Position numbers and translations under genes: made by a program
Part shown: in pieces, positions 1 to 46,642 of the stretch
Numbering within the stretch: position 1 is the first letter of the stretch
Layout of the letters: every line of letters begins with the position of its first letter
From: Nitrospirales bacterium
GTDB taxonomy: Bacteria > Nitrospirota > Nitrospiria > Nitrospirales > UBA8639
Reading direction: 5' to 3'
DNA: 46,642 nt
NCBI GenBank assembly: GCA_022825885.1
Contig: JAJDVY010000011.1
Location: forward strand, 1 to 46,642
Notes under the pieces: model-generated
Told to the model about the DNA's origin: nothing
Database searches by the model: none
The model's input: the letters and a program-made list of their open reading frames with translations, nothing else

Positions 1-135
1 GTGCCGGTGGCGCAGGTTCCGGCTCGGGTGCCGGTGGCGCAGGTTCCGGCTCGGGTGCCGGTGGCGCAGGTTCCGGCTCGGGTGCCGGTGGCGCAGGTTC
101 CGGCTCGGGTGCCGGTGGCGCAGGTTCCGGCTCGG
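1..135. repeat. 27-bp minisatellite, five perfect copies
   Basis: Five identical 27-bp units run from 1 to 135 and continue as degenerate units to about 200. The unit length is a multiple of three and encodes nine residues (PEPEPAPPA) on the minus strand. Copy-number change would therefore lengthen or shorten the lipoprotein linker without breaking the frame. The array may continue beyond the left edge. Confidence 0.9.
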
Positions 136-385
136 GCGCCGGTGGCGGTACGGGTTCCGGTTCAGGTGTCGGCACTGGTGCTGGTGCCGGTGGCAGGGAA
201 CTGGGCACACTCTCTATCTTTGGTTCAGGGGCTATCTCCGGTTCAGGAGCCGTTGCCACTTCAGTCTTGGCACGTAAATCTTCTGTACTCATGATTTCGG
301 CATGTCTCGACCCCTCACATGCCGACAACATCACCAGAAGGCCCGTACCAATTATAAGGGCAATCCAACCCTTGACCGTTTGCAT
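1..385 (-). CDS. Pro/Glu-rich repeat lipoprotein, N-terminal part (3' end outside window)
   Basis: The reading frame is open from ATG at 385 to the window edge (at least 128 codons). An AAAGGAG ribosome site lies just upstream. The protein starts MQTVKGWIALIIGTGLLVML and continues SAC, a signal peptide ending in a lipobox (LSAC), so it is predicted to be a lipidated envelope protein. After about 40 residues it becomes a Pro/Glu/Ala repeat built on PEPEPAPPA. Such extended linkers usually span the periplasm or connect a lipid anchor to a C-terminal domain such as OmpA or LysM, but that domain is outside the window. Transcription probably starts from the promoter at 548-576. The frame on the opposite strand is a by-product of the repeat. 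The lipoprotein call is firm; the function is unknown. Confidence 0.8.
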   Translation of the reverse strand, partial: MQTVKGWIALIIGTGLLVMLSACEGSRHAEIMSTEDLRAKTEVATAPEPEIAPEPKIESVPSSLPPAPAPVPTPEPEPVPPPAPEPEPAPPAPEPEPAPPAPEPEPAPPAPEPEPAPPAPEPEPAPPA

Positions 386-547
386 ATTGGAATCTCCTTT
401 CATCACACTCTCTTTACCGGTATATACAGGCACAAATAATGGAAACTGCCGAGATTGACGATCTCTCTTGTCTCTGCACTATTTGAAGCAGGAGTAGGTA
501 AGAAGTAGAAGAAGAGAATTTCTGTCTCAAGACTTGAAGACTTGCTC

Positions 548-576
548 ATTAAAAGATAATTTCTCGGACTTGTCAA
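548..576 (-). promoter_or_regulatory. Sigma70-type promoter for the lipoprotein gene
   Basis: Read on the minus strand: TTGACA, a 17-nt spacer, then TTTAAT, placed about 160 nt upstream of the lipoprotein ATG. The -35 is perfect and the -10 matches four of six positions. The prediction is from sequence only. Confidence 0.5.
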
Positions 577-670
577 CAGAAAAAACAAGCTCTTCTTCTT
601 TCTTAAGAGATCTATTTGTTTAACCAGACAGGATACAATATCTTGTTTTTGTTGAAATAAATATCACAAA

Positions 671-684
671 ATGATGTATATCAT
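671..684. promoter_or_regulatory. FNR/CRP-like palindrome in the divergent intergenic region
   Basis: ATGAT-GTAT-ATCAT is a perfect 5+5 palindrome with the TGAT-N4-ATCA core of FNR-family operators. It lies between the divergent lipoprotein and ABC-transporter genes. A weak TTGAAA-N17-TGTATA promoter-like pair (652-680, plus strand) overlaps it. The rest of 386-853 is AT-rich and I see no gene in it. Confidence 0.3.
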
Positions 685-853
685 CAAGTTAAATCGATAA
701 ATACCTTTCTTCATTCTCCCAGACTCATGGTCGCCTTGACGAAGACCTGTCCTGCCAGTATGCTATTCTACCCTGCCATACGTGGTATCCCGAGACTGGA
801 CCAAACTGACGTTTGATCTTGGGAAGTATCAGATTTTCCCCTTCTGTGGCTTC

Positions 854-1852
854 ATGATTGCCGTACAGCACGTTTCAAAACATTATGGACACCACACGGC
901 CCTTGACGACGTGACGTTTCACGTCAAGAAGGGCGAAATTCTGGCTTTCCTTGGTCCCAACGGGGCCGGGAAGACAACGACGATGCGTATTTTAACCTGT
1001 TTTATGCCGCAAAGTGAAGGGACGGCTACGGTTGCAGGTTTCGATTGTCTGGACCGGCCAATGGACGTCAAACGACACCTCGGCTACCTGCCGGAAATAC
1101 CGCCTCTCTACCCGGAACTCACCGTTGACGAATATTTGACGTTTGTGGGCCGTCTCAAGAGATTGACACCACAACGCCTGGCCGCACGAAAAACCCACGT
1201 GATTGACCAGGTTGGACTGGGCTCCGTTCATCACCGCGTGATCGGTCACCTGTCAAAAGGGTATCGACAACGAGTTGGCCTGGCACAGGCTCTTATCCAC
1301 GATCCTCCCGTGCTGATCCTGGATGAGCCGACGGTCGGGCTCGATCCCAAACAAATCATTGAAATACGCGAGTTGATCAAAAGTCTTGCCGGATCCCATA
1401 CCATTATCCTCAGCACGCACATTCTCCCAGAGGCTATGGCCACCTGTGATCGCGTCGTGATTATTCACGAAGGTCGCATTGTGGCGGAGGATGCTCCCGA
1501 CCGACTTTCCAGCCGGTTACGCCAATCCGAGAAAATGAGCCTCACGGTCAAACAGCCGCAACCTGATTGGCTGGAACGTCTCAGGACGCTTCCCGGTGTC
1601 CTCGACGTCCTGCCTTCCGGCAAACCCAATACTTGTACCATCGACTGTGAACTGGGACGGGACCTTCGCGAAAAGCTCGCGCAATTTGTCGTCAACCAGA
1701 AATATGGACTCCTCGAGCTCAAACCCCTCTCCCTTTCCCTGGAAGAAGTTTTTCTCCAACTCACGCACCAGGAAGAAAACGCCGGGATGGACAAATCCGG
1801 CCATCCTGATTCACGCGGGCAATCAAGCCGAAGTGAGCAAGCACCTGCATGA
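854..1852 (+). CDS. ABC transporter ATP-binding protein (GldA-like)
   Basis: Cytoplasmic ATPase of an ABC-2 type exporter, 332 aa. Walker A GPNGAGKTT is near residues 34-42, the signature region is LSKGYRQR near 133-140, and Walker B LILDEP near 154-159. A helical C-terminal extension of about 100 residues follows, typical of GldA/NosF-type ATPases. The frame extends upstream to a GTG at 782, but MIAVQHVSKHYG is the normal N-terminus of the family, so ATG 854 is preferred. No clear ribosome site precedes either start. The gene is the first of four overlapping genes (ATGA overlap with the permease). In Bacteroidetes this set belongs to the gliding/Gld group; in other phyla the substrate is unknown. 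Confidence 0.85.
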   Translation: MIAVQHVSKHYGHHTALDDVTFHVKKGEILAFLGPNGAGKTTTMRILTCFMPQSEGTATVAGFDCLDRPMDVKRHLGYLPEIPPLYPELTVDEYLTFVGRLKRLTPQRLAARKTHVIDQVGLGSVHHRVIGHLSKGYRQRVGLAQALIHDPPVLILDEPTVGLDPKQIIEIRELIKSLAGSHTIILSTHILPEAMATCDRVVIIHEGRIVAEDAPDRLSSRLRQSEKMSLTVKQPQPDWLERLRTLPGVLDVLPSGKPNTCTIDCELGRDLREKLAQFVVNQKYGLLELKPLSLSLEEVFLQLTHQEENAGMDKSGHPDSRGQSSRSEQAPA

Positions 1853-2619
1853 CGCCGTTCCGGACCATCCTCGCGAAAGAATTACGCTGTTTTTTCGTCT
1901 CACCTGTTTTGTACGTTGTCGGTGCGGTTTTTCTTTTTATTTCCGGTTTAATCGCCCACCTGATGACCGTGAACGCCGGACAGCAAGCCGTTCGATTTTT
2001 ACAAGTCCAGAACACCTACGCTCAACTGAACGTGAATGAATTGGTCTTCCGTTCACTGTTTTACAGTTTGGATTTCGTCCTCATGTTTCTCCTCCCCATT
2101 CTGACGATGCGGTTGTTTGCGGAAGAACGCAAATTGCATACATTTGAACTCCTGCTCACCTCCCCCGTTGGGATCAACGAACTGATATCAGCCAAATACA
2201 TCAGTGTGCTCTTCATCTACTTGGGATTGCTCTCACTGACGGTCCTAACGCCCCTCATCCTGTCCTTGTACACCAGCTTTCATTGGCAGCCCATTCTGAC
2301 CGGATACGTGGCCCTCGCGTTACAGGGCGGCTTGTTCCTGGCCTGCGGCCTCCTGGCTTCCGCCACGACTGAAAACCAGGTGATCGCGGCGTTTTTAAGT
2401 TTCGGAATGATCCTGCTCATCTGGCTGCTCGGCGGGCTGGGTTCACTGTTGGGCGATACGACGATCGGAAACGTTCTGTCCTCTATGTCGTTCAGCGAAC
2501 ATTATGATCGACTCGTTCGCGGTCTCCTCGAAGCGAAAGACATTGTGTACTACTTGTCCGGCACCGTACTGCTGTTATTCATTGCGCATCGCGTCGTCGA
2601 TTCACACCGATGGTCATAA
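1849..2619 (+). CDS. ABC-2 type permease (GldF-like)
   Basis: Inner-membrane permease of 256 aa with about six hydrophobic segments and the usual ABC-2 pattern: the N-terminal KELRCFF stretch before TM1, LFAEERKLHTFELLL before a central helix pair, and a final TM followed by HRVVDSH. It starts at ATG 1849, overlapping the ATPase stop by four bases, and its own stop overlaps the next gene by ten. This indicates translational coupling, and the protein is expected to form a complex with the ATPase. The transported substrate cannot be read from the sequence. Confidence 0.85.
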   Translation: MTPFRTILAKELRCFFVSPVLYVVGAVFLFISGLIAHLMTVNAGQQAVRFLQVQNTYAQLNVNELVFRSLFYSLDFVLMFLLPILTMRLFAEERKLHTFELLLTSPVGINELISAKYISVLFIYLGLLSLTVLTPLILSLYTSFHWQPILTGYVALALQGGLFLACGLLASATTENQVIAAFLSFGMILLIWLLGGLGSLLGDTTIGNVLSSMSFSEHYDRLVRGLLEAKDIVYYLSGTVLLLFIAHRVVDSHRWS

Positions 2620-4127
2620 AACATCTCCTACCCATCCTGGGCGTTCTGGGAGTCAGCACGGGAATAGGTGGGCTGCTCCTTCCCCAAACCACAGCCCAAA
2701 GTACGGTCTTCCTGTTGGAAGGCCTCGCGTTGGCATGCCTCGTCATCTATTTCGCAGGGAACTGGACACGACTCAAAACCTTTTCCGGTTCACGGTCAAC
2801 GAAACTCGGATTCAACGGCATCATGGCTATCCTGCTCATGGCCGGCATCCTGACCATCATCAATTTTTTGGTCATCCGGCACGGCGGTCGGTGGGACTTG
2901 TCCGAAACACAGCATTTTTCATTGGCCCCGCAAACCCTGCAAGTGCTCGGGCGACTCAAGCAAGACGTCCGGGTCCTGGTGTTCGCTCACGAACGAAGTC
3001 CCGGATTTCGGACGTACCGCGACCTGCTGGAAGGTTACGCCTATACAAGCCCGCGAATTTCCGTAACCTACGTCGATCCGGAAAAAGAACCGGGATTGGC
3101 CCGCGAATATGGGATTTCCAAAATCGACACGGCCGTCTTTGAAAGCGGTAAGCAGACCATCCACGTCCCCAAACCCAGTGAATCAAAGCTGACGAGCGCG
3201 TTAATTCGTGTGACGACAGAAGACGCCAAGCGCCTCGTATTCTTGGAAGGTCACGGCGAACGCCAAATCACGGACCAGGAACGAGGCGGGTTGTCATTGG
3301 CAAGACACAACCTCGAAGCACAAGGATACCGGGTCGTTCGAGGCTCAATCGGGGAAGACCCGGACATGCTCAACGATACCGCCGTCCTCATTATTCCCGG
3401 GCCTCGCGAACCCGTTGAAGAGGAAGTATTGACACACATCACGAACTTCATGACGGAGGGGGGGCGGATCCTGTTACTCCTCGATCCGCAGGTGACGAGC
3501 GGTCTCGAAAAGTGGATTGCGCAATGGGGGCTCACGCTCGGTCCGGGAATCGTCGTCGATCCCACGGACCGCGTAGCCCAAGGCAGCCCGACGGCCCTAC
3601 TCGTCCGTCGATTTACCACCCACCACATTACCAAAGGCTTTACCTCTCCGATTTTACTGCCCGTGCTGCAGCCGGTGTCGTTTGATGAAACCCCGGACAC
3701 CAATTTGGATTTCACGTCTCTCTTGCAATCGTCGGAAGAGAGTTGGGCCGAAACGAACCTTGAGCAGACCACTCCGGAATTTGAGGAAGGGTCCGACGAA
3801 AAAGGCCCGTTTGCGCTTGCCGGGGCATTGGGCCGGAAAAACACAGACTCCGATTCGACTCCGGCAATGGTGGTCATCGGCAATTCGGCATTTGCCAGCA
3901 ACACCTATCTGCAATTTCCGGGGAACACCGATTTTCTGTCCAATGCCATTGCCTGGTTAGCGGATGAAGACGCGCTGATTTCCGTCAGCCCCAAAGAATC
4001 CGCCTTCCCGCCGTTTATTCCGAATCCCGCCCAGGAACACATGCTGTTCGCGGTACAAGTCTTTTCGATTCCGTTCCTGATGCTCCTGTCGGGCCTGACG
4101 GTATGGCGGCGGCGCAGCCGCCTGTGA
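2610..4127 (+). CDS. GldG-family ABC auxiliary protein
   Basis: 505 aa. There are two N-terminal hydrophobic segments, then the family hallmark WDLSETQHFSLAPQT near residues 93-107, a long soluble region with ABC-transporter auxiliary folds (stretches such as LEGHGERQI and ILLLLDPQV), and one C-terminal TM ending in basic residues (WRRRSRL). This topology, with TMs at both ends and a large extracytoplasmic domain, matches GldG proteins encoded next to GldA and GldF. It probably acts as the periplasmic partner of the transporter. It overlaps the permease gene by ten bases. Confidence 0.8.
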   Translation: MVIKHLLPILGVLGVSTGIGGLLLPQTTAQSTVFLLEGLALACLVIYFAGNWTRLKTFSGSRSTKLGFNGIMAILLMAGILTIINFLVIRHGGRWDLSETQHFSLAPQTLQVLGRLKQDVRVLVFAHERSPGFRTYRDLLEGYAYTSPRISVTYVDPEKEPGLAREYGISKIDTAVFESGKQTIHVPKPSESKLTSALIRVTTEDAKRLVFLEGHGERQITDQERGGLSLARHNLEAQGYRVVRGSIGEDPDMLNDTAVLIIPGPREPVEEEVLTHITNFMTEGGRILLLLDPQVTSGLEKWIAQWGLTLGPGIVVDPTDRVAQGSPTALLVRRFTTHHITKGFTSPILLPVLQPVSFDETPDTNLDFTSLLQSSEESWAETNLEQTTPEFEEGSDEKGPFALAGALGRKNTDSDSTPAMVVIGNSAFASNTYLQFPGNTDFLSNAIAWLADEDALISVSPKESAFPPFIPNPAQEHMLFAVQVFSIPFLMLLSGLTVWRRRSRL

Positions 4128-5506
4128 TCACTCCCATGACACCGTTCCGAACGACGCTCCTCCTGGCCGTTATCTTTATGGTGCTTGGAGTTTACGTCTA
4201 CACCATCGAAGTCCCCACCATGGAACGCGACGTCGTTCAAAAAACCGAGGCCCAGCGGCTCCTGCCTTTTGATTATCGCGACGTGACATACCTGGCATAT
4301 GCCACGCGAACCGAACGGATCCTGATGAGTCGTGACGAACGAAACCGGTGGAGGGTCCTTGAACCGGTGGAAGCCCGGGGTGACGCGCGTGAGATTGAAA
4401 GCGTGCTGCGTGCCCTGGAAATCGGCAAAGTCTCACGCGTGATTCAAGAGAACGGACAGGGGGAAAAAGCGACCGCCGATCAATACGGGTTACAATCCCC
4501 GTACGTGACCATCGACCTCACCACGCGGGAATACACCGAATCATTGGCCTTGGGAAATACGGGTCCCTTATCGTCCACCTTGTACGCACAACGCGGATCG
4601 GATCAAAAAATTCTGCTGACGACGCTCATGGTTGGAGATTTTCGGGCGAAAACCCTGGAGACCTTTCGCTTGAAAGACGTCCTCTTCTTCGACCGGACTC
4701 GTGCCGAACGCATTCAACTGCAAACTCCCGGTCAGACCATCACGCTGCAGCGGGCAGCCGGATTCCATGGCCCCGTTTCCGAGTGGAATTTCACGTCTCC
4801 GGTGGACGCCCCCGCCGACAAAACCGCCGTCGGCATTCTATTGATGACGCTCGAAGATTTGACGGCAACGAACTTTATCGATTCAGCGGCAGAGAAAAAA
4901 GCTCTCCTGACAACACTCCAAACCCCGTCCTTGACGGCAACCGTTCATACAAAACAACGAGGCCATCACGTCGCCTTCTTCGAGCCGGTCGTTCCCGGTG
5001 AGGAGGCATACGCCGTCACCTCTTCCAATGATCCAATCTACCGGATACCCGCTCACGTGCTTCAGGATCTGCCGCGTGAAACGTTTCACTTACAGGACAA
5101 ACGCTTATTCGGCATGGAAATGAACGAACTCGCGCTATTGACCGTCAACACCAACGACTCGCAGTACACCCTGATTCAACAACACGAGGCATGGTATCTT
5201 GAAGGCAAGGAAACGGAGCCGGTCGACCAACAGCAAGCCAACTTGTTCGTCAGCCGTCTCGTTGATCTTCCAGCGGAACTGCCCGTCCGTGAAACCAAGG
5301 ATCAGCCTGATCAATACGGTCTCAAACCACCCGCCATTGAGGTTACAGGCATCGACCAAAAAGGCCGGCCCCGCGGACACTTGGCACTGGGAACGCGAGA
5401 GAAGGGCTTGGTCTATGCTACGGGAGCCGGCTTGCCCGGCATTTACCAAACCCGCTCCCTGATACTCGGTCAGATCCCCGCTCCCGAGACACTGCTGAGC
5501 CAATAA
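4103..5506 (+). CDS. DUF4340 domain protein of the GldG-type transporter operon
   Basis: Up to 467 aa: one N-terminal membrane segment, then a long soluble periplasmic part with two similar halves. Phrases such as LESLAL..TG and YGL.PP are typical of DUF4340 proteins, which commonly follow GldG-like genes. The start is uncertain. ATG 4103 overlaps gldG by 25 bases; ATG 4136 begins directly before the membrane helix (MTPFRTTLLL) and lies 8 bases after the gldG stop. Neither has a good ribosome site. It is the last gene of the operon, ending three bases before the convergent cupin gene. Molecular role unknown. Confidence 0.75.
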   Translation: MAAAQPPVITPMTPFRTTLLLAVIFMVLGVYVYTIEVPTMERDVVQKTEAQRLLPFDYRDVTYLAYATRTERILMSRDERNRWRVLEPVEARGDAREIESVLRALEIGKVSRVIQENGQGEKATADQYGLQSPYVTIDLTTREYTESLALGNTGPLSSTLYAQRGSDQKILLTTLMVGDFRAKTLETFRLKDVLFFDRTRAERIQLQTPGQTITLQRAAGFHGPVSEWNFTSPVDAPADKTAVGILLMTLEDLTATNFIDSAAEKKALLTTLQTPSLTATVHTKQRGHHVAFFEPVVPGEEAYAVTSSNDPIYRIPAHVLQDLPRETFHLQDKRLFGMEMNELALLTVNTNDSQYTLIQQHEAWYLEGKETEPVDQQQANLFVSRLVDLPAELPVRETKDQPDQYGLKPPAIEVTGIDQKGRPRGHLALGTREKGLVYATGAGLPGIYQTRSLILGQIPAPETLLSQ

Positions 5507-5509
5507 TAT

Positions 5510-5830
5510 CTACGAAGGATTCGGGGCCATAAAAACAAGCACGCGCAGCCTGGCACCCGAATGATTGGTGACGGAGTGTTCTTCGCCGGCGGAGGCTAAT
5601 GTCCCTTCACCGGGTCCCAGGACCTGCTCCTGACCGCCGACGCGAAAGGTGCCCCGCCCCTCCAGCACCATGTAGATTTTGTCTTCATTGGCATGAACGT
5701 GGCCTTTCTGCACCTGATCCGGCTCAAAGCAGTAGACGTCGCAAAAAAATCGAGGCGTTTCAAACACGTTATGTTTTTTCATTTTTTCGCTGGAAAATCC
5801 CTGAAAATCTGCCAAATTCATGACCTTCAT
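5510..5830 (-). CDS. Small cupin-fold protein
   Basis: 106 aa, a single cupin barrel. Motif 1 is GHVHANED...EGRG (residues 43-60; His44, His46, probable Glu49 as metal ligands) and motif 2 AGEEHSVTN (His85). It is probably a cytoplasmic metal-binding protein with sensor, isomerase or dioxygenase activity; this cannot be resolved further. The frame stays open to 6184, but ATG 5830 has GGAGG ten bases upstream and begins the recognisable domain (MKVMNLADF), and the longer version would run into the dsbA-like gene. It is convergent with DUF4340. Confidence 0.75.
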   Translation of the reverse strand: MKVMNLADFQGFSSEKMKKHNVFETPRFFCDVYCFEPDQVQKGHVHANEDKIYMVLEGRGTFRVGGQEQVLGPGEGTLASAGEEHSVTNHSGARLRVLVFMAPNPS

Positions 5831-6068
5831 TCTTCTCGAACCTCCCCCATCTGAACGATGCACCTCAAACAGCGGATGAATCCCGCTCAATCGAGCGTAC
5901 GTCCATCGTAGAATTCTCAACCCGGCTATTGTACCAAAGGCACGCGACGTTCCCAAGTTCGTCCGCAAAAGCTGCATCGGATCCTCATCAGGTTTTGCTC
6001 CACGGTATGCACTCATGATACCGTGTCCCCTGCGTTGCAGGTTTTTGCATCCAGCAAAGGAGCGATCG

Positions 6069-6704
6069 ATGAACGTCTTGCAAAAAGGAAGAAGCGTTCT
6101 TTTTTTCGGAATTGTCTTCCTCCACCTGTCAGTCGTACTCGTCCATGCTGCGGAACGCTTGCCGGGAGAGTACCAGGTGATCAAGGATGAACCGTCCCTG
6201 CATACACAGGGAAAAGTCCTGCTCCTGGAATTTGCGGATTTTTACTGCCCGCATTGCCATCTGTTCGAAAGAATCGTGGCTTCAAAATTGAAAAAAGAAT
6301 TCGGTGAACGATTGGAAGTCCGGTTGATTGGATTTCCCGTGATCCGCGGGAAACTGCCCACGGCTTTCGAGATGTATGAGCAAGCCAGAGCCATGGGGAA
6401 AGGTTCGGAAATGAAGGAAGTCTTATTCCGCACGATTCATAAAGAGGAGATTCATGTCTTCGACCGGGGCCTCCGCTCACTGCTGCTTCGTGAAATCGGG
6501 CTGGAGGCCAAGCCCTTCGAGGAAGGGCTGGCCAGTGGCAAACCCTACAAGGCCCTGGAACAAGGCATCGCCTGGGGTCAACGGATCCAGGTCAAACATA
6601 CCCCGACCGTCGTTCTGGACGGGAACCTGCTGGTCCCGAATCTGAGCATCGACAATCTTCGCACCCTGATCAACGGCATTCTCCGGAAAGACCAAAAGTC
6701 ATAA
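6069..6704 (+). CDS. DsbA-like thioredoxin-fold protein, secreted
   Basis: 211 aa. A signal peptide (VLFFGIVFLHLSVVLVHA) is followed by a thioredoxin fold with active site CPHC in the FADFYCPHC context and a cis-proline loop HTPTVV near residue 178. This matches periplasmic DsbA/DsbG-type thiol oxidoreductases that make or rearrange disulfides. AAAGGAG seven bases before ATG 6069 fixes the start; the frame extends upstream to 6015 without support. No DsbB or CcdA partner is adjacent. It is probably monocistronic. Confidence 0.85.
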   Translation: MNVLQKGRSVLFFGIVFLHLSVVLVHAAERLPGEYQVIKDEPSLHTQGKVLLLEFADFYCPHCHLFERIVASKLKKEFGERLEVRLIGFPVIRGKLPTAFEMYEQARAMGKGSEMKEVLFRTIHKEEIHVFDRGLRSLLLREIGLEAKPFEEGLASGKPYKALEQGIAWGQRIQVKHTPTVVLDGNLLVPNLSIDNLRTLINGILRKDQKS

Positions 6705-6778
6705 GATCACCGGTTCACGACAGCCAATCATGACTCGCGTAACATGATCGGCATACATTGCATAGCGGAGGAACTCCC

Positions 6779-6991
6779 ATGAGCAAGAAAAAATTGCCGA
6801 AAGTCTCCTTCCCCGAGTTGGAGGCCATGCTCAAAGACATGGAGGAATTACTCACGGACGAATATGGGAATCCTCTCCCGTCTGATCATCCACAGGTCAA
6901 AAAGCTCCAATTGCTCGCAGCGCAACTGGGAACCGGTACCCCATCATTACCCGAAGACGAAGGCGGTGAATCGTTGGCCGGCCAAGCATAA
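6779..6991 (+). CDS. Small hypothetical protein
   Basis: 70 aa, acidic, no signal peptide or membrane helix. The N-terminus is basic (MSKKKLPKVSF), followed by an amphipathic helix (ELEAMLKDMEELL) and an acidic tail. GGAGG seven bases before ATG 6779 supports expression. I do not recognise the family. Confidence 0.6.
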   Translation: MSKKKLPKVSFPELEAMLKDMEELLTDEYGNPLPSDHPQVKKLQLLAAQLGTGTPSLPEDEGGESLAGQA

Positions 6992-7137
6992 AACATCTGC
7001 CGGGTTACGCGACGCGAATCCAGCCTGCGGGGCCGTTAACAGTAGACTTCTTCGGGAATTTCGCCTAGAGTGTCTTGTGTCGTTGACAGACTGAACGCAG
7101 AAAACCGGAAACAAGACATCAACAAAAACCGTGATGC

Positions 7138-7228
7138 GGAGAGGTGGCCGAGCGGCCGAAGGCAACGGTTTGCTAAACCGTCGTAGGCTAACCCCCTACC
7201 GCGGGTTCAAATCCCGCCCTCTCCGCCA
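7138..7228 (+). tRNA. tRNA-Ser (anticodon GCT)
   Basis: Class II tRNA of 91 nt with encoded CCA. The acceptor GGAGAGG pairs with CCTCTCC. The anticodon loop is TTGCTAA within the CGGTT/AACCG arm, so it reads AGC/AGT. There is a long serine variable arm (GTAGG..CCTAC) and a T arm GCGGG-TTCAAAT-CCCGC. It stands alone and its 3' end is duplicated downstream. Confidence 0.95.
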
Positions 7229-7234
7229 TTAGCG
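7206..7234 (+). repeat. 29-bp direct repeat, copy in the tRNA 3' end (att-like)
   Basis: The last 23 bases of tRNA-Ser, from the T loop to CCA, plus six bases beyond are repeated exactly at 7412-7440. Duplication of a tRNA 3' end is the usual footprint of tyrosine-recombinase integration. No integrase gene lies between or near the two copies. Confidence 0.8.
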
Positions 7235-7290
7235 AAATAGGAATGCAAGAAGATTCGTGAATCATGTTGCCGCTCATCTCACATGATTCC

Positions 7291-7440
7291 AGCGAGATTT
7301 GAACGGGGGATCGGAAGGGGGTGTGCCCCCTTCCCGGGGTGAACGGAGCGAAGCGGAGGCGCGAGGGGGCTGGCCCCCTAGCGGGAGCGATGAACGACCG
7401 TTTAGCGCGACTTCAAATCCCGCCCTCTCCGCCATTAGCG
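7291..7440. repeat. Structured tRNA-adjacent element ending in a second tRNA 3' end
   Basis: Between the two tRNA 3'-end copies is a GC-rich stretch with two perfect hairpins: GAAGGGGG/CCCCCTTC with loop TGTG, and AGGGGG/CCCCCT with loop CTGG. A reversed T-arm-like string (GATTTGAAC, 7294-7302) precedes them, so the element is bracketed by tRNA-derived sequence in opposite orientations. No ORF is credible here; 7441-7562 shows nothing else. Confidence 0.55.
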
Positions 7441-7562
7441 GAACGATTTCACCGGACAGTCATTCCCAACTTTAAACCTCTTCTGTCTCTTTCTTCACCT
7501 CCAAAGTATGCGAGCCGGACAGAAGCACAATCCGCTTCTCCATTTCCCACAGGAACGCATTC

Positions 7563-8624
7563 ATGCGTGAACAGCGTTGGGAATCCCGGCAATCCCTGAA
7601 TTTCCCGCAGGTTCTCGACCTGCTCAACCGGCTTCAGGACAAAGGACTGCGTCCCGTTGACCCTGAGAAGGAAGGTATCTGCTACATCGAAGAATGGCCA
7701 GTTCCATCGCCCGAAGCCATCCAACGACTCGATCGATGGCCCCTGGAAGATGTGACGATGATGCACGTACTCGACGCCTGGAACGACGACTTCTTTCTCT
7801 TGGCCGGACGCTATCACTCGACCTTCCAACGCCATCAATCCGTGAGCGCCTATTGCTCTATCAGCCATCCCTGGCATCTTTCTGGCCATTTGGCCACGCT
7901 TCAGCCCCTTGCCATGTTCTGGATGGGCTTTCGCCATAGGCACTCATTCATCAGAATCCGGTTCCACACCACCAGGATTATCGCCCAAGGTGAGTTCTGC
8001 GACCCTTCCCAGCGACCGATCTGGCTGGAAGAACGCCGGACGGCGTTCCGTGAAGCAATCGAACTTCTCGATTTGCCGATAGACGTCTCGATTCAAAAAG
8101 ACCGGATCATGCTTCGCAACGAGCACGAAGAGGTGCCGTTTTTCTGTTCGTGGCCTGACGCGTTCGGTCCATGCCAATTCGAGTTCAATTCCTCTGATCC
8201 GTTCGCCTTTCTCGTACCGGCCAGCGGGTTGGCTTCGACGACTCGACTGCCCGCGGCCACGGTTCGAATCTATTTGACCGGCTTTTCCCGGGAAGCCCTC
8301 AAGGCATTCAAGGCGATTGAACCCGACGTGCGCACGGCCTACCGCTGCTCCGCACATGCCTGCCTCACGGACCTTCCCGTCCTTTTGAACATTGCGGGAC
8401 AAGGAGGCCGGCTCTACACCACGGTGTCCGAATTTCGAACCCAAGCCCTGCTCCCTGACTATCCGGACGCCGCAGCCATTGTCGGAATCATGGGAACGGA
8501 AAACCGCTATCACTTGGAAGTCCGCTTGAACATGATGCCCCTGCCCATGGATGAGATGACCTCCTGGCTCGAAACACTGTTCGCCTATCCCATGACCTAT
8601 GCCCCACTCTCTCCCTTTCCATAA
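7563..8624 (+). CDS. Hypothetical protein (353 aa)
   Basis: A complete soluble protein with no signal peptide, membrane segment or nucleotide-binding motif that I can see. It is rich in aromatic residues and histidine (for example FWMGFRHRHSF near residues 118-128). It begins at ATG 7563 with a moderate AGGA site eight bases upstream. It lies between the tRNA-Ser repeat element and the first NHLP precursor promoter, on the same strand, but separated from the precursor by a promoter, so it is not clearly part of the RiPP operon. I do not recognise the family. Codon use looks like the rest of the chromosome. Confidence 0.6.
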   Translation: MREQRWESRQSLNFPQVLDLLNRLQDKGLRPVDPEKEGICYIEEWPVPSPEAIQRLDRWPLEDVTMMHVLDAWNDDFFLLAGRYHSTFQRHQSVSAYCSISHPWHLSGHLATLQPLAMFWMGFRHRHSFIRIRFHTTRIIAQGEFCDPSQRPIWLEERRTAFREAIELLDLPIDVSIQKDRIMLRNEHEEVPFFCSWPDAFGPCQFEFNSSDPFAFLVPASGLASTTRLPAATVRIYLTGFSREALKAFKAIEPDVRTAYRCSAHACLTDLPVLLNIAGQGGRLYTTVSEFRTQALLPDYPDAAAIVGIMGTENRYHLEVRLNMMPLPMDEMTSWLETLFAYPMTYAPLSPFP

Positions 8625-8710
8625 ACCGATTACCCACCGCACCATTGTCTCATAATGAATTTGCATAGCGTATATATGCTTCCATGCATTGCTATTTTTT
8701 GTGCTTTGTG

Positions 8711-8739
8711 TTGCATAATGCTTATCTTTTGAGTACTCT
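8711..8739 (+). promoter_or_regulatory. Promoter of NHLP precursor 1
   Basis: TTGCAT-N17-TACTCT. The same arrangement (TTGCAC-N17-TACTCT) is kept upstream of precursor 2 although the spacer has diverged, which supports function. The expected start lies near 8746, giving a 5' UTR of about 84 nt. Confidence 0.55.
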
Positions 8740-8772
8740 ATTTTCCGTTAATCATAATCAGGGTGGTTGTGT

Positions 8773-8808
8773 ATGGACGATGAATTCAGATCTACTTGGA
8801 AACGTTAA
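8773..8808 (+). CDS. 11-codon upstream ORF before precursor 1
   Basis: ATG to TAA encodes MDDEFRSTWKR. AGGGTGG lies six bases upstream. Its stop is 21 bases before the precursor ATG. A positional and length homologue, MDDALSPTRKR, precedes precursor 2. It is either a translated leader peptide that controls precursor translation or a by-product of the duplicated sequence; I cannot tell which. Confidence 0.35.
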   Translation: MDDEFRSTWKR

Positions 8809-8829
8809 ATTTAAAAGGAGATTCCAATC

Positions 8830-9093
8830 ATGCAGACAGCGGTGGAAATTGAAACCAAACTCAAGGCAAAGGCAGATGAGGACGAAGTATTCCGGGCCCG
8901 GCTCCTGGAAGATCCGCGCACCGCGATAAAAGAAGTGACCGGCCTGAACGTCCCGGAGAATTTTTCTATCCATATCCATGAAGAAAGCGCGACGGATTTC
9001 CATCTGGTCCTGCCGCCGGCTGGCAGCCGTCTTTCCGATGAGGAACTGCGTGGGGCAGCGGGAGGTTGGGCACCAACCGACGATTCCTATTAG
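8830..9093 (+). CDS. NHLP-family RiPP precursor 1 (core WAPTDDSY)
   Basis: 87 aa, started by AAAGGAG nine bases before ATG 8830. Residues 1-79 form a nitrile-hydratase-alpha-like leader (MQTAVEIETKLKAKADEDEV..., then VTGLNVPENFSIHIHEESAT and FHLVLPP), the TIGR03793-type leader of NHLM/proteusin systems. It ends in a double-glycine site (AAGG), which a C39 peptidase should cut, leaving an unusually short core, WAPTDDSY, with no Cys and one Ser and one Thr. The leader is nearly identical to that of precursor 2. It is followed at once by a transporter fossil instead of intact export genes, so export probably depends on the transporters at 14-19 kb. Confidence 0.9.
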   Translation: MQTAVEIETKLKAKADEDEVFRARLLEDPRTAIKEVTGLNVPENFSIHIHEESATDFHLVLPPAGSRLSDEELRGAAGGWAPTDDSY

Positions 9094-9241
9094 GTTTATT
9101 GCATATCGGCTTTCCACAATCCGCGTGGCAAACCGGATTGATTTGCTGCAGGCTGGCCAGGTTGTCGAGATGGACCGATTCGAGGAATTACTCGCGGAAG
9201 AAGGCCTCCTTCGTGACTTGGCCCAACGGCAACAAACGTAA
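9092..9241 (+). pseudogene. Fossil: 3' tail of an NHLM ABC2 transporter
   Basis: Translation of 9092-9241 gives RFIAYRLSTIRVANRI, LLQAGQVVEMDRFEELLAEE and ends RDLAQRQQT-stop. It aligns end to end with the C-terminus of the intact ABC2 (RFVIAHRLSTIRLADRIYVL ... RDLVLRQMA), covering the H-loop and terminal helix. One codon is missing before the H-loop. The rest of the gene is absent. It overlaps the last two bases of precursor 1 and, antisense, the end of the 356-aa gene. It is evidence for a former second transporter set behind precursor 1. Confidence 0.8.
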
Positions 9242-10258
9242 ACCTCCGTAGGCCTTGGCCCGCACACGCTCACCGTCAACCGATAACTTGACGTGGTTGA
9301 TTCCCATGTACAGTTGAAATGCCCCATCATTTCCGAAAACAGTTCTCAGCCTGGGCCAGGCCAGAAGACCTTCGGCCTTGACAGGCAAGCACAACTGCCA
9401 GTCACCCAGGCGTCGGATCACCGGCTTCCAGTCACGTTTCGATGTAATAAGCCAAGCAACGGGCAGAGCGCGGTAATTCGTCACATTTTTCTGCACCGGG
9501 TACATTTCGAAGCCGAGCCTCGGTAATACGCCATATTCGGTGGCATCGAAGAGGAATTGGAAGTGCCCGCAAAGATCACGCATGCCGGACAACAACTCCA
9601 GCACCGTGGCAATCGAACCTGGCCATTCGAGCCGCTTTAACAGGGGCCCGACTTCATGGAACTCCATGTCTGCCACAAGCAGCCTTACTGATCTGGGCGC
9701 ACGACCCGGGGTCGCTCCGACATAAACAAGTTTGGCACCCGCTGGCAGACAGCCCAAGGCCCGCACCAGAGCGCGACGCTCAGGTTCCCAGTCTCTGCGT
9801 GCAGATGCTTGCGCAACTGTGGCCGCAATGGCAACAGGTGTGGCGGTGATCCCGCCTGTCTCAGGGTCGGACAGCAGCCGCAGGTAGACAACCGGTGGCG
9901 CAGGCCGCTGTGGAGTTACACCGATAATGTCATAGGCCAGTAACACGGACTCGAGCCAGTGGTCGGTGTCGGATGAGTCCGTCAGATGCCCGGCGAGCCA
10001 GGCATCGGTGGATGCGGGCACGGCTGCTCCACCCCTGGCAATGTAGTAGCGACTCACTTGGCCCGGGGTAACCGGGCTTGAGAAGTCCGCTGCCGGCTCC
10101 TGCTCGTCGAGCCTGAATTCAAAGCCGCACAATGAGGTCACGGTGACGGCGGGCAGGTCCCCTATCCGCTCAAGCAGACGTCCCCAGCCTTGTCCGGCAA
10201 GCAGGGATTCCGGAATCTGGCCGTGGAGTCCAATCAATACGTCCCGGAAGTGCTCCAT
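9188..10258 (-). CDS. Unrecognised 356-aa protein of the RiPP island
   Basis: Soluble, no signal peptide, no metal or nucleotide motif that I can name. Notable segments are LGFEMYP near residue 260 and, near the C-terminus, MGINHVKLSV followed by RAKAYGGLRL, which look like conserved family signatures. ATG 10258 lies 24 bases after the methyltransferase stop on the same strand, so it is probably co-transcribed as the last gene of the tailoring set; its ribosome site is weak. Its 3' end overlaps the antisense ABC2 fossil. It could be a modification enzyme or a substrate-binding partner. No function is assigned. Confidence 0.7.
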   Translation of the reverse strand: MEHFRDVLIGLHGQIPESLLAGQGWGRLLERIGDLPAVTVTSLCGFEFRLDEQEPAADFSSPVTPGQVSRYYIARGGAAVPASTDAWLAGHLTDSSDTDHWLESVLLAYDIIGVTPQRPAPPVVYLRLLSDPETGGITATPVAIAATVAQASARRDWEPERRALVRALGCLPAGAKLVYVGATPGRAPRSVRLLVADMEFHEVGPLLKRLEWPGSIATVLELLSGMRDLCGHFQFLFDATEYGVLPRLGFEMYPVQKNVTNYRALPVAWLITSKRDWKPVIRRLGDWQLCLPVKAEGLLAWPRLRTVFGNDGAFQLYMGINHVKLSVDGERVRAKAYGGLRLLPLGQVTKEAFFRE

Positions 10259-10282
10259 GTGCAGGTTCTTATTCCAGCGGGC

Positions 10283-11083
10283 TTAACCTGTAGAGTACTT
10301 GGCGACAATTTCCCCCCAATGAATGGGTAAAACCGGAAACTTCCGAAAGCGAGGGAGACCAAATTCCTTCTCCCTGGGCCTAGGAATGACCATTGGCGTA
10401 ATATCCAGTGCCGACGTCACACGAAACCCGGTAGCTTCAAGCGCCGACACCATATCTTCCATGGATGGTGTCGGTTGAACGTATATCTGGCAAAACGCGT
10501 AGATCTCCTTCCATTCCTGAACCGTCATTTTCCCGGACCTGCGGAAGACATCCTTGATGTAGACCTTTCCGCCATTGCGCAACACTCGGGCAATCTCGGT
10601 AAAGAGTTCCTCAAGCTGAAAGGAATATCCTGCGGACTCCAGAAAAAGCGCACAGTCGAATGTGTGGTCTGGAAACGGCAGCTTGTGGTAGTCCCCTACC
10701 TGAACATGAACCCGCCCGCTGGCCGGGGAGTCGGCGATTAGGCGCTGGGCCAACTCGGCCTGATATGGCGAGAGGGTTATGCCATGCACTTCCAGACCTG
10801 GAGTATGCAGGGCCGCGTACAGGCCCGGGCCACCCACGCCGCATCCGGCATCAAGCACCACCTGACCGCTACGAAGACCGGACCGGGTCAGGATGGTTTG
10901 ATTATTGTCGTCATACGACTCACCGGCAGAGGAGTCATCGAGAAATATCCCGGCCTGAATTGTGGTGCCAAACTTCAGATAATGGTCTGTCGTTTCCTGC
11001 CAATAACGAATCTGTTCTTCCTTCCACCACTGCGTGCTGCCGGAGTTTTCCACGATACCAGTTTCCATTGAATCCGAATTCAA
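10283..11083 (-). CDS. SAM-dependent methyltransferase (class I)
   Basis: 266 aa, Rossmann-type methyltransferase. Motif I is VLDAGCGVGGPG (residues 76-87), followed by HGITLSPYQAELA and DYHKLPFPDHTFD and ALFLESAGY (motifs II-III), the arrangement of UbiE/Methyltransf_11 small-molecule methyltransferases. The start is TTG 11083: a perfect AAAGGAGG stands eight bases before it, while the nearest ATG (11068) is too far away. It lies between the 2OG-type gene and the 356-aa gene in the minus-strand tailoring set. An O-methylation of a hydroxylated core residue is plausible but inferred. Confidence 0.88.
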   Translation of the reverse strand: MNSDSMETGIVENSGSTQWWKEEQIRYWQETTDHYLKFGTTIQAGIFLDDSSAGESYDDNNQTILTRSGLRSGQVVLDAGCGVGGPGLYAALHTPGLEVHGITLSPYQAELAQRLIADSPASGRVHVQVGDYHKLPFPDHTFDCALFLESAGYSFQLEELFTEIARVLRNGGKVYIKDVFRRSGKMTVQEWKEIYAFCQIYVQPTPSMEDMVSALEATGFRVTSALDITPMVIPRPREKEFGLPRFRKFPVLPIHWGEIVAKYSTG

Positions 11084-11168
11084 TTTGCACGCCTCCTTTC
11101 AGCCCGCAATCCAACGTTATACAAAACCGGTCGGGCAATCAAGCATTGCCGTATTGTCCAACGTGAAG

Positions 11169-11255
11169 TGATGGTGAAGCGGATGTCTGGAACATCGCTC
11201 TCGAATGCCAACACGCCAACGGCAAAGTCCGACACATCTCCCCGCTTCACCATCA
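11169..11255. repeat. 14-bp perfect inverted repeat around a 59-bp loop
   Basis: TGATGGTGAAGCGG (11169-11182) and its exact complement (11242-11255) bracket sequence with further imperfect pairing. It lies in the 253-bp gap upstream of the methyltransferase gene, which otherwise contains no supported gene. It could be the remnant of a small mobile element or an RNA hairpin. Confidence 0.5.
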
Positions 11256-11336
11256 CGTTGGTATTGGAAAACGCTATCGCAGGGCGCAACCGGGTAACTC
11301 TTGTAAGGACATCAGAGGCCCAAAGGTCGCACGTAA

Positions 11337-11930
11337 TCATCCAGGCATCAATTGTTCAATACTACTCAAGACATTCAATACTAACGCATGTCTTTCTTGA
11401 ATATCATTACAAGAATAACTGTGCCAGGTATCTTCTGCCTTGCTGAATATTAATCCCCTGTTCGGTTTCCAGGGAACTTCAAAACGATTATTGCCATTTT
11501 GATTAGAGAATAAAAACGTTCCAAAATTTTCTTCGGGCCCACAATAGACAACCGTTGATAGCAGCTTCTCAGGAATATCGGGGTGAATTGAATACACAAG
11601 AGATTTTGGAGTTGTTTGAAATCCCCAATCAACATACTTTGCTTGCTCTACTTTATGTGGCGTCAATTCTTCCAGTATATTCAAAAGTATTGGTGTGAAC
11701 TTTGCATTGATTGGCTCCAGCTTTTTCTCGGGACAATGGCTATTGTTATAAACGCACTGGCCTGACAAATTAAAAGTACACTTAACAGTCAAAATCCCTC
11801 TTCTGGGATTAAACTTTCTATCTATACTGGCAAATCCACTTTTTACTGTCTCAAATTCATCGGGCTCAAAAAAATCATCCAGCACGATATACGGGTTTGT
11901 CCATAAGTAATCCAAAGTAACTTTTTTCAT
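11337..11930 (-). CDS. 2OG-Fe(II) oxygenase-like protein
   Basis: 197 aa. A double-stranded beta-helix iron site is suggested by H116-x-D118 (in YSIHPDIPEK), H170 (in EDTWHSYS) and R180 (in QERHALVLN); the spacing suits Fe(II)/2-oxoglutarate prolyl-hydroxylase-like enzymes. STVVYCGP and FGTFLFSNQNG form the intervening strands. Probable role: hydroxylation of a core-peptide residue or other oxidative tailoring. The gene is visibly more AT-rich than its neighbours, suggesting a different origin. ATG 11930 has no clear ribosome site, and 190 bp of apparently noncoding sequence separates it from the cmcJ-like gene. Confidence 0.7.
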   Translation of the reverse strand: MKKVTLDYLWTNPYIVLDDFFEPDEFETVKSGFASIDRKFNPRRGILTVKCTFNLSGQCVYNNSHCPEKKLEPINAKFTPILLNILEELTPHKVEQAKYVDWGFQTTPKSLVYSIHPDIPEKLLSTVVYCGPEENFGTFLFSNQNGNNRFEVPWKPNRGLIFSKAEDTWHSYSCNDIQERHALVLNVLSSIEQLMPG

Positions 11931-12122
11931 CGGGTCAGGTCATCCGAGGGATAGAAAAGACCGGAATCCGTTCAGAAATGGATGTCTTAAACCAATACGG
12001 CATCGGATCTGAAGGTTCATCAAGAGAGACGCGCCCGATTCGGCGTATGGCCTTAAGACTCTGGTACGATATCCGGGTGGATAATCAACTTCGAGATCAG
12101 CAGCACGTTCTGAAGCTCCCTG

Positions 12123-13097
12123 CTATGGTGCGGGACCGGGGCCTGCTACTGGGGGCTGCTGTTGGATGCCGTTCCAGTCGACCATCTCTTCGTGGCACCA
12201 GGATGAAACCGTGCCGTCGAGCCGGGTGTTCGGCACTTCGGCCTGAAATCTAGCCTTTCTGCGCTCGCGTTCCAAGTCAGCCTCAGGGAAGACCGCCAGC
12301 ACGCGGACTTCGATCGACTCCCGCAATGGCGCGTCCCTCCGGGTGGTCGGGTCCCGGAACGCGGTATGGAATACCGCACGCTTGCCAGCATCTTCCTGAC
12401 GCGTGTCGTACTGCTTGAAGATCAGCACCTCGTCCGGCGTCATTCGTGGAAAGTAGTACCAGCCCTGCCTGCTGTCGTGGATCAGACGGCAATCGATCAG
12501 ACGAGTTCGCGGCTCGGTGCGCCGCAGGCAATCAGCGTAAATGATGTCATCGTCGGCAACGGTGGTGACATCGCACAGAGCCAGCGGCATCAATTCGATC
12601 TCATGAGTGGGATGCGTCCCACGCCAGATGTTGAACAAGGCGAAGTGGTGTTCCTCCGGCACATCCGTGATATCCTCAACAAAGGGGGTGAAGTCGGCGT
12701 GGACTACAAGGGAATAGAGGCCAGCACCTGCGGGACCAATCACCTTCCCGGCGCGGAACTCGTGCTGCATAGTCCTGGTGGTAAGACACCCGGTGGCAGC
12801 CTTGACCAGATTCGCGCAATGCTCGTAATAACGGGTCGTTACCAGTGAAGAATCGCTGAAATCCAGATCAATCGGGGCCTCCATCAACTGGAAGCCCTCG
12901 CGCTCGATACTCGGTGCCTGCTTGAGCGAACGGGCGTCATGGACCCGAATCTGCTTGCGGCAAAGCGCCGTCCGACTGCCATCCGGGTCGAACGCGTCTT
13001 TGCCCAGCAGCCGGGTGCCCCGATACTTTGGGTTGATGAAAATGCTATCCGAAACCACAAAAGGCACGTCCACCAGCGGCGGCAGTCGTCCCTTCAT
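12123..13097 (-). CDS. CmcJ/NvfI-family oxidoreductase (Fe/2OG type)
   Basis: 324 aa with the family landmarks in order: NIWRG (156-160), PLALCD (171-176), YYFPRMTPDEVLIFKQYD (214-231), HTAFRDP (244-250) and LRESIEVRVL (258-267). H133-x-D135 (VHADFT) and H244 can supply the iron triad. Relatives are CmcJ (partner in 7-alpha-methoxylation of cephamycin C), AsaB and the fungal endoperoxidase NvfI. In this cluster it is expected to oxidise the precursor core. GGAGG seven bases before ATG 13097 and a promoter at 13140-13168 show it heads the minus-strand tailoring set. A truncated paralogue lies at 19126-19239. The Pro-rich tail is probably disordered. Confidence 0.88.
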   Translation of the reverse strand: MKGRLPPLVDVPFVVSDSIFINPKYRGTRLLGKDAFDPDGSRTALCRKQIRVHDARSLKQAPSIEREGFQLMEAPIDLDFSDSSLVTTRYYEHCANLVKAATGCLTTRTMQHEFRAGKVIGPAGAGLYSLVVHADFTPFVEDITDVPEEHHFALFNIWRGTHPTHEIELMPLALCDVTTVADDDIIYADCLRRTEPRTRLIDCRLIHDSRQGWYYFPRMTPDEVLIFKQYDTRQEDAGKRAVFHTAFRDPTTRRDAPLRESIEVRVLAVFPEADLERERRKARFQAEVPNTRLDGTVSSWCHEEMVDWNGIQQQPPVAGPGPAP

Positions 13098-13139
13098 CTC
13101 CCAACCTCCGAACTCCGTTCAGGTTATTTGTCGCAGGGT

Positions 13140-13168
13140 AGTGTAAGAAACGCCTTGATGCGAGTCAA
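13140..13168 (-). promoter_or_regulatory. Promoter of the tailoring genes
   Basis: Minus strand: TTGACT, a 17-nt spacer, then TACACT, about 36 bases upstream of the cmcJ-like ATG. It is divergent from the precursor 2 promoter, so the 318-bp gap 13098-13415 holds two diverging promoters plus the mini-ORF. Confidence 0.5.
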
Positions 13169-13297
13169 GACAGAACGGAGCAAAGGAAAACGATGGTAAA
13201 AACCGGCCGCGTCCTGCGATAGTGTATAAGTTCAGAAACCTTTGGCACTCCTCGAATCAGGAAGAGCGGCCATGCATTGCCATTTTTGTGTTTTATA

Positions 13298-13326
13298 TTG
13301 CACAACCATTATTTTCTTGTTACTCT
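13298..13326 (+). promoter_or_regulatory. Promoter of NHLP precursor 2
   Basis: TTGCAC-N17-TACTCT, matching the promoter of precursor 1 in both boxes and in spacer length. The expected transcript start is near 13333. Confidence 0.55.
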
Positions 13327-13359
13327 ATTTGCCATTAATAATAATCATGGTGGTTGTTT

Positions 13360-13395
13360 ATGGATGATGCACTCAGTCCTACCCGGAAACGTTGA
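13360..13395 (+). CDS. 11-codon upstream ORF before precursor 2
   Basis: ATG to TGA encodes MDDALSPTRKR, the same length and position as MDDEFRSTWKR before precursor 1, with MDD, Thr and KR kept. The stop lies 20 bases before the precursor ATG. The proposed ribosome site (TGGTGG) is poorer than in copy 1. Confidence 0.35.
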   Translation: MDDALSPTRKR

Positions 13396-13415
13396 ATTCA
13401 AAAGGAGGTACCATC

Positions 13416-13682
13416 ATGCAGACAGCGGTAGAAATCGAAACCACGCTCAAGGCGAAGGCAGATGAGGACGAAGTATTCCGCACCCAGCTCCTGGAAGATC
13501 CGCGTAACGCGATCAAGGCAGTGACTGGCCTGACCGTCCCGGAAGATTTTTCAATCCACGTCCATGAAGAGAGCGCGACGGATTTCCATCTGGTCCTGCC
13601 GCCGGCAGGCGGGCGCCTTTCCGACCAGGAAATACGCGAAGCCTCCGGCGGCTGCGGGGATTGCGGTTTGGGGGACTACTAG
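13416..13682 (+). CDS. NHLP-family RiPP precursor 2 (core CGDCGLGDY)
   Basis: 88 aa. ATG 13416 is preceded at seven bases by a perfect AAAGGAGG; the frame extends to a TTG at 13392 without support. The leader (1-79) matches precursor 1 at most positions and ends in EASGG. The predicted core CGDCGLGDY has two Cys, three Gly, two Asp and a terminal Tyr, chemically unlike precursor 1. It is followed by a strong hairpin and then the export genes on the same strand, the normal NHLM order. The core could carry a disulfide or thioether, or could bind metal; no cyclase is recognisable nearby. Confidence 0.92.
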   Translation: MQTAVEIETTLKAKADEDEVFRTQLLEDPRNAIKAVTGLTVPEDFSIHVHEESATDFHLVLPPAGGRLSDQEIREASGGCGDCGLGDY

Positions 13683-13763
13683 ACAGCAAGCAACCGTCAG
13701 CCGGTCCGTAACGACCGCGGTCCTCCTGAACAGGATGGCTGACTACTCGATAGGGTTAACGAG

Positions 13764-13804
13764 GTGCGGCCGTCGGTAACACGACGGCCGCACTGTTGTT
13801 CTTT
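13764..13804 (+). terminator. Rho-independent terminator/attenuator after precursor 2
   Basis: A 12-bp perfect stem, GTGCGGCCGTCG / CGACGGCCGCAC, with a six-base loop is followed by TGTTGTTCTTT. Placed between the precursor and the export genes, it should make precursor mRNA much more abundant than transporter mRNA while allowing read-through. Confidence 0.75.
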
Positions 13805-13821
13805 ACGCATTTTCCCATGCC

Positions 13822-13992
13822 GTGACCGGCAGATCCCTTTATCGAAGGGAAGCACTCATTCGCAACGTGCAGCCTGAAGCGCTGGACGATCTGCTACGAG
13901 TGACGTCCCCGCACGAACGAGTCTTCAGGATGGCGCTCCTCGTCCTGTTGCTCATACTGGCTGTCTGGGCCGCGTTCTCGGCCTGGCTGTGA
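13822..13992 (+). pseudogene. N-terminal stub of the NHLM HlyD-type secretion adaptor
   Basis: GTG 13822 to TGA 13990 gives 56 residues: SLYRREALIRNVQPEALDDL, then LRVTSPHERVFR, then one hydrophobic helix (ALLVLLLILAVWAAFSAW). This is the cytoplasmic tail and TM of NHLM secretion proteins (TIGR03794-like, normally several hundred residues). The coiled-coil and barrel parts are missing altogether, and the next gene starts six bases after the stop. It is either a clean deletion remnant or a retained single-TM accessory peptide. There is no good ribosome site. Confidence 0.65.
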
Positions 13993-13998
13993 TCCAGG

Positions 13999-16227
13999 AT
14001 GGCAGATCTTCCCGAGTCGAAGTCCCCTGTCACCCCCAAGCGACGGCGCCCATGGCGCCGCCGCCGCACACCGCTGTTCATGCAGTTGGAGGCTGCCGAC
14101 TGCGGCGCCGCCTGTCTGGGAATCGTGCTCGCCCATTTCGGTTGCTGGGTATCCCCGGAAGAACTGCGCGAGGAGTGCGGCGTCGGGCGCGACGGCTCGA
14201 CCCTCGAAGACATCGCGCTCGCCGCCCGGCGATACGGTCTGAAGGCGACCGGCTGGAGCAGCCAGATCGAGAGGTTGGCCGGCCTGCCATTGCCGATGAT
14301 CCTGTTCTGGGGATTCAAGCACTTCGTCGTCCTGGAGGGCATCTCACAAGGGCGTTACTATCTGAACGATCCCGCTGAAGGACATCGTGTCGTCGATGCA
14401 CACGTCTTCAATCGTGACTTTACCGGCGTGGGATTGGTGCTGGAGACGAGTCCCGCGTTCCGACCGATTGGGAAACGGCCGGGCGTGGTGCGCCAGCTAG
14501 CGCCGTGGCTGCGAGGGTACGGTTCCTTCCTGACGCGCACGGCCATCTATGGCCTGCTCCTGGCATTGACCTCGTTGGCGTTACCCGTGTTGCTTGCGCT
14601 ATTCGTGGACCGTGTTCTGGAAAACCGGCAGACGGACTGGAACGGACCGCTGATCGCGGGGATGCTGGCCGTTGGCGGACTGACCTGCCTGTGCACGTGG
14701 CTTCAGATGCGTTCCCTGCGCGAACTCGTGGTGCAACTGTCCATCAACCAGTCAGCTCGCTACCTGGATCATCTTCTTCGACTTCCCATGAAATTCTTCG
14801 CGCACCGGTATGCCGGTGATCTGGCGTTCCGCATGCGCTTGATCGAACAAGTGGCCGACACCGGGGCCGGTCAACTGGTGCGCCTGTCCGTCGATGTGGT
14901 GATGAGCATGGCGTTCCTGGCGGTCATGCTGATCTTCGACGTCTGGATGGGGCTTGCCGTTGCGGGGCTGGGAATCGCCTGCATTGTCGCCACCAGGGTG
15001 TTGACCCGCCTGCGTCGGGACATGAACCATCGACTGCGGCGCGAGCAGGGCATGTTCACCGGGATGAGCGCGGCGGGCATCCGGATGATCGAAATCCTGC
15101 AAGCGACGGCTCGCGAGAACGACTTCTTCTCGCGCTGGAGCGGCAGGCAGGCCCGCGAACTGAAAGCCCGGCAGGAGTTTGTCGAGTTCGGTCACGTGGC
15201 GGCCTCACTGCCGCAACTGTTTGTGATTCTCTCCGCAGCAGTGGTGTTCGGCCTTGGCGGCTGGCGCGCGATGTCCGGAGAGATCACCATCGGCGTGTTG
15301 ATCGGTTTATACGTTCTCGCCGGCAATTTTCTTCGTCCGGTGGCTCGAGTCGCCCAGGTCTCTGACCTGCTGGAGACCTTGGAGGCGGATCTGGCAAGGA
15401 TGGATGACGTGTTCAACGCGCCGGGAGAGGCGGCTTCCGCCGACCACGATACCGACTCGCATAAAAAAAAAGGGGGGGGGGTCCGAGTACTCGACGGCCG
15501 GCTGCGATTGGTCGGCCGGATGGAGATACGCGGCGTCACGTTCGGTTTCCAACGGAACCACGCGCCCTTGGTCAAAGACTTCAACCTGACCATTGAGCCC
15601 GGCCAGCGCGTGGCCGTAGTAGGGCCAAGCGGGTCGGGCAAGTCGACGTTGGCGCTCCTGGCGGCCGGGCTCTACCGGCCGTGGTCCGGGGAAGTACTCT
15701 TCGACGGCCACCCGCTGGACGGGATCCCACGCGAGGTGTTCTGCCGCTCCGTCTCCATCGTCGATCAGCACCCGGTTCTGTTCGCCACGACCCTGCGCAA
15801 CAATCTCACCCTATGGGACGCGACGATTCCTGACCATTTCGTGACCGCCGCGGCCCGAGACGCAGCAATTCACGAAGACATCATCGGCCGGCCGGCGGGG
15901 TACGAAGCGATGGTGGAGGAGGGAGGCCGGAACTTCAGCGGCGGACAGCGCTTACGCCTGGAAATCGCCAGGGCGCTGGTCAACAATCCGTCGCTCTTGA
16001 TTCTGGATGAAGCAACCAGCGCGCTCGACGCCGCCACCGAGTTGTTGATCGACGATAGGATTCGCCGACGGGGATGCTCCTGCCTCATCGTCGCACACCG
16101 GTTGAGCACCATCCGCGACGCCGACCGGATCGTCGTCGTCGACAAGGGCCGCATCGTGGAACAGGGCACACATGACGAACTCCACGCCCATGACACCTTC
16201 TACCGAAGGTTGCTCGATGGCGACTGA
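13999..16227 (+). CDS. NHLM RiPP ABC transporter 1 with C39 peptidase (TIGR03796-like)
   Basis: 742 aa: peptidase, membrane and ATPase domains in one chain. C39 peptidase residues: Cys35 (EAADCGAACL), His108 (GFKHFVVLEG) and Asp124 (YLNDPAEG). It should cut precursors after Gly-Gly. Six TM helices span about residues 170-440. NBD: Walker A GPSGSGKST near 542-550, signature FSGGQRLRLE near 645, Walker B LLILDEATSAL, H-loop IVAHRLSTIR. It acts in the inner membrane with ABC2. The TMD-NBD linker (residues 489-494, KKKGGG) is encoded by A9 followed by G10, a striking slippage-prone tract. ATG 13999 follows the adaptor stub by six bases and overlaps ABC2. Confidence 0.93.
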   Translation: MADLPESKSPVTPKRRRPWRRRRTPLFMQLEAADCGAACLGIVLAHFGCWVSPEELREECGVGRDGSTLEDIALAARRYGLKATGWSSQIERLAGLPLPMILFWGFKHFVVLEGISQGRYYLNDPAEGHRVVDAHVFNRDFTGVGLVLETSPAFRPIGKRPGVVRQLAPWLRGYGSFLTRTAIYGLLLALTSLALPVLLALFVDRVLENRQTDWNGPLIAGMLAVGGLTCLCTWLQMRSLRELVVQLSINQSARYLDHLLRLPMKFFAHRYAGDLAFRMRLIEQVADTGAGQLVRLSVDVVMSMAFLAVMLIFDVWMGLAVAGLGIACIVATRVLTRLRRDMNHRLRREQGMFTGMSAAGIRMIEILQATARENDFFSRWSGRQARELKARQEFVEFGHVAASLPQLFVILSAAVVFGLGGWRAMSGEITIGVLIGLYVLAGNFLRPVARVAQVSDLLETLEADLARMDDVFNAPGEAASADHDTDSHKKKGGGVRVLDGRLRLVGRMEIRGVTFGFQRNHAPLVKDFNLTIEPGQRVAVVGPSGSGKSTLALLAAGLYRPWSGEVLFDGHPLDGIPREVFCRSVSIVDQHPVLFATTLRNNLTLWDATIPDHFVTAAARDAAIHEDIIGRPAGYEAMVEEGGRNFSGGQRLRLEIARALVNNPSLLILDEATSALDAATELLIDDRIRRRGCSCLIVAHRLSTIRDADRIVVVDKGRIVEQGTHDELHAHDTFYRRLLDGD
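15463..15481 (+). repeat. Homopolymer tract A9G10 inside the C39-ABC transporter gene
   Basis: Nine A followed by ten G encode KKK-GGG and the first base of Val in the linker between TMD and ATPase. Either run could slip and shift the frame, removing the ATPase domain. The frame is intact as given. Confidence 0.9.
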
Positions 16228-19129
16228 GAAAGCATCAAACGACATGCTGCCGGGGTTCGCCGTGACGTTCGGCGAACCCCGGCCCGCAGCCGCCAACCGT
16301 CCCACTCGTCTGAACGATTCCCGCGTCGTGTGGTTCGTTGAGCGTGGGGCCATCGACGTCCTGGCGGCGGAATGTGTCGACGACCGGATGCAATCACCCT
16401 TCAAACACCTCATGCGCCTGGAGCAAGGCCGGCTGGCGTTCGGCGTCGATGAAGACGGCCACTCGCTCATGCTGATGGCTAAGGGAGTGCAATCGTCCTG
16501 TCTCCGTTGTCTGCCGCTCGACCAGTTGATCGAAGAGTTGGGGAAGAGGGACGAGGCCGACGAACTCTCGCGTGAGCTGATCCGGCAGGCCGACGCCTGG
16601 ATTGAGGACTTGGCTGCCGCGGTGGCGCGCGAAGTGGAAGGGCGTCCGCGTACCGAATTTCGACTCTCCCCCGGAAGCGCCACGGGTCGCGGCATCTCGT
16701 CTGCCGAGCGCGGCGTGGTCTGGGTGGTCGCCGATAACCTCGATGCCGCGTTCCTCGAAGTGGTAGATGCCGCAGCCGACGGGCCGGGCTTGATGCCAAT
16801 CACCCAGGACACTTGGATCCGATTGCATTCGACGTCGGGAACCGCCTGTAGATCTTCCCACGAACTCGGCATCGACACCGTGCTGAACAAGGGATTGCCG
16901 GAATTTCACCGCCTGGCCCTCGGTGCCGAATCCTTCAACCGCCGCCTGCTGCTGGTCGACGACGCGAATCTGCAGGTAGCGCAAACCTCCCAGCGCCATC
17001 GTGAGAAGGCCTTGGCCAAACAGCGCCTGTCGTTCCTTTTCAACACCCGTGACCAAGCGGAGAGTGGCCGCACGCCGCTTGGTGACGCGTTGCGAATGAT
17101 CGGCCGGCACGAGGGCATCCGCATCCGCACGCCGGATCTCACCGGTCAAATGGAGCCTTCGTTCAACGATTACTGCGAGGCATCGGGCGTACGCCAACGC
17201 CGTGTGCGGCTGTCGGTGGAAGACCGTTGGTGGCTGGGAGACAGCGGCGCGATGCTGGCCTTTCGCCGCGACGATGACCGGCCCGTTGTGCTCCTGCCCG
17301 GCCGCGCCGGCCGATATCGGGTGGTGGATCCGGTCACCGGGACATCCGGCCCCGCGAGCGAGAAAACGACCGACGAGATTCACGGTGCGCGTACGCTGTA
17401 TCCCAGGTTGCACTCCGACGGCCCAGTCGGCGTGAGAGACCTGCTTCGCGTCGGCGGCGCGAAAGCAGTGGCCGAGTTCACCAGGCTCGTGGTGACCGGA
17501 CTCGGTGCCGGGTTACTGGCTCTCGCCCCGGCCGTGGCCGTCGACGTGCTGATCGCGAACGTGATGCCTACGGGCGACGCTGCGCCCTTGATTCAGCTCT
17601 CGGCGGTTCTGGTCGGCCTCGCCCTCCTGGCTGCGCTGGCGCACGTCCTTCGCGGCATGGCGCTCATGCGTCTGGAAGGGCGCCTGGCCGCGCGGATCGG
17701 TTCGGCCGTCTGGGACCGTCTGCTACGGCTGCGACCGGCGTTCTTTCGCGACTTCAACGCCGGAGAACTGGCCGCGAGATCGATGGTCTTTCAAGACGTG
17801 CGGGATCATGTCTCCGGCGTCACGGCCGACGCGGTGTTGTCGATGTTGTTTGTGCTGCCGGCGTTTGGGCTGCTGTTCTACTATGGTGCGGCGCTGGGCT
17901 GGGCCGTCGCCTGTCTGGCTATGGTTGCGCTTGGCGTGACAGCCGCGTTCTGCATTCGCCATATCGAACCCCAGCGCCGCTACTTACAAACGTCGCGCCA
18001 ACTTCTCGGCGACCTGCACCAATTCCTGAACGGGATTGCGAAGCTGCGCACGACCGGCGCCGAAGACTCGGCGTTCGCGGCCTGGGCGAGGCGGTACCGG
18101 GAGCACAAGCAGGCGGAGATTCGGCTGTCCGTCCTCAGCGAGTGGCTCGCCGCCTTCAGCGCCGCAGTGCCGGCAATCGGGAGCGCCGTCCTGTTCGCAG
18201 TGGTGGCGTCGCAAGACACCGGCGGACTCGCTACAGCGGATTTTCTCGCCGTTCATACCGCCGCCATGATCTTGTTTATGTCCATCGTCATGCTGGGCAA
18301 TTCGGCCAGATCCGTCGCGTTCATCAAGCCGGCCTGTGAGCAGGTACGTCCGATACTCGCAAGCCAGGTGGATGCCGGCGCCCAGTATGCAGCTCGGCTG
18401 AAGCTCGAAGGCGAGATCCTCCTCGACAAAGTGAGCTTTGGCTATTCCGGGGCTGGGTCGATGGTGTTGCAAGAGGTCTCGATTCACGCGAAGCCGGGTG
18501 AGTTCGTGGCGATCGTGGGCGAATCCGGCGCCGGCAAAAGCACCGTGTTCCGGTTGGCGCTGGGCCTTGAGAAGCCGTTGTCGGGCGCGGTGTACTATGA
18601 CGGGCGGGACCTGGCCCACATGAACGTCGGCGCGGTACGACGGCAGATCGGTGTGGTCACCCAGGACGGCACACTCCAGAGCGGCACACTCCTCGACAAC
18701 ATTATCGGCGTCGGCAACGACCTCACCGTGGAAGACGCGTGGCGCGCCGTCCGGCAAGCCGCGGTCGACCAAGAGATCCGCGCCATGCCCATGGGGCTCT
18801 ACACCACGGTGGGTGAGAACTCGGCAACGTTCTCGGGCGGCCAAATTCAGCGGATTCGCATCGCCGCCGCGCTGGTGCGGGCCCCTCGCATCGTGTTCCT
18901 CGACGAACCCACGAGTTGGCTCGACACCAGGAGCCAGACGCAGACGATGAAGGGGATCGAGGAGTCCACCAGCACGCGTTTCGTCATCGCGCATCGGCTG
19001 TCCACTATCCGGCTGGCGGATCGGATCTACGTGCTCCAAGCCGGTCGTGTGGTCCAAGTGGGCCGGTTCAACGAATTGTTCGCAGCGGACGGTCCGTTTC
19101 GTGACCTGGTCTTACGGCAAATGGCATGA
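16217..19129 (+). CDS. NHLM RiPP ABC transporter 2 (permease/ATPase, TIGR03797-like)
   Basis: 970 aa. The long N-terminal region (about 1-400) has no peptidase; this family carries a cyclic-nucleotide-binding-like domain there instead. TM helices and the exporter domain follow, then an NBD with Walker A GESGAGKST near residues 768-776, signature FSGGQIQRIR near 871, Walker B RIVFLDEPTSWLD and H-loop IAHRLSTIR. It probably forms a heteromeric exporter with ABC1. ATG 16217 is chosen because GAAGG stands seven bases before it; ATGs at 16172 and 16190 lie in frame inside the abc1 end. Its stop overlaps the ATG of the cmcJ fossil, so a third gene once followed in the operon. Confidence 0.9.
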   Translation: MATEKASNDMLPGFAVTFGEPRPAAANRPTRLNDSRVVWFVERGAIDVLAAECVDDRMQSPFKHLMRLEQGRLAFGVDEDGHSLMLMAKGVQSSCLRCLPLDQLIEELGKRDEADELSRELIRQADAWIEDLAAAVAREVEGRPRTEFRLSPGSATGRGISSAERGVVWVVADNLDAAFLEVVDAAADGPGLMPITQDTWIRLHSTSGTACRSSHELGIDTVLNKGLPEFHRLALGAESFNRRLLLVDDANLQVAQTSQRHREKALAKQRLSFLFNTRDQAESGRTPLGDALRMIGRHEGIRIRTPDLTGQMEPSFNDYCEASGVRQRRVRLSVEDRWWLGDSGAMLAFRRDDDRPVVLLPGRAGRYRVVDPVTGTSGPASEKTTDEIHGARTLYPRLHSDGPVGVRDLLRVGGAKAVAEFTRLVVTGLGAGLLALAPAVAVDVLIANVMPTGDAAPLIQLSAVLVGLALLAALAHVLRGMALMRLEGRLAARIGSAVWDRLLRLRPAFFRDFNAGELAARSMVFQDVRDHVSGVTADAVLSMLFVLPAFGLLFYYGAALGWAVACLAMVALGVTAAFCIRHIEPQRRYLQTSRQLLGDLHQFLNGIAKLRTTGAEDSAFAAWARRYREHKQAEIRLSVLSEWLAAFSAAVPAIGSAVLFAVVASQDTGGLATADFLAVHTAAMILFMSIVMLGNSARSVAFIKPACEQVRPILASQVDAGAQYAARLKLEGEILLDKVSFGYSGAGSMVLQEVSIHAKPGEFVAIVGESGAGKSTVFRLALGLEKPLSGAVYYDGRDLAHMNVGAVRRQIGVVTQDGTLQSGTLLDNIIGVGNDLTVEDAWRAVRQAAVDQEIRAMPMGLYTTVGENSATFSGGQIQRIRIAAALVRAPRIVFLDEPTSWLDTRSQTQTMKGIEESTSTRFVIAHRLSTIRLADRIYVLQAGRVVQVGRFNELFAADGPFRDLVLRQMA

Positions 19130-19239
19130 ACGGAGCCCGGGACGTGGAAGGATTAAGACGCTTCCCGGTCCTGTCGGAAACGCCCTTTGTCGTTTCCGAC
19201 AGCATCTTCGTCAACCCGAAGTACCGGGGCGCCCGCCTG
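19126..19239 (+). pseudogene. Fossil: 5' end of a second CmcJ/NvfI gene
   Basis: Translationally coupled ATG (ATGA with the abc2 stop). PFVVSDSIFVNPKYRGARL matches residues 12-30 of the intact CmcJ-like protein (PFVVSDSIFINPKYRGTRL), also at the DNA level. Similarity ends at about 19239, and what follows is unrelated sequence running into the 3' end of lpxK. This marks the right edge of the RiPP island and shows that a cmcJ-type gene originally sat downstream of the transporters on the plus strand. Confidence 0.8.
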
Positions 19240-19316
19240 TCACCCACGGCGGAGACGGGGATCCCCCCGAGCAGCGGGAGATGTTTCTTCAAGTCTGTTT
19301 CTTCCGAGGACGCACC

Positions 19317-20342
19317 CTACAAAGCCGACAACACTTTTTCCAATCGACTCTGGCCGTTCAAAAACTCCAATTCAAGGCAAACGGCAAAAAGCGGCGTCGA
19401 GATCGACCAATGCGCTTGCACTTTTATCAGATCTTTTTCCGTCGTAAGCGCCAGATCCGGCTGGCGCTGCTCAATACGGCGATGAATGTCTTCAATCCTG
19501 GAACGGCTGTACGCCTCATGATCTCGAAAAACAAGTTCATCCACCACCTGGACGCCAAGCGCGTCCACGGTCCGGCGAAACGGCTTAGGGTTGCCGATAC
19601 CGCTGAAGAGAAAAGCCTTTTTCCCGCGGACGTCAGAAAGCGGCACCGCATCCGAGGCGCCAATCAACTTTTTAACCGTAAAGGTCGTCGTGATGGGATC
19701 GACGCTCAAACCCATGGCCCTCTCGATGGGTTCCAAGACGTTGGGAATCATTGAGACATCTTCAACCCGGGTCAGCACAATGTCCGACGCCCTTCTGGCT
19801 TCGCCAAGCGGTTCCCGAAGTCTCCCCACGGGAAGCAACGCCTGTATTCCGGCAGGATCGGAACTGTCTACCAACAGCAAGTTCACGTCACGGTCGAGGC
19901 CCAAATGCTGGAACCCGTCATCCAGAACGAAACAGTCAATGGGCATTTGGTTCAAGACCCAACGACCCAATTCATATCGATCGGCGCCAACGGCCACGAC
20001 AACACCCGGACATCGTGTCGCCATCAGATACGGCTCATCACCCGCCTCCAGAGGTCCGGCCAGGACCGACGTTCCGTCGGAGACCAGCAAAAATTCCCGT
20101 GCATGCTTCCGGCGATACCCGCGGCTGAGAATGCACGGCTTTTTCCCTTGCTCCAACAGTTTTTGAGACACCCACATGGCCATGGGCGTCTTGCCCGTTC
20201 CGCCGACCGTGAGGTTCCCGACACTCACCACCGGGCACGGCAACCGGCGTTGCCGCAACCACCCTTGTTCATACAGCCGCATCCGCACGTGCGTCGCGAA
20301 CCGGTACGGGCCGGTCAGCAGGGACTGCCATCCATTCATCAT
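19317..20342 (-). CDS. lpxK: Tetraacyldisaccharide 4'-kinase LpxK
   Basis: 341 aa inner-membrane-associated kinase that phosphorylates the 4' position of the lipid A disaccharide precursor. The P-loop is GNLTVGGTGKTP; ILSRGYRR, VLDDGFQH and TTEKDLIK are further family motifs. The frame extends to 20411, but ATG 20342 (MMNGWQSLLTGPYRF) starts the conserved N-terminus and lies just after the waaA stop. No strong ribosome site is seen. Last gene of the lipid A operon; its end abuts the RiPP island boundary. Confidence 0.92.
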   Translation of the reverse strand: MMNGWQSLLTGPYRFATHVRMRLYEQGWLRQRRLPCPVVSVGNLTVGGTGKTPMAMWVSQKLLEQGKKPCILSRGYRRKHAREFLLVSDGTSVLAGPLEAGDEPYLMATRCPGVVVAVGADRYELGRWVLNQMPIDCFVLDDGFQHLGLDRDVNLLLVDSSDPAGIQALLPVGRLREPLGEARRASDIVLTRVEDVSMIPNVLEPIERAMGLSVDPITTTFTVKKLIGASDAVPLSDVRGKKAFLFSGIGNPKPFRRTVDALGVQVVDELVFRDHEAYSRSRIEDIHRRIEQRQPDLALTTEKDLIKVQAHWSISTPLFAVCLELEFLNGQSRLEKVLSAL

Positions 20343-20346
20343 ACGT

Positions 20347-21699
20347 TCACGAATACCCGCTCCTCTTCCCCTCAAGAGGGCGCGGCTCACACAAACCGAC
20401 GACTTGCTCAACCAGACTCACGTTCTTCTCGACCACCCCTCGATTCTCGTCGATGACCATTCGCGCGTTTCGTCCCATATGAGAGACCCAATCCTGATTC
20501 TGCACGCCCTTCACCAACGTTTCGGTCAATTCCTGCCCGTTGCGGACACAAATCCCGCCTCTGGATTCAATCAACAGATCCGCCATTTCCTGGCAGTGGT
20601 CCGTATGCGGACCGAAACACACCGGCTTTCCCCAAGCCGACGGCTCCAGGAGATTGTGCCCTCCGACGGAGACCAACGTCCCTCCGACAAACGCCATGTA
20701 TGCGAACCCGTACGCCTGCGCCAATTCTCCTCGCGTATCGAGAAGAATGACCCGGGGGCACGGACGCACCTCACCCGATTGAACCGTTTCCGGCAACCGG
20801 CTTCGTCTCACCACCGGAAACCCGAACGACCGGATTATTTCAACCAGATCGCCGCTTCGTTCGATATGTCGCGGAGCCAACACCAGAACGACGTTGGGGC
20901 ACGCATGACTCACGGCACGATAACTTTCCAAAAGAATTTCTTCTTCGGCGGGATGCGTACTCCCCGCGATAATCAACCGTTCATCTTCTGATAGGCTGAA
21001 TATCGATCGCCGGAGCGATGGTCGAGAAGTGAGATCTCTGTTTATCGTCAGGTCGAATTTCATGTTCCCCGTATGGTGCATCCGGTCCGGCGAAGCTCCC
21101 AGCTCGACGAATCGTTGTTCATCCCTGGCTGATTGTAGAAGCCCCAATGATACGTTCGCGAGGACCTGCCGCATAAATGGTCGGACCCACCGGTATCGGA
21201 TAAAGGAACGGGACGACAGTCGTCCATTCAGGATCACGGAGGGAATACCCCGACGGGAGAGCGCTCGCAACAGGTTGGGCCATAACTCGGTTTCGACGAC
21301 CAAAAACCCGGCGGGATTCAGGGAGTTGATGAACCGGTTGACGATCCACGGGTAATCCAACGGCAAATAGCAATGGGTGGCGATACCGGCCAATCGTTGT
21401 TCCACGGCTTCCCGTCCGGTTTCCGTAATGGTCGAAACGACGATCTTGAGCGCGGGATAGCGTTGGCGAATCGTCGTCACAAACGGCACAATGGCGGTCA
21501 CTTCCCCTAATGACACGGCATGAACCCAAAGCACGTGGTCCTGAGCGCTCCACCCCTGAGGGACAACCCATCCGATCCGTTGTAACAGGCCGGGACGACA
21601 CCGTTTCTTGAACAGCAACGCGCAAAGAATAAATGGAAAACCGAGGATCAGAAGCGCGTTATACAGACCGTACCACATCTCAGTACGTACCCGGATCAT
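20347..21699 (-). CDS. waaA: Kdo transferase WaaA/KdtA
   Basis: 450 aa. Adds Kdo from CMP-Kdo to lipid IVA at the cytoplasmic face of the inner membrane (GT30). An N-terminal hydrophobic anchor (LYNALLILGFPFILCALL) is followed by VLWVHAVSLGEV, VVETELWPNLL, GNMKFD, STHPAEEE and VGGHNLLEPSAWGKPV, all diagnostic. ATG 21699 has GGAAG nine bases upstream and overlaps the end of the acyltransferase-like gene by 20 bases; the longer frame to 21795 is unlikely. Number of Kdo residues transferred cannot be predicted. Confidence 0.93.
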   Translation of the reverse strand: MIRVRTEMWYGLYNALLILGFPFILCALLFKKRCRPGLLQRIGWVVPQGWSAQDHVLWVHAVSLGEVTAIVPFVTTIRQRYPALKIVVSTITETGREAVEQRLAGIATHCYLPLDYPWIVNRFINSLNPAGFLVVETELWPNLLRALSRRGIPSVILNGRLSSRSFIRYRWVRPFMRQVLANVSLGLLQSARDEQRFVELGASPDRMHHTGNMKFDLTINRDLTSRPSLRRSIFSLSEDERLIIAGSTHPAEEEILLESYRAVSHACPNVVLVLAPRHIERSGDLVEIIRSFGFPVVRRSRLPETVQSGEVRPCPRVILLDTRGELAQAYGFAYMAFVGGTLVSVGGHNLLEPSAWGKPVCFGPHTDHCQEMADLLIESRGGICVRNGQELTETLVKGVQNQDWVSHMGRNARMVIDENRGVVEKNVSLVEQVVGLCEPRPLEGKRSGYS

Positions 21700-22344
21700 G
21701 ACACATCGCTTCCGCTTCTGATGACATCGAGATAAGGGTGCGTTCCAACTCCAGCCGTATTCGTTCCATGGCCGCGGCGTCGGCATTGCGGTCAACCCAA
21801 ATCGGGCTGCCCCACAAATACACCCCGTGCGAAAACGGATACGGGATTAGAAACCGGTCCCAACTGGAAAAGAGTTTTTTTTTGAACACGCAAAGGCCAG
21901 GGGAATGATGGGCAGGCCCGTGAACTTGGCGAGAGCAACGACACCGGGCTGTACGCAATGCCTGGGCCCCTTGGGACCGTCAGGCGTGATGACCAGGTCA
22001 ACGCCTTGCCGGCTCAGGCGAATGAGTTGACGCAAGGCCCTATGCCCACCCCTTGTGGTTGATCCGCGGACGGCGCCGAACCCGAACCGCTTCATGATGC
22101 GATAAATAATTTCCCCGTCACGATGTTGGCTGATCAGAATCTCGGGATGGAGGCCCCGATAGCCCAAGGGAATCATCAACTGTTGCCCGTGCCAGAAAGC
22201 GAGGATGATGTGCCTGCCTTGCTGGTAGAGCTGATCGACCGGCTCGAACCCATACGATTTCAAGGACATTGACTTGCCGAGAAGCCGAATGGTTGCCGCA
22301 CCGATAAACGACAGGACGCGCAATTTCAGCCGATGGATTATCAA
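21680..22344 (-). pseudogene. DUF374/LPLAT-type acyltransferase gene with a frameshift in an A9 run
   Basis: The 5' frame (start TTG 22344, GAAAGG upstream) encodes a lysophospholipid-acyltransferase-like protein: LAFWHGQQLMIPLG, ISQHRDGEII, GSTTRGGHRALR, VITPDGPKGPR and LPIIPLAFACSKK. It then terminates early. The expected remainder (LFSSWDRFLIPYPFSHG to CHDPGTY) continues in the -1 frame. The switch falls at nine A on the coding strand (21875-21883); ten A would restore one 221-aa frame. It may be a real mutation, a sequencing error, or a recoded gene, since A-AAA-AAC is a classical -1 slippery heptamer. Its place between msbA and waaA suggests a late lipid A acyltransferase role. Confidence 0.75.
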
Positions 22345-22364
22345 CGGTCGTAGCCTTTCACTGA

Positions 22365-24113
22365 TTACGGCAACGTGGATGCCGCGTGAACGTCGTGAAA
22401 TTGGGTTTGATACAAACGCGTGTATACCCCGTTGCGACGAAGCAGTTCATGATGGAGACCGGCTTCCACGACGCGTCCTTCATCCAACACCACGATACGG
22501 TCCGCATGCTGAACGGTAGATAGGCGGTGCGCGACAACCAGCGTCGTCCGGTTCTTCATCAATTCAGCCAAAGCCGCCTGGACTTTTCGTTCGGACTCGG
22601 TATCCAGCGCGGAGGTGGCTTCATCGAGGATGAGCAGCGGGGGATTCCGCAATATCGCACGAGCGATGGCCAACCGCTGCCGCTGTCCGCCGGACAGGGT
22701 CACGCCGTTTTCTCCTATCAGCGTATCCAACCCGTTGGACAACTCCTCAATAAATTCCCACGCGTATCCCGCCTTGGCAGCCTGAATGATTTCCTGATCT
22801 GACGCTTCCGGACGGCCGTACGCAATGTTAGCCCGTACGGTTTCATCGAACAAGACCGTCTCTTGAGAGACGATGGCAATCTGGGCCCGCAGAGAGGTCA
22901 AGGCCACATCTCTGATGTCCCAGCCGTCGACGAGTATGCGGCCTTCGGACGGATCATAAAACCTCGGGACCAAACTCATCAGGGTGGATTTGCCGCTCCC
23001 GCTTTTCCCGACCAGCGCGATCACTTCGCCGAACTCGACGGTGAGATCAATATGTTCGATTGACGGCTCATCGCTCCCTTCATAGCGAAAACTCACGTTT
23101 TGAAACTCCAGGGAACGCGAGATGGCCGGCAATGCCACAAGCCCGTGATCGCGAACGAATTCATGCTCCGTATCGAGCATTTCAAAAACCCGGTTCGCCC
23201 CCGCGATTGCTCGTTGAACCAATGCGTTGGCACTGGCAAGTTTTTTGAGCGGCGCATAGGCCATGAACATGGCCGCCAAAAAGGAAAAAAATTCACCGGG
23301 TTTCATTTGGCCGTCTATCACTGAAAACCCACCGTACCAGACGATAAAGGCAATGCCGCCTATCCCAATCACCTCCAACAGGGGCGACGCCAAGGCAGCC
23401 AATTGTGCCGACTTGATGACCGCCCGCAAATAGGCCGTATTGCCCATGGCAAACCGTTGTTGTTCAACGTGTTCAGCCCCGTATGCTTTGACGATTCGGA
23501 TTCCGGCAAACGCTTCTTTCAACGTCGAGGCCATATCCCCCATCGACTCTTGTCCCCTGACGGCTAATTTTCGCAACCGCTTGCCGATTTTCACGATGGC
23601 ATAGGTGGAAACCGGCATCACCACAAGCAACGCCGTGGCCAACCGCCAATTCTGATAGAAGGCCACGCCGGTCAAGACGAGAAGGGTCAGCCCCTGTTGA
23701 AACAAGTCTCGAATCACGTTGGGAATGGCATTGGCCATTTCATTGACGTCGTTGATGACCCGTGCCACCAATCGCCCGCTTGAATGCTTCTGATGAAACG
23801 GCAACGACATGCGAAGAAAGTGACCGAATAATTGCTGCCGGACTTCCGCCACCACGCGATTGCCGACGTAACTCATCAAATAGCTTTGACCGTACGCAAA
23901 GAGCCCTTTCAACGTGGCCGCGCCGAGAATGACCAGGGGCAAAACCATGAGCAGCAGTTGATCCTTGGCAATAAAAATTCCGTCAAGGACCGGTTGCACC
24001 AGCCAAGCATACAGTCCTGACATGCCCGCCACGCCCACCGCGCACAGACACGCCACGACCAACCGGACACGGTATTGATACAAGTAGGATACAATCCTGA
24101 AAAAAACCTTCAT
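22365..24113 (-). CDS. msbA: Lipid A export ATP-binding/permease MsbA
   Basis: 582 aa half-transporter that acts as a homodimer flipping core-lipid A across the inner membrane. Six TM helices occupy residues 1-310. NBD motifs: Walker A GKSGSGKST, signature LSGGQRQRLAIARAI, Walker B LLILDEATSALD, H-loop VVAHRLSTV. ATG 24113 overlaps the lpxB stop (ATGA), so translation is coupled. Placement in the lipid A operon supports MsbA over a drug exporter. Confidence 0.93.
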   Translation of the reverse strand: MKVFFRIVSYLYQYRVRLVVACLCAVGVAGMSGLYAWLVQPVLDGIFIAKDQLLLMVLPLVILGAATLKGLFAYGQSYLMSYVGNRVVAEVRQQLFGHFLRMSLPFHQKHSSGRLVARVINDVNEMANAIPNVIRDLFQQGLTLLVLTGVAFYQNWRLATALLVVMPVSTYAIVKIGKRLRKLAVRGQESMGDMASTLKEAFAGIRIVKAYGAEHVEQQRFAMGNTAYLRAVIKSAQLAALASPLLEVIGIGGIAFIVWYGGFSVIDGQMKPGEFFSFLAAMFMAYAPLKKLASANALVQRAIAGANRVFEMLDTEHEFVRDHGLVALPAISRSLEFQNVSFRYEGSDEPSIEHIDLTVEFGEVIALVGKSGSGKSTLMSLVPRFYDPSEGRILVDGWDIRDVALTSLRAQIAIVSQETVLFDETVRANIAYGRPEASDQEIIQAAKAGYAWEFIEELSNGLDTLIGENGVTLSGGQRQRLAIARAILRNPPLLILDEATSALDTESERKVQAALAELMKNRTTLVVAHRLSTVQHADRIVVLDEGRVVEAGLHHELLRRNGVYTRLYQTQFHDVHAASTLP

Positions 24114-25246
24114 GCCTCACACTCGGCCAATATGACCTCTGCCGCTCTCAGGGAAGCTCCGGGGGAACCAAGCTTGGAGCGAATCTCCCCCAACGCTTCC
24201 CGCATGTGATCGTACCGGGTTCGATCCTTCAGAAGACGAAGCGCCTCTGCGCTCAATCGTTCCGCCGTCACCTCCGATTGCAAAAGTTCCGGAACAACGG
24301 CATGCCCGGCAACCAGGTTCACCAACCCCACGTGTTCCACGGTGACGATCATTTTGGCAAGAAGATACGTCAACCAAGAAACCCGATACGTCAGGATCAT
24401 AGGCGTGCCGACCAACGCTGCCTGCAAGGTGGCCGTTCCCGAGGCCACCAACAACAAATCCGCGGCTGCCATGACCTCTTCCGGCTGGTTCGACACCACG
24501 GTCACGGGAAGCGTCTTTTCGTCGATGACCTCGTTGACCCATTCTGCGGCCACCGTGGGGGCCCGTGCGATGACGCAATGAAGGTCGGGGAACGATTCCC
24601 GAATGCGCCCCACGGCCTCCAACATAGCCGGCAACAGGGATTCAATTTCAGAACGGCGGCTTCCGGGCAGCACTCCCAGAACCAGGCCTTGAGCCGGAAG
24701 CCCCAAGGCTCGACGCACGTGAGCCGTACCATGACAATGAACCACGTCATCGAGTAAGGGATGCCCCACAAAACTACAGGGGACGTCAGCTTCACGGTAC
24801 AACGGCTCTTCAAAGGGCAAAATGACGATCATCCGGCGTACCACTCGCTTGATCAGATTGATCCGGTGCCGGCCCCATGCCCAAATCTGTGGAGCGATAT
24901 AATAGATCACGCGATGACCGAGCTTCGCCGCGATTCTGGCCAGCCGCAGATTCATCGATGGATTGTCGACGAACACCACGCCGTCCAGGGACTCCTTTCG
25001 GAAAAACCGCTTCAGGGTCAATGCGTTGGCCAAGCCCTTCCAAATAATAGCCGGGCCCGGCACCCCAACGACGTCCAGGCGATGTAACCCTTGAACCAGT
25101 TCAACGCCCGCGGTGCGCATGTGCCGCCCGCCGACCCCGATCAGCCTGATGTCAGGCCGAAGTGTTTGTAAGGCCTTTGCCAAACTGGCGCCATGAAGAT
25201 CGCCGGACGCCTCACCGGCGACAATCATGATTGACAGACGAGCCAT
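24110..25246 (-). CDS. lpxB: Lipid-A-disaccharide synthase LpxB
   Basis: 378 aa GT19 glycosyltransferase joining UDP-diacylglucosamine and lipid X. The N-terminal signature is IMIVAGEASGDLHGA, with FVDNPSMNLRLA, YYIAPQIWAWG, FVGHPLLDD, LPGSRRSEI and SGTATLQAAL in order. ATG 25246 has AGAGG five bases upstream; GTG 25252 is also in frame. It lies eight bases after the Gfo/Idh-family gene. Confidence 0.94.
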   Translation of the reverse strand: MARLSIMIVAGEASGDLHGASLAKALQTLRPDIRLIGVGGRHMRTAGVELVQGLHRLDVVGVPGPAIIWKGLANALTLKRFFRKESLDGVVFVDNPSMNLRLARIAAKLGHRVIYYIAPQIWAWGRHRINLIKRVVRRMIVILPFEEPLYREADVPCSFVGHPLLDDVVHCHGTAHVRRALGLPAQGLVLGVLPGSRRSEIESLLPAMLEAVGRIRESFPDLHCVIARAPTVAAEWVNEVIDEKTLPVTVVSNQPEEVMAAADLLLVASGTATLQAALVGTPMILTYRVSWLTYLLAKMIVTVEHVGLVNLVAGHAVVPELLQSEVTAERLSAEALRLLKDRTRYDHMREALGEIRSKLGSPGASLRAAEVILAECEA

Positions 25247-25254
25247 GCCCACCT

Positions 25255-26226
25255 CTACGAGGCTGACGCCTCGACCTTCGGAAACCCGCTCGGCGGAGAA
25301 GCCGGTCCACGGATGGAATGCAGGATCGTATGCACCAACTCCAGGGCGGCCAACCCTTCTTCGCCGGAAACCCCACCCGGAGTCCCGGCTTGAATGGCTT
25401 GCACAAAGGCCTGCAATTCACGCTTCAGCGGTTCGTCATCCCCTGCCTGAATCGATTCCTCCCGTACGGACGATCCAGCGGTCACGCCTTGTCGATACAC
25501 GATGCCTTGACGAGAGAGAAAATCGACCGAAAGATAGAGGCTTTCCTGGAACAATCGCATTTTACGCAAACGGCCGGTTGAAATCCGGCTGGCCGTCAAA
25601 TTGACCACGCACCCATTGTCAAACTCGACCCGGGCATGTGCAAAATCGACCTGCGAGGACAGCACCGGCATGCCCACGGCCTCCACTTTGGTGACGCGCC
25701 CCAAACCAAAAGACAAGATCAGGTCAACGTCATGAATCATGAGATCCCGTACCACGTCCACGTCCGTTCCCCGTGGTTGAAAGGGTGCGAGCCTGTGACA
25801 TTCAATATACGTGGGGTTGGAGAGACGATCCCGGATCAGCTCCCCGACGGGATTGAACCGCTCAACGTGCCCCACGTGCAGCACCACCCCCCTGCGCTTC
25901 GCCTGGTCGACCATCTGCCGCCCTTCTTCCGTGGTGGCGGCCACGGGTTTTTCGACCAGAACGTGTACGCCGGCTTCAAGACAATCCGACACGACCGCCC
26001 CGTGCTGCACAGTCGGTACGGCGACGCTCACCGCGTCGACCCGGCCCAGCAAATTCCGGTGATCTCCGAAATGAGCCACACCAAGACGATTGCCGATTTC
26101 AGCCCGCCGGGTCTGATCAATATCCACCACGCCCACCAACCGGGTTTGCGGCAATTCCGAATAGATCCGGGCATGATGTTGCCCGAGGTGTCCCACGCCA
26201 ATGACGCCAACGCTGACGATGTCCAT
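25255..26226 (-). CDS. Gfo/Idh/MocA-family sugar oxidoreductase in the lipid A operon
   Basis: 323 aa NAD(P)-dependent dehydrogenase. The Rossmann motif is GVIGVGHLGQHH, then VLVEKPVA with the catalytic-type Lys, and HVGHVERFNP; DLMIHDVDLIL ends with the usual active-site His-Asp pattern. ATG 26226 has AGGA nine bases upstream; the frame to 26259 is less likely. Between lpxI and lpxB, it resembles the setting of GnnA, which oxidises UDP-GlcNAc for 3-amino lipid A, but no GnnB aminotransferase is adjacent. The substrate is therefore open. The 164 bp upstream of it show no gene. Confidence 0.85.
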   Translation of the reverse strand: MDIVSVGVIGVGHLGQHHARIYSELPQTRLVGVVDIDQTRRAEIGNRLGVAHFGDHRNLLGRVDAVSVAVPTVQHGAVVSDCLEAGVHVLVEKPVAATTEEGRQMVDQAKRRGVVLHVGHVERFNPVGELIRDRLSNPTYIECHRLAPFQPRGTDVDVVRDLMIHDVDLILSFGLGRVTKVEAVGMPVLSSQVDFAHARVEFDNGCVVNLTASRISTGRLRKMRLFQESLYLSVDFLSRQGIVYRQGVTAGSSVREESIQAGDDEPLKRELQAFVQAIQAGTPGGVSGEEGLAALELVHTILHSIRGPASPPSGFPKVEASAS

Positions 26227-26390
26227 ATCTCGGCTTCCTGCGATGGAATCAGGTTGCATAATAGAAAAACAGAAACCGCGGCGCGGCGGGATGTGACGGA
26301 TTCGCCTGCTTCAACAAAAAGCGAAAAGGCAAAAGACGCGGAACCGGCAAGGGGACGACAAGCCGGTCACGCAAAAGTCCACTCTGCCGA

Positions 26391-27257
26391 TTATCCCAAG
26401 ATGCCAATAATGGCGATGCCGGCCTGATGCGCTTTTTTCAGCATCTCTTCCCGGTCGAGCATAATGGTCTTGTGAGCCTCCAAGGCCAACGCCGACGCCT
26501 TCACTTCAGCCATCACGTCGATGGTTTGAGGACCGACCGCCGGCAAGTCAAACCGTAAATCCTGCTGGGGCTTGCAGCATTTGACGACAACGGCGCCGCT
26601 CCGAGCCAATCGCCCGCCGCGCCGGATGGTCTCATCCGTGCCTTCGACCGCTTCAACCGCGACGACCACCCGATCCTTGACCACCACGCATTGGCCAATG
26701 TCCATCCGGCCGACCTCTTTTGCAATACTCCATCCGTAGGACACGTCCGCCCGTTCCTTCCCGGACGGTTCCCGCCGGGTCAACGCCCCTTCCGGAACGA
26801 CAAGATCGGACAACCCGAACGTGGATTCTCGAATCGTAATCCCTTCGTCTTCCAGGTCATCGGCAATGGCCCTGAGAATATGATCATCCTTCCATGATTT
26901 CAGTCTGGCAAAAAACGCCATGGCCCGGAAATCGGGACGAACGCCGGAAAAGAGATGCGTTTTTTTTATCCCTCCCAGCATCACGGCCTGCTCGACGCCG
27001 TCACCCTTGAGGACCTGAATGATTTTTCCGAATTGCCCGACGCGAACCCAATGCATCCGGTCGACCACCTGCTCCAACTCCGGAGCCGTTTCACCGTGAT
27101 GAGCCACGGCCGAGACTCGAAACCCAAGCTTTCTTGTGTTTTCCGCAAAGATGATGGGAAACCGACCGTTGCCCGCTATCAGGCCAATCCAGCCACCGGT
27201 GGGAGGAAGCGGTAGAGCCGACGAAGGCAATTCTCGTGTCACCGCGTGTGGGATCAC
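26391..27257 (-). CDS. lpxI: UDP-2,3-diacylglucosamine pyrophosphatase LpxI
   Basis: 288 aa. Hydrolyses UDP-2,3-diacyl-GlcN to lipid X, replacing LpxH in many alpha-proteobacteria and other phyla. Typical motifs are IGLIAGNGRFPIIFA at the N-terminus, VMLGGIKK, DDHILRAIADDLEDEG and KCCKPQQDLRFDLPAVGPQT. The start GTG 27257 directly follows the lpxA stop. The DUF1009-type sequence leaves little doubt. Confidence 0.92.
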   Translation of the reverse strand: MIPHAVTRELPSSALPLPPTGGWIGLIAGNGRFPIIFAENTRKLGFRVSAVAHHGETAPELEQVVDRMHWVRVGQFGKIIQVLKGDGVEQAVMLGGIKKTHLFSGVRPDFRAMAFFARLKSWKDDHILRAIADDLEDEGITIRESTFGLSDLVVPEGALTRREPSGKERADVSYGWSIAKEVGRMDIGQCVVVKDRVVVAVEAVEGTDETIRRGGRLARSGAVVVKCCKPQQDLRFDLPAVGPQTIDVMAEVKASALALEAHKTIMLDREEMLKKAHQAGIAIIGILG

Positions 27258-28076
27258 CTAAAAGTCTTCTTGCTCGCCTTGACCTTTTCGCGCGGAACGG
27301 CACATCCCACGCGTCGAGGTTTCCAAAAACGTCAGCAGGACCAGGATGTCGGGGCTATCCTGGAATTGATGGCGGGCCAGCTTGATCGCGTCGGCCATAC
27401 GTTGGTTTTTTCTAAACAGCAGGCTGTAGGCTTGTTTCAAGACACGGATGCGCTGGGCTGAAAATCCTCCCCGGCGAAGCCCAATGGCATTGATCCCATA
27501 GAGTTCGGCCCGGTTGCCGACTGCACGCATAAACGGTGGCACGTCCCGGGCAACGGCGGAACACCCGCCGATCATGGCATAATCGCCGACCCGTGCGTAT
27601 TGATGAACGCCGACCAACCCGCCGATCACGGCATAACTCCCCACCGAAATATGTCCGGCGAGCGTCGCGGCATTGGCCATGACCACGTTGTCGCCAATGT
27701 GACAATCGTGCGCCACGTGCACGTAGGCCATCAAAAAATTGTGCCGGCCGATCGTCGTGACGCCCCCGCCAAATGCCGTCCCGCGGTTCACCGTGACGTA
27801 CTCCCGCAGAATATTTTCATCGCCGATCCTCACGCGAGTCGGCTCATCATGATACTGAAGGTGCTGGGGGGGAGCCCCGATCGACACGTAAGGAAAAATT
27901 TTACACCGTTGGCCGATTTCCGTATGACCCTCCAGGCTCACGTGTGAGCACAGTTCAGTCCCGCGGCCGATTTTTACGTGCTCGCCAATCACGCAAAAAG
28001 GACCCACGATCACGTCCTCATCGAGTTCGGACTTTGGATGCACGATAGCCGTGGGATGAATGGACCTACTCGACAT
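27258..28076 (-). CDS. lpxA: UDP-GlcNAc O-acyltransferase LpxA
   Basis: 272 aa left-handed beta-helix enzyme making the first acyl transfer of lipid A synthesis. Hexapeptide repeats run from IHPTAIVHP to ARDVPPFM. The catalytic His context is MAYVHVAHDCHIGD, and NAIGLRRRGF-like NAIGLRRGGFS precedes the helical C-terminus. ATG 28076 has GAGG six bases upstream; ATG 28079 and a longer frame to 28184 also exist. It overlaps the fabZ end by 11 bases. Confidence 0.94.
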   Translation of the reverse strand: MSSRSIHPTAIVHPKSELDEDVIVGPFCVIGEHVKIGRGTELCSHVSLEGHTEIGQRCKIFPYVSIGAPPQHLQYHDEPTRVRIGDENILREYVTVNRGTAFGGGVTTIGRHNFLMAYVHVAHDCHIGDNVVMANAATLAGHISVGSYAVIGGLVGVHQYARVGDYAMIGGCSAVARDVPPFMRAVGNRAELYGINAIGLRRGGFSAQRIRVLKQAYSLLFRKNQRMADAIKLARHQFQDSPDILVLLTFLETSTRGMCRSARKGQGEQEDF

Positions 28077-28587
28077 CATGATCCTCAAGGTTTGATTGCC
28101 CCGTTTCGGCATGCGTGGAGTTGACCCGCTCAGACTGCAACATCGCCGTGGATTCGGCCTCGCACACCAAGTCCGACCCGACAAAGGCCTTTCCTTGCAT
28201 TTTCCAGAATGGCGGCCGGCGTTTAATCACTTCGACTTCCAACCGTATCTGATCGCCGGGAATCACGGGTTTGCGAAACTTGGCCTTATCGATTCCCGTG
28301 AGGTACACGATCGGGGATCCCTCGACGGACGACGATCGAATGGCCAACACTCCACCCAATTGAGCAAGCGCTTCGACGATCAACACGCCGGGGAAGACGG
28401 GGCGTCCGGGGAAATGGCCCTGGAAGTACGGATCGTTGACCGTGACGTTTTTCAACCCGACTGCCCGCCGACCGGAGTCAATCTTCACGACTCGGTCCAC
28501 GAGCAAAAACGGATAACGGTGAGGCAGGACGGCTTGCACTTCAATGGCATCCATGGCCATGTCCGGCTGAGCTGTCTGATCGCTCAT
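28066..28587 (-). CDS. fabZ: 3-hydroxyacyl-ACP dehydratase FabZ
   Basis: 173 aa hot-dog fold dehydratase. LPHRYPFLLVDRV carries the catalytic His, and GHFPGRPVFPGVLIVEALAQ the catalytic Glu. ATG 28587 has GAGG four bases upstream. About 20 extra C-terminal residues, rich in charged groups, exceed the usual length. It shares the 3-hydroxyacyl-ACP pool with LpxA, which explains the pairing with lpxA. Confidence 0.94.
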   Translation of the reverse strand: MSDQTAQPDMAMDAIEVQAVLPHRYPFLLVDRVVKIDSGRRAVGLKNVTVNDPYFQGHFPGRPVFPGVLIVEALAQLGGVLAIRSSSVEGSPIVYLTGIDKAKFRKPVIPGDQIRLEVEVIKRRPPFWKMQGKAFVGSDLVCEAESTAMLQSERVNSTHAETGQSNLEDHDVE

Positions 28588-28660
28588 GGTTCCTCTCTAC
28601 CCTCAGACGGGAAAAGTCCGTCAGGCAACGACACTGATCCGGCGCACGCAATCACGTTCC

Positions 28661-29266
28661 TCAACGAAACGTGGTCTGATCCAAAATTTCCAACACGGTG
28701 GACGAAAAGTCCATGCTCTCGTCATAGTAACGCGTCGGGGTATTCTTTCCTTTTTCCACGACGAGTCCGAATCCTCGTTGTTGAGCAATTTCCTTGACCA
28801 CCAAATCGACCTGTTCACGAAATTCATCCAGCAACTCGGCCTGCTTGGTCTGAAACTCTCGTGACATATTACCGGCTTTTTGTTGGTAGTCCAACATACG
28901 CTGGCGCAATTGATCTTCCTTTTGTTGCTTGGCCGAAGGACTTAACACGCTGCCTTGACGCAATAACTCATTTTCTAGATTCCTGAGTTCCTGCTGTTCG
29001 AGTTCGAGTAACGCCTGCCGGTCCTTCATAAATTGGTTGAGCGTATCATTGACCTGACGGCCGAGCTTGGATTCCTTCAATAACCATTGCGTGTCCACCA
29101 CGCCGATGACGACACCGGAACCTGCCGGTCGCTCCGCGGCGGAAATTGTGGCAGGGGCGGAAGCCGGCGTCTCGCAACCGGCAGCCACCGACAACAAAAT
29201 GGCCAAGCCCGCCTGGAGGAGGCTTCCCGGCAATAACAACGTATTCGAGCCATTCATGTTCCGCAT
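28661..29266 (-). CDS. Skp/OmpH-like periplasmic chaperone, possible lipoprotein
   Basis: 201 aa. An N-terminal signal sequence ends in SVAAGC, an imperfect lipobox, so lipid anchoring is possible although Skp itself is soluble. IGVVDTQWLLKES is the conserved first strand, followed by a long coiled coil (about 85-165) rich in Gln/Glu/Leu, and a final VEKGKNTPTRYYDES strand region. It is expected to hold unfolded outer-membrane proteins for BamA, which is encoded just upstream. ATG 29266 was chosen; 29257 is also possible. Confidence 0.82.
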   Translation of the reverse strand: MRNMNGSNTLLLPGSLLQAGLAILLSVAAGCETPASAPATISAAERPAGSGVVIGVVDTQWLLKESKLGRQVNDTLNQFMKDRQALLELEQQELRNLENELLRQGSVLSPSAKQQKEDQLRQRMLDYQQKAGNMSREFQTKQAELLDEFREQVDLVVKEIAQQRGFGLVVEKGKNTPTRYYDESMDFSSTVLEILDQTTFR

Positions 29267-29276
29267 GCTGCGCACT

Positions 29277-31622
29277 CTAGAAGACGTTCCCGACGGAAAA
29301 CTCAAAGACACTTGATTGCTCTTGAGGCTGACGATCCAATTTGAGACCCCAGGCCGCGCGTAAGGGCCCGAACGGTGAAATCCAGCGCACCTCTACCCCT
29401 GTTGCCTTTCGCAAATTGAAATCCAACTCTTCTTCTTCGGCAAAACCTTTCCCATAATCAAAAAAGACGACTCCATTCAACTTTGCAGTAGGGAGGACCG
29501 GAAAAATCAACTCGGCATTAAGAATCAACTGTTTATTCCCGCCTGCCAACGTTCCGGACTCGGTTACGGGACCGGCTCGCCCAAATTGGAACCCACGCAT
29601 CGTATTGATGCCGCCGACGAAAAAGAGTTCCGTCAAGGGTACCGAGTCACCCGAATACCCCTCCGCCATGCCGACCCGACCACGGAACGCCATCCTGAGA
29701 TCCCAAACGGGTAACGGGACGTATTTCAACCCATCAAGCGCGAATCGATAGAAATTGTTGGTCCCTCCCAGCGCCTCGGTTCCAAAACCCAGGCGCAGAC
29801 CCGTCCTCGATCCGGTACGCGGGTCCTGGAAAAAGTCACGGGTATCACGAAAGAGACTCGAACGGAACCCCGTCGTGGATTGATCGCCGAGCTGGTTCCG
29901 AATGAACGACGTTGCGTCACTGGCCGCGTTTGTAATTCTGATTTGCTCCCCAACGAGAGTAAAACTTCCCGTGATATATTCGGAAAAGGCCCTTCCCCAT
30001 TGGACCGTTCCGCCCTTTCTCTCTTCCTGGTACGTCAAGAAATTCGTTTGAGTGCTGAACCCGTCCGCCTGAAAGGACGTGGGCCCGTCAAACAGCGCCG
30101 GATTCCTGAACGTCAGGACGCCAATGGTTCGCCGAACGCCGACTTGTCCGCGAACTCGGACGAGATATCCCAAACCGAACAAATTGCCTTCCGTGATATT
30201 GGCAATAGCCGTAAAGCGATCGAGAGTACTGAACCCGCCGCCAATGCTGAATTGTCCCGTGGGTTTCTCTTTGAGTCGTACTTGTACGTCGACCTTATCT
30301 TCCTCCACGTGTTCGGGGACCAGTTCGACGGTTTCGAAGAAATTCAGATTATTGAGCCGTTGAAAGCTGCGCTTGATGGCCGCGGAATCCAGAACTTCCT
30401 GTTCATCGACTCGCAACTCCCGTCGAATGACGTTGTCTCGCGTCTTATCATTCCCCGTAATGAGAATCTCTCTGACACGAATCAGCGATCCTTCTTTGAT
30501 CGTAAAGGTAATGTCCGTCGTGAGCGTATCAGGGTTGGGAGCCAGATTCGGCGTGACTTCGGCAAATGAATACCCTTCCGCTCCATACATGTCCGTGACA
30601 CGAGAAATCTCGTCCCGGACCGTCGTCCGTTGAAACACGTCATCGGGACGAATAAACGAATACCGCGCAAGGGCCTCGTCTTCAAAAACCGTATTCCCTT
30701 CATAGCGGACCGTTTGAACCGTATACGGTTGACCTTCACTGACTTGAAACGTCAGGTTCACGGATTCTTTATCGTCACTCAGTTCAATGGCCGGCGTCCC
30801 GACCTGGACGTCAAGGTATCCTCGATTCGAATAATATTCCTTGATCCGTTCAATATCGTTGGAGAGCTCTTCCTGGTGTAAGATTCCTGCGTCGGTAATG
30901 AGAGAAAGGATCGGGGTCCATTCCTGGTTGGCCATCACACCCAACAAATCTTTCTTGTCAAACACGGTCATGCCTGCAAAATGAATCGTATCAATCTTGG
31001 CTCGCGTTCCTTCTTGAATAAAAAAGGTCACACGATTGCGACTCTCCCGTAATTCCTGAATGATCGGAATCACCTTGGCCTTGTGATACCCGCTTTTTTC
31101 ATATTCCGCCCGGATTTTCTCCGCACTGGCCTTGGTCGCCTGTTGATCGAGAAACACTTGATTTTTTAGCGTGATGACCTCTTTCAACTTATCGTCCGAT
31201 AACGCATCATTCCCATCAAAGACAATAGCCGTGACAAAGGGTTTTTCTTGCACCACGAAAACGACTGCGACGCCTTCCGGCGTCGTTTCCGTCCGTACCT
31301 GCACGTCGTCAAAGAACCCCATGTCGTAAATCAGCCGAATCTGCCGTTGCGTCACCTCGGACGAAAGCGGATCTCCCGTTTTCAAGGTCACATTACTGAG
31401 AATCGCGGCCGACTCAATTCGCTGGTTGCCCGTCACGGCAATCTTTTCCACAATCAAGTCCTGTGCTTGACTCAACGCCGGTAAAGACACGCTCATGAAT
31501 ACGATGAATAAGAACCCGGACACGAGAGTGATCCCAAGAAATCCACTGATTCTTGCTCGCCTCAGAGGGATTCCAGGATTGTGAATCGCCACACGCGGGT
31601 TTTCCGAACGAACGCCCACCAT
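29277..31622 (-). CDS. bamA: Outer membrane assembly factor BamA
   Basis: 781 aa Omp85 protein of the BAM complex. After the signal peptide (ending PALSQAQ) come about five POTRA domains, beginning IVEKIAVTGNQRIE, then a 16-strand barrel with GRAFSEYITGSFTL and the L6-type FVGGINTMRGF motif, ending in SVFEFSVGNVF with the terminal aromatic of outer-membrane proteins. ATG 31622 has GGAG six bases upstream, favoured over starts up to 31688. It heads the minus-strand operon, diverging from lon. Confidence 0.94.
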   Translation of the reverse strand: MVGVRSENPRVAIHNPGIPLRRARISGFLGITLVSGFLFIVFMSVSLPALSQAQDLIVEKIAVTGNQRIESAAILSNVTLKTGDPLSSEVTQRQIRLIYDMGFFDDVQVRTETTPEGVAVVFVVQEKPFVTAIVFDGNDALSDDKLKEVITLKNQVFLDQQATKASAEKIRAEYEKSGYHKAKVIPIIQELRESRNRVTFFIQEGTRAKIDTIHFAGMTVFDKKDLLGVMANQEWTPILSLITDAGILHQEELSNDIERIKEYYSNRGYLDVQVGTPAIELSDDKESVNLTFQVSEGQPYTVQTVRYEGNTVFEDEALARYSFIRPDDVFQRTTVRDEISRVTDMYGAEGYSFAEVTPNLAPNPDTLTTDITFTIKEGSLIRVREILITGNDKTRDNVIRRELRVDEQEVLDSAAIKRSFQRLNNLNFFETVELVPEHVEEDKVDVQVRLKEKPTGQFSIGGGFSTLDRFTAIANITEGNLFGLGYLVRVRGQVGVRRTIGVLTFRNPALFDGPTSFQADGFSTQTNFLTYQEERKGGTVQWGRAFSEYITGSFTLVGEQIRITNAASDATSFIRNQLGDQSTTGFRSSLFRDTRDFFQDPRTGSRTGLRLGFGTEALGGTNNFYRFALDGLKYVPLPVWDLRMAFRGRVGMAEGYSGDSVPLTELFFVGGINTMRGFQFGRAGPVTESGTLAGGNKQLILNAELIFPVLPTAKLNGVVFFDYGKGFAEEEELDFNLRKATGVEVRWISPFGPLRAAWGLKLDRQPQEQSSVFEFSVGNVF

Positions 31623-31837
31623 CTTGTGCTCCGGACAAAAACGTCCCATTTCCTTATGGGACAGAAGCCATACAATCACACGTGACATCCGGCACTCAAG
31701 GGCGAGAGGCGTCTAGTGGGTTTCAGGAAGCCGGACTCAGACACTCAAACCTGAAAGGATGCGACGAAAAGTGCGTCATTATAGATCGACCCGTATGGCT
31801 TGTAAAGTTTAGGGCACTTGAAATGGAGCTTCTTTCC

Positions 31838-31867
31838 TTGACATTCATTTTTTTGTTCACCTACTAT
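31838..31867 (+). promoter_or_regulatory. Sigma70-type promoter for lon
   Basis: Perfect TTGACA, an 18-base spacer and TACTAT, about 150 bases upstream of the lon ATG. I see no CIRCE or sigma32-like element. The 401-bp divergent region 31623-32023 contains no supported gene; a convincing bamA promoter is not visible. Confidence 0.55.
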
Positions 31868-32023
31868 CCAATGGTTCGCTGGAAACGCGTTCCACGGACG
31901 AAAGCGACAATCCGTATGAGTCAATGACGGACGATTCCTGCCCCGGTGGTGCAATTCCAAAACCCGTTCGACTCTGTATTACGCGACTCACGTTTGCCGA
32001 CTCGACACCTCAAACGACGCTCA

Positions 32024-34471
32024 ATGACTGAAGAACTTCACCCTGTCCCGTCAAACGTCGATATTCCCGACGATTTACCGTTGATTCCCGTGAGGGACAT
32101 CGTGGTTTTTCCGTACATGGTGCTGCCACTGTTTGTCGGACGGGACATGTCGATCAAAGCGATCGAAACGGCCCTCGCCGGCAATAGAATGGTCCTCCTG
32201 GCAACGCAGAAAGCCCATGACACGGAAACGCCGACACCAGCCGACATATTCGAAACCGGCACGGTCGGCATGATTATGCGCATGCTGAAGCTCCCTGACG
32301 AACGGATCAAAATTCTGGTCCAGGGTCTGACCAAGGCGAAAATCATCCACTATCTCCAATCCGAACCGTTTTACTCGGTTCGCATTCAACCCTTCCCGGC
32401 CACTCAGGAACCGGCAACGTCCCTCGAGACCGAAGCCGTCATTCGAACGGCAAAGGAAGGGGTGGACCGGATCGCCGGTCTGGGGAAAGTGCTCATGCCG
32501 GACGTCATGATGGTCATCGAAAACATGGATGAACCCGGCCGACTGGCTGACCTCATCGTATCGAACCTTGGATTGAAAGTGGAAGTGACCCAGGAAATTT
32601 TGGAAACCGACGATCCGGTGACCAAATTGAAACGCGTCACGGAGATCCTCTCAAAAGAAATTGACGTCTTATCGATGCAACAAAAAATCCAGGCCGACGC
32701 CAAAGACGAGATCGATAAAACGCAACGGGAATATTTTCTGCGCGAGCAATTGAAAGCCATTCAAAAAGAACTGGGGGAACTGGATGACCGGGCCGAAGAA
32801 GTTGCGGAATTTCGAAAACGCATTGAAGAGTGCCGCATGCCGGATAAAGTCCTGAAGGAAGCGGAAAAACAATTAAAGCGTCTCGAAAAGATGCACCCCG
32901 ACACTGCCGAGGCGGCAACCGTCCGCACCTACATGGAATGGATGGTTGAAATTCCGTGGAGTCATGCGTCCACGGACAACCTGGATATTGAAGCCGCCGG
33001 AAAGGTGCTCAACGAAGACCACTATGACCTGGAAAAGGTCAAGGAACGCATTCTCGAATACCTGGCCGTCCGCAAACTCAAAGAGAAGCTCAAAGGTCCG
33101 ATTTTGTGTTTTGTCGGTCCACCGGGCGTGGGAAAGACGTCGTTGGGGAAATCCATTGCTCGCGCCTTGGGTCGCGAGTTCGTGCGAATGAGCCTGGGTG
33201 GGGTGCGTGACGAAGCAGAAATCCGCGGACATCGCCGCACGTACGTCGGAGCCTTGCCCGGACGGATCATGCAAGGCATCAAACAGGCGGGAACCAATAA
33301 TCCCGTGTGCATGCTGGATGAAGTCGACAAAGTCGGGATGGATTTTCGCGGCGATCCTTCAGCCGCACTGTTGGAAGTGTTGGACCCCGAGCAAAACCAC
33401 GCGTTCACGGACCATTATTTGGGTGTCCCCTTCGACCTCAGCAACGTCATGTTCATCACGACGGCCAATCTCATCGACCCTATTCTTTCGGCTCTGCGGG
33501 ACCGGATGGAAATTATTGAAATTCCAGGATATACCGAAGAAGAAAAACTGGGGATCGCCCGCCGCTACCTCATCCCGCGGCAACTGGAAAAACACGGCAT
33601 TTCGGATCGACATTTCCGCATTGCCGATCTGGCCGTTCAGCGAATTGTGACTCACTATACGCGTGAAGCCGGCGTCCGCAACCTCGAACGGGAACTCGCC
33701 AACGCCATGAGGAAAGTCGCCAGGCGCGTGGCCGAAGGCAAACCGAAACTCCACTCCATCACGCCGCGCTCTCTCCGCACCTACATCGGCATTCCCAAAT
33801 ACCTGCCGGAAACCGAAAAGGAAAAAGACCAAGTCGGGTTGGCCATGGGGTTGGCCTGGACGGAAACGGGCGGGGAAACGCTTCATATCGAAGCCACGGG
33901 AATGCAGGGCAAAGGCAACCTGACCCTGACGGGCCATCTCGGCGACGTCATGAAGGAATCCGCTCAAGCGGCACTCAGCTACGTCCGGGCACAGGCCGGC
34001 CCGCTGGGCATCAAGGACGAAACCTTCTCGACAACCGACATTCATATTCACGTGCCCGCCGGCGCCATCCCCAAGGACGGGCCTTCAGCAGGGATTACCA
34101 TGGCAACGGCCCTCGCGTCGAATCTGTCGAATATTCCCGTCCGGCACGACGTCGCCATGACCGGAGAGATCACCCTCCGTGGACGCATTCTCCCCATCGG
34201 CGGGTTAAAAGAGAAAATCCTGGCGGCGAAGCGAGCCTCGATCCCACGTATCATTCTGCCCAAACGAAACGAAAAAGATTTGGAAGAACTGCCCAAACAC
34301 CTCCTGAAAAATATCAAGATCATCTTTGCGGAAACCGTTGATCAAGTCTTCGCGGCGGCGCTCCTGCGCCCGGCACGTCGCAAACCCAAACCAGCCGCAC
34401 GTGCCAAAACAGCGGCTTCAAAACGAAAGCAACGGGTGTCTGCTCTGCCTGCCAAAAAGGCTCGGCGGTGA
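32024..34471 (+). CDS. lon: ATP-dependent protease Lon
   Basis: 815 aa cytoplasmic AAA+ serine protease. Substrate-binding LAN domain ([20 protein letters not shown]) at about 20-215, coiled coil, AAA+ module with Walker A GPPGVGKT and Walker [10 protein letters not shown], then the Ser-Lys protease domain: Ser near 687 (KDGPSAGIT) and Lys near 730 ([13 protein letters not shown]). A Lys/Ala-rich tail of about 40 residues is longer than usual. ATG 32024 (MTEELHPV) suits the family; the frame is open to a GTG at 31946. It overlaps thiL. Confidence 0.95.
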
Positions 34472-35514
34472 ACCGCTCCTCCACGCGTGACTCCCTAAAG
34501 ACCATCGGAGAATTTGGTCTCATCCGAAACGTGAAACGCCAGTGGCCCGCGTCCTCTCCTTGGATTATCACCGGCATTGGCGACGATGCCGCTATTCTGA
34601 AAGCACGGCGCGGTGAACAGCTTCTGATCAGCACCGACATCCTGATGGGCAGTATCCATTTCGACTTGGACTATCAAACCCCGAAGGACTTGGGCTGGCG
34701 TGCGGGGGTGGCCAACCTCAGTGACATCGCAGCCATGGGAGGAACCCCACTGTACCTGCTCGTCTCGATAGCCGTTCCAGTCCGGGTTCCGCCCCGACAC
34801 GTTCGGGAACTCTATCGAGGAATCCAAGCGGCCTGTCACCCCTTCAACGTCGAATTGATCGGCGGGGACACCTCTTCATCGCCGTCGCAAATCTTTCTCA
34901 GCCTGACCATCGTGGGATCCATACGAGCCAATCGTGCGCTCACGAGAAACAAAGCTGAAATCGGTGACCGTCTTTACGTGACCGGAACCATCGGCGATTC
35001 CAACGCCGGTCTCCGCATTTTGCAAAGCCATCAGGCAAACCGTCGACCATTCCGCCGGTCAGCCGTTGAAACGTTTCTGATCCGGCGTCACCTGCGACCC
35101 GCCCCACGGATTCACATCGGACAACTCCTGGTTAACCGAAAGCTCGCCCACGCGGCAATCGATCTCTCCGACGGACTCTCTTCAGACGTGGGACACGTGT
35201 GCGAAGGAAGCCGGGTGGGGGCCGAGATCCACGCAGACGCCCTTCCGCTTTCTTCCCAACTGCGCGCCTTTGCCCGGCAAGATAAGACCGACCCCTTGAA
35301 CATCGCTCTCCGGGGGGGCGAAGATTATGAGCTCCTGTTTACCGCCCCGGCCAAACATCATCAGAACGTATTACGCGTCTCCGAGCAAACCAGGGTGCCC
35401 ATAACCTGTATTGGTGAAATCAAACCGAAAGCCTTCGGTCGACAACTTGCGCTCCCCGGAGGCCGGAAACAAAAACTGCCAAACGAGAGTTTTCAGCATT
35501 TCCGCAGCCGATAA
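34468..35514 (+). CDS. thiL: Thiamine-monophosphate kinase ThiL
   Basis: 348 aa. Phosphorylates TMP to thiamine diphosphate. Motifs: GIGDDAAIL, NLSDIAAMGG, IGGDTSSSPS, VTGTIGDSNAGLRIL, DLSDGLSSDVGH, GGEDYELLF. The start is GTG 34468, overlapping the lon stop (GTGA). The coupling to lon is unusual in function but clear in sequence. Confidence 0.93.
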   Translation: MNRSSTRDSLKTIGEFGLIRNVKRQWPASSPWIITGIGDDAAILKARRGEQLLISTDILMGSIHFDLDYQTPKDLGWRAGVANLSDIAAMGGTPLYLLVSIAVPVRVPPRHVRELYRGIQAACHPFNVELIGGDTSSSPSQIFLSLTIVGSIRANRALTRNKAEIGDRLYVTGTIGDSNAGLRILQSHQANRRPFRRSAVETFLIRRHLRPAPRIHIGQLLVNRKLAHAAIDLSDGLSSDVGHVCEGSRVGAEIHADALPLSSQLRAFARQDKTDPLNIALRGGEDYELLFTAPAKHHQNVLRVSEQTRVPITCIGEIKPKAFGRQLALPGGRKQKLPNESFQHFRSR

Positions 35515-35534
35515 GAGTTGCCGATTCCCACATC

Positions 35535-35993
35535 GTGGTCACACCCAACTATTTTCGCGCGAAAATACGGGAAGCGCTCCATCTCGGAGAAACGCCTCAT
35601 CGCACGGCCGTTGCGTTTGCCCTTGGCGTCTTCATCGCATTCACCCCGACCTACGGGCTGCATACGGCAAGCGTCGTGTTCCTGGCCTGGGCGCTCCGGC
35701 TGAATTTCCCGGCTATCCTGGCCGGCTCGCTCATCAATAATCCCTGGACGGTCATCCCGATTCTAGGAGCGACAATGTGGACGGGATTTTTTCTGTTGGG
35801 TATCCAGGACGTTCCGGACGTGTCCTGGAGTCATCTTTCCGCCGCCACGCTCTACGAAACGGTAGGGCCGTTTATTCTGCCGTTTACCCTGGGAGCGTTG
35901 ACCCTGAGCGTGCTGGGCGCCCTGCTTGCCTATCCTTTGGGATTGATCCTCATATCATGGTACCGCAAGCGGCCCATCGCGCAAAAAATGTAA
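35535..35993 (+). CDS. DUF2062 membrane protein
   Basis: 152 aa, three to four TM helices. The FALGVFIAFTPTYGLHT and NNPWTVIPI stretches are typical of DUF2062 proteins (E. coli YgjV/UPF type neighbours, function unknown). It begins at GTG 35535, 20 bases after thiL; there is no ATG near the N-terminus and no strong ribosome site. Probably inner membrane. Confidence 0.8.
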   Translation: MVTPNYFRAKIREALHLGETPHRTAVAFALGVFIAFTPTYGLHTASVVFLAWALRLNFPAILAGSLINNPWTVIPILGATMWTGFFLLGIQDVPDVSWSHLSAATLYETVGPFILPFTLGALTLSVLGALLAYPLGLILISWYRKRPIAQKM

Positions 35994-36123
35994 GCGCACG
36001 CCCCCGTCGATGACGACTCAGTTGCGACGACCGGAAACGCAGCATTGGTTGGTTGGTTGTTCGTTCTCCCACGCTACGGTAAGATTTGCGGGAACTCTTT
36101 CACCGACTCAGACTTGAAACCTG

Positions 36124-37506
36124 ATGACCGGCTCGATCCCTCACAACGTTTCCCTTATCGCCGACCCGATCCATCATTACATTCAATTTACGGTTCCCCA
36201 TTCTTCGCCTGGATCAAACGAAATCACCGAAAAAGATTTGATTGACTCTCCATGGCTCCAACGCCTTCGGTACATCTATCAATTGCAAAGCGCGCGATGG
36301 GTCTATCCGGCAGCGGAGCACAGCCGGTTTCAGCATTCGCTGGGCGCCATGCACTTGGCCGGTCAATATGCCAAGCACGTCTATCCCAGCTTGGCTCAAA
36401 CGGTTCGTGACGTTCCCTCCCTCCCCTACGTCGAAGCCTTGCTCAGGCTCACCGCCCTGCTCCACGACGTGGGACATGGTCCCTTTTGTCATTTTTTCGA
36501 TCACCACTTTCTTCACCGGTACGGGTTGTCCCACGAACACGTGAGTCAGGCCATTATTCGTCATGAAGTCGGTCCGCAGATCAAGCAAATCCGGCGGAGT
36601 CCTTCAGGAACGTTTGCAGACCATGAAACGATCGACCCCGAATACGTGGCGTTTCTGATTCTGAAAGAACCCAATAAACAGAATCGGTACTATCCCCGGT
36701 GGCTTCAGCTTCTTCGACCGTTAATCGGAGGATTATTTACGGCGGATAACTTTGATTACGTCCTGCGCGACTCCTATATGTGCGGCGTCGCGATCGGACC
36801 GGTGGATATTCCCCGGCTGATCCATTACACCTTGATCACGCCCAAGGGGTTGACCATTCACAAGAACGGATTGCCCGCCCTCCAGATGTTTCTCAACGCC
36901 AGGCTCTATCTGTATGCCAACGTATATTTTCACCGCACCTCCCGTGCCATCGATCTCCACCTCCTGGAGATTTTCCACGAAACCATGGAATGTATTTTCC
37001 CTCACAACCCCCTGCAACACATGGAACAATATCTTCGACTGACGGATTGGTCGTTGCTGGAAACGGTCCGCGCCTGGGAATCGTCTTCGAATCGCAAAAA
37101 ACGACGGATTGGATATGAATGGGCCCGGGTGTTGGGACGACAGGTCAAATGGAAAACGGCGTACAGCAGGGTGCTGACGATTCGAGACTGCCGTCCCCGA
37201 GGACCGGCGGCGACACCGGCCAAGCTGGAATCCCATATTCGTCAACATTTACCCCGGCGACTGCGAGGGCTGACATTTCGAGTCGACATCGCCAGCAAGG
37301 ATACCCGGCCTTTCAACGTGTTGAACATGGGCCAATTCCAGTTTTACCTCTACGACCCCGCGACCGGGTCCGTTGAAAAAGAAAAACTTCAAGAATTAAT
37401 GGAGTTTTTGCCGGCACAGATTGTCCAACTCCGGATCTTCGCCGAAGATCATCAGGCCGATGCCGCCTTAGCCATGGCAACCGAACGGGTTCTTCAGAAG
37501 CAATGA
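36124..37506 (+). CDS. HD-domain phosphohydrolase (SAMHD1/dNTPase-like)
   Basis: 460 aa. The metal-dependent HD signature is spread over H71 (RFQHSLG), H114-D115 (ALLHDVGHGPF) and the aspartates near 208-211 (TADNFDYVLRDS). The N-terminal DPIHHYIQF and LQRLRYIYQLQ stretches are shared with dGTPase/SAMHD1-type proteins. It probably hydrolyses a nucleotide triphosphate, substrate unproven. ATG 36124 lacks a good ribosome site. The 130 bp upstream have no gene. It is convergent with lptD, 22 bases apart. Confidence 0.85.
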   Translation: MTGSIPHNVSLIADPIHHYIQFTVPHSSPGSNEITEKDLIDSPWLQRLRYIYQLQSARWVYPAAEHSRFQHSLGAMHLAGQYAKHVYPSLAQTVRDVPSLPYVEALLRLTALLHDVGHGPFCHFFDHHFLHRYGLSHEHVSQAIIRHEVGPQIKQIRRSPSGTFADHETIDPEYVAFLILKEPNKQNRYYPRWLQLLRPLIGGLFTADNFDYVLRDSYMCGVAIGPVDIPRLIHYTLITPKGLTIHKNGLPALQMFLNARLYLYANVYFHRTSRAIDLHLLEIFHETMECIFPHNPLQHMEQYLRLTDWSLLETVRAWESSSNRKKRRIGYEWARVLGRQVKWKTAYSRVLTIRDCRPRGPAATPAKLESHIRQHLPRRLRGLTFRVDIASKDTRPFNVLNMGQFQFYLYDPATGSVEKEKLQELMEFLPAQIVQLRIFAEDHQADAALAMATERVLQKQ

Positions 37507-37528
37507 GAAAAGGAAAAAGCGGCGGCGC

Positions 37529-39808
37529 TCAGGACCACGGCAAATCCGGTTCATCCTGAAGAAGCGGGCCTAGAATGCGCTTGAAAATTTGGGTGCCTAA
37601 TCCGGTGGTCGCACCCAAACCACGCAACGTGAGGAAAAAATTGAATTGATTGCGTTCGGGAAGACCGTTACCGCCGGCCAAGCGAATATAATACAGCCCC
37701 AGCGACCAGCATTGACAGGGATTTTGATAGAAACCCACGACGTCCCATTCAGGAGTCTGACCCGTGACAAAATCATGATAGGCCTTGGTCCCCACCGTCC
37801 ATCCCCATGGAAGACGGACCGCGCCGCCCGCGCCGAAAAAGTTGATTTCCGATTGAGCGGCCAATACCTCATTAAAGGACACCGGATTCCAGATATCTCC
37901 CCGTCGGGGAAGCAAGCCTGATCGTGCATAGCGATACCCCAATTGCACGTATGCCCGTTGGTGAGCCTGCACCATGACGTCTGAATTGAATTGCGATAAT
38001 TCACTGCTCTCCGGATCATAGAACGTATCAAGACTCAGGCGGAAACGGTCCAGGACGTCCGGCAATTGCGTCGCCGGAAATTCAAACGTCGCTCGCCCCC
38101 ACACATCCGAGAACTTTTGCGCCGAACCCGGCGTGGAAGCGAGATGGTAACTTTGGGCAATCATCACGTCCATCAACGTCGCGGACCGTTTGCCGCTCCG
38201 CTCATCCTGCAACCTGGTTCTCAGGGAATACGTCACCAGGTGCTTCTTCAGAAGATTATCGGTCGCATCGATCTGTAAAAGATCGGACTGCCTGGTCGCG
38301 GGCACGTATTCGTAGAACACTCGCGGCTCAAGAGTGTGACGCAGTCGATGCCCGGTCCCTGTCTGAAATCCACGCGAGACGTTGGAAACCGCATCCAAGC
38401 CCAGCCAAAACGTCCCACGTTCCCGAGCATTATCGTGAACCCGCCCCCGGGAATAGAGAACTTGCCTGACTTTGAATTGCGGACGAAGACCGACCACGTG
38501 CCCCACGTGCAACCCATGAACGGCCAGGGACGGCATGACGTCGAAACGGCTCACGTTGCTCCCTCGTTCACGGGCGAAATGCACAAACGTCGAATCCAGT
38601 CCGACATCGAGACTCGCCGATTCCGCATCCAGGGCCAACCGATGCCCGAACCGGTGACCGATTTCCGGCAGCCGTTGAAACGTATCCCGGCCTCCGGTAT
38701 CCAGCGGTTGCAGGTATTGGGCCCTGAGATAAGCCGCGCCTCCCGGCAGGCGGCGCGTGACGTGCAACACGGATTCCTGGCTGGGCAATGCCCGGGAAAT
38801 CCCGGAAGCACTCAGGTCCCGCAAGAGTCTCCGGTCCGTGGCATAGTTGACTTTGGCTTGAATCAGCAGGTCGTCCCGCATGTGGTGAACGTGCGCCCCG
38901 GTCACTTGTGCGCGAGCCCGTTCCACGTCGGTATCATTAAACGCATTGACCAGCCATCGCCCTCTCGACCGGCGATTCAAGACGTAACGATACGCCACGT
39001 CGCCTCCCTGCCCCCGTTTGGTCAGGATTTGCGGGGCGATGGTCAGGTCCTGGCTGGGAGAAAGCGCCCAATAGAACCCCTGTCGATATTGAACACCCAA
39101 CACATTGTCGAACCCGATGGTCGGAACCAGAAACCCGGTTTTCCTGGCATTGGGCATCGGATAGCGCAACACGGGGACCGGGACGACGGGCTGGTTGCGA
39201 ATATTCAACCATGCATTTTTTGCGAAAACACTGTCACCCTGCTCCACGTCCACGTCCTGAAACGAAAAACTCCAATCGGGAATTTGCCCGTCATCCGCTT
39301 TGCAATTCGTAAACGAGCCGTCCTTCACGCGATAGTGGGTTTCGGAAAACCGTTGGAGGAGACGCCCGCGGAGCCACGTCCCCGTCTCCTTCAAGAAGAT
39401 CTTGCCGTTGACCACAAGAACGGATTCCGTATTCACGTTGATGGTCATTTCCTCCGCCCACACGTCGTTCACTTGATCCTTGAGATGAACGTGACCGGCC
39501 GCCGTCAACCGGCCGGAGAGCTTGTGAAGGGCGGCTTGGTCGGCGGTCAACCGAACGTCGCCCTGCGTCACCACCACCGAGCCAATGGCCTTGAATTCCT
39601 CCGTTCGTTGATCGAATTCGGTTCGTTCGGCCGTGATACGAAGCGCGGAAGCTTCACCGGGGTGTTCCGTCTTCAAGGTTTCAGACACGGACAACGCATG
39701 GACCCCACTCGCCGTCGCGAATATGACTTGAACGGCACACAGGAGACCGGTTGCGGCAACCCGCTTGGCGGCACGCACCCGGCGACGCTTATCCCAGGAC
39801 AGGTTCAT
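37529..39808 (-). CDS. lptD: LPS assembly protein LptD
   Basis: 759 aa outer-membrane translocon that inserts LPS in the outer leaflet with LptE. Signal peptide, then an OstA/LptA-like jellyroll (ALRITAERTEFDQRTEEFKA, then GDVRLTADQA), FTNCKADDGQIPDWSF carrying a Cys, a QPVVPVPVLRYPMP linker, and a 26-strand barrel ending in NFFLTLRGLG. Cysteines at the C-terminus (NPCQCWSLGL) could pair with the N-terminal one. ATG 39808 has GGGAA upstream; it overlaps folC by 20 bases. Confidence 0.92.
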   Translation of the reverse strand: MNLSWDKRRRVRAAKRVAATGLLCAVQVIFATASGVHALSVSETLKTEHPGEASALRITAERTEFDQRTEEFKAIGSVVVTQGDVRLTADQAALHKLSGRLTAAGHVHLKDQVNDVWAEEMTINVNTESVLVVNGKIFLKETGTWLRGRLLQRFSETHYRVKDGSFTNCKADDGQIPDWSFSFQDVDVEQGDSVFAKNAWLNIRNQPVVPVPVLRYPMPNARKTGFLVPTIGFDNVLGVQYRQGFYWALSPSQDLTIAPQILTKRGQGGDVAYRYVLNRRSRGRWLVNAFNDTDVERARAQVTGAHVHHMRDDLLIQAKVNYATDRRLLRDLSASGISRALPSQESVLHVTRRLPGGAAYLRAQYLQPLDTGGRDTFQRLPEIGHRFGHRLALDAESASLDVGLDSTFVHFARERGSNVSRFDVMPSLAVHGLHVGHVVGLRPQFKVRQVLYSRGRVHDNARERGTFWLGLDAVSNVSRGFQTGTGHRLRHTLEPRVFYEYVPATRQSDLLQIDATDNLLKKHLVTYSLRTRLQDERSGKRSATLMDVMIAQSYHLASTPGSAQKFSDVWGRATFEFPATQLPDVLDRFRLSLDTFYDPESSELSQFNSDVMVQAHQRAYVQLGYRYARSGLLPRRGDIWNPVSFNEVLAAQSEINFFGAGGAVRLPWGWTVGTKAYHDFVTGQTPEWDVVGFYQNPCQCWSLGLYYIRLAGGNGLPERNQFNFFLTLRGLGATTGLGTQIFKRILGPLLQDEPDLPWS

Positions 39809-41090
39809 AAGCATTTCCCGTCATCAGACTTTTCACGTGCCCGACAAGGAACAAGGATCCCGTCACACAGATCAGGTCGTTGTCATTCGCCAGATCCGTT
39901 GCCAGGTCAAAAGCCGCCTCCGGCACATCACATTCGTACGCCGGACGATCAATGTACGGCAGGGCTTCGTTCAGGGTGCGCACGGTGGCTGCCCTGAAAG
40001 AATTGATCCGCGTCAAAATCACCACGTCGGCAAGCGGGACCAACGTCTTCAAAAATGCGGAAAGGTTCTTGTCCTGCATCATCCCGACCACCAGGATCAG
40101 ACGACACCCTTGTTGTTCGGAAAGACGCCGTTGCAAATGGATTTTGAGGCATTCCGCCGCAGCCGGATTGTGGGCTCCATCGCAGAGGATCTCAGGATGA
40201 CGCCGGAGCCGTTCGAGCCGGCCCGGCCAGGAAACCTGCTCCAGGCCCAGCCTGACGGCCCGTTCGGAAATCCGGATCCGTGGCGTCACACCAGCTTCGA
40301 GGAGCGCGATGGCACAGGCCGCGTTCATCGCTTGATGCTCGCCGTCCAGCGCACAACGAAGGCTCGGGTATTTGCGATCCATCCCGATGAAATCAAAGGC
40401 GCCGGATGAATGGGAAATGCTCATAAATTCCCTGCCGAATGCGAACGTCCGTGCCTGCTTCTGTCGCGCCTGCTCTTCCAGGACAACGGCTACCGACGGC
40501 TCGACCGGACCCACAACCAGCGGAACGTCCTGCTTCACGATTCCCGCTTTCTCGAAGGCAATCGCTTCCAGGGATGACCCCAGGTGCTTCTCATGATCGA
40601 ATGAAATGTTCGTAATGATTGTTCCGATCGGCCGGCAGACGTTTGTCGCGTCGAATCTTCCTCCCAGACCGACTTCCAGTACCGCGACGTCCACCCGTTC
40701 TTCGGCGAAATATTGAAAGGCCAGGGCAGTGGCCACTTCAAAAAACGTGGGCGGTATGGCAAAGGACGGCAGAGCTTGGATGTTGTCAAACAGGTCGACA
40801 ACGCGATCTCCGGGGATGCAACGCCCCTGAACTTGGATTCGTTCGGAAAAATCAAGAAGGTGCGGAGAGGTGTACAACCCAACGCGGACCCCGGCAGCCC
40901 TCAGAATCGACGCCGTGATGGCAGCCACGGATCCTTTCCCGTTGGTTCCGGCCACGTGCAGAACCGGAACACGCTCTTGGGGGTTTCCGAGTTCCGACAA
41001 TAAAGAGGAAATCGTGTCGAGTCCCAGATGGACGCCGAATTGTTGCAACTCGTAGAGACGTTCCCTTGCAGCTTCGTAGGAGGGCTTCAT
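39789..41090 (-). CDS. folC: Folylpolyglutamate/dihydrofolate synthase FolC
   Basis: 433 aa Mur-ligase-like enzyme adding glutamate to folates. Motifs: HVAGTNGKGSVAA (P-loop), YTSPHLLDFSERI, FFEVATALAF, EVGLGGRFDATNV, FDHEKHLGSSLEAIAFEKAG and ILCDGAHNPAA. ATG 41090 has GGAG seven bases upstream; TTG 41117 is also in frame. It lies 35 bases after accD, the common accD-folC pairing. Confidence 0.93.
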   Translation of the reverse strand: MKPSYEAARERLYELQQFGVHLGLDTISSLLSELGNPQERVPVLHVAGTNGKGSVAAITASILRAAGVRVGLYTSPHLLDFSERIQVQGRCIPGDRVVDLFDNIQALPSFAIPPTFFEVATALAFQYFAEERVDVAVLEVGLGGRFDATNVCRPIGTIITNISFDHEKHLGSSLEAIAFEKAGIVKQDVPLVVGPVEPSVAVVLEEQARQKQARTFAFGREFMSISHSSGAFDFIGMDRKYPSLRCALDGEHQAMNAACAIALLEAGVTPRIRISERAVRLGLEQVSWPGRLERLRRHPEILCDGAHNPAAAECLKIHLQRRLSEQQGCRLILVVGMMQDKNLSAFLKTLVPLADVVILTRINSFRAATVRTLNEALPYIDRPAYECDVPEAAFDLATDLANDNDLICVTGSLFLVGHVKSLMTGNAYEPVLG

Positions 41091-41125
41091 TGACGATCTC
41101 CATGTCCAGCCTGTCAACGTCCCTA

Positions 41126-41971
41126 TCAGACGACGGCACCCAAGTGCCGAAAAACGGTGTGCAGCGTCTGCCGAAGACGGGGCCGGCTCACGATAGCGTC
41201 GATCATACCATGTTCGAGCAAAAATTCCGCGCGCTGAAACCCGTCCGGCAATCGCTGTTTGATTGTCTGCTCAATGACGCGGGGGCCTGCAAACCCGATG
41301 AGGGCTTTTGGCTCAGCCAGGATGACGTCCCCCAACATCGCCACGCTCGCGGTCACGCCCCCAAAGGTTGGATCCGTCAGGAGCGAAACGAACGGCACCC
41401 CGGCTTCATGAAGCCGGGCCATGGACGCCGACGTCCTGGCCATTTGCATGAGGGAGAAGATGCCTTCCTGCATTCTTGCCCCGCCTGACGTCGTCACAAG
41501 TAAGAATGGCGTGTTGCCCTCGACGGCCCGGTCAGCCGCACGACAGATCTTTTCTCCCACCACGGACCCCATGCTGCCGCCCATGAATCCAAAATCAAAG
41601 ACGCCCACGATGACCGGACAAGCCTGAAGTCTGCCTTCCCCCGTGACAATGGCATCACGTCTGCCGGTCTTCTTCTGATAGATCTCGATTCGGACGGGAT
41701 AGGATTGCGTATCGGCAAACGCCAGAGGGTCGCCTGGGGACAAGTCGTCGTCCCACTCCTGGAAACTGCCGGGATCAAGCAAGACGTCAAGCCGTTCAGG
41801 GACCGACAGGGGAAAGTGATATCCGCACTTGGGACAGAGTTTGAAATTCTGATCGACTTCTTTTCGATACACGACGGCACGGCAGAAGGCACACTTGATC
41901 CACATGCCTTCTACAATGTTCAGCTTGCCTTTTTCTCGTTCTTCCGGCGAGCCTTTCTTAAACCAACTCAT
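41126..41971 (-). CDS. accD: Acetyl-CoA carboxylase carboxyltransferase subunit beta
   Basis: 281 aa. N-terminal zinc ribbon WIKCAFCRAV...KLCPKCGYHF (four Cys), then the crotonase-like fold with TTSGGARMQEG, TDPTFGGVTAS and GFAGPRVIEQT. It carries out malonyl-CoA formation with AccA. ATG 41971 (MSWFKKG) has AAAGG five bases upstream; the longer frame to 42067 is unlikely. In the 96 bp before it a 13-bp motif (GCCTGTCCCCGAC) is repeated in tandem. Confidence 0.94.
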   Translation of the reverse strand: MSWFKKGSPEEREKGKLNIVEGMWIKCAFCRAVVYRKEVDQNFKLCPKCGYHFPLSVPERLDVLLDPGSFQEWDDDLSPGDPLAFADTQSYPVRIEIYQKKTGRRDAIVTGEGRLQACPVIVGVFDFGFMGGSMGSVVGEKICRAADRAVEGNTPFLLVTTSGGARMQEGIFSLMQMARTSASMARLHEAGVPFVSLLTDPTFGGVTASVAMLGDVILAEPKALIGFAGPRVIEQTIKQRLPDGFQRAEFLLEHGMIDAIVSRPRLRQTLHTVFRHLGAVV

Positions 41972-42067
41972 CGAGACCTTTTCCCAAGCCTGTCCCCGAC
42001 GCCTGTCCCCGACGTTTGTAATCGGGGATCTCATCGAGGAGGCAAGAACCAACAACGGCGGGAACAA

Positions 42068-43117
42068 TCAGCCGCCGCGCGCGTGCATTTCCAAATGTGG
42101 ATCCTGGCGCAGTTCGTCGATCTGAATGAATTGACCACGCTCGCTGGAGGACTCCAACGCTTTGCGGTCTTCGGCGCCGCGGTCAACCCGCTGCTGCCAT
42201 CCCGACCGGATCCGGGTCCGCAGGCTCGCGTCATCGTTCATCCGGAGGGGTTCCCGCAAGTCTACGCCGTGCCGGGCATAGAGACACAGATACCACATGC
42301 CGTCCGCGGTCAACCGGCTCCGGTCGCACGTGGCACAAAACGGCGTGGTGGTGGAGGGAATGATCCCGAACGTGGTGCCATCGGGCAAGCGAAACCGCCG
42401 GGCCGGAGCCGAACTGTTTTCCTGAATGGGCTCAACGCTGCCATACGCCTGCCGGAACGTCTCCAGCATCTCGGCCTGGGACAAAACTTTTTCCATGCCC
42501 CAATCATTCGCACCGCCGACGTCCATGTACTCGATGAATCGCACTTCCCCCTCGACGCATTTCCCGTATTCAATCAACTCGACGAGTTCATCGTCGTTGA
42601 ATCCCTTGATCGCAACGGTGTCGATTTTGAGTCCGGTCAATCCGACCGTCCTGACGTGCGCAATGCCCCGTAAGACACGGTCAAACGTATCCCGTTTGGT
42701 GAGGCTCCTGAACCTGTCGGGTTTCAAGGTGTCCAGGCTGACCGTGATGCGATCCAAGCCGGCGTCACGAAGTGATTCAGCCTGCTCGTCCAACAAAATA
42801 CCGTTGGTGGTCAGGGCAATGTCCTGAATGGCGGTTTGTCGCTTTAGCAAGCTGATGAGGGTGGGCAGGTTGCGACGAAGCAGGGGTTCACCGCCCGTCA
42901 ACCGGACTTTATCAACGCCGAACTCGGCAAAAATCTCCACCAACCGATTGATTTCTTCGAAACTCAGGAGGGTTTCACGGGGAAGCCACGCATACTCGTC
43001 CTCGGGCATGCAATAGTGACAACGCAGGTTGCACCGGTCCGTCACGGACACGCGCAGACTCCGCAAAGGACGACCGAATGTGTCCAACAGATCCGCACCT
43101 GCCGGCACGGCGTTCAT
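42068..43117 (-). CDS. moaA: GTP 3',8-cyclase MoaA
   Basis: 349 aa radical SAM enzyme, first step of molybdopterin synthesis. N-terminal [4Fe-4S] CNLRCHYC, SAM site RLTGGEPLLRR, second cluster FCATCDRSRLTADGMWYLCL and the essential C-terminal Gly-Gly. ATG 43117 overlaps the moaE stop (ATGA); an upstream ATG at 43135 is less likely. It acts with MoaC. Confidence 0.95.
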   Translation of the reverse strand: MNAVPAGADLLDTFGRPLRSLRVSVTDRCNLRCHYCMPEDEYAWLPRETLLSFEEINRLVEIFAEFGVDKVRLTGGEPLLRRNLPTLISLLKRQTAIQDIALTTNGILLDEQAESLRDAGLDRITVSLDTLKPDRFRSLTKRDTFDRVLRGIAHVRTVGLTGLKIDTVAIKGFNDDELVELIEYGKCVEGEVRFIEYMDVGGANDWGMEKVLSQAEMLETFRQAYGSVEPIQENSSAPARRFRLPDGTTFGIIPSTTTPFCATCDRSRLTADGMWYLCLYARHGVDLREPLRMNDDASLRTRIRSGWQQRVDRGAEDRKALESSSERGQFIQIDELRQDPHLEMHARGG

Positions 43118-43557
43118 GGATGTTGCTCGACCCATACCTGTCCATCCGGCGTCTGTTCACATTTCCAGATCGGCGTGATCTGCTTCAGTTCGTCAATACA
43201 CCATTTGCAGGCCTTGAACGCATCCGCCCGGTGCATGGCACCCACGACGATCAGGACGATGTTTTCCCCGATGTCGATCTCGCCGTACCGGTGCAGGATC
43301 AATACTTCAATGACGTCAAAATCCTGCAAAGCACGTTCGCGAATCTCCCGGAGCTTTTTTTGGGCCATTCCTTCATAGTATTCAAACGTGATCCGGCTGA
43401 CGTCCCGGTCATCCGACCGGTCCCGCGCGGTACCGAGAAACGTCGCAATCCCGCCAATGCGCGTGGATCGATTCCGGACCCTGTCGATTTCCTCGTCAAT
43501 CGAAAAAGTCTCACGTTGGACCCGCACCAACGCGGCTTCAGTATCAACGGTAGACAT
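43114..43557 (-). CDS. moaE: Molybdopterin synthase catalytic subunit MoaE
   Basis: 147 aa. GGIATFLGTARD, FEYYEGMA, HRYGEIDIGENIVLIVVGAMHR, KACKWCIDELKQITPIWKCE and the terminal VWVEQHP are diagnostic. It transfers sulfur from MoaD thiocarboxylate to cPMP. ATG 43557 has GGGAGG ten bases upstream and lies within the last codons of moaD. Confidence 0.93.
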   Translation of the reverse strand: MSTVDTEAALVRVQRETFSIDEEIDRVRNRSTRIGGIATFLGTARDRSDDRDVSRITFEYYEGMAQKKLREIRERALQDFDVIEVLILHRYGEIDIGENIVLIVVGAMHRADAFKACKWCIDELKQITPIWKCEQTPDGQVWVEQHP

Positions 43558-43837
43558 CGGCTGGCATCCTCCCTGGCGTCCATGATCCGCCGGAAAACGG
43601 CGGAAGCAACGCGATTTCATCACTGCCGGCAAGTTCGGTTTCCCCGTGAGCGATCTCATGGTTCACCGACACGAGAATTTTTCGTTTCAGCAACAAGTCC
43701 CCCACCTCGGGATTCATCGCCTGGATGGCCGCGATCAGATCATCGACCCGGCCTCCCTGCTCCAATGGCACCTTCAGTTCGGATTGGTTGTGAAGCTGCG
43801 CTTTCAACATGCCGAACAATTTCACCGTGACAATCAT
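43544..43837 (-). CDS. moaD: MoaD-like molybdopterin synthase sulfur carrier with C-terminal tail
   Basis: 97 aa ubiquitin-like protein. [11 protein letters not shown] and [11 protein letters not shown] are typical. MoaD normally ends with free Gly-Gly, which is adenylated and thiocarboxylated; here Gly83-Gly84 are followed by 13 residues, [13 protein letters not shown], before TGA. Either the tail is removed, or the sequence carries a frame error, or carrier function comes from another protein. ATG 43837 overlaps moaC (ATGA); the 3' end overlaps moaE. Confidence 0.85.
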
Positions 43838-44364
43838 GACGATATCCCATGAACCGGGGCCAAGGCTTGGACGCCGGCGCGTTGATAGGTCCCGGACTTG
43901 CCGCCGGATTTCGAGACCAGACACACGTCGCCGAAACTCATGCCCTTATCCACGGCCTTACACATATCGTAGATCGTCAACGCTGCCACCGACACCGCGG
44001 TCATGGCTTCCATTTCAACCCCGGTCTGGCCGTTGGTCTTGACGACAGCCTGGACCGTCAGGGCACATTGCCCCCTTTCATCGGGCGTCGCCTGTTCCTG
44101 AAAGTCGATATTCACGCTCGTGAGCAGGAGCGGATGACACATGGGAACCAGGTCCGGCGTCCGTTTGGCACCCATGACCCCGGCAACCTGCGCCACGGCC
44201 AGGACGTCGCCTTTAGCGATTTTCCCTTCCTGAATACGGCGTAGGGTTTCCGGGAGCATAAACACCCGTCCGTGAGCCACTGCAATGCGTTCGGTCGCGC
44301 CCTTGGCCGACACGTCGACCATCCTCGCCCGTCCGGATTCATTGAAATGCGTAAAATCAGCCAC
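43834..44364 (-). CDS. moaC: Cyclic pyranopterin monophosphate synthase MoaC
   Basis: 176 aa. [18 protein letters not shown] at the N-terminus, [31 protein letters not shown] and DKGM, then KSGGKSG. It converts the MoaA product to cPMP. GTG 44364 is chosen (AAAGG nine bases upstream, product begins MADFTHFNE); a TTG at 44373 is in frame but lacks spacing. First gene of the moaC-D-E-A-accD-folC-lptD run. Confidence 0.94.
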
Positions 44365-44397
44365 CTGGCACAACCTTTCCGTTCAAACGCCGATGCT

Positions 44398-44427
44398 ATT
44401 ATAGGAGCCCTCCGAAAAGCGGGTCAA
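44398..44427 (-). promoter_or_regulatory. Strong promoter of the moaC operon
   Basis: Minus strand: TTGACC, an 18-base spacer, and a perfect TATAAT, with the predicted start about 27 bases before the moaC GTG. No molybdenum-cofactor riboswitch fits in so short a leader. Confidence 0.7.
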
Positions 44428-44477
44428 GCGGAACCAGCCTTCTCTTGCCGGATCGAAGCAGGTCAAAACAACCGGGC

Positions 44478-44506
44478 TTGACACGTATTTTCCCCTCCCC
44501 GACAAT
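44478..44506 (+). promoter_or_regulatory. Promoter of the folB-methyltransferase gene
   Basis: TTGACA-N17-GACAAT. The expected transcription start, six to seven bases downstream, falls on the GTG start codon at 44513, which suggests a leaderless mRNA. Confidence 0.55.
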
Positions 44507-44512
44507 GCCCCT

Positions 44513-45436
44513 GTGTCCGAAGCCATCATCATTGAAGGAATCCGGTTCCAGGCGAGATGCGGAGTCACGCCTGACGAACGGCAATGCCCGCAACCACTGT
44601 TGGCAGACCTCGAACTCGCCTGTTCGGTCGAGGACGCCATTCATTCCGACAGCCTCGCAAAAACCGTGGACTACGCCCGCGTCGTCCAACGGGTCATCGA
44701 CGTCGGGACCACCAATGCAAATGCCTTGATCGAACGATTGACGGATCAGATTGCCCAAACGCTGTTGCTGGAATTTCCCATCCAACGGTTGACCATCTGG
44801 TTGCGGAAAGCCGCGCCGCCGCTGCCGGACGTGTCGGGTTCGGTCGGCGTACGGCTGACGTACCCCCACACGCACGCCATCGATTCCGCTTCTCCCTTCC
44901 ACCCTTCACCGTTTCTGCACAAGACCGCACACATGATTCCCAAAGGCAGGATCCTGGACGTGGCCGCCGGAGAAGGACGACACGCCCTGTATATGGCTTC
45001 TCAAGGATATGACGTGACCGGTCTCGACCGTGACGGGTGCGCATTGGCCACCCTGACGCGCAGGGCCGGGGAGCATCACCTTCCCAATCTCTCTACGTGG
45101 GAAGCGGACATGGAAAAAGATCCGGAAGCGCCTCCTGCGCTCGGCGACCAGGAATACGAGGGGATTCTGGTGTTTTTCTATCTCTTCCGCCCGCTCTTTC
45201 CGTCTCTCCTGCAAGCCCTTAAGCCCGGCGGCATCCTGATCTATGAAACGTTTTTGATCGATAACCACCTCCGGTTCAATCATCCCCGGAGGAAAGAATT
45301 CTGTCTGGAACACAACGAACTGCTGCACTTGACGCATCCGCTGCGAGTGCTGCACTACGACGAAGGCCCGCATCCCGCCTCCCCTCACCAACCAGAGCCG
45401 GCCATGACCGCACGACTCGTAGCCCAAAAAGCGTAA
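44513..45436 (+). CDS. Dihydroneopterin aldolase (FolB)-SAM methyltransferase fusion
   Basis: 307 aa, two domains. Residues 1-118 are a FolB-type dihydroneopterin aldolase: FQARCGVTPDERQCPQPL, the NANALIERLTDQIA segment with Glu74, and WLRKAAPPLP with Lys99. Residues 125-307 are a small class I methyltransferase: GRILDVAAGEGRHALYMASQ, VTGLDRDGCAL and ILVFFYLFRPLFPSLLQALK with PGGILIYETF, resembling TehB-like/tellurite-type methyltransferases. The frame runs through without a stop. Start GTG 44513 has no ribosome site but fits a leaderless message. The methyl acceptor is unknown; a pterin role is not implied by sequence alone. Confidence 0.85.
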   Translation: MSEAIIIEGIRFQARCGVTPDERQCPQPLLADLELACSVEDAIHSDSLAKTVDYARVVQRVIDVGTTNANALIERLTDQIAQTLLLEFPIQRLTIWLRKAAPPLPDVSGSVGVRLTYPHTHAIDSASPFHPSPFLHKTAHMIPKGRILDVAAGEGRHALYMASQGYDVTGLDRDGCALATLTRRAGEHHLPNLSTWEADMEKDPEAPPALGDQEYEGILVFFYLFRPLFPSLLQALKPGGILIYETFLIDNHLRFNHPRRKEFCLEHNELLHLTHPLRVLHYDEGPHPASPHQPEPAMTARLVAQKA

Positions 45437-45476
45437 CCCTGGCTTGTTCCGGGATTACGACGGGAGCATTCGTCTT

Positions 45477-46364
45477 TTGGCACGGATCGATCTTCACCTG
45501 CATACCCGTTTCTCCGACGGCAGCCTGACGCCGGGGGAAGTCGTGGCCTTGGCTCATCAAGCGGGCGTCACGGCCCTGGCCATCACGGATCATGACATCG
45601 TGGACGGCATTCCCCAAGCCATGGAGGCTGCTGCGAAGCCAGGCATCGAAGTCATCCCGGGCGTGGAATTAAGTTCCCGCTTTCATGAACGGGAACTCCA
45701 CGTTCTCGGCTATTTCTTCGATTGGCAGGATTCGACCTTCCGGGACCACCTGGCTCAACAACGGCGTTCGCGACACGTCCGAAATCCGCAGACCATCGAA
45801 CGGCTGAATGCATTGGGGCTTGAGCTATCCGAAGAAGAAGTCAACGCTAAAGCCGGGTCCGGCTCCATCGGTCGTCCGCACGTCGCGCAGGTGTTGGTCG
45901 ACAAGGGATACGTGCAGGACACACGGGAAGCCTTCAATCGATACTTGAAAGAGGGAGCCCCGGCCTACGTGCCCCGGACGCTTCCGGACACACGGAACGT
46001 CATCACCTGGATTCGCAACGCGGGCGGAGTTCCGGTTTTGGCGCACCCGGCGTGGACCCGGTGTGAAGGGGAACCCCTGTACCGCTTGTGTGCATGCCTA
46101 AAGGAAGCCGGATTGCTGGGCCTGGAAGTGTTTTACAGCAGCCATAACCGGAAACAGACTTCGCGGTATCTCGAATTGGCCAAACGATTGGACCTGTTGG
46201 TCACCGGCGGAAGCGATTTCCACGGAGCGGCGAACCCGACCATTCAAGTCGGTCGAGGAAAAGGAAACCTGAAAGTCCCGGACACGTTGCTGGAACCCTT
46301 GCGCCAAGCCGCCTCAGAGATATGCAAAGAAACAGGGAGGAAATCCCCGAACCTCTTGCATTGA
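45477..46364 (+). CDS. PHP-domain phosphoesterase (RNase AM/YciV-like)
   Basis: 295 aa. The PHP metal site is visible as DLHLHTRFSDG, ITDHDIVDG, PGVELSS, HVLGYFF, VLAHPAW and GGSDFHG. The closest type is 5'-3' exoribonuclease/nucleoside 3',5'-bisphosphate phosphatase. No ATG precedes the first metal motif. TTG 45477, with GGGAG ten bases upstream and the natural N-terminus ARIDLHLH, is favoured over TTG 45444. Confidence 0.85.
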   Translation: MARIDLHLHTRFSDGSLTPGEVVALAHQAGVTALAITDHDIVDGIPQAMEAAAKPGIEVIPGVELSSRFHERELHVLGYFFDWQDSTFRDHLAQQRRSRHVRNPQTIERLNALGLELSEEEVNAKAGSGSIGRPHVAQVLVDKGYVQDTREAFNRYLKEGAPAYVPRTLPDTRNVITWIRNAGGVPVLAHPAWTRCEGEPLYRLCACLKEAGLLGLEVFYSSHNRKQTSRYLELAKRLDLLVTGGSDFHGAANPTIQVGRGKGNLKVPDTLLEPLRQAASEICKETGRKSPNLLH

Positions 46365-46483
46365 AAAACTACAGCGGAAAGTTCACGATACGAGTTCCGC
46401 CGGAAACGCACCGGATGCTCTCCATTCAAGCGGCTGAATCCGGAGTCAGCCTGAACCGTCTGGTAGCCGGCAAATTACGATGA
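46322..46483 (+). CDS. Orphan HicB-type C-terminal domain (53 aa)
   Basis: ATG 46322 to TGA 46481 encodes EEIPEPLALKNYSGKFTIRV followed by PPETHRMLSIQAAESGVSLN and RLVAGKLR. This is the linker and ribbon-helix-helix DNA-binding end of HicB antitoxins. The usual N-terminal HicB fold and any hicA toxin gene are absent. It overlaps the PHP gene's 3' end in another frame. It could be a remnant or a stand-alone regulator. Confidence 0.6.
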   Translation: MQRNREEIPEPLALKNYSGKFTIRVPPETHRMLSIQAAESGVSLNRLVAGKLR

Positions 46484-46513
46484 GTCAACAGTCCCGCACC
46501 CCCGTAGGTCGAT

Positions 46514-46585
46514 GAGATGGTCTCCTCCCTCTTAATTCATCGGCATGGAATGTGCCAAGATGGCGAAAGGCAGCACAACCATCTC
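46514..46585 (+). other. Possible IS110 left-end noncoding region
   Basis: The 121 bp between the HicB-like ORF and the transposase start contain GAGATGGT (46514-46521) and its complement ACCATCTC (46578-46585). In IS110-group elements the noncoding end upstream of the transposase encodes the bridge RNA. The exact IS boundary cannot be set because the element runs out of the window. Confidence 0.3.
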
Positions 46586-46604
46586 AGCACAAAAGGGGGC
46601 GACC

Positions 46605-46642
46605 ATGAAAGAGCTGACGACAATTGGGTTGGATCTGGCGAA
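46605..46642 (+). mobile_element. IS110-family transposase, 5' end only
   Basis: ATG 46605 with AGGGGG five bases upstream opens MKELTTIGLDLA, the typical N-terminus of IS110/IS1111 DEDD transposases (first catalytic Asp in GLDLA). Only 12 complete codons are in the window. Confidence 0.7.

Follow-up and report, generated by a model that had tools for sequence, protein, structure and literature searches.

The 46,642-nucleotide stretch of Nitrospirales DNA analysed here (the window) carries an island that we interpret, with a probability of roughly two in three, as an acquired composite RiPP cluster of the proteusin type, whose product of 8–9 residues would be prenylated, further methylated and oxidised, and exported. 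The island contains genes for two NHLP precursors, NHLM ABC1 and ABC2, a CmcJ/NvfI oxygenase, a 2OG-type protein, a SAM methyltransferase and a 356-aa protein. A preliminary description of this DNA had called the tailoring 'purely oxidative/methylating', a view that is not supported, given the prediction that the 356-aa protein is an ABBA-fold prenyltransferase, and had set the product apart from the proteusins. The latter does not stand: what makes a proteusin is its NHLP leader, whatever the set of modifications (PMC9505594), so by its leader the island is a proteusin-type RiPP cluster, related to the srp clusters of sponges. The profile searches given below agree with the same description on the two precursors, the CmcJ/NvfI-type Fe/2OG protein and the SAM methyltransferase, and the second 2OG-type protein that it named is present and likely to be what it was taken for.

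The island is about 10.7 kb long and sits between a 353-aa gene and lpxK (8640..19315, no strand assigned). Its borders, about 8,640 and 19,315, follow from comparison with three sister genomes of the genus, in which the 353-aa gene and lpxK are adjacent (a gap of 12–28 bp, with no island), whereas in the window they stand 10.7 kb apart; the start at position 8684 proposed earlier is merely an upstream ATG. Island G+C is 58.7%, against 54–56% in the flanks. A tRNA-Ser repeat considered as a border was rejected, the true border lying after the 353-aa gene. The 353-aa protein itself had been named earlier as a place where a known RiPP-modifying enzyme family, if found, would count against the first interpretation, but it is encoded by a core chromosomal gene outside the cluster (12 of 14 genomes of the genus, 76–89% identity), and the absence of any similarity to the 356-aa protein rules out that the two are paralogues. 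Chance association of the island genes is excluded because the same cluster, with matching gene pairs, is found again in MAGs of other phyla. As had been claimed, LanM, YcaO, radical SAM and nitrile hydratase genes are absent from the cluster; moreover, no YcaO (PF02624), Trp halogenase (PF04820) or LanC-like gene was found anywhere in the genome, and so no source in trans was seen. None of the genes that remain in the island is interrupted or shortened, and their catalytic motifs are conserved. The first reading of the DNA had missed the true borders, a 'mini-HlyD' ORF and remnants of a second ABC2 and a second CmcJ gene.

The 356-aa protein (9188..10258, reverse strand) has no sequence match in Pfam, NCBIfam or the PDB, and none of 24 homologues has a Pfam match, the prenyltransferase profiles included. 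An AlphaFold2 model built from an alignment of 24 family members is nonetheless of high confidence (pLDDT 89.2, pTM 0.88) and consists of five alpha-alpha-beta-beta units. There are three features that point to an ABBA/PT-barrel enzyme. First, in a Foldseek search with the model ABBA prenyltransferases fill ranks 1–39 (best E 4.8e-5). Second, VIA-align gives Z of at least 8 for 131 of 999 chains, and the best 50 entries listed are all aromatic prenyltransferases (Z 16.0 to 13.0), headed by MpnD (Z 16.0 over 293 residues, rmsd 4.4) and including DMATS1 (Z 15.8). Third, several positions of the barrel strands, which include candidates for a catalytic Glu and for diphosphate-binding Arg, Lys and Tyr, show conservation among the 24 homologues (E47, R192, E251, H322, K324, K335 and Y337), and in distant relatives of about 20% identity H322 and K324 are invariant and most of the others nearly so. 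E47, as a candidate catalytic residue, lies on the first strand; the catalytic Glu of DMATS enzymes is on their first strand as well. K335 and Y337 fall within an AKAY motif. The model thus argues strongly for the ABBA/PT-barrel prenyltransferase fold, and the protein likely acts as a prenyltransferase; this assignment is based on fold and not on sequence profiles, since no profile or PDB sequence search ties the family to known prenyltransferases.

The family is closely linked to RiPP precursors. Of 296 genomes sampled from the phylum, eight contain it; these all belong to this genus, and each of their 15 copies shares a locus with an NHLP precursor. A scan of a genome collection gave a further view of its range, with NHLP or NHLM genes at 23 of 23 loci, distributed among Alpha- and Gammaproteobacteria, Nitrospinota, Binatia and Nitrospirales. 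In Nostoc and Azospirillum distant relatives adjoin NHLP-like precursors, in Acaryochloris a Nif11 precursor, and in Pseudanabaena a relative that is fused to a 2OG-FeII_Oxy_3 domain stands beside Nif11 and LanM genes. The tailoring partners vary (YcaO and halogenase, CmcJ and methyltransferase, or LanM), and neighbours in related clusters include a squalene-cyclase-like protein, halogenase-like proteins and oxygenases. The family is also represented at loci of the genus that combine LCCCW cores with a TOMM cyclodehydratase and a putative halogenase.

Both precursors score above the 50.9-bit cut-off of the NHLP leader profile TIGR03793, and both retain clear leaders and cores. Precursor A (87 aa; 8830..9093, forward strand; 65.2 bits) has a leader that ends ...LSDEELRGAAGG, with the core WAPTDDSY following the GG; precursor B (88 aa counted from its ATG; 13416..13682, forward strand; 59.3 bits) has the core CGDCGLGDY. 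Orthologues of precursor A in other taxa have the cores WAPTNDSY, WAPTSSSY, WAPTSDSY, FAPTNDSY and IAPTKDSY, and type-B cores end in FAPGGDSW, AVPTGDW and AVPTSGGW. All 12 distinct cores of CmcJ-type clusters, the window's two counted, have Tyr or Trp as their last residue, whereas the first is variable, a pattern that suggests the C-terminal aromatic residue as the likeliest prenyl acceptor. The linkage of an aromatic core end with the 356-aa family is not strict: Nitrospinota cores adjoining the family end in the non-aromatic NQNS, and in the small control set a genome that lacks the family (L121) has an NHLP-like peptide with a C-terminal Trp. A good ribosome-binding sequence, read directly, precedes both precursors. 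Promoter-like elements lie upstream of both at matching places, and a 13 bp GC-rich hairpin with a T-rich stretch (13763..13794, forward strand), possibly a terminator or attenuator, is located between precursor B and the export genes; these are matches to consensus only, and as such fit strong expression of the precursors and weaker expression of the exporter.

For the catalysis, the acceptor residue and the order of steps we infer the following scheme. The NHLP leader would dock the modifying enzymes, by analogy with SrpE and MppE, and the 356-aa protein would add a C5–C15 prenyl group to the aromatic residue at the C-terminus of the core (Tyr8 in WAPTDDSY, Tyr9 in CGDCGLGDY). Methylation of the peptide or of the prenyl donor would fall to the linked methyltransferase, and oxidation of the core or of the prenyl group to the two Fe/2OG enzymes, the CmcJ-type one and the 197-aa protein. 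ABC1 would then cut after Gly-Gly, and ABC1 and ABC2 would export the product.

The enzymes that would act alongside the 356-aa protein are encoded on the same strand. The class I SAM methyltransferase (10283..11083, reverse strand; Methyltransf_11, 8.9e-18) lies 24 bp upstream of the 356-aa gene, and its nearest solved structures are MitM and BezA (E 2e-16). The CmcJ/NvfI-family Fe/2OG oxygenase (324 aa; 12123..13097, reverse strand) scores 179.7 bits against NF041278 (cut-off 80), matches the NvfI structure (E 5e-16), and shares with these oxygenases the HxD...H motif (H133xD135...H244), which is invariant. The known members of this family, to our knowledge, act on small molecules; the substrate of the island protein is probably a peptide. 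The 197-aa protein (11337..11930, reverse strand) has no Pfam or NCBIfam match over curated thresholds, and its AlphaFold model is poor (pLDDT 49.6). It is likely to be a 2OG-Fe(II) oxygenase, judging from a motif invariant in four orthologues (H116xD118...H170...R180) and from one relative in a Synechococcus phage, which carries a 2OG-Fe(II) oxygenase annotation (E 3e-6); PF13640 is matched weakly by three of the four orthologues (E 0.014). A match to PHROG 274, named 'DNA endonuclease V' (E 5e-10), counts for little here, since both the HxD...H...R motif and the annotation of the phage relative indicate a 2OG oxygenase. The G+C content of this gene is 37%.

We put slightly short of an even chance on a variant of the scheme in which the methyltransferase acts only on the peptide backbone or a side chain, the oxygenases hydroxylate side chains only, and no lipid step other than prenylation takes place. 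In favour of this variant, the methyltransferase is a class I enzyme of generic type, with O-methyltransferases among its closest relatives of solved structure; however, its tight pairing with the prenyltransferase-like gene, at 22–24 bp in the window and in several type-A clusters, fits action on the prenyl group, as does the arrangement in Acaryochloris, where a methyltransferase 44% identical to the window's comes after prenyltransferase-like frames. BezA methylates geranyl pyrophosphate and NvfI acts on fungal meroterpenoids. A peptide–terpenoid hybrid, in which the methyltransferase would act on the prenyl donor or on the chain once attached, the 356-aa enzyme would place the chain on the C-terminal Tyr and the CmcJ/NvfI-type protein would oxidise it, with cyclisation in relatives by the squalene-cyclase-like protein, is offered very tentatively. 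If this were true, it would represent a new RiPP class spread among sponge bacteria, and srp products would be prenylated too.

An alternative that we regard as unlikely is that the 356-aa protein is not an enzyme but an ABBA-fold scaffold that binds leaders and presents NHLP or Nif11 precursors to 2OG oxygenases, YcaO and other partners, in which case the tailoring would be truly oxidative and methylating, as was first held. The very different sets of genes that the family accompanies (YcaO/halogenase, CmcJ/methyltransferase, LanM) would suit such a role, as would the fusion to a 2OG-FeII_Oxy_3 domain in Pseudanabaena, and no sequence similarity of the family to active prenyltransferases was found. 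Yet a scaffold would have no need of the charged and aromatic barrel-strand residues E47, R192, H322, K324, K335 and Y337, which are invariant or nearly so over a range of 20–70% identity, and the squalene-cyclase-like neighbour, together with the parallel of the mpp cluster, indicates isoprenoid chemistry.

Export would be the task of NHLM proteins. ABC1, with its C39 peptidase, permease and ATPase (13999..16227, forward strand), scores 858.6 bits against TIGR03796 (cut-off 853.3), whereas for the ABC2 permease/ATPase (16172..19129, forward strand) TIGR03797 is the best match but the score of 674.3 bits falls below the equivalog cut-off of 709.4; the NHLM export system of the preliminary description thus stands for ABC1 by profile, and for ABC2 by best match. 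A full HlyD-type secretion protein (TIGR03794) was not found at the cluster. There is a 56-aa 'mini-HlyD' with a GTG start (13822..13992, forward strand) that retains only the first 39 of 421 profile positions (E 0.0038), and a short form of this kind, 49–68 aa, is kept in nine relatives aligned.

Two gene remnants and the phylogeny of the retained genes bear on how the island arose. The first remnant, between precursor A and the prenyltransferase-like gene, is the C-terminus of a second, type-A ABC2 (about 9095..9241, forward strand); it shares 54 bp with the 3′ end of the prenyltransferase-like gene, an overlap of a kind also present in intact relatives, and has 34 identities in 46 positions with the tails of type-A ABC2 in L108 and L093, and 28 in 45 with the window's own ABC2. 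The second is the N-terminus of another CmcJ (19159..19245, forward strand; 69% identity over 29 aa), and stands after ABC2, the place of CmcJ in type-B relatives (gene order of L019/L020). In trees, the window's 356-aa and CmcJ proteins group with proteobacterial sequences (support 100/99 each), apart from two other Nitrospirales of the same kind; its ABC1 falls outside the proteobacterial clade and nearest those two Nitrospirales (91/92). The modifying genes and the exporter being of different lineages, the island is best read as two horizontally transferred clusters that deletion has joined, one supplying the modifying enzymes and the other the exporter; L093 carries type-A and type-B clusters side by side. 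From the sequences, modifying and export modules appear to have recombined across phyla. The remnants, the pairing of two precursors with one exporter, the mixed lineages and the lack of a halogenase-like gene present in several relatives might instead mark a dying composite cluster, left by deletion and fusion with mismatched parts and no defined product, but this is very unlikely given that every remaining gene is intact in frame and motifs, that leaders and cores are clear in both precursors, and that in the DNA examined of L097 and L098 the halogenase-like gene is likewise missing.

The composite cluster that we propose has several partial counterparts. MppC is an ABBA prenyltransferase that geranylates a Trp in a Nif11 lanthipeptide and requires the leader to do so (PMC12715784); besides mppC, the mpp cluster of Moorena producens encodes a terpene synthase, a halogenase and an oxygenase (PMC11791876). 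Compared by description, the island resembles mpp in combining an ABBA-type RiPP prenyltransferase (here predicted) with a short core and a long structured leader, and the terpene synthase near mppC has a parallel in the squalene-cyclase-like protein near the 356-aa family in related clusters; it differs in having an NHLP leader in place of Nif11, no LanM and hence no LanM ring, and no halogenase. The srp clusters (SrpE, SrpC, SrpI; PMC10858898, PMC10286304) share the NHLP leader, short core, C-terminal aromatic residue and, probably, occurrence in sponge symbionts, and the loci of the genus with LCCCW cores match published clusters (PMC10858898) and carry a 356-aa family member, but the YcaO cyclodehydratase and Trp brominase of srp are both missing from the window's genome. 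With polytheonamide and other proteusins the island has in common the NHLP leader, the Gly-Gly core junction and enzymes for methylation and hydroxylation, and departs from them in lacking a radical SAM epimerase or C-methyltransferase, in its 8–9-residue cores and in the predicted prenyltransferase. The cyanobactin prenyltransferases PagF, LimF and KgpF are of the same fold class as the 356-aa model but of a different sequence family, and work without a leader (PMC12715784); the 356-aa protein is expected to be leader-dependent. No report of a prenylated proteusin was found in the literature searched, mostly open-access papers.

The modifying genes fall in a clade from proteobacterial MAGs, many of which are probably sponge symbionts. 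Many related contigs bear the sample codes RHO, IRC and COS, which we take to denote the sponges Rhopaloeides, Ircinia and Coscinoderma of a sponge-MAG study (PMC8163846). Ca. Nitrosymbion is a sponge-symbiont genus of Nitrospirales (2.51 Mb, 56.7% G+C; PMC11812461), and the window's genome is similar (2.38 Mb; 54–59% G+C in the window); its bacterium is thus probably a sponge symbiont of the Nitrospirales.

If our reading is correct, a prenyltransferase family that escapes the sequence profiles searched would be present in many proteusin clusters of sponge microbiomes, and the prenyltransferase-bearing clusters would include those of srp type, whose natural products are still unknown. This would provide concrete masses to seek in sponge extracts and new enzymes to lipidate short linear peptides, and would widen leader-guided prenylation from lanthipeptides to NHLP peptides.

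In the left flank of the island, the 3′ end of tRNA-Ser recurs as a 41-nt repeat (90%) at positions 7403–7443, 206 bp after the tRNA-Ser itself; this repeat was considered as a border of the island and rejected. The 353-aa gene that follows (7563–8624) is core in the genus, at 76–89% identity, and its product has no match among Pfam and NCBIfam profiles.

Within the island, the gene for the 197-aa probable 2OG-Fe(II) oxygenase (11337–11930) has a G+C content of 37%, against 59% for the island, and the single phage match of its product is to a cyanophage protein, which together suggest a separate origin. A 56-aa open reading frame (13822–13992) matches the initial tenth of the NHLM HlyD protein. 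Because this short form is conserved among the aligned relatives, at 49–68 aa, the full HlyD adaptor seems to have been replaced by a membrane-anchor 'mini-HlyD'.

Related loci in other genomes show further arrangements. A FAD protein that resembles halogenases and is about 507 aa long (L088 5699–7222) repeatedly adjoins type-A clusters (L088–L091, L093 and L094), and this gene is absent from the window. Clusters L104 and L107, from Candidatus Binatia and an alphaproteobacterial MAG, each contain about 10 to 18 NHLP precursors, nearly all with cores ending in Trp, together with between one and three members of the 356-aa family. In a LanM/Nif11 cluster, a single Pseudanabaena plasmid protein (L018 11467–13260) combines a 356-aa-like domain with a 2OG-Fe(II) oxygenase. 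Finally, within srp-type clusters, an NHLP leader-like domain is fused with a toroid that resembles squalene cyclases and spans about 330 residues (L024 4540–5841; likewise L026 and L029), as if the NHLP leader were here part of an enzyme.
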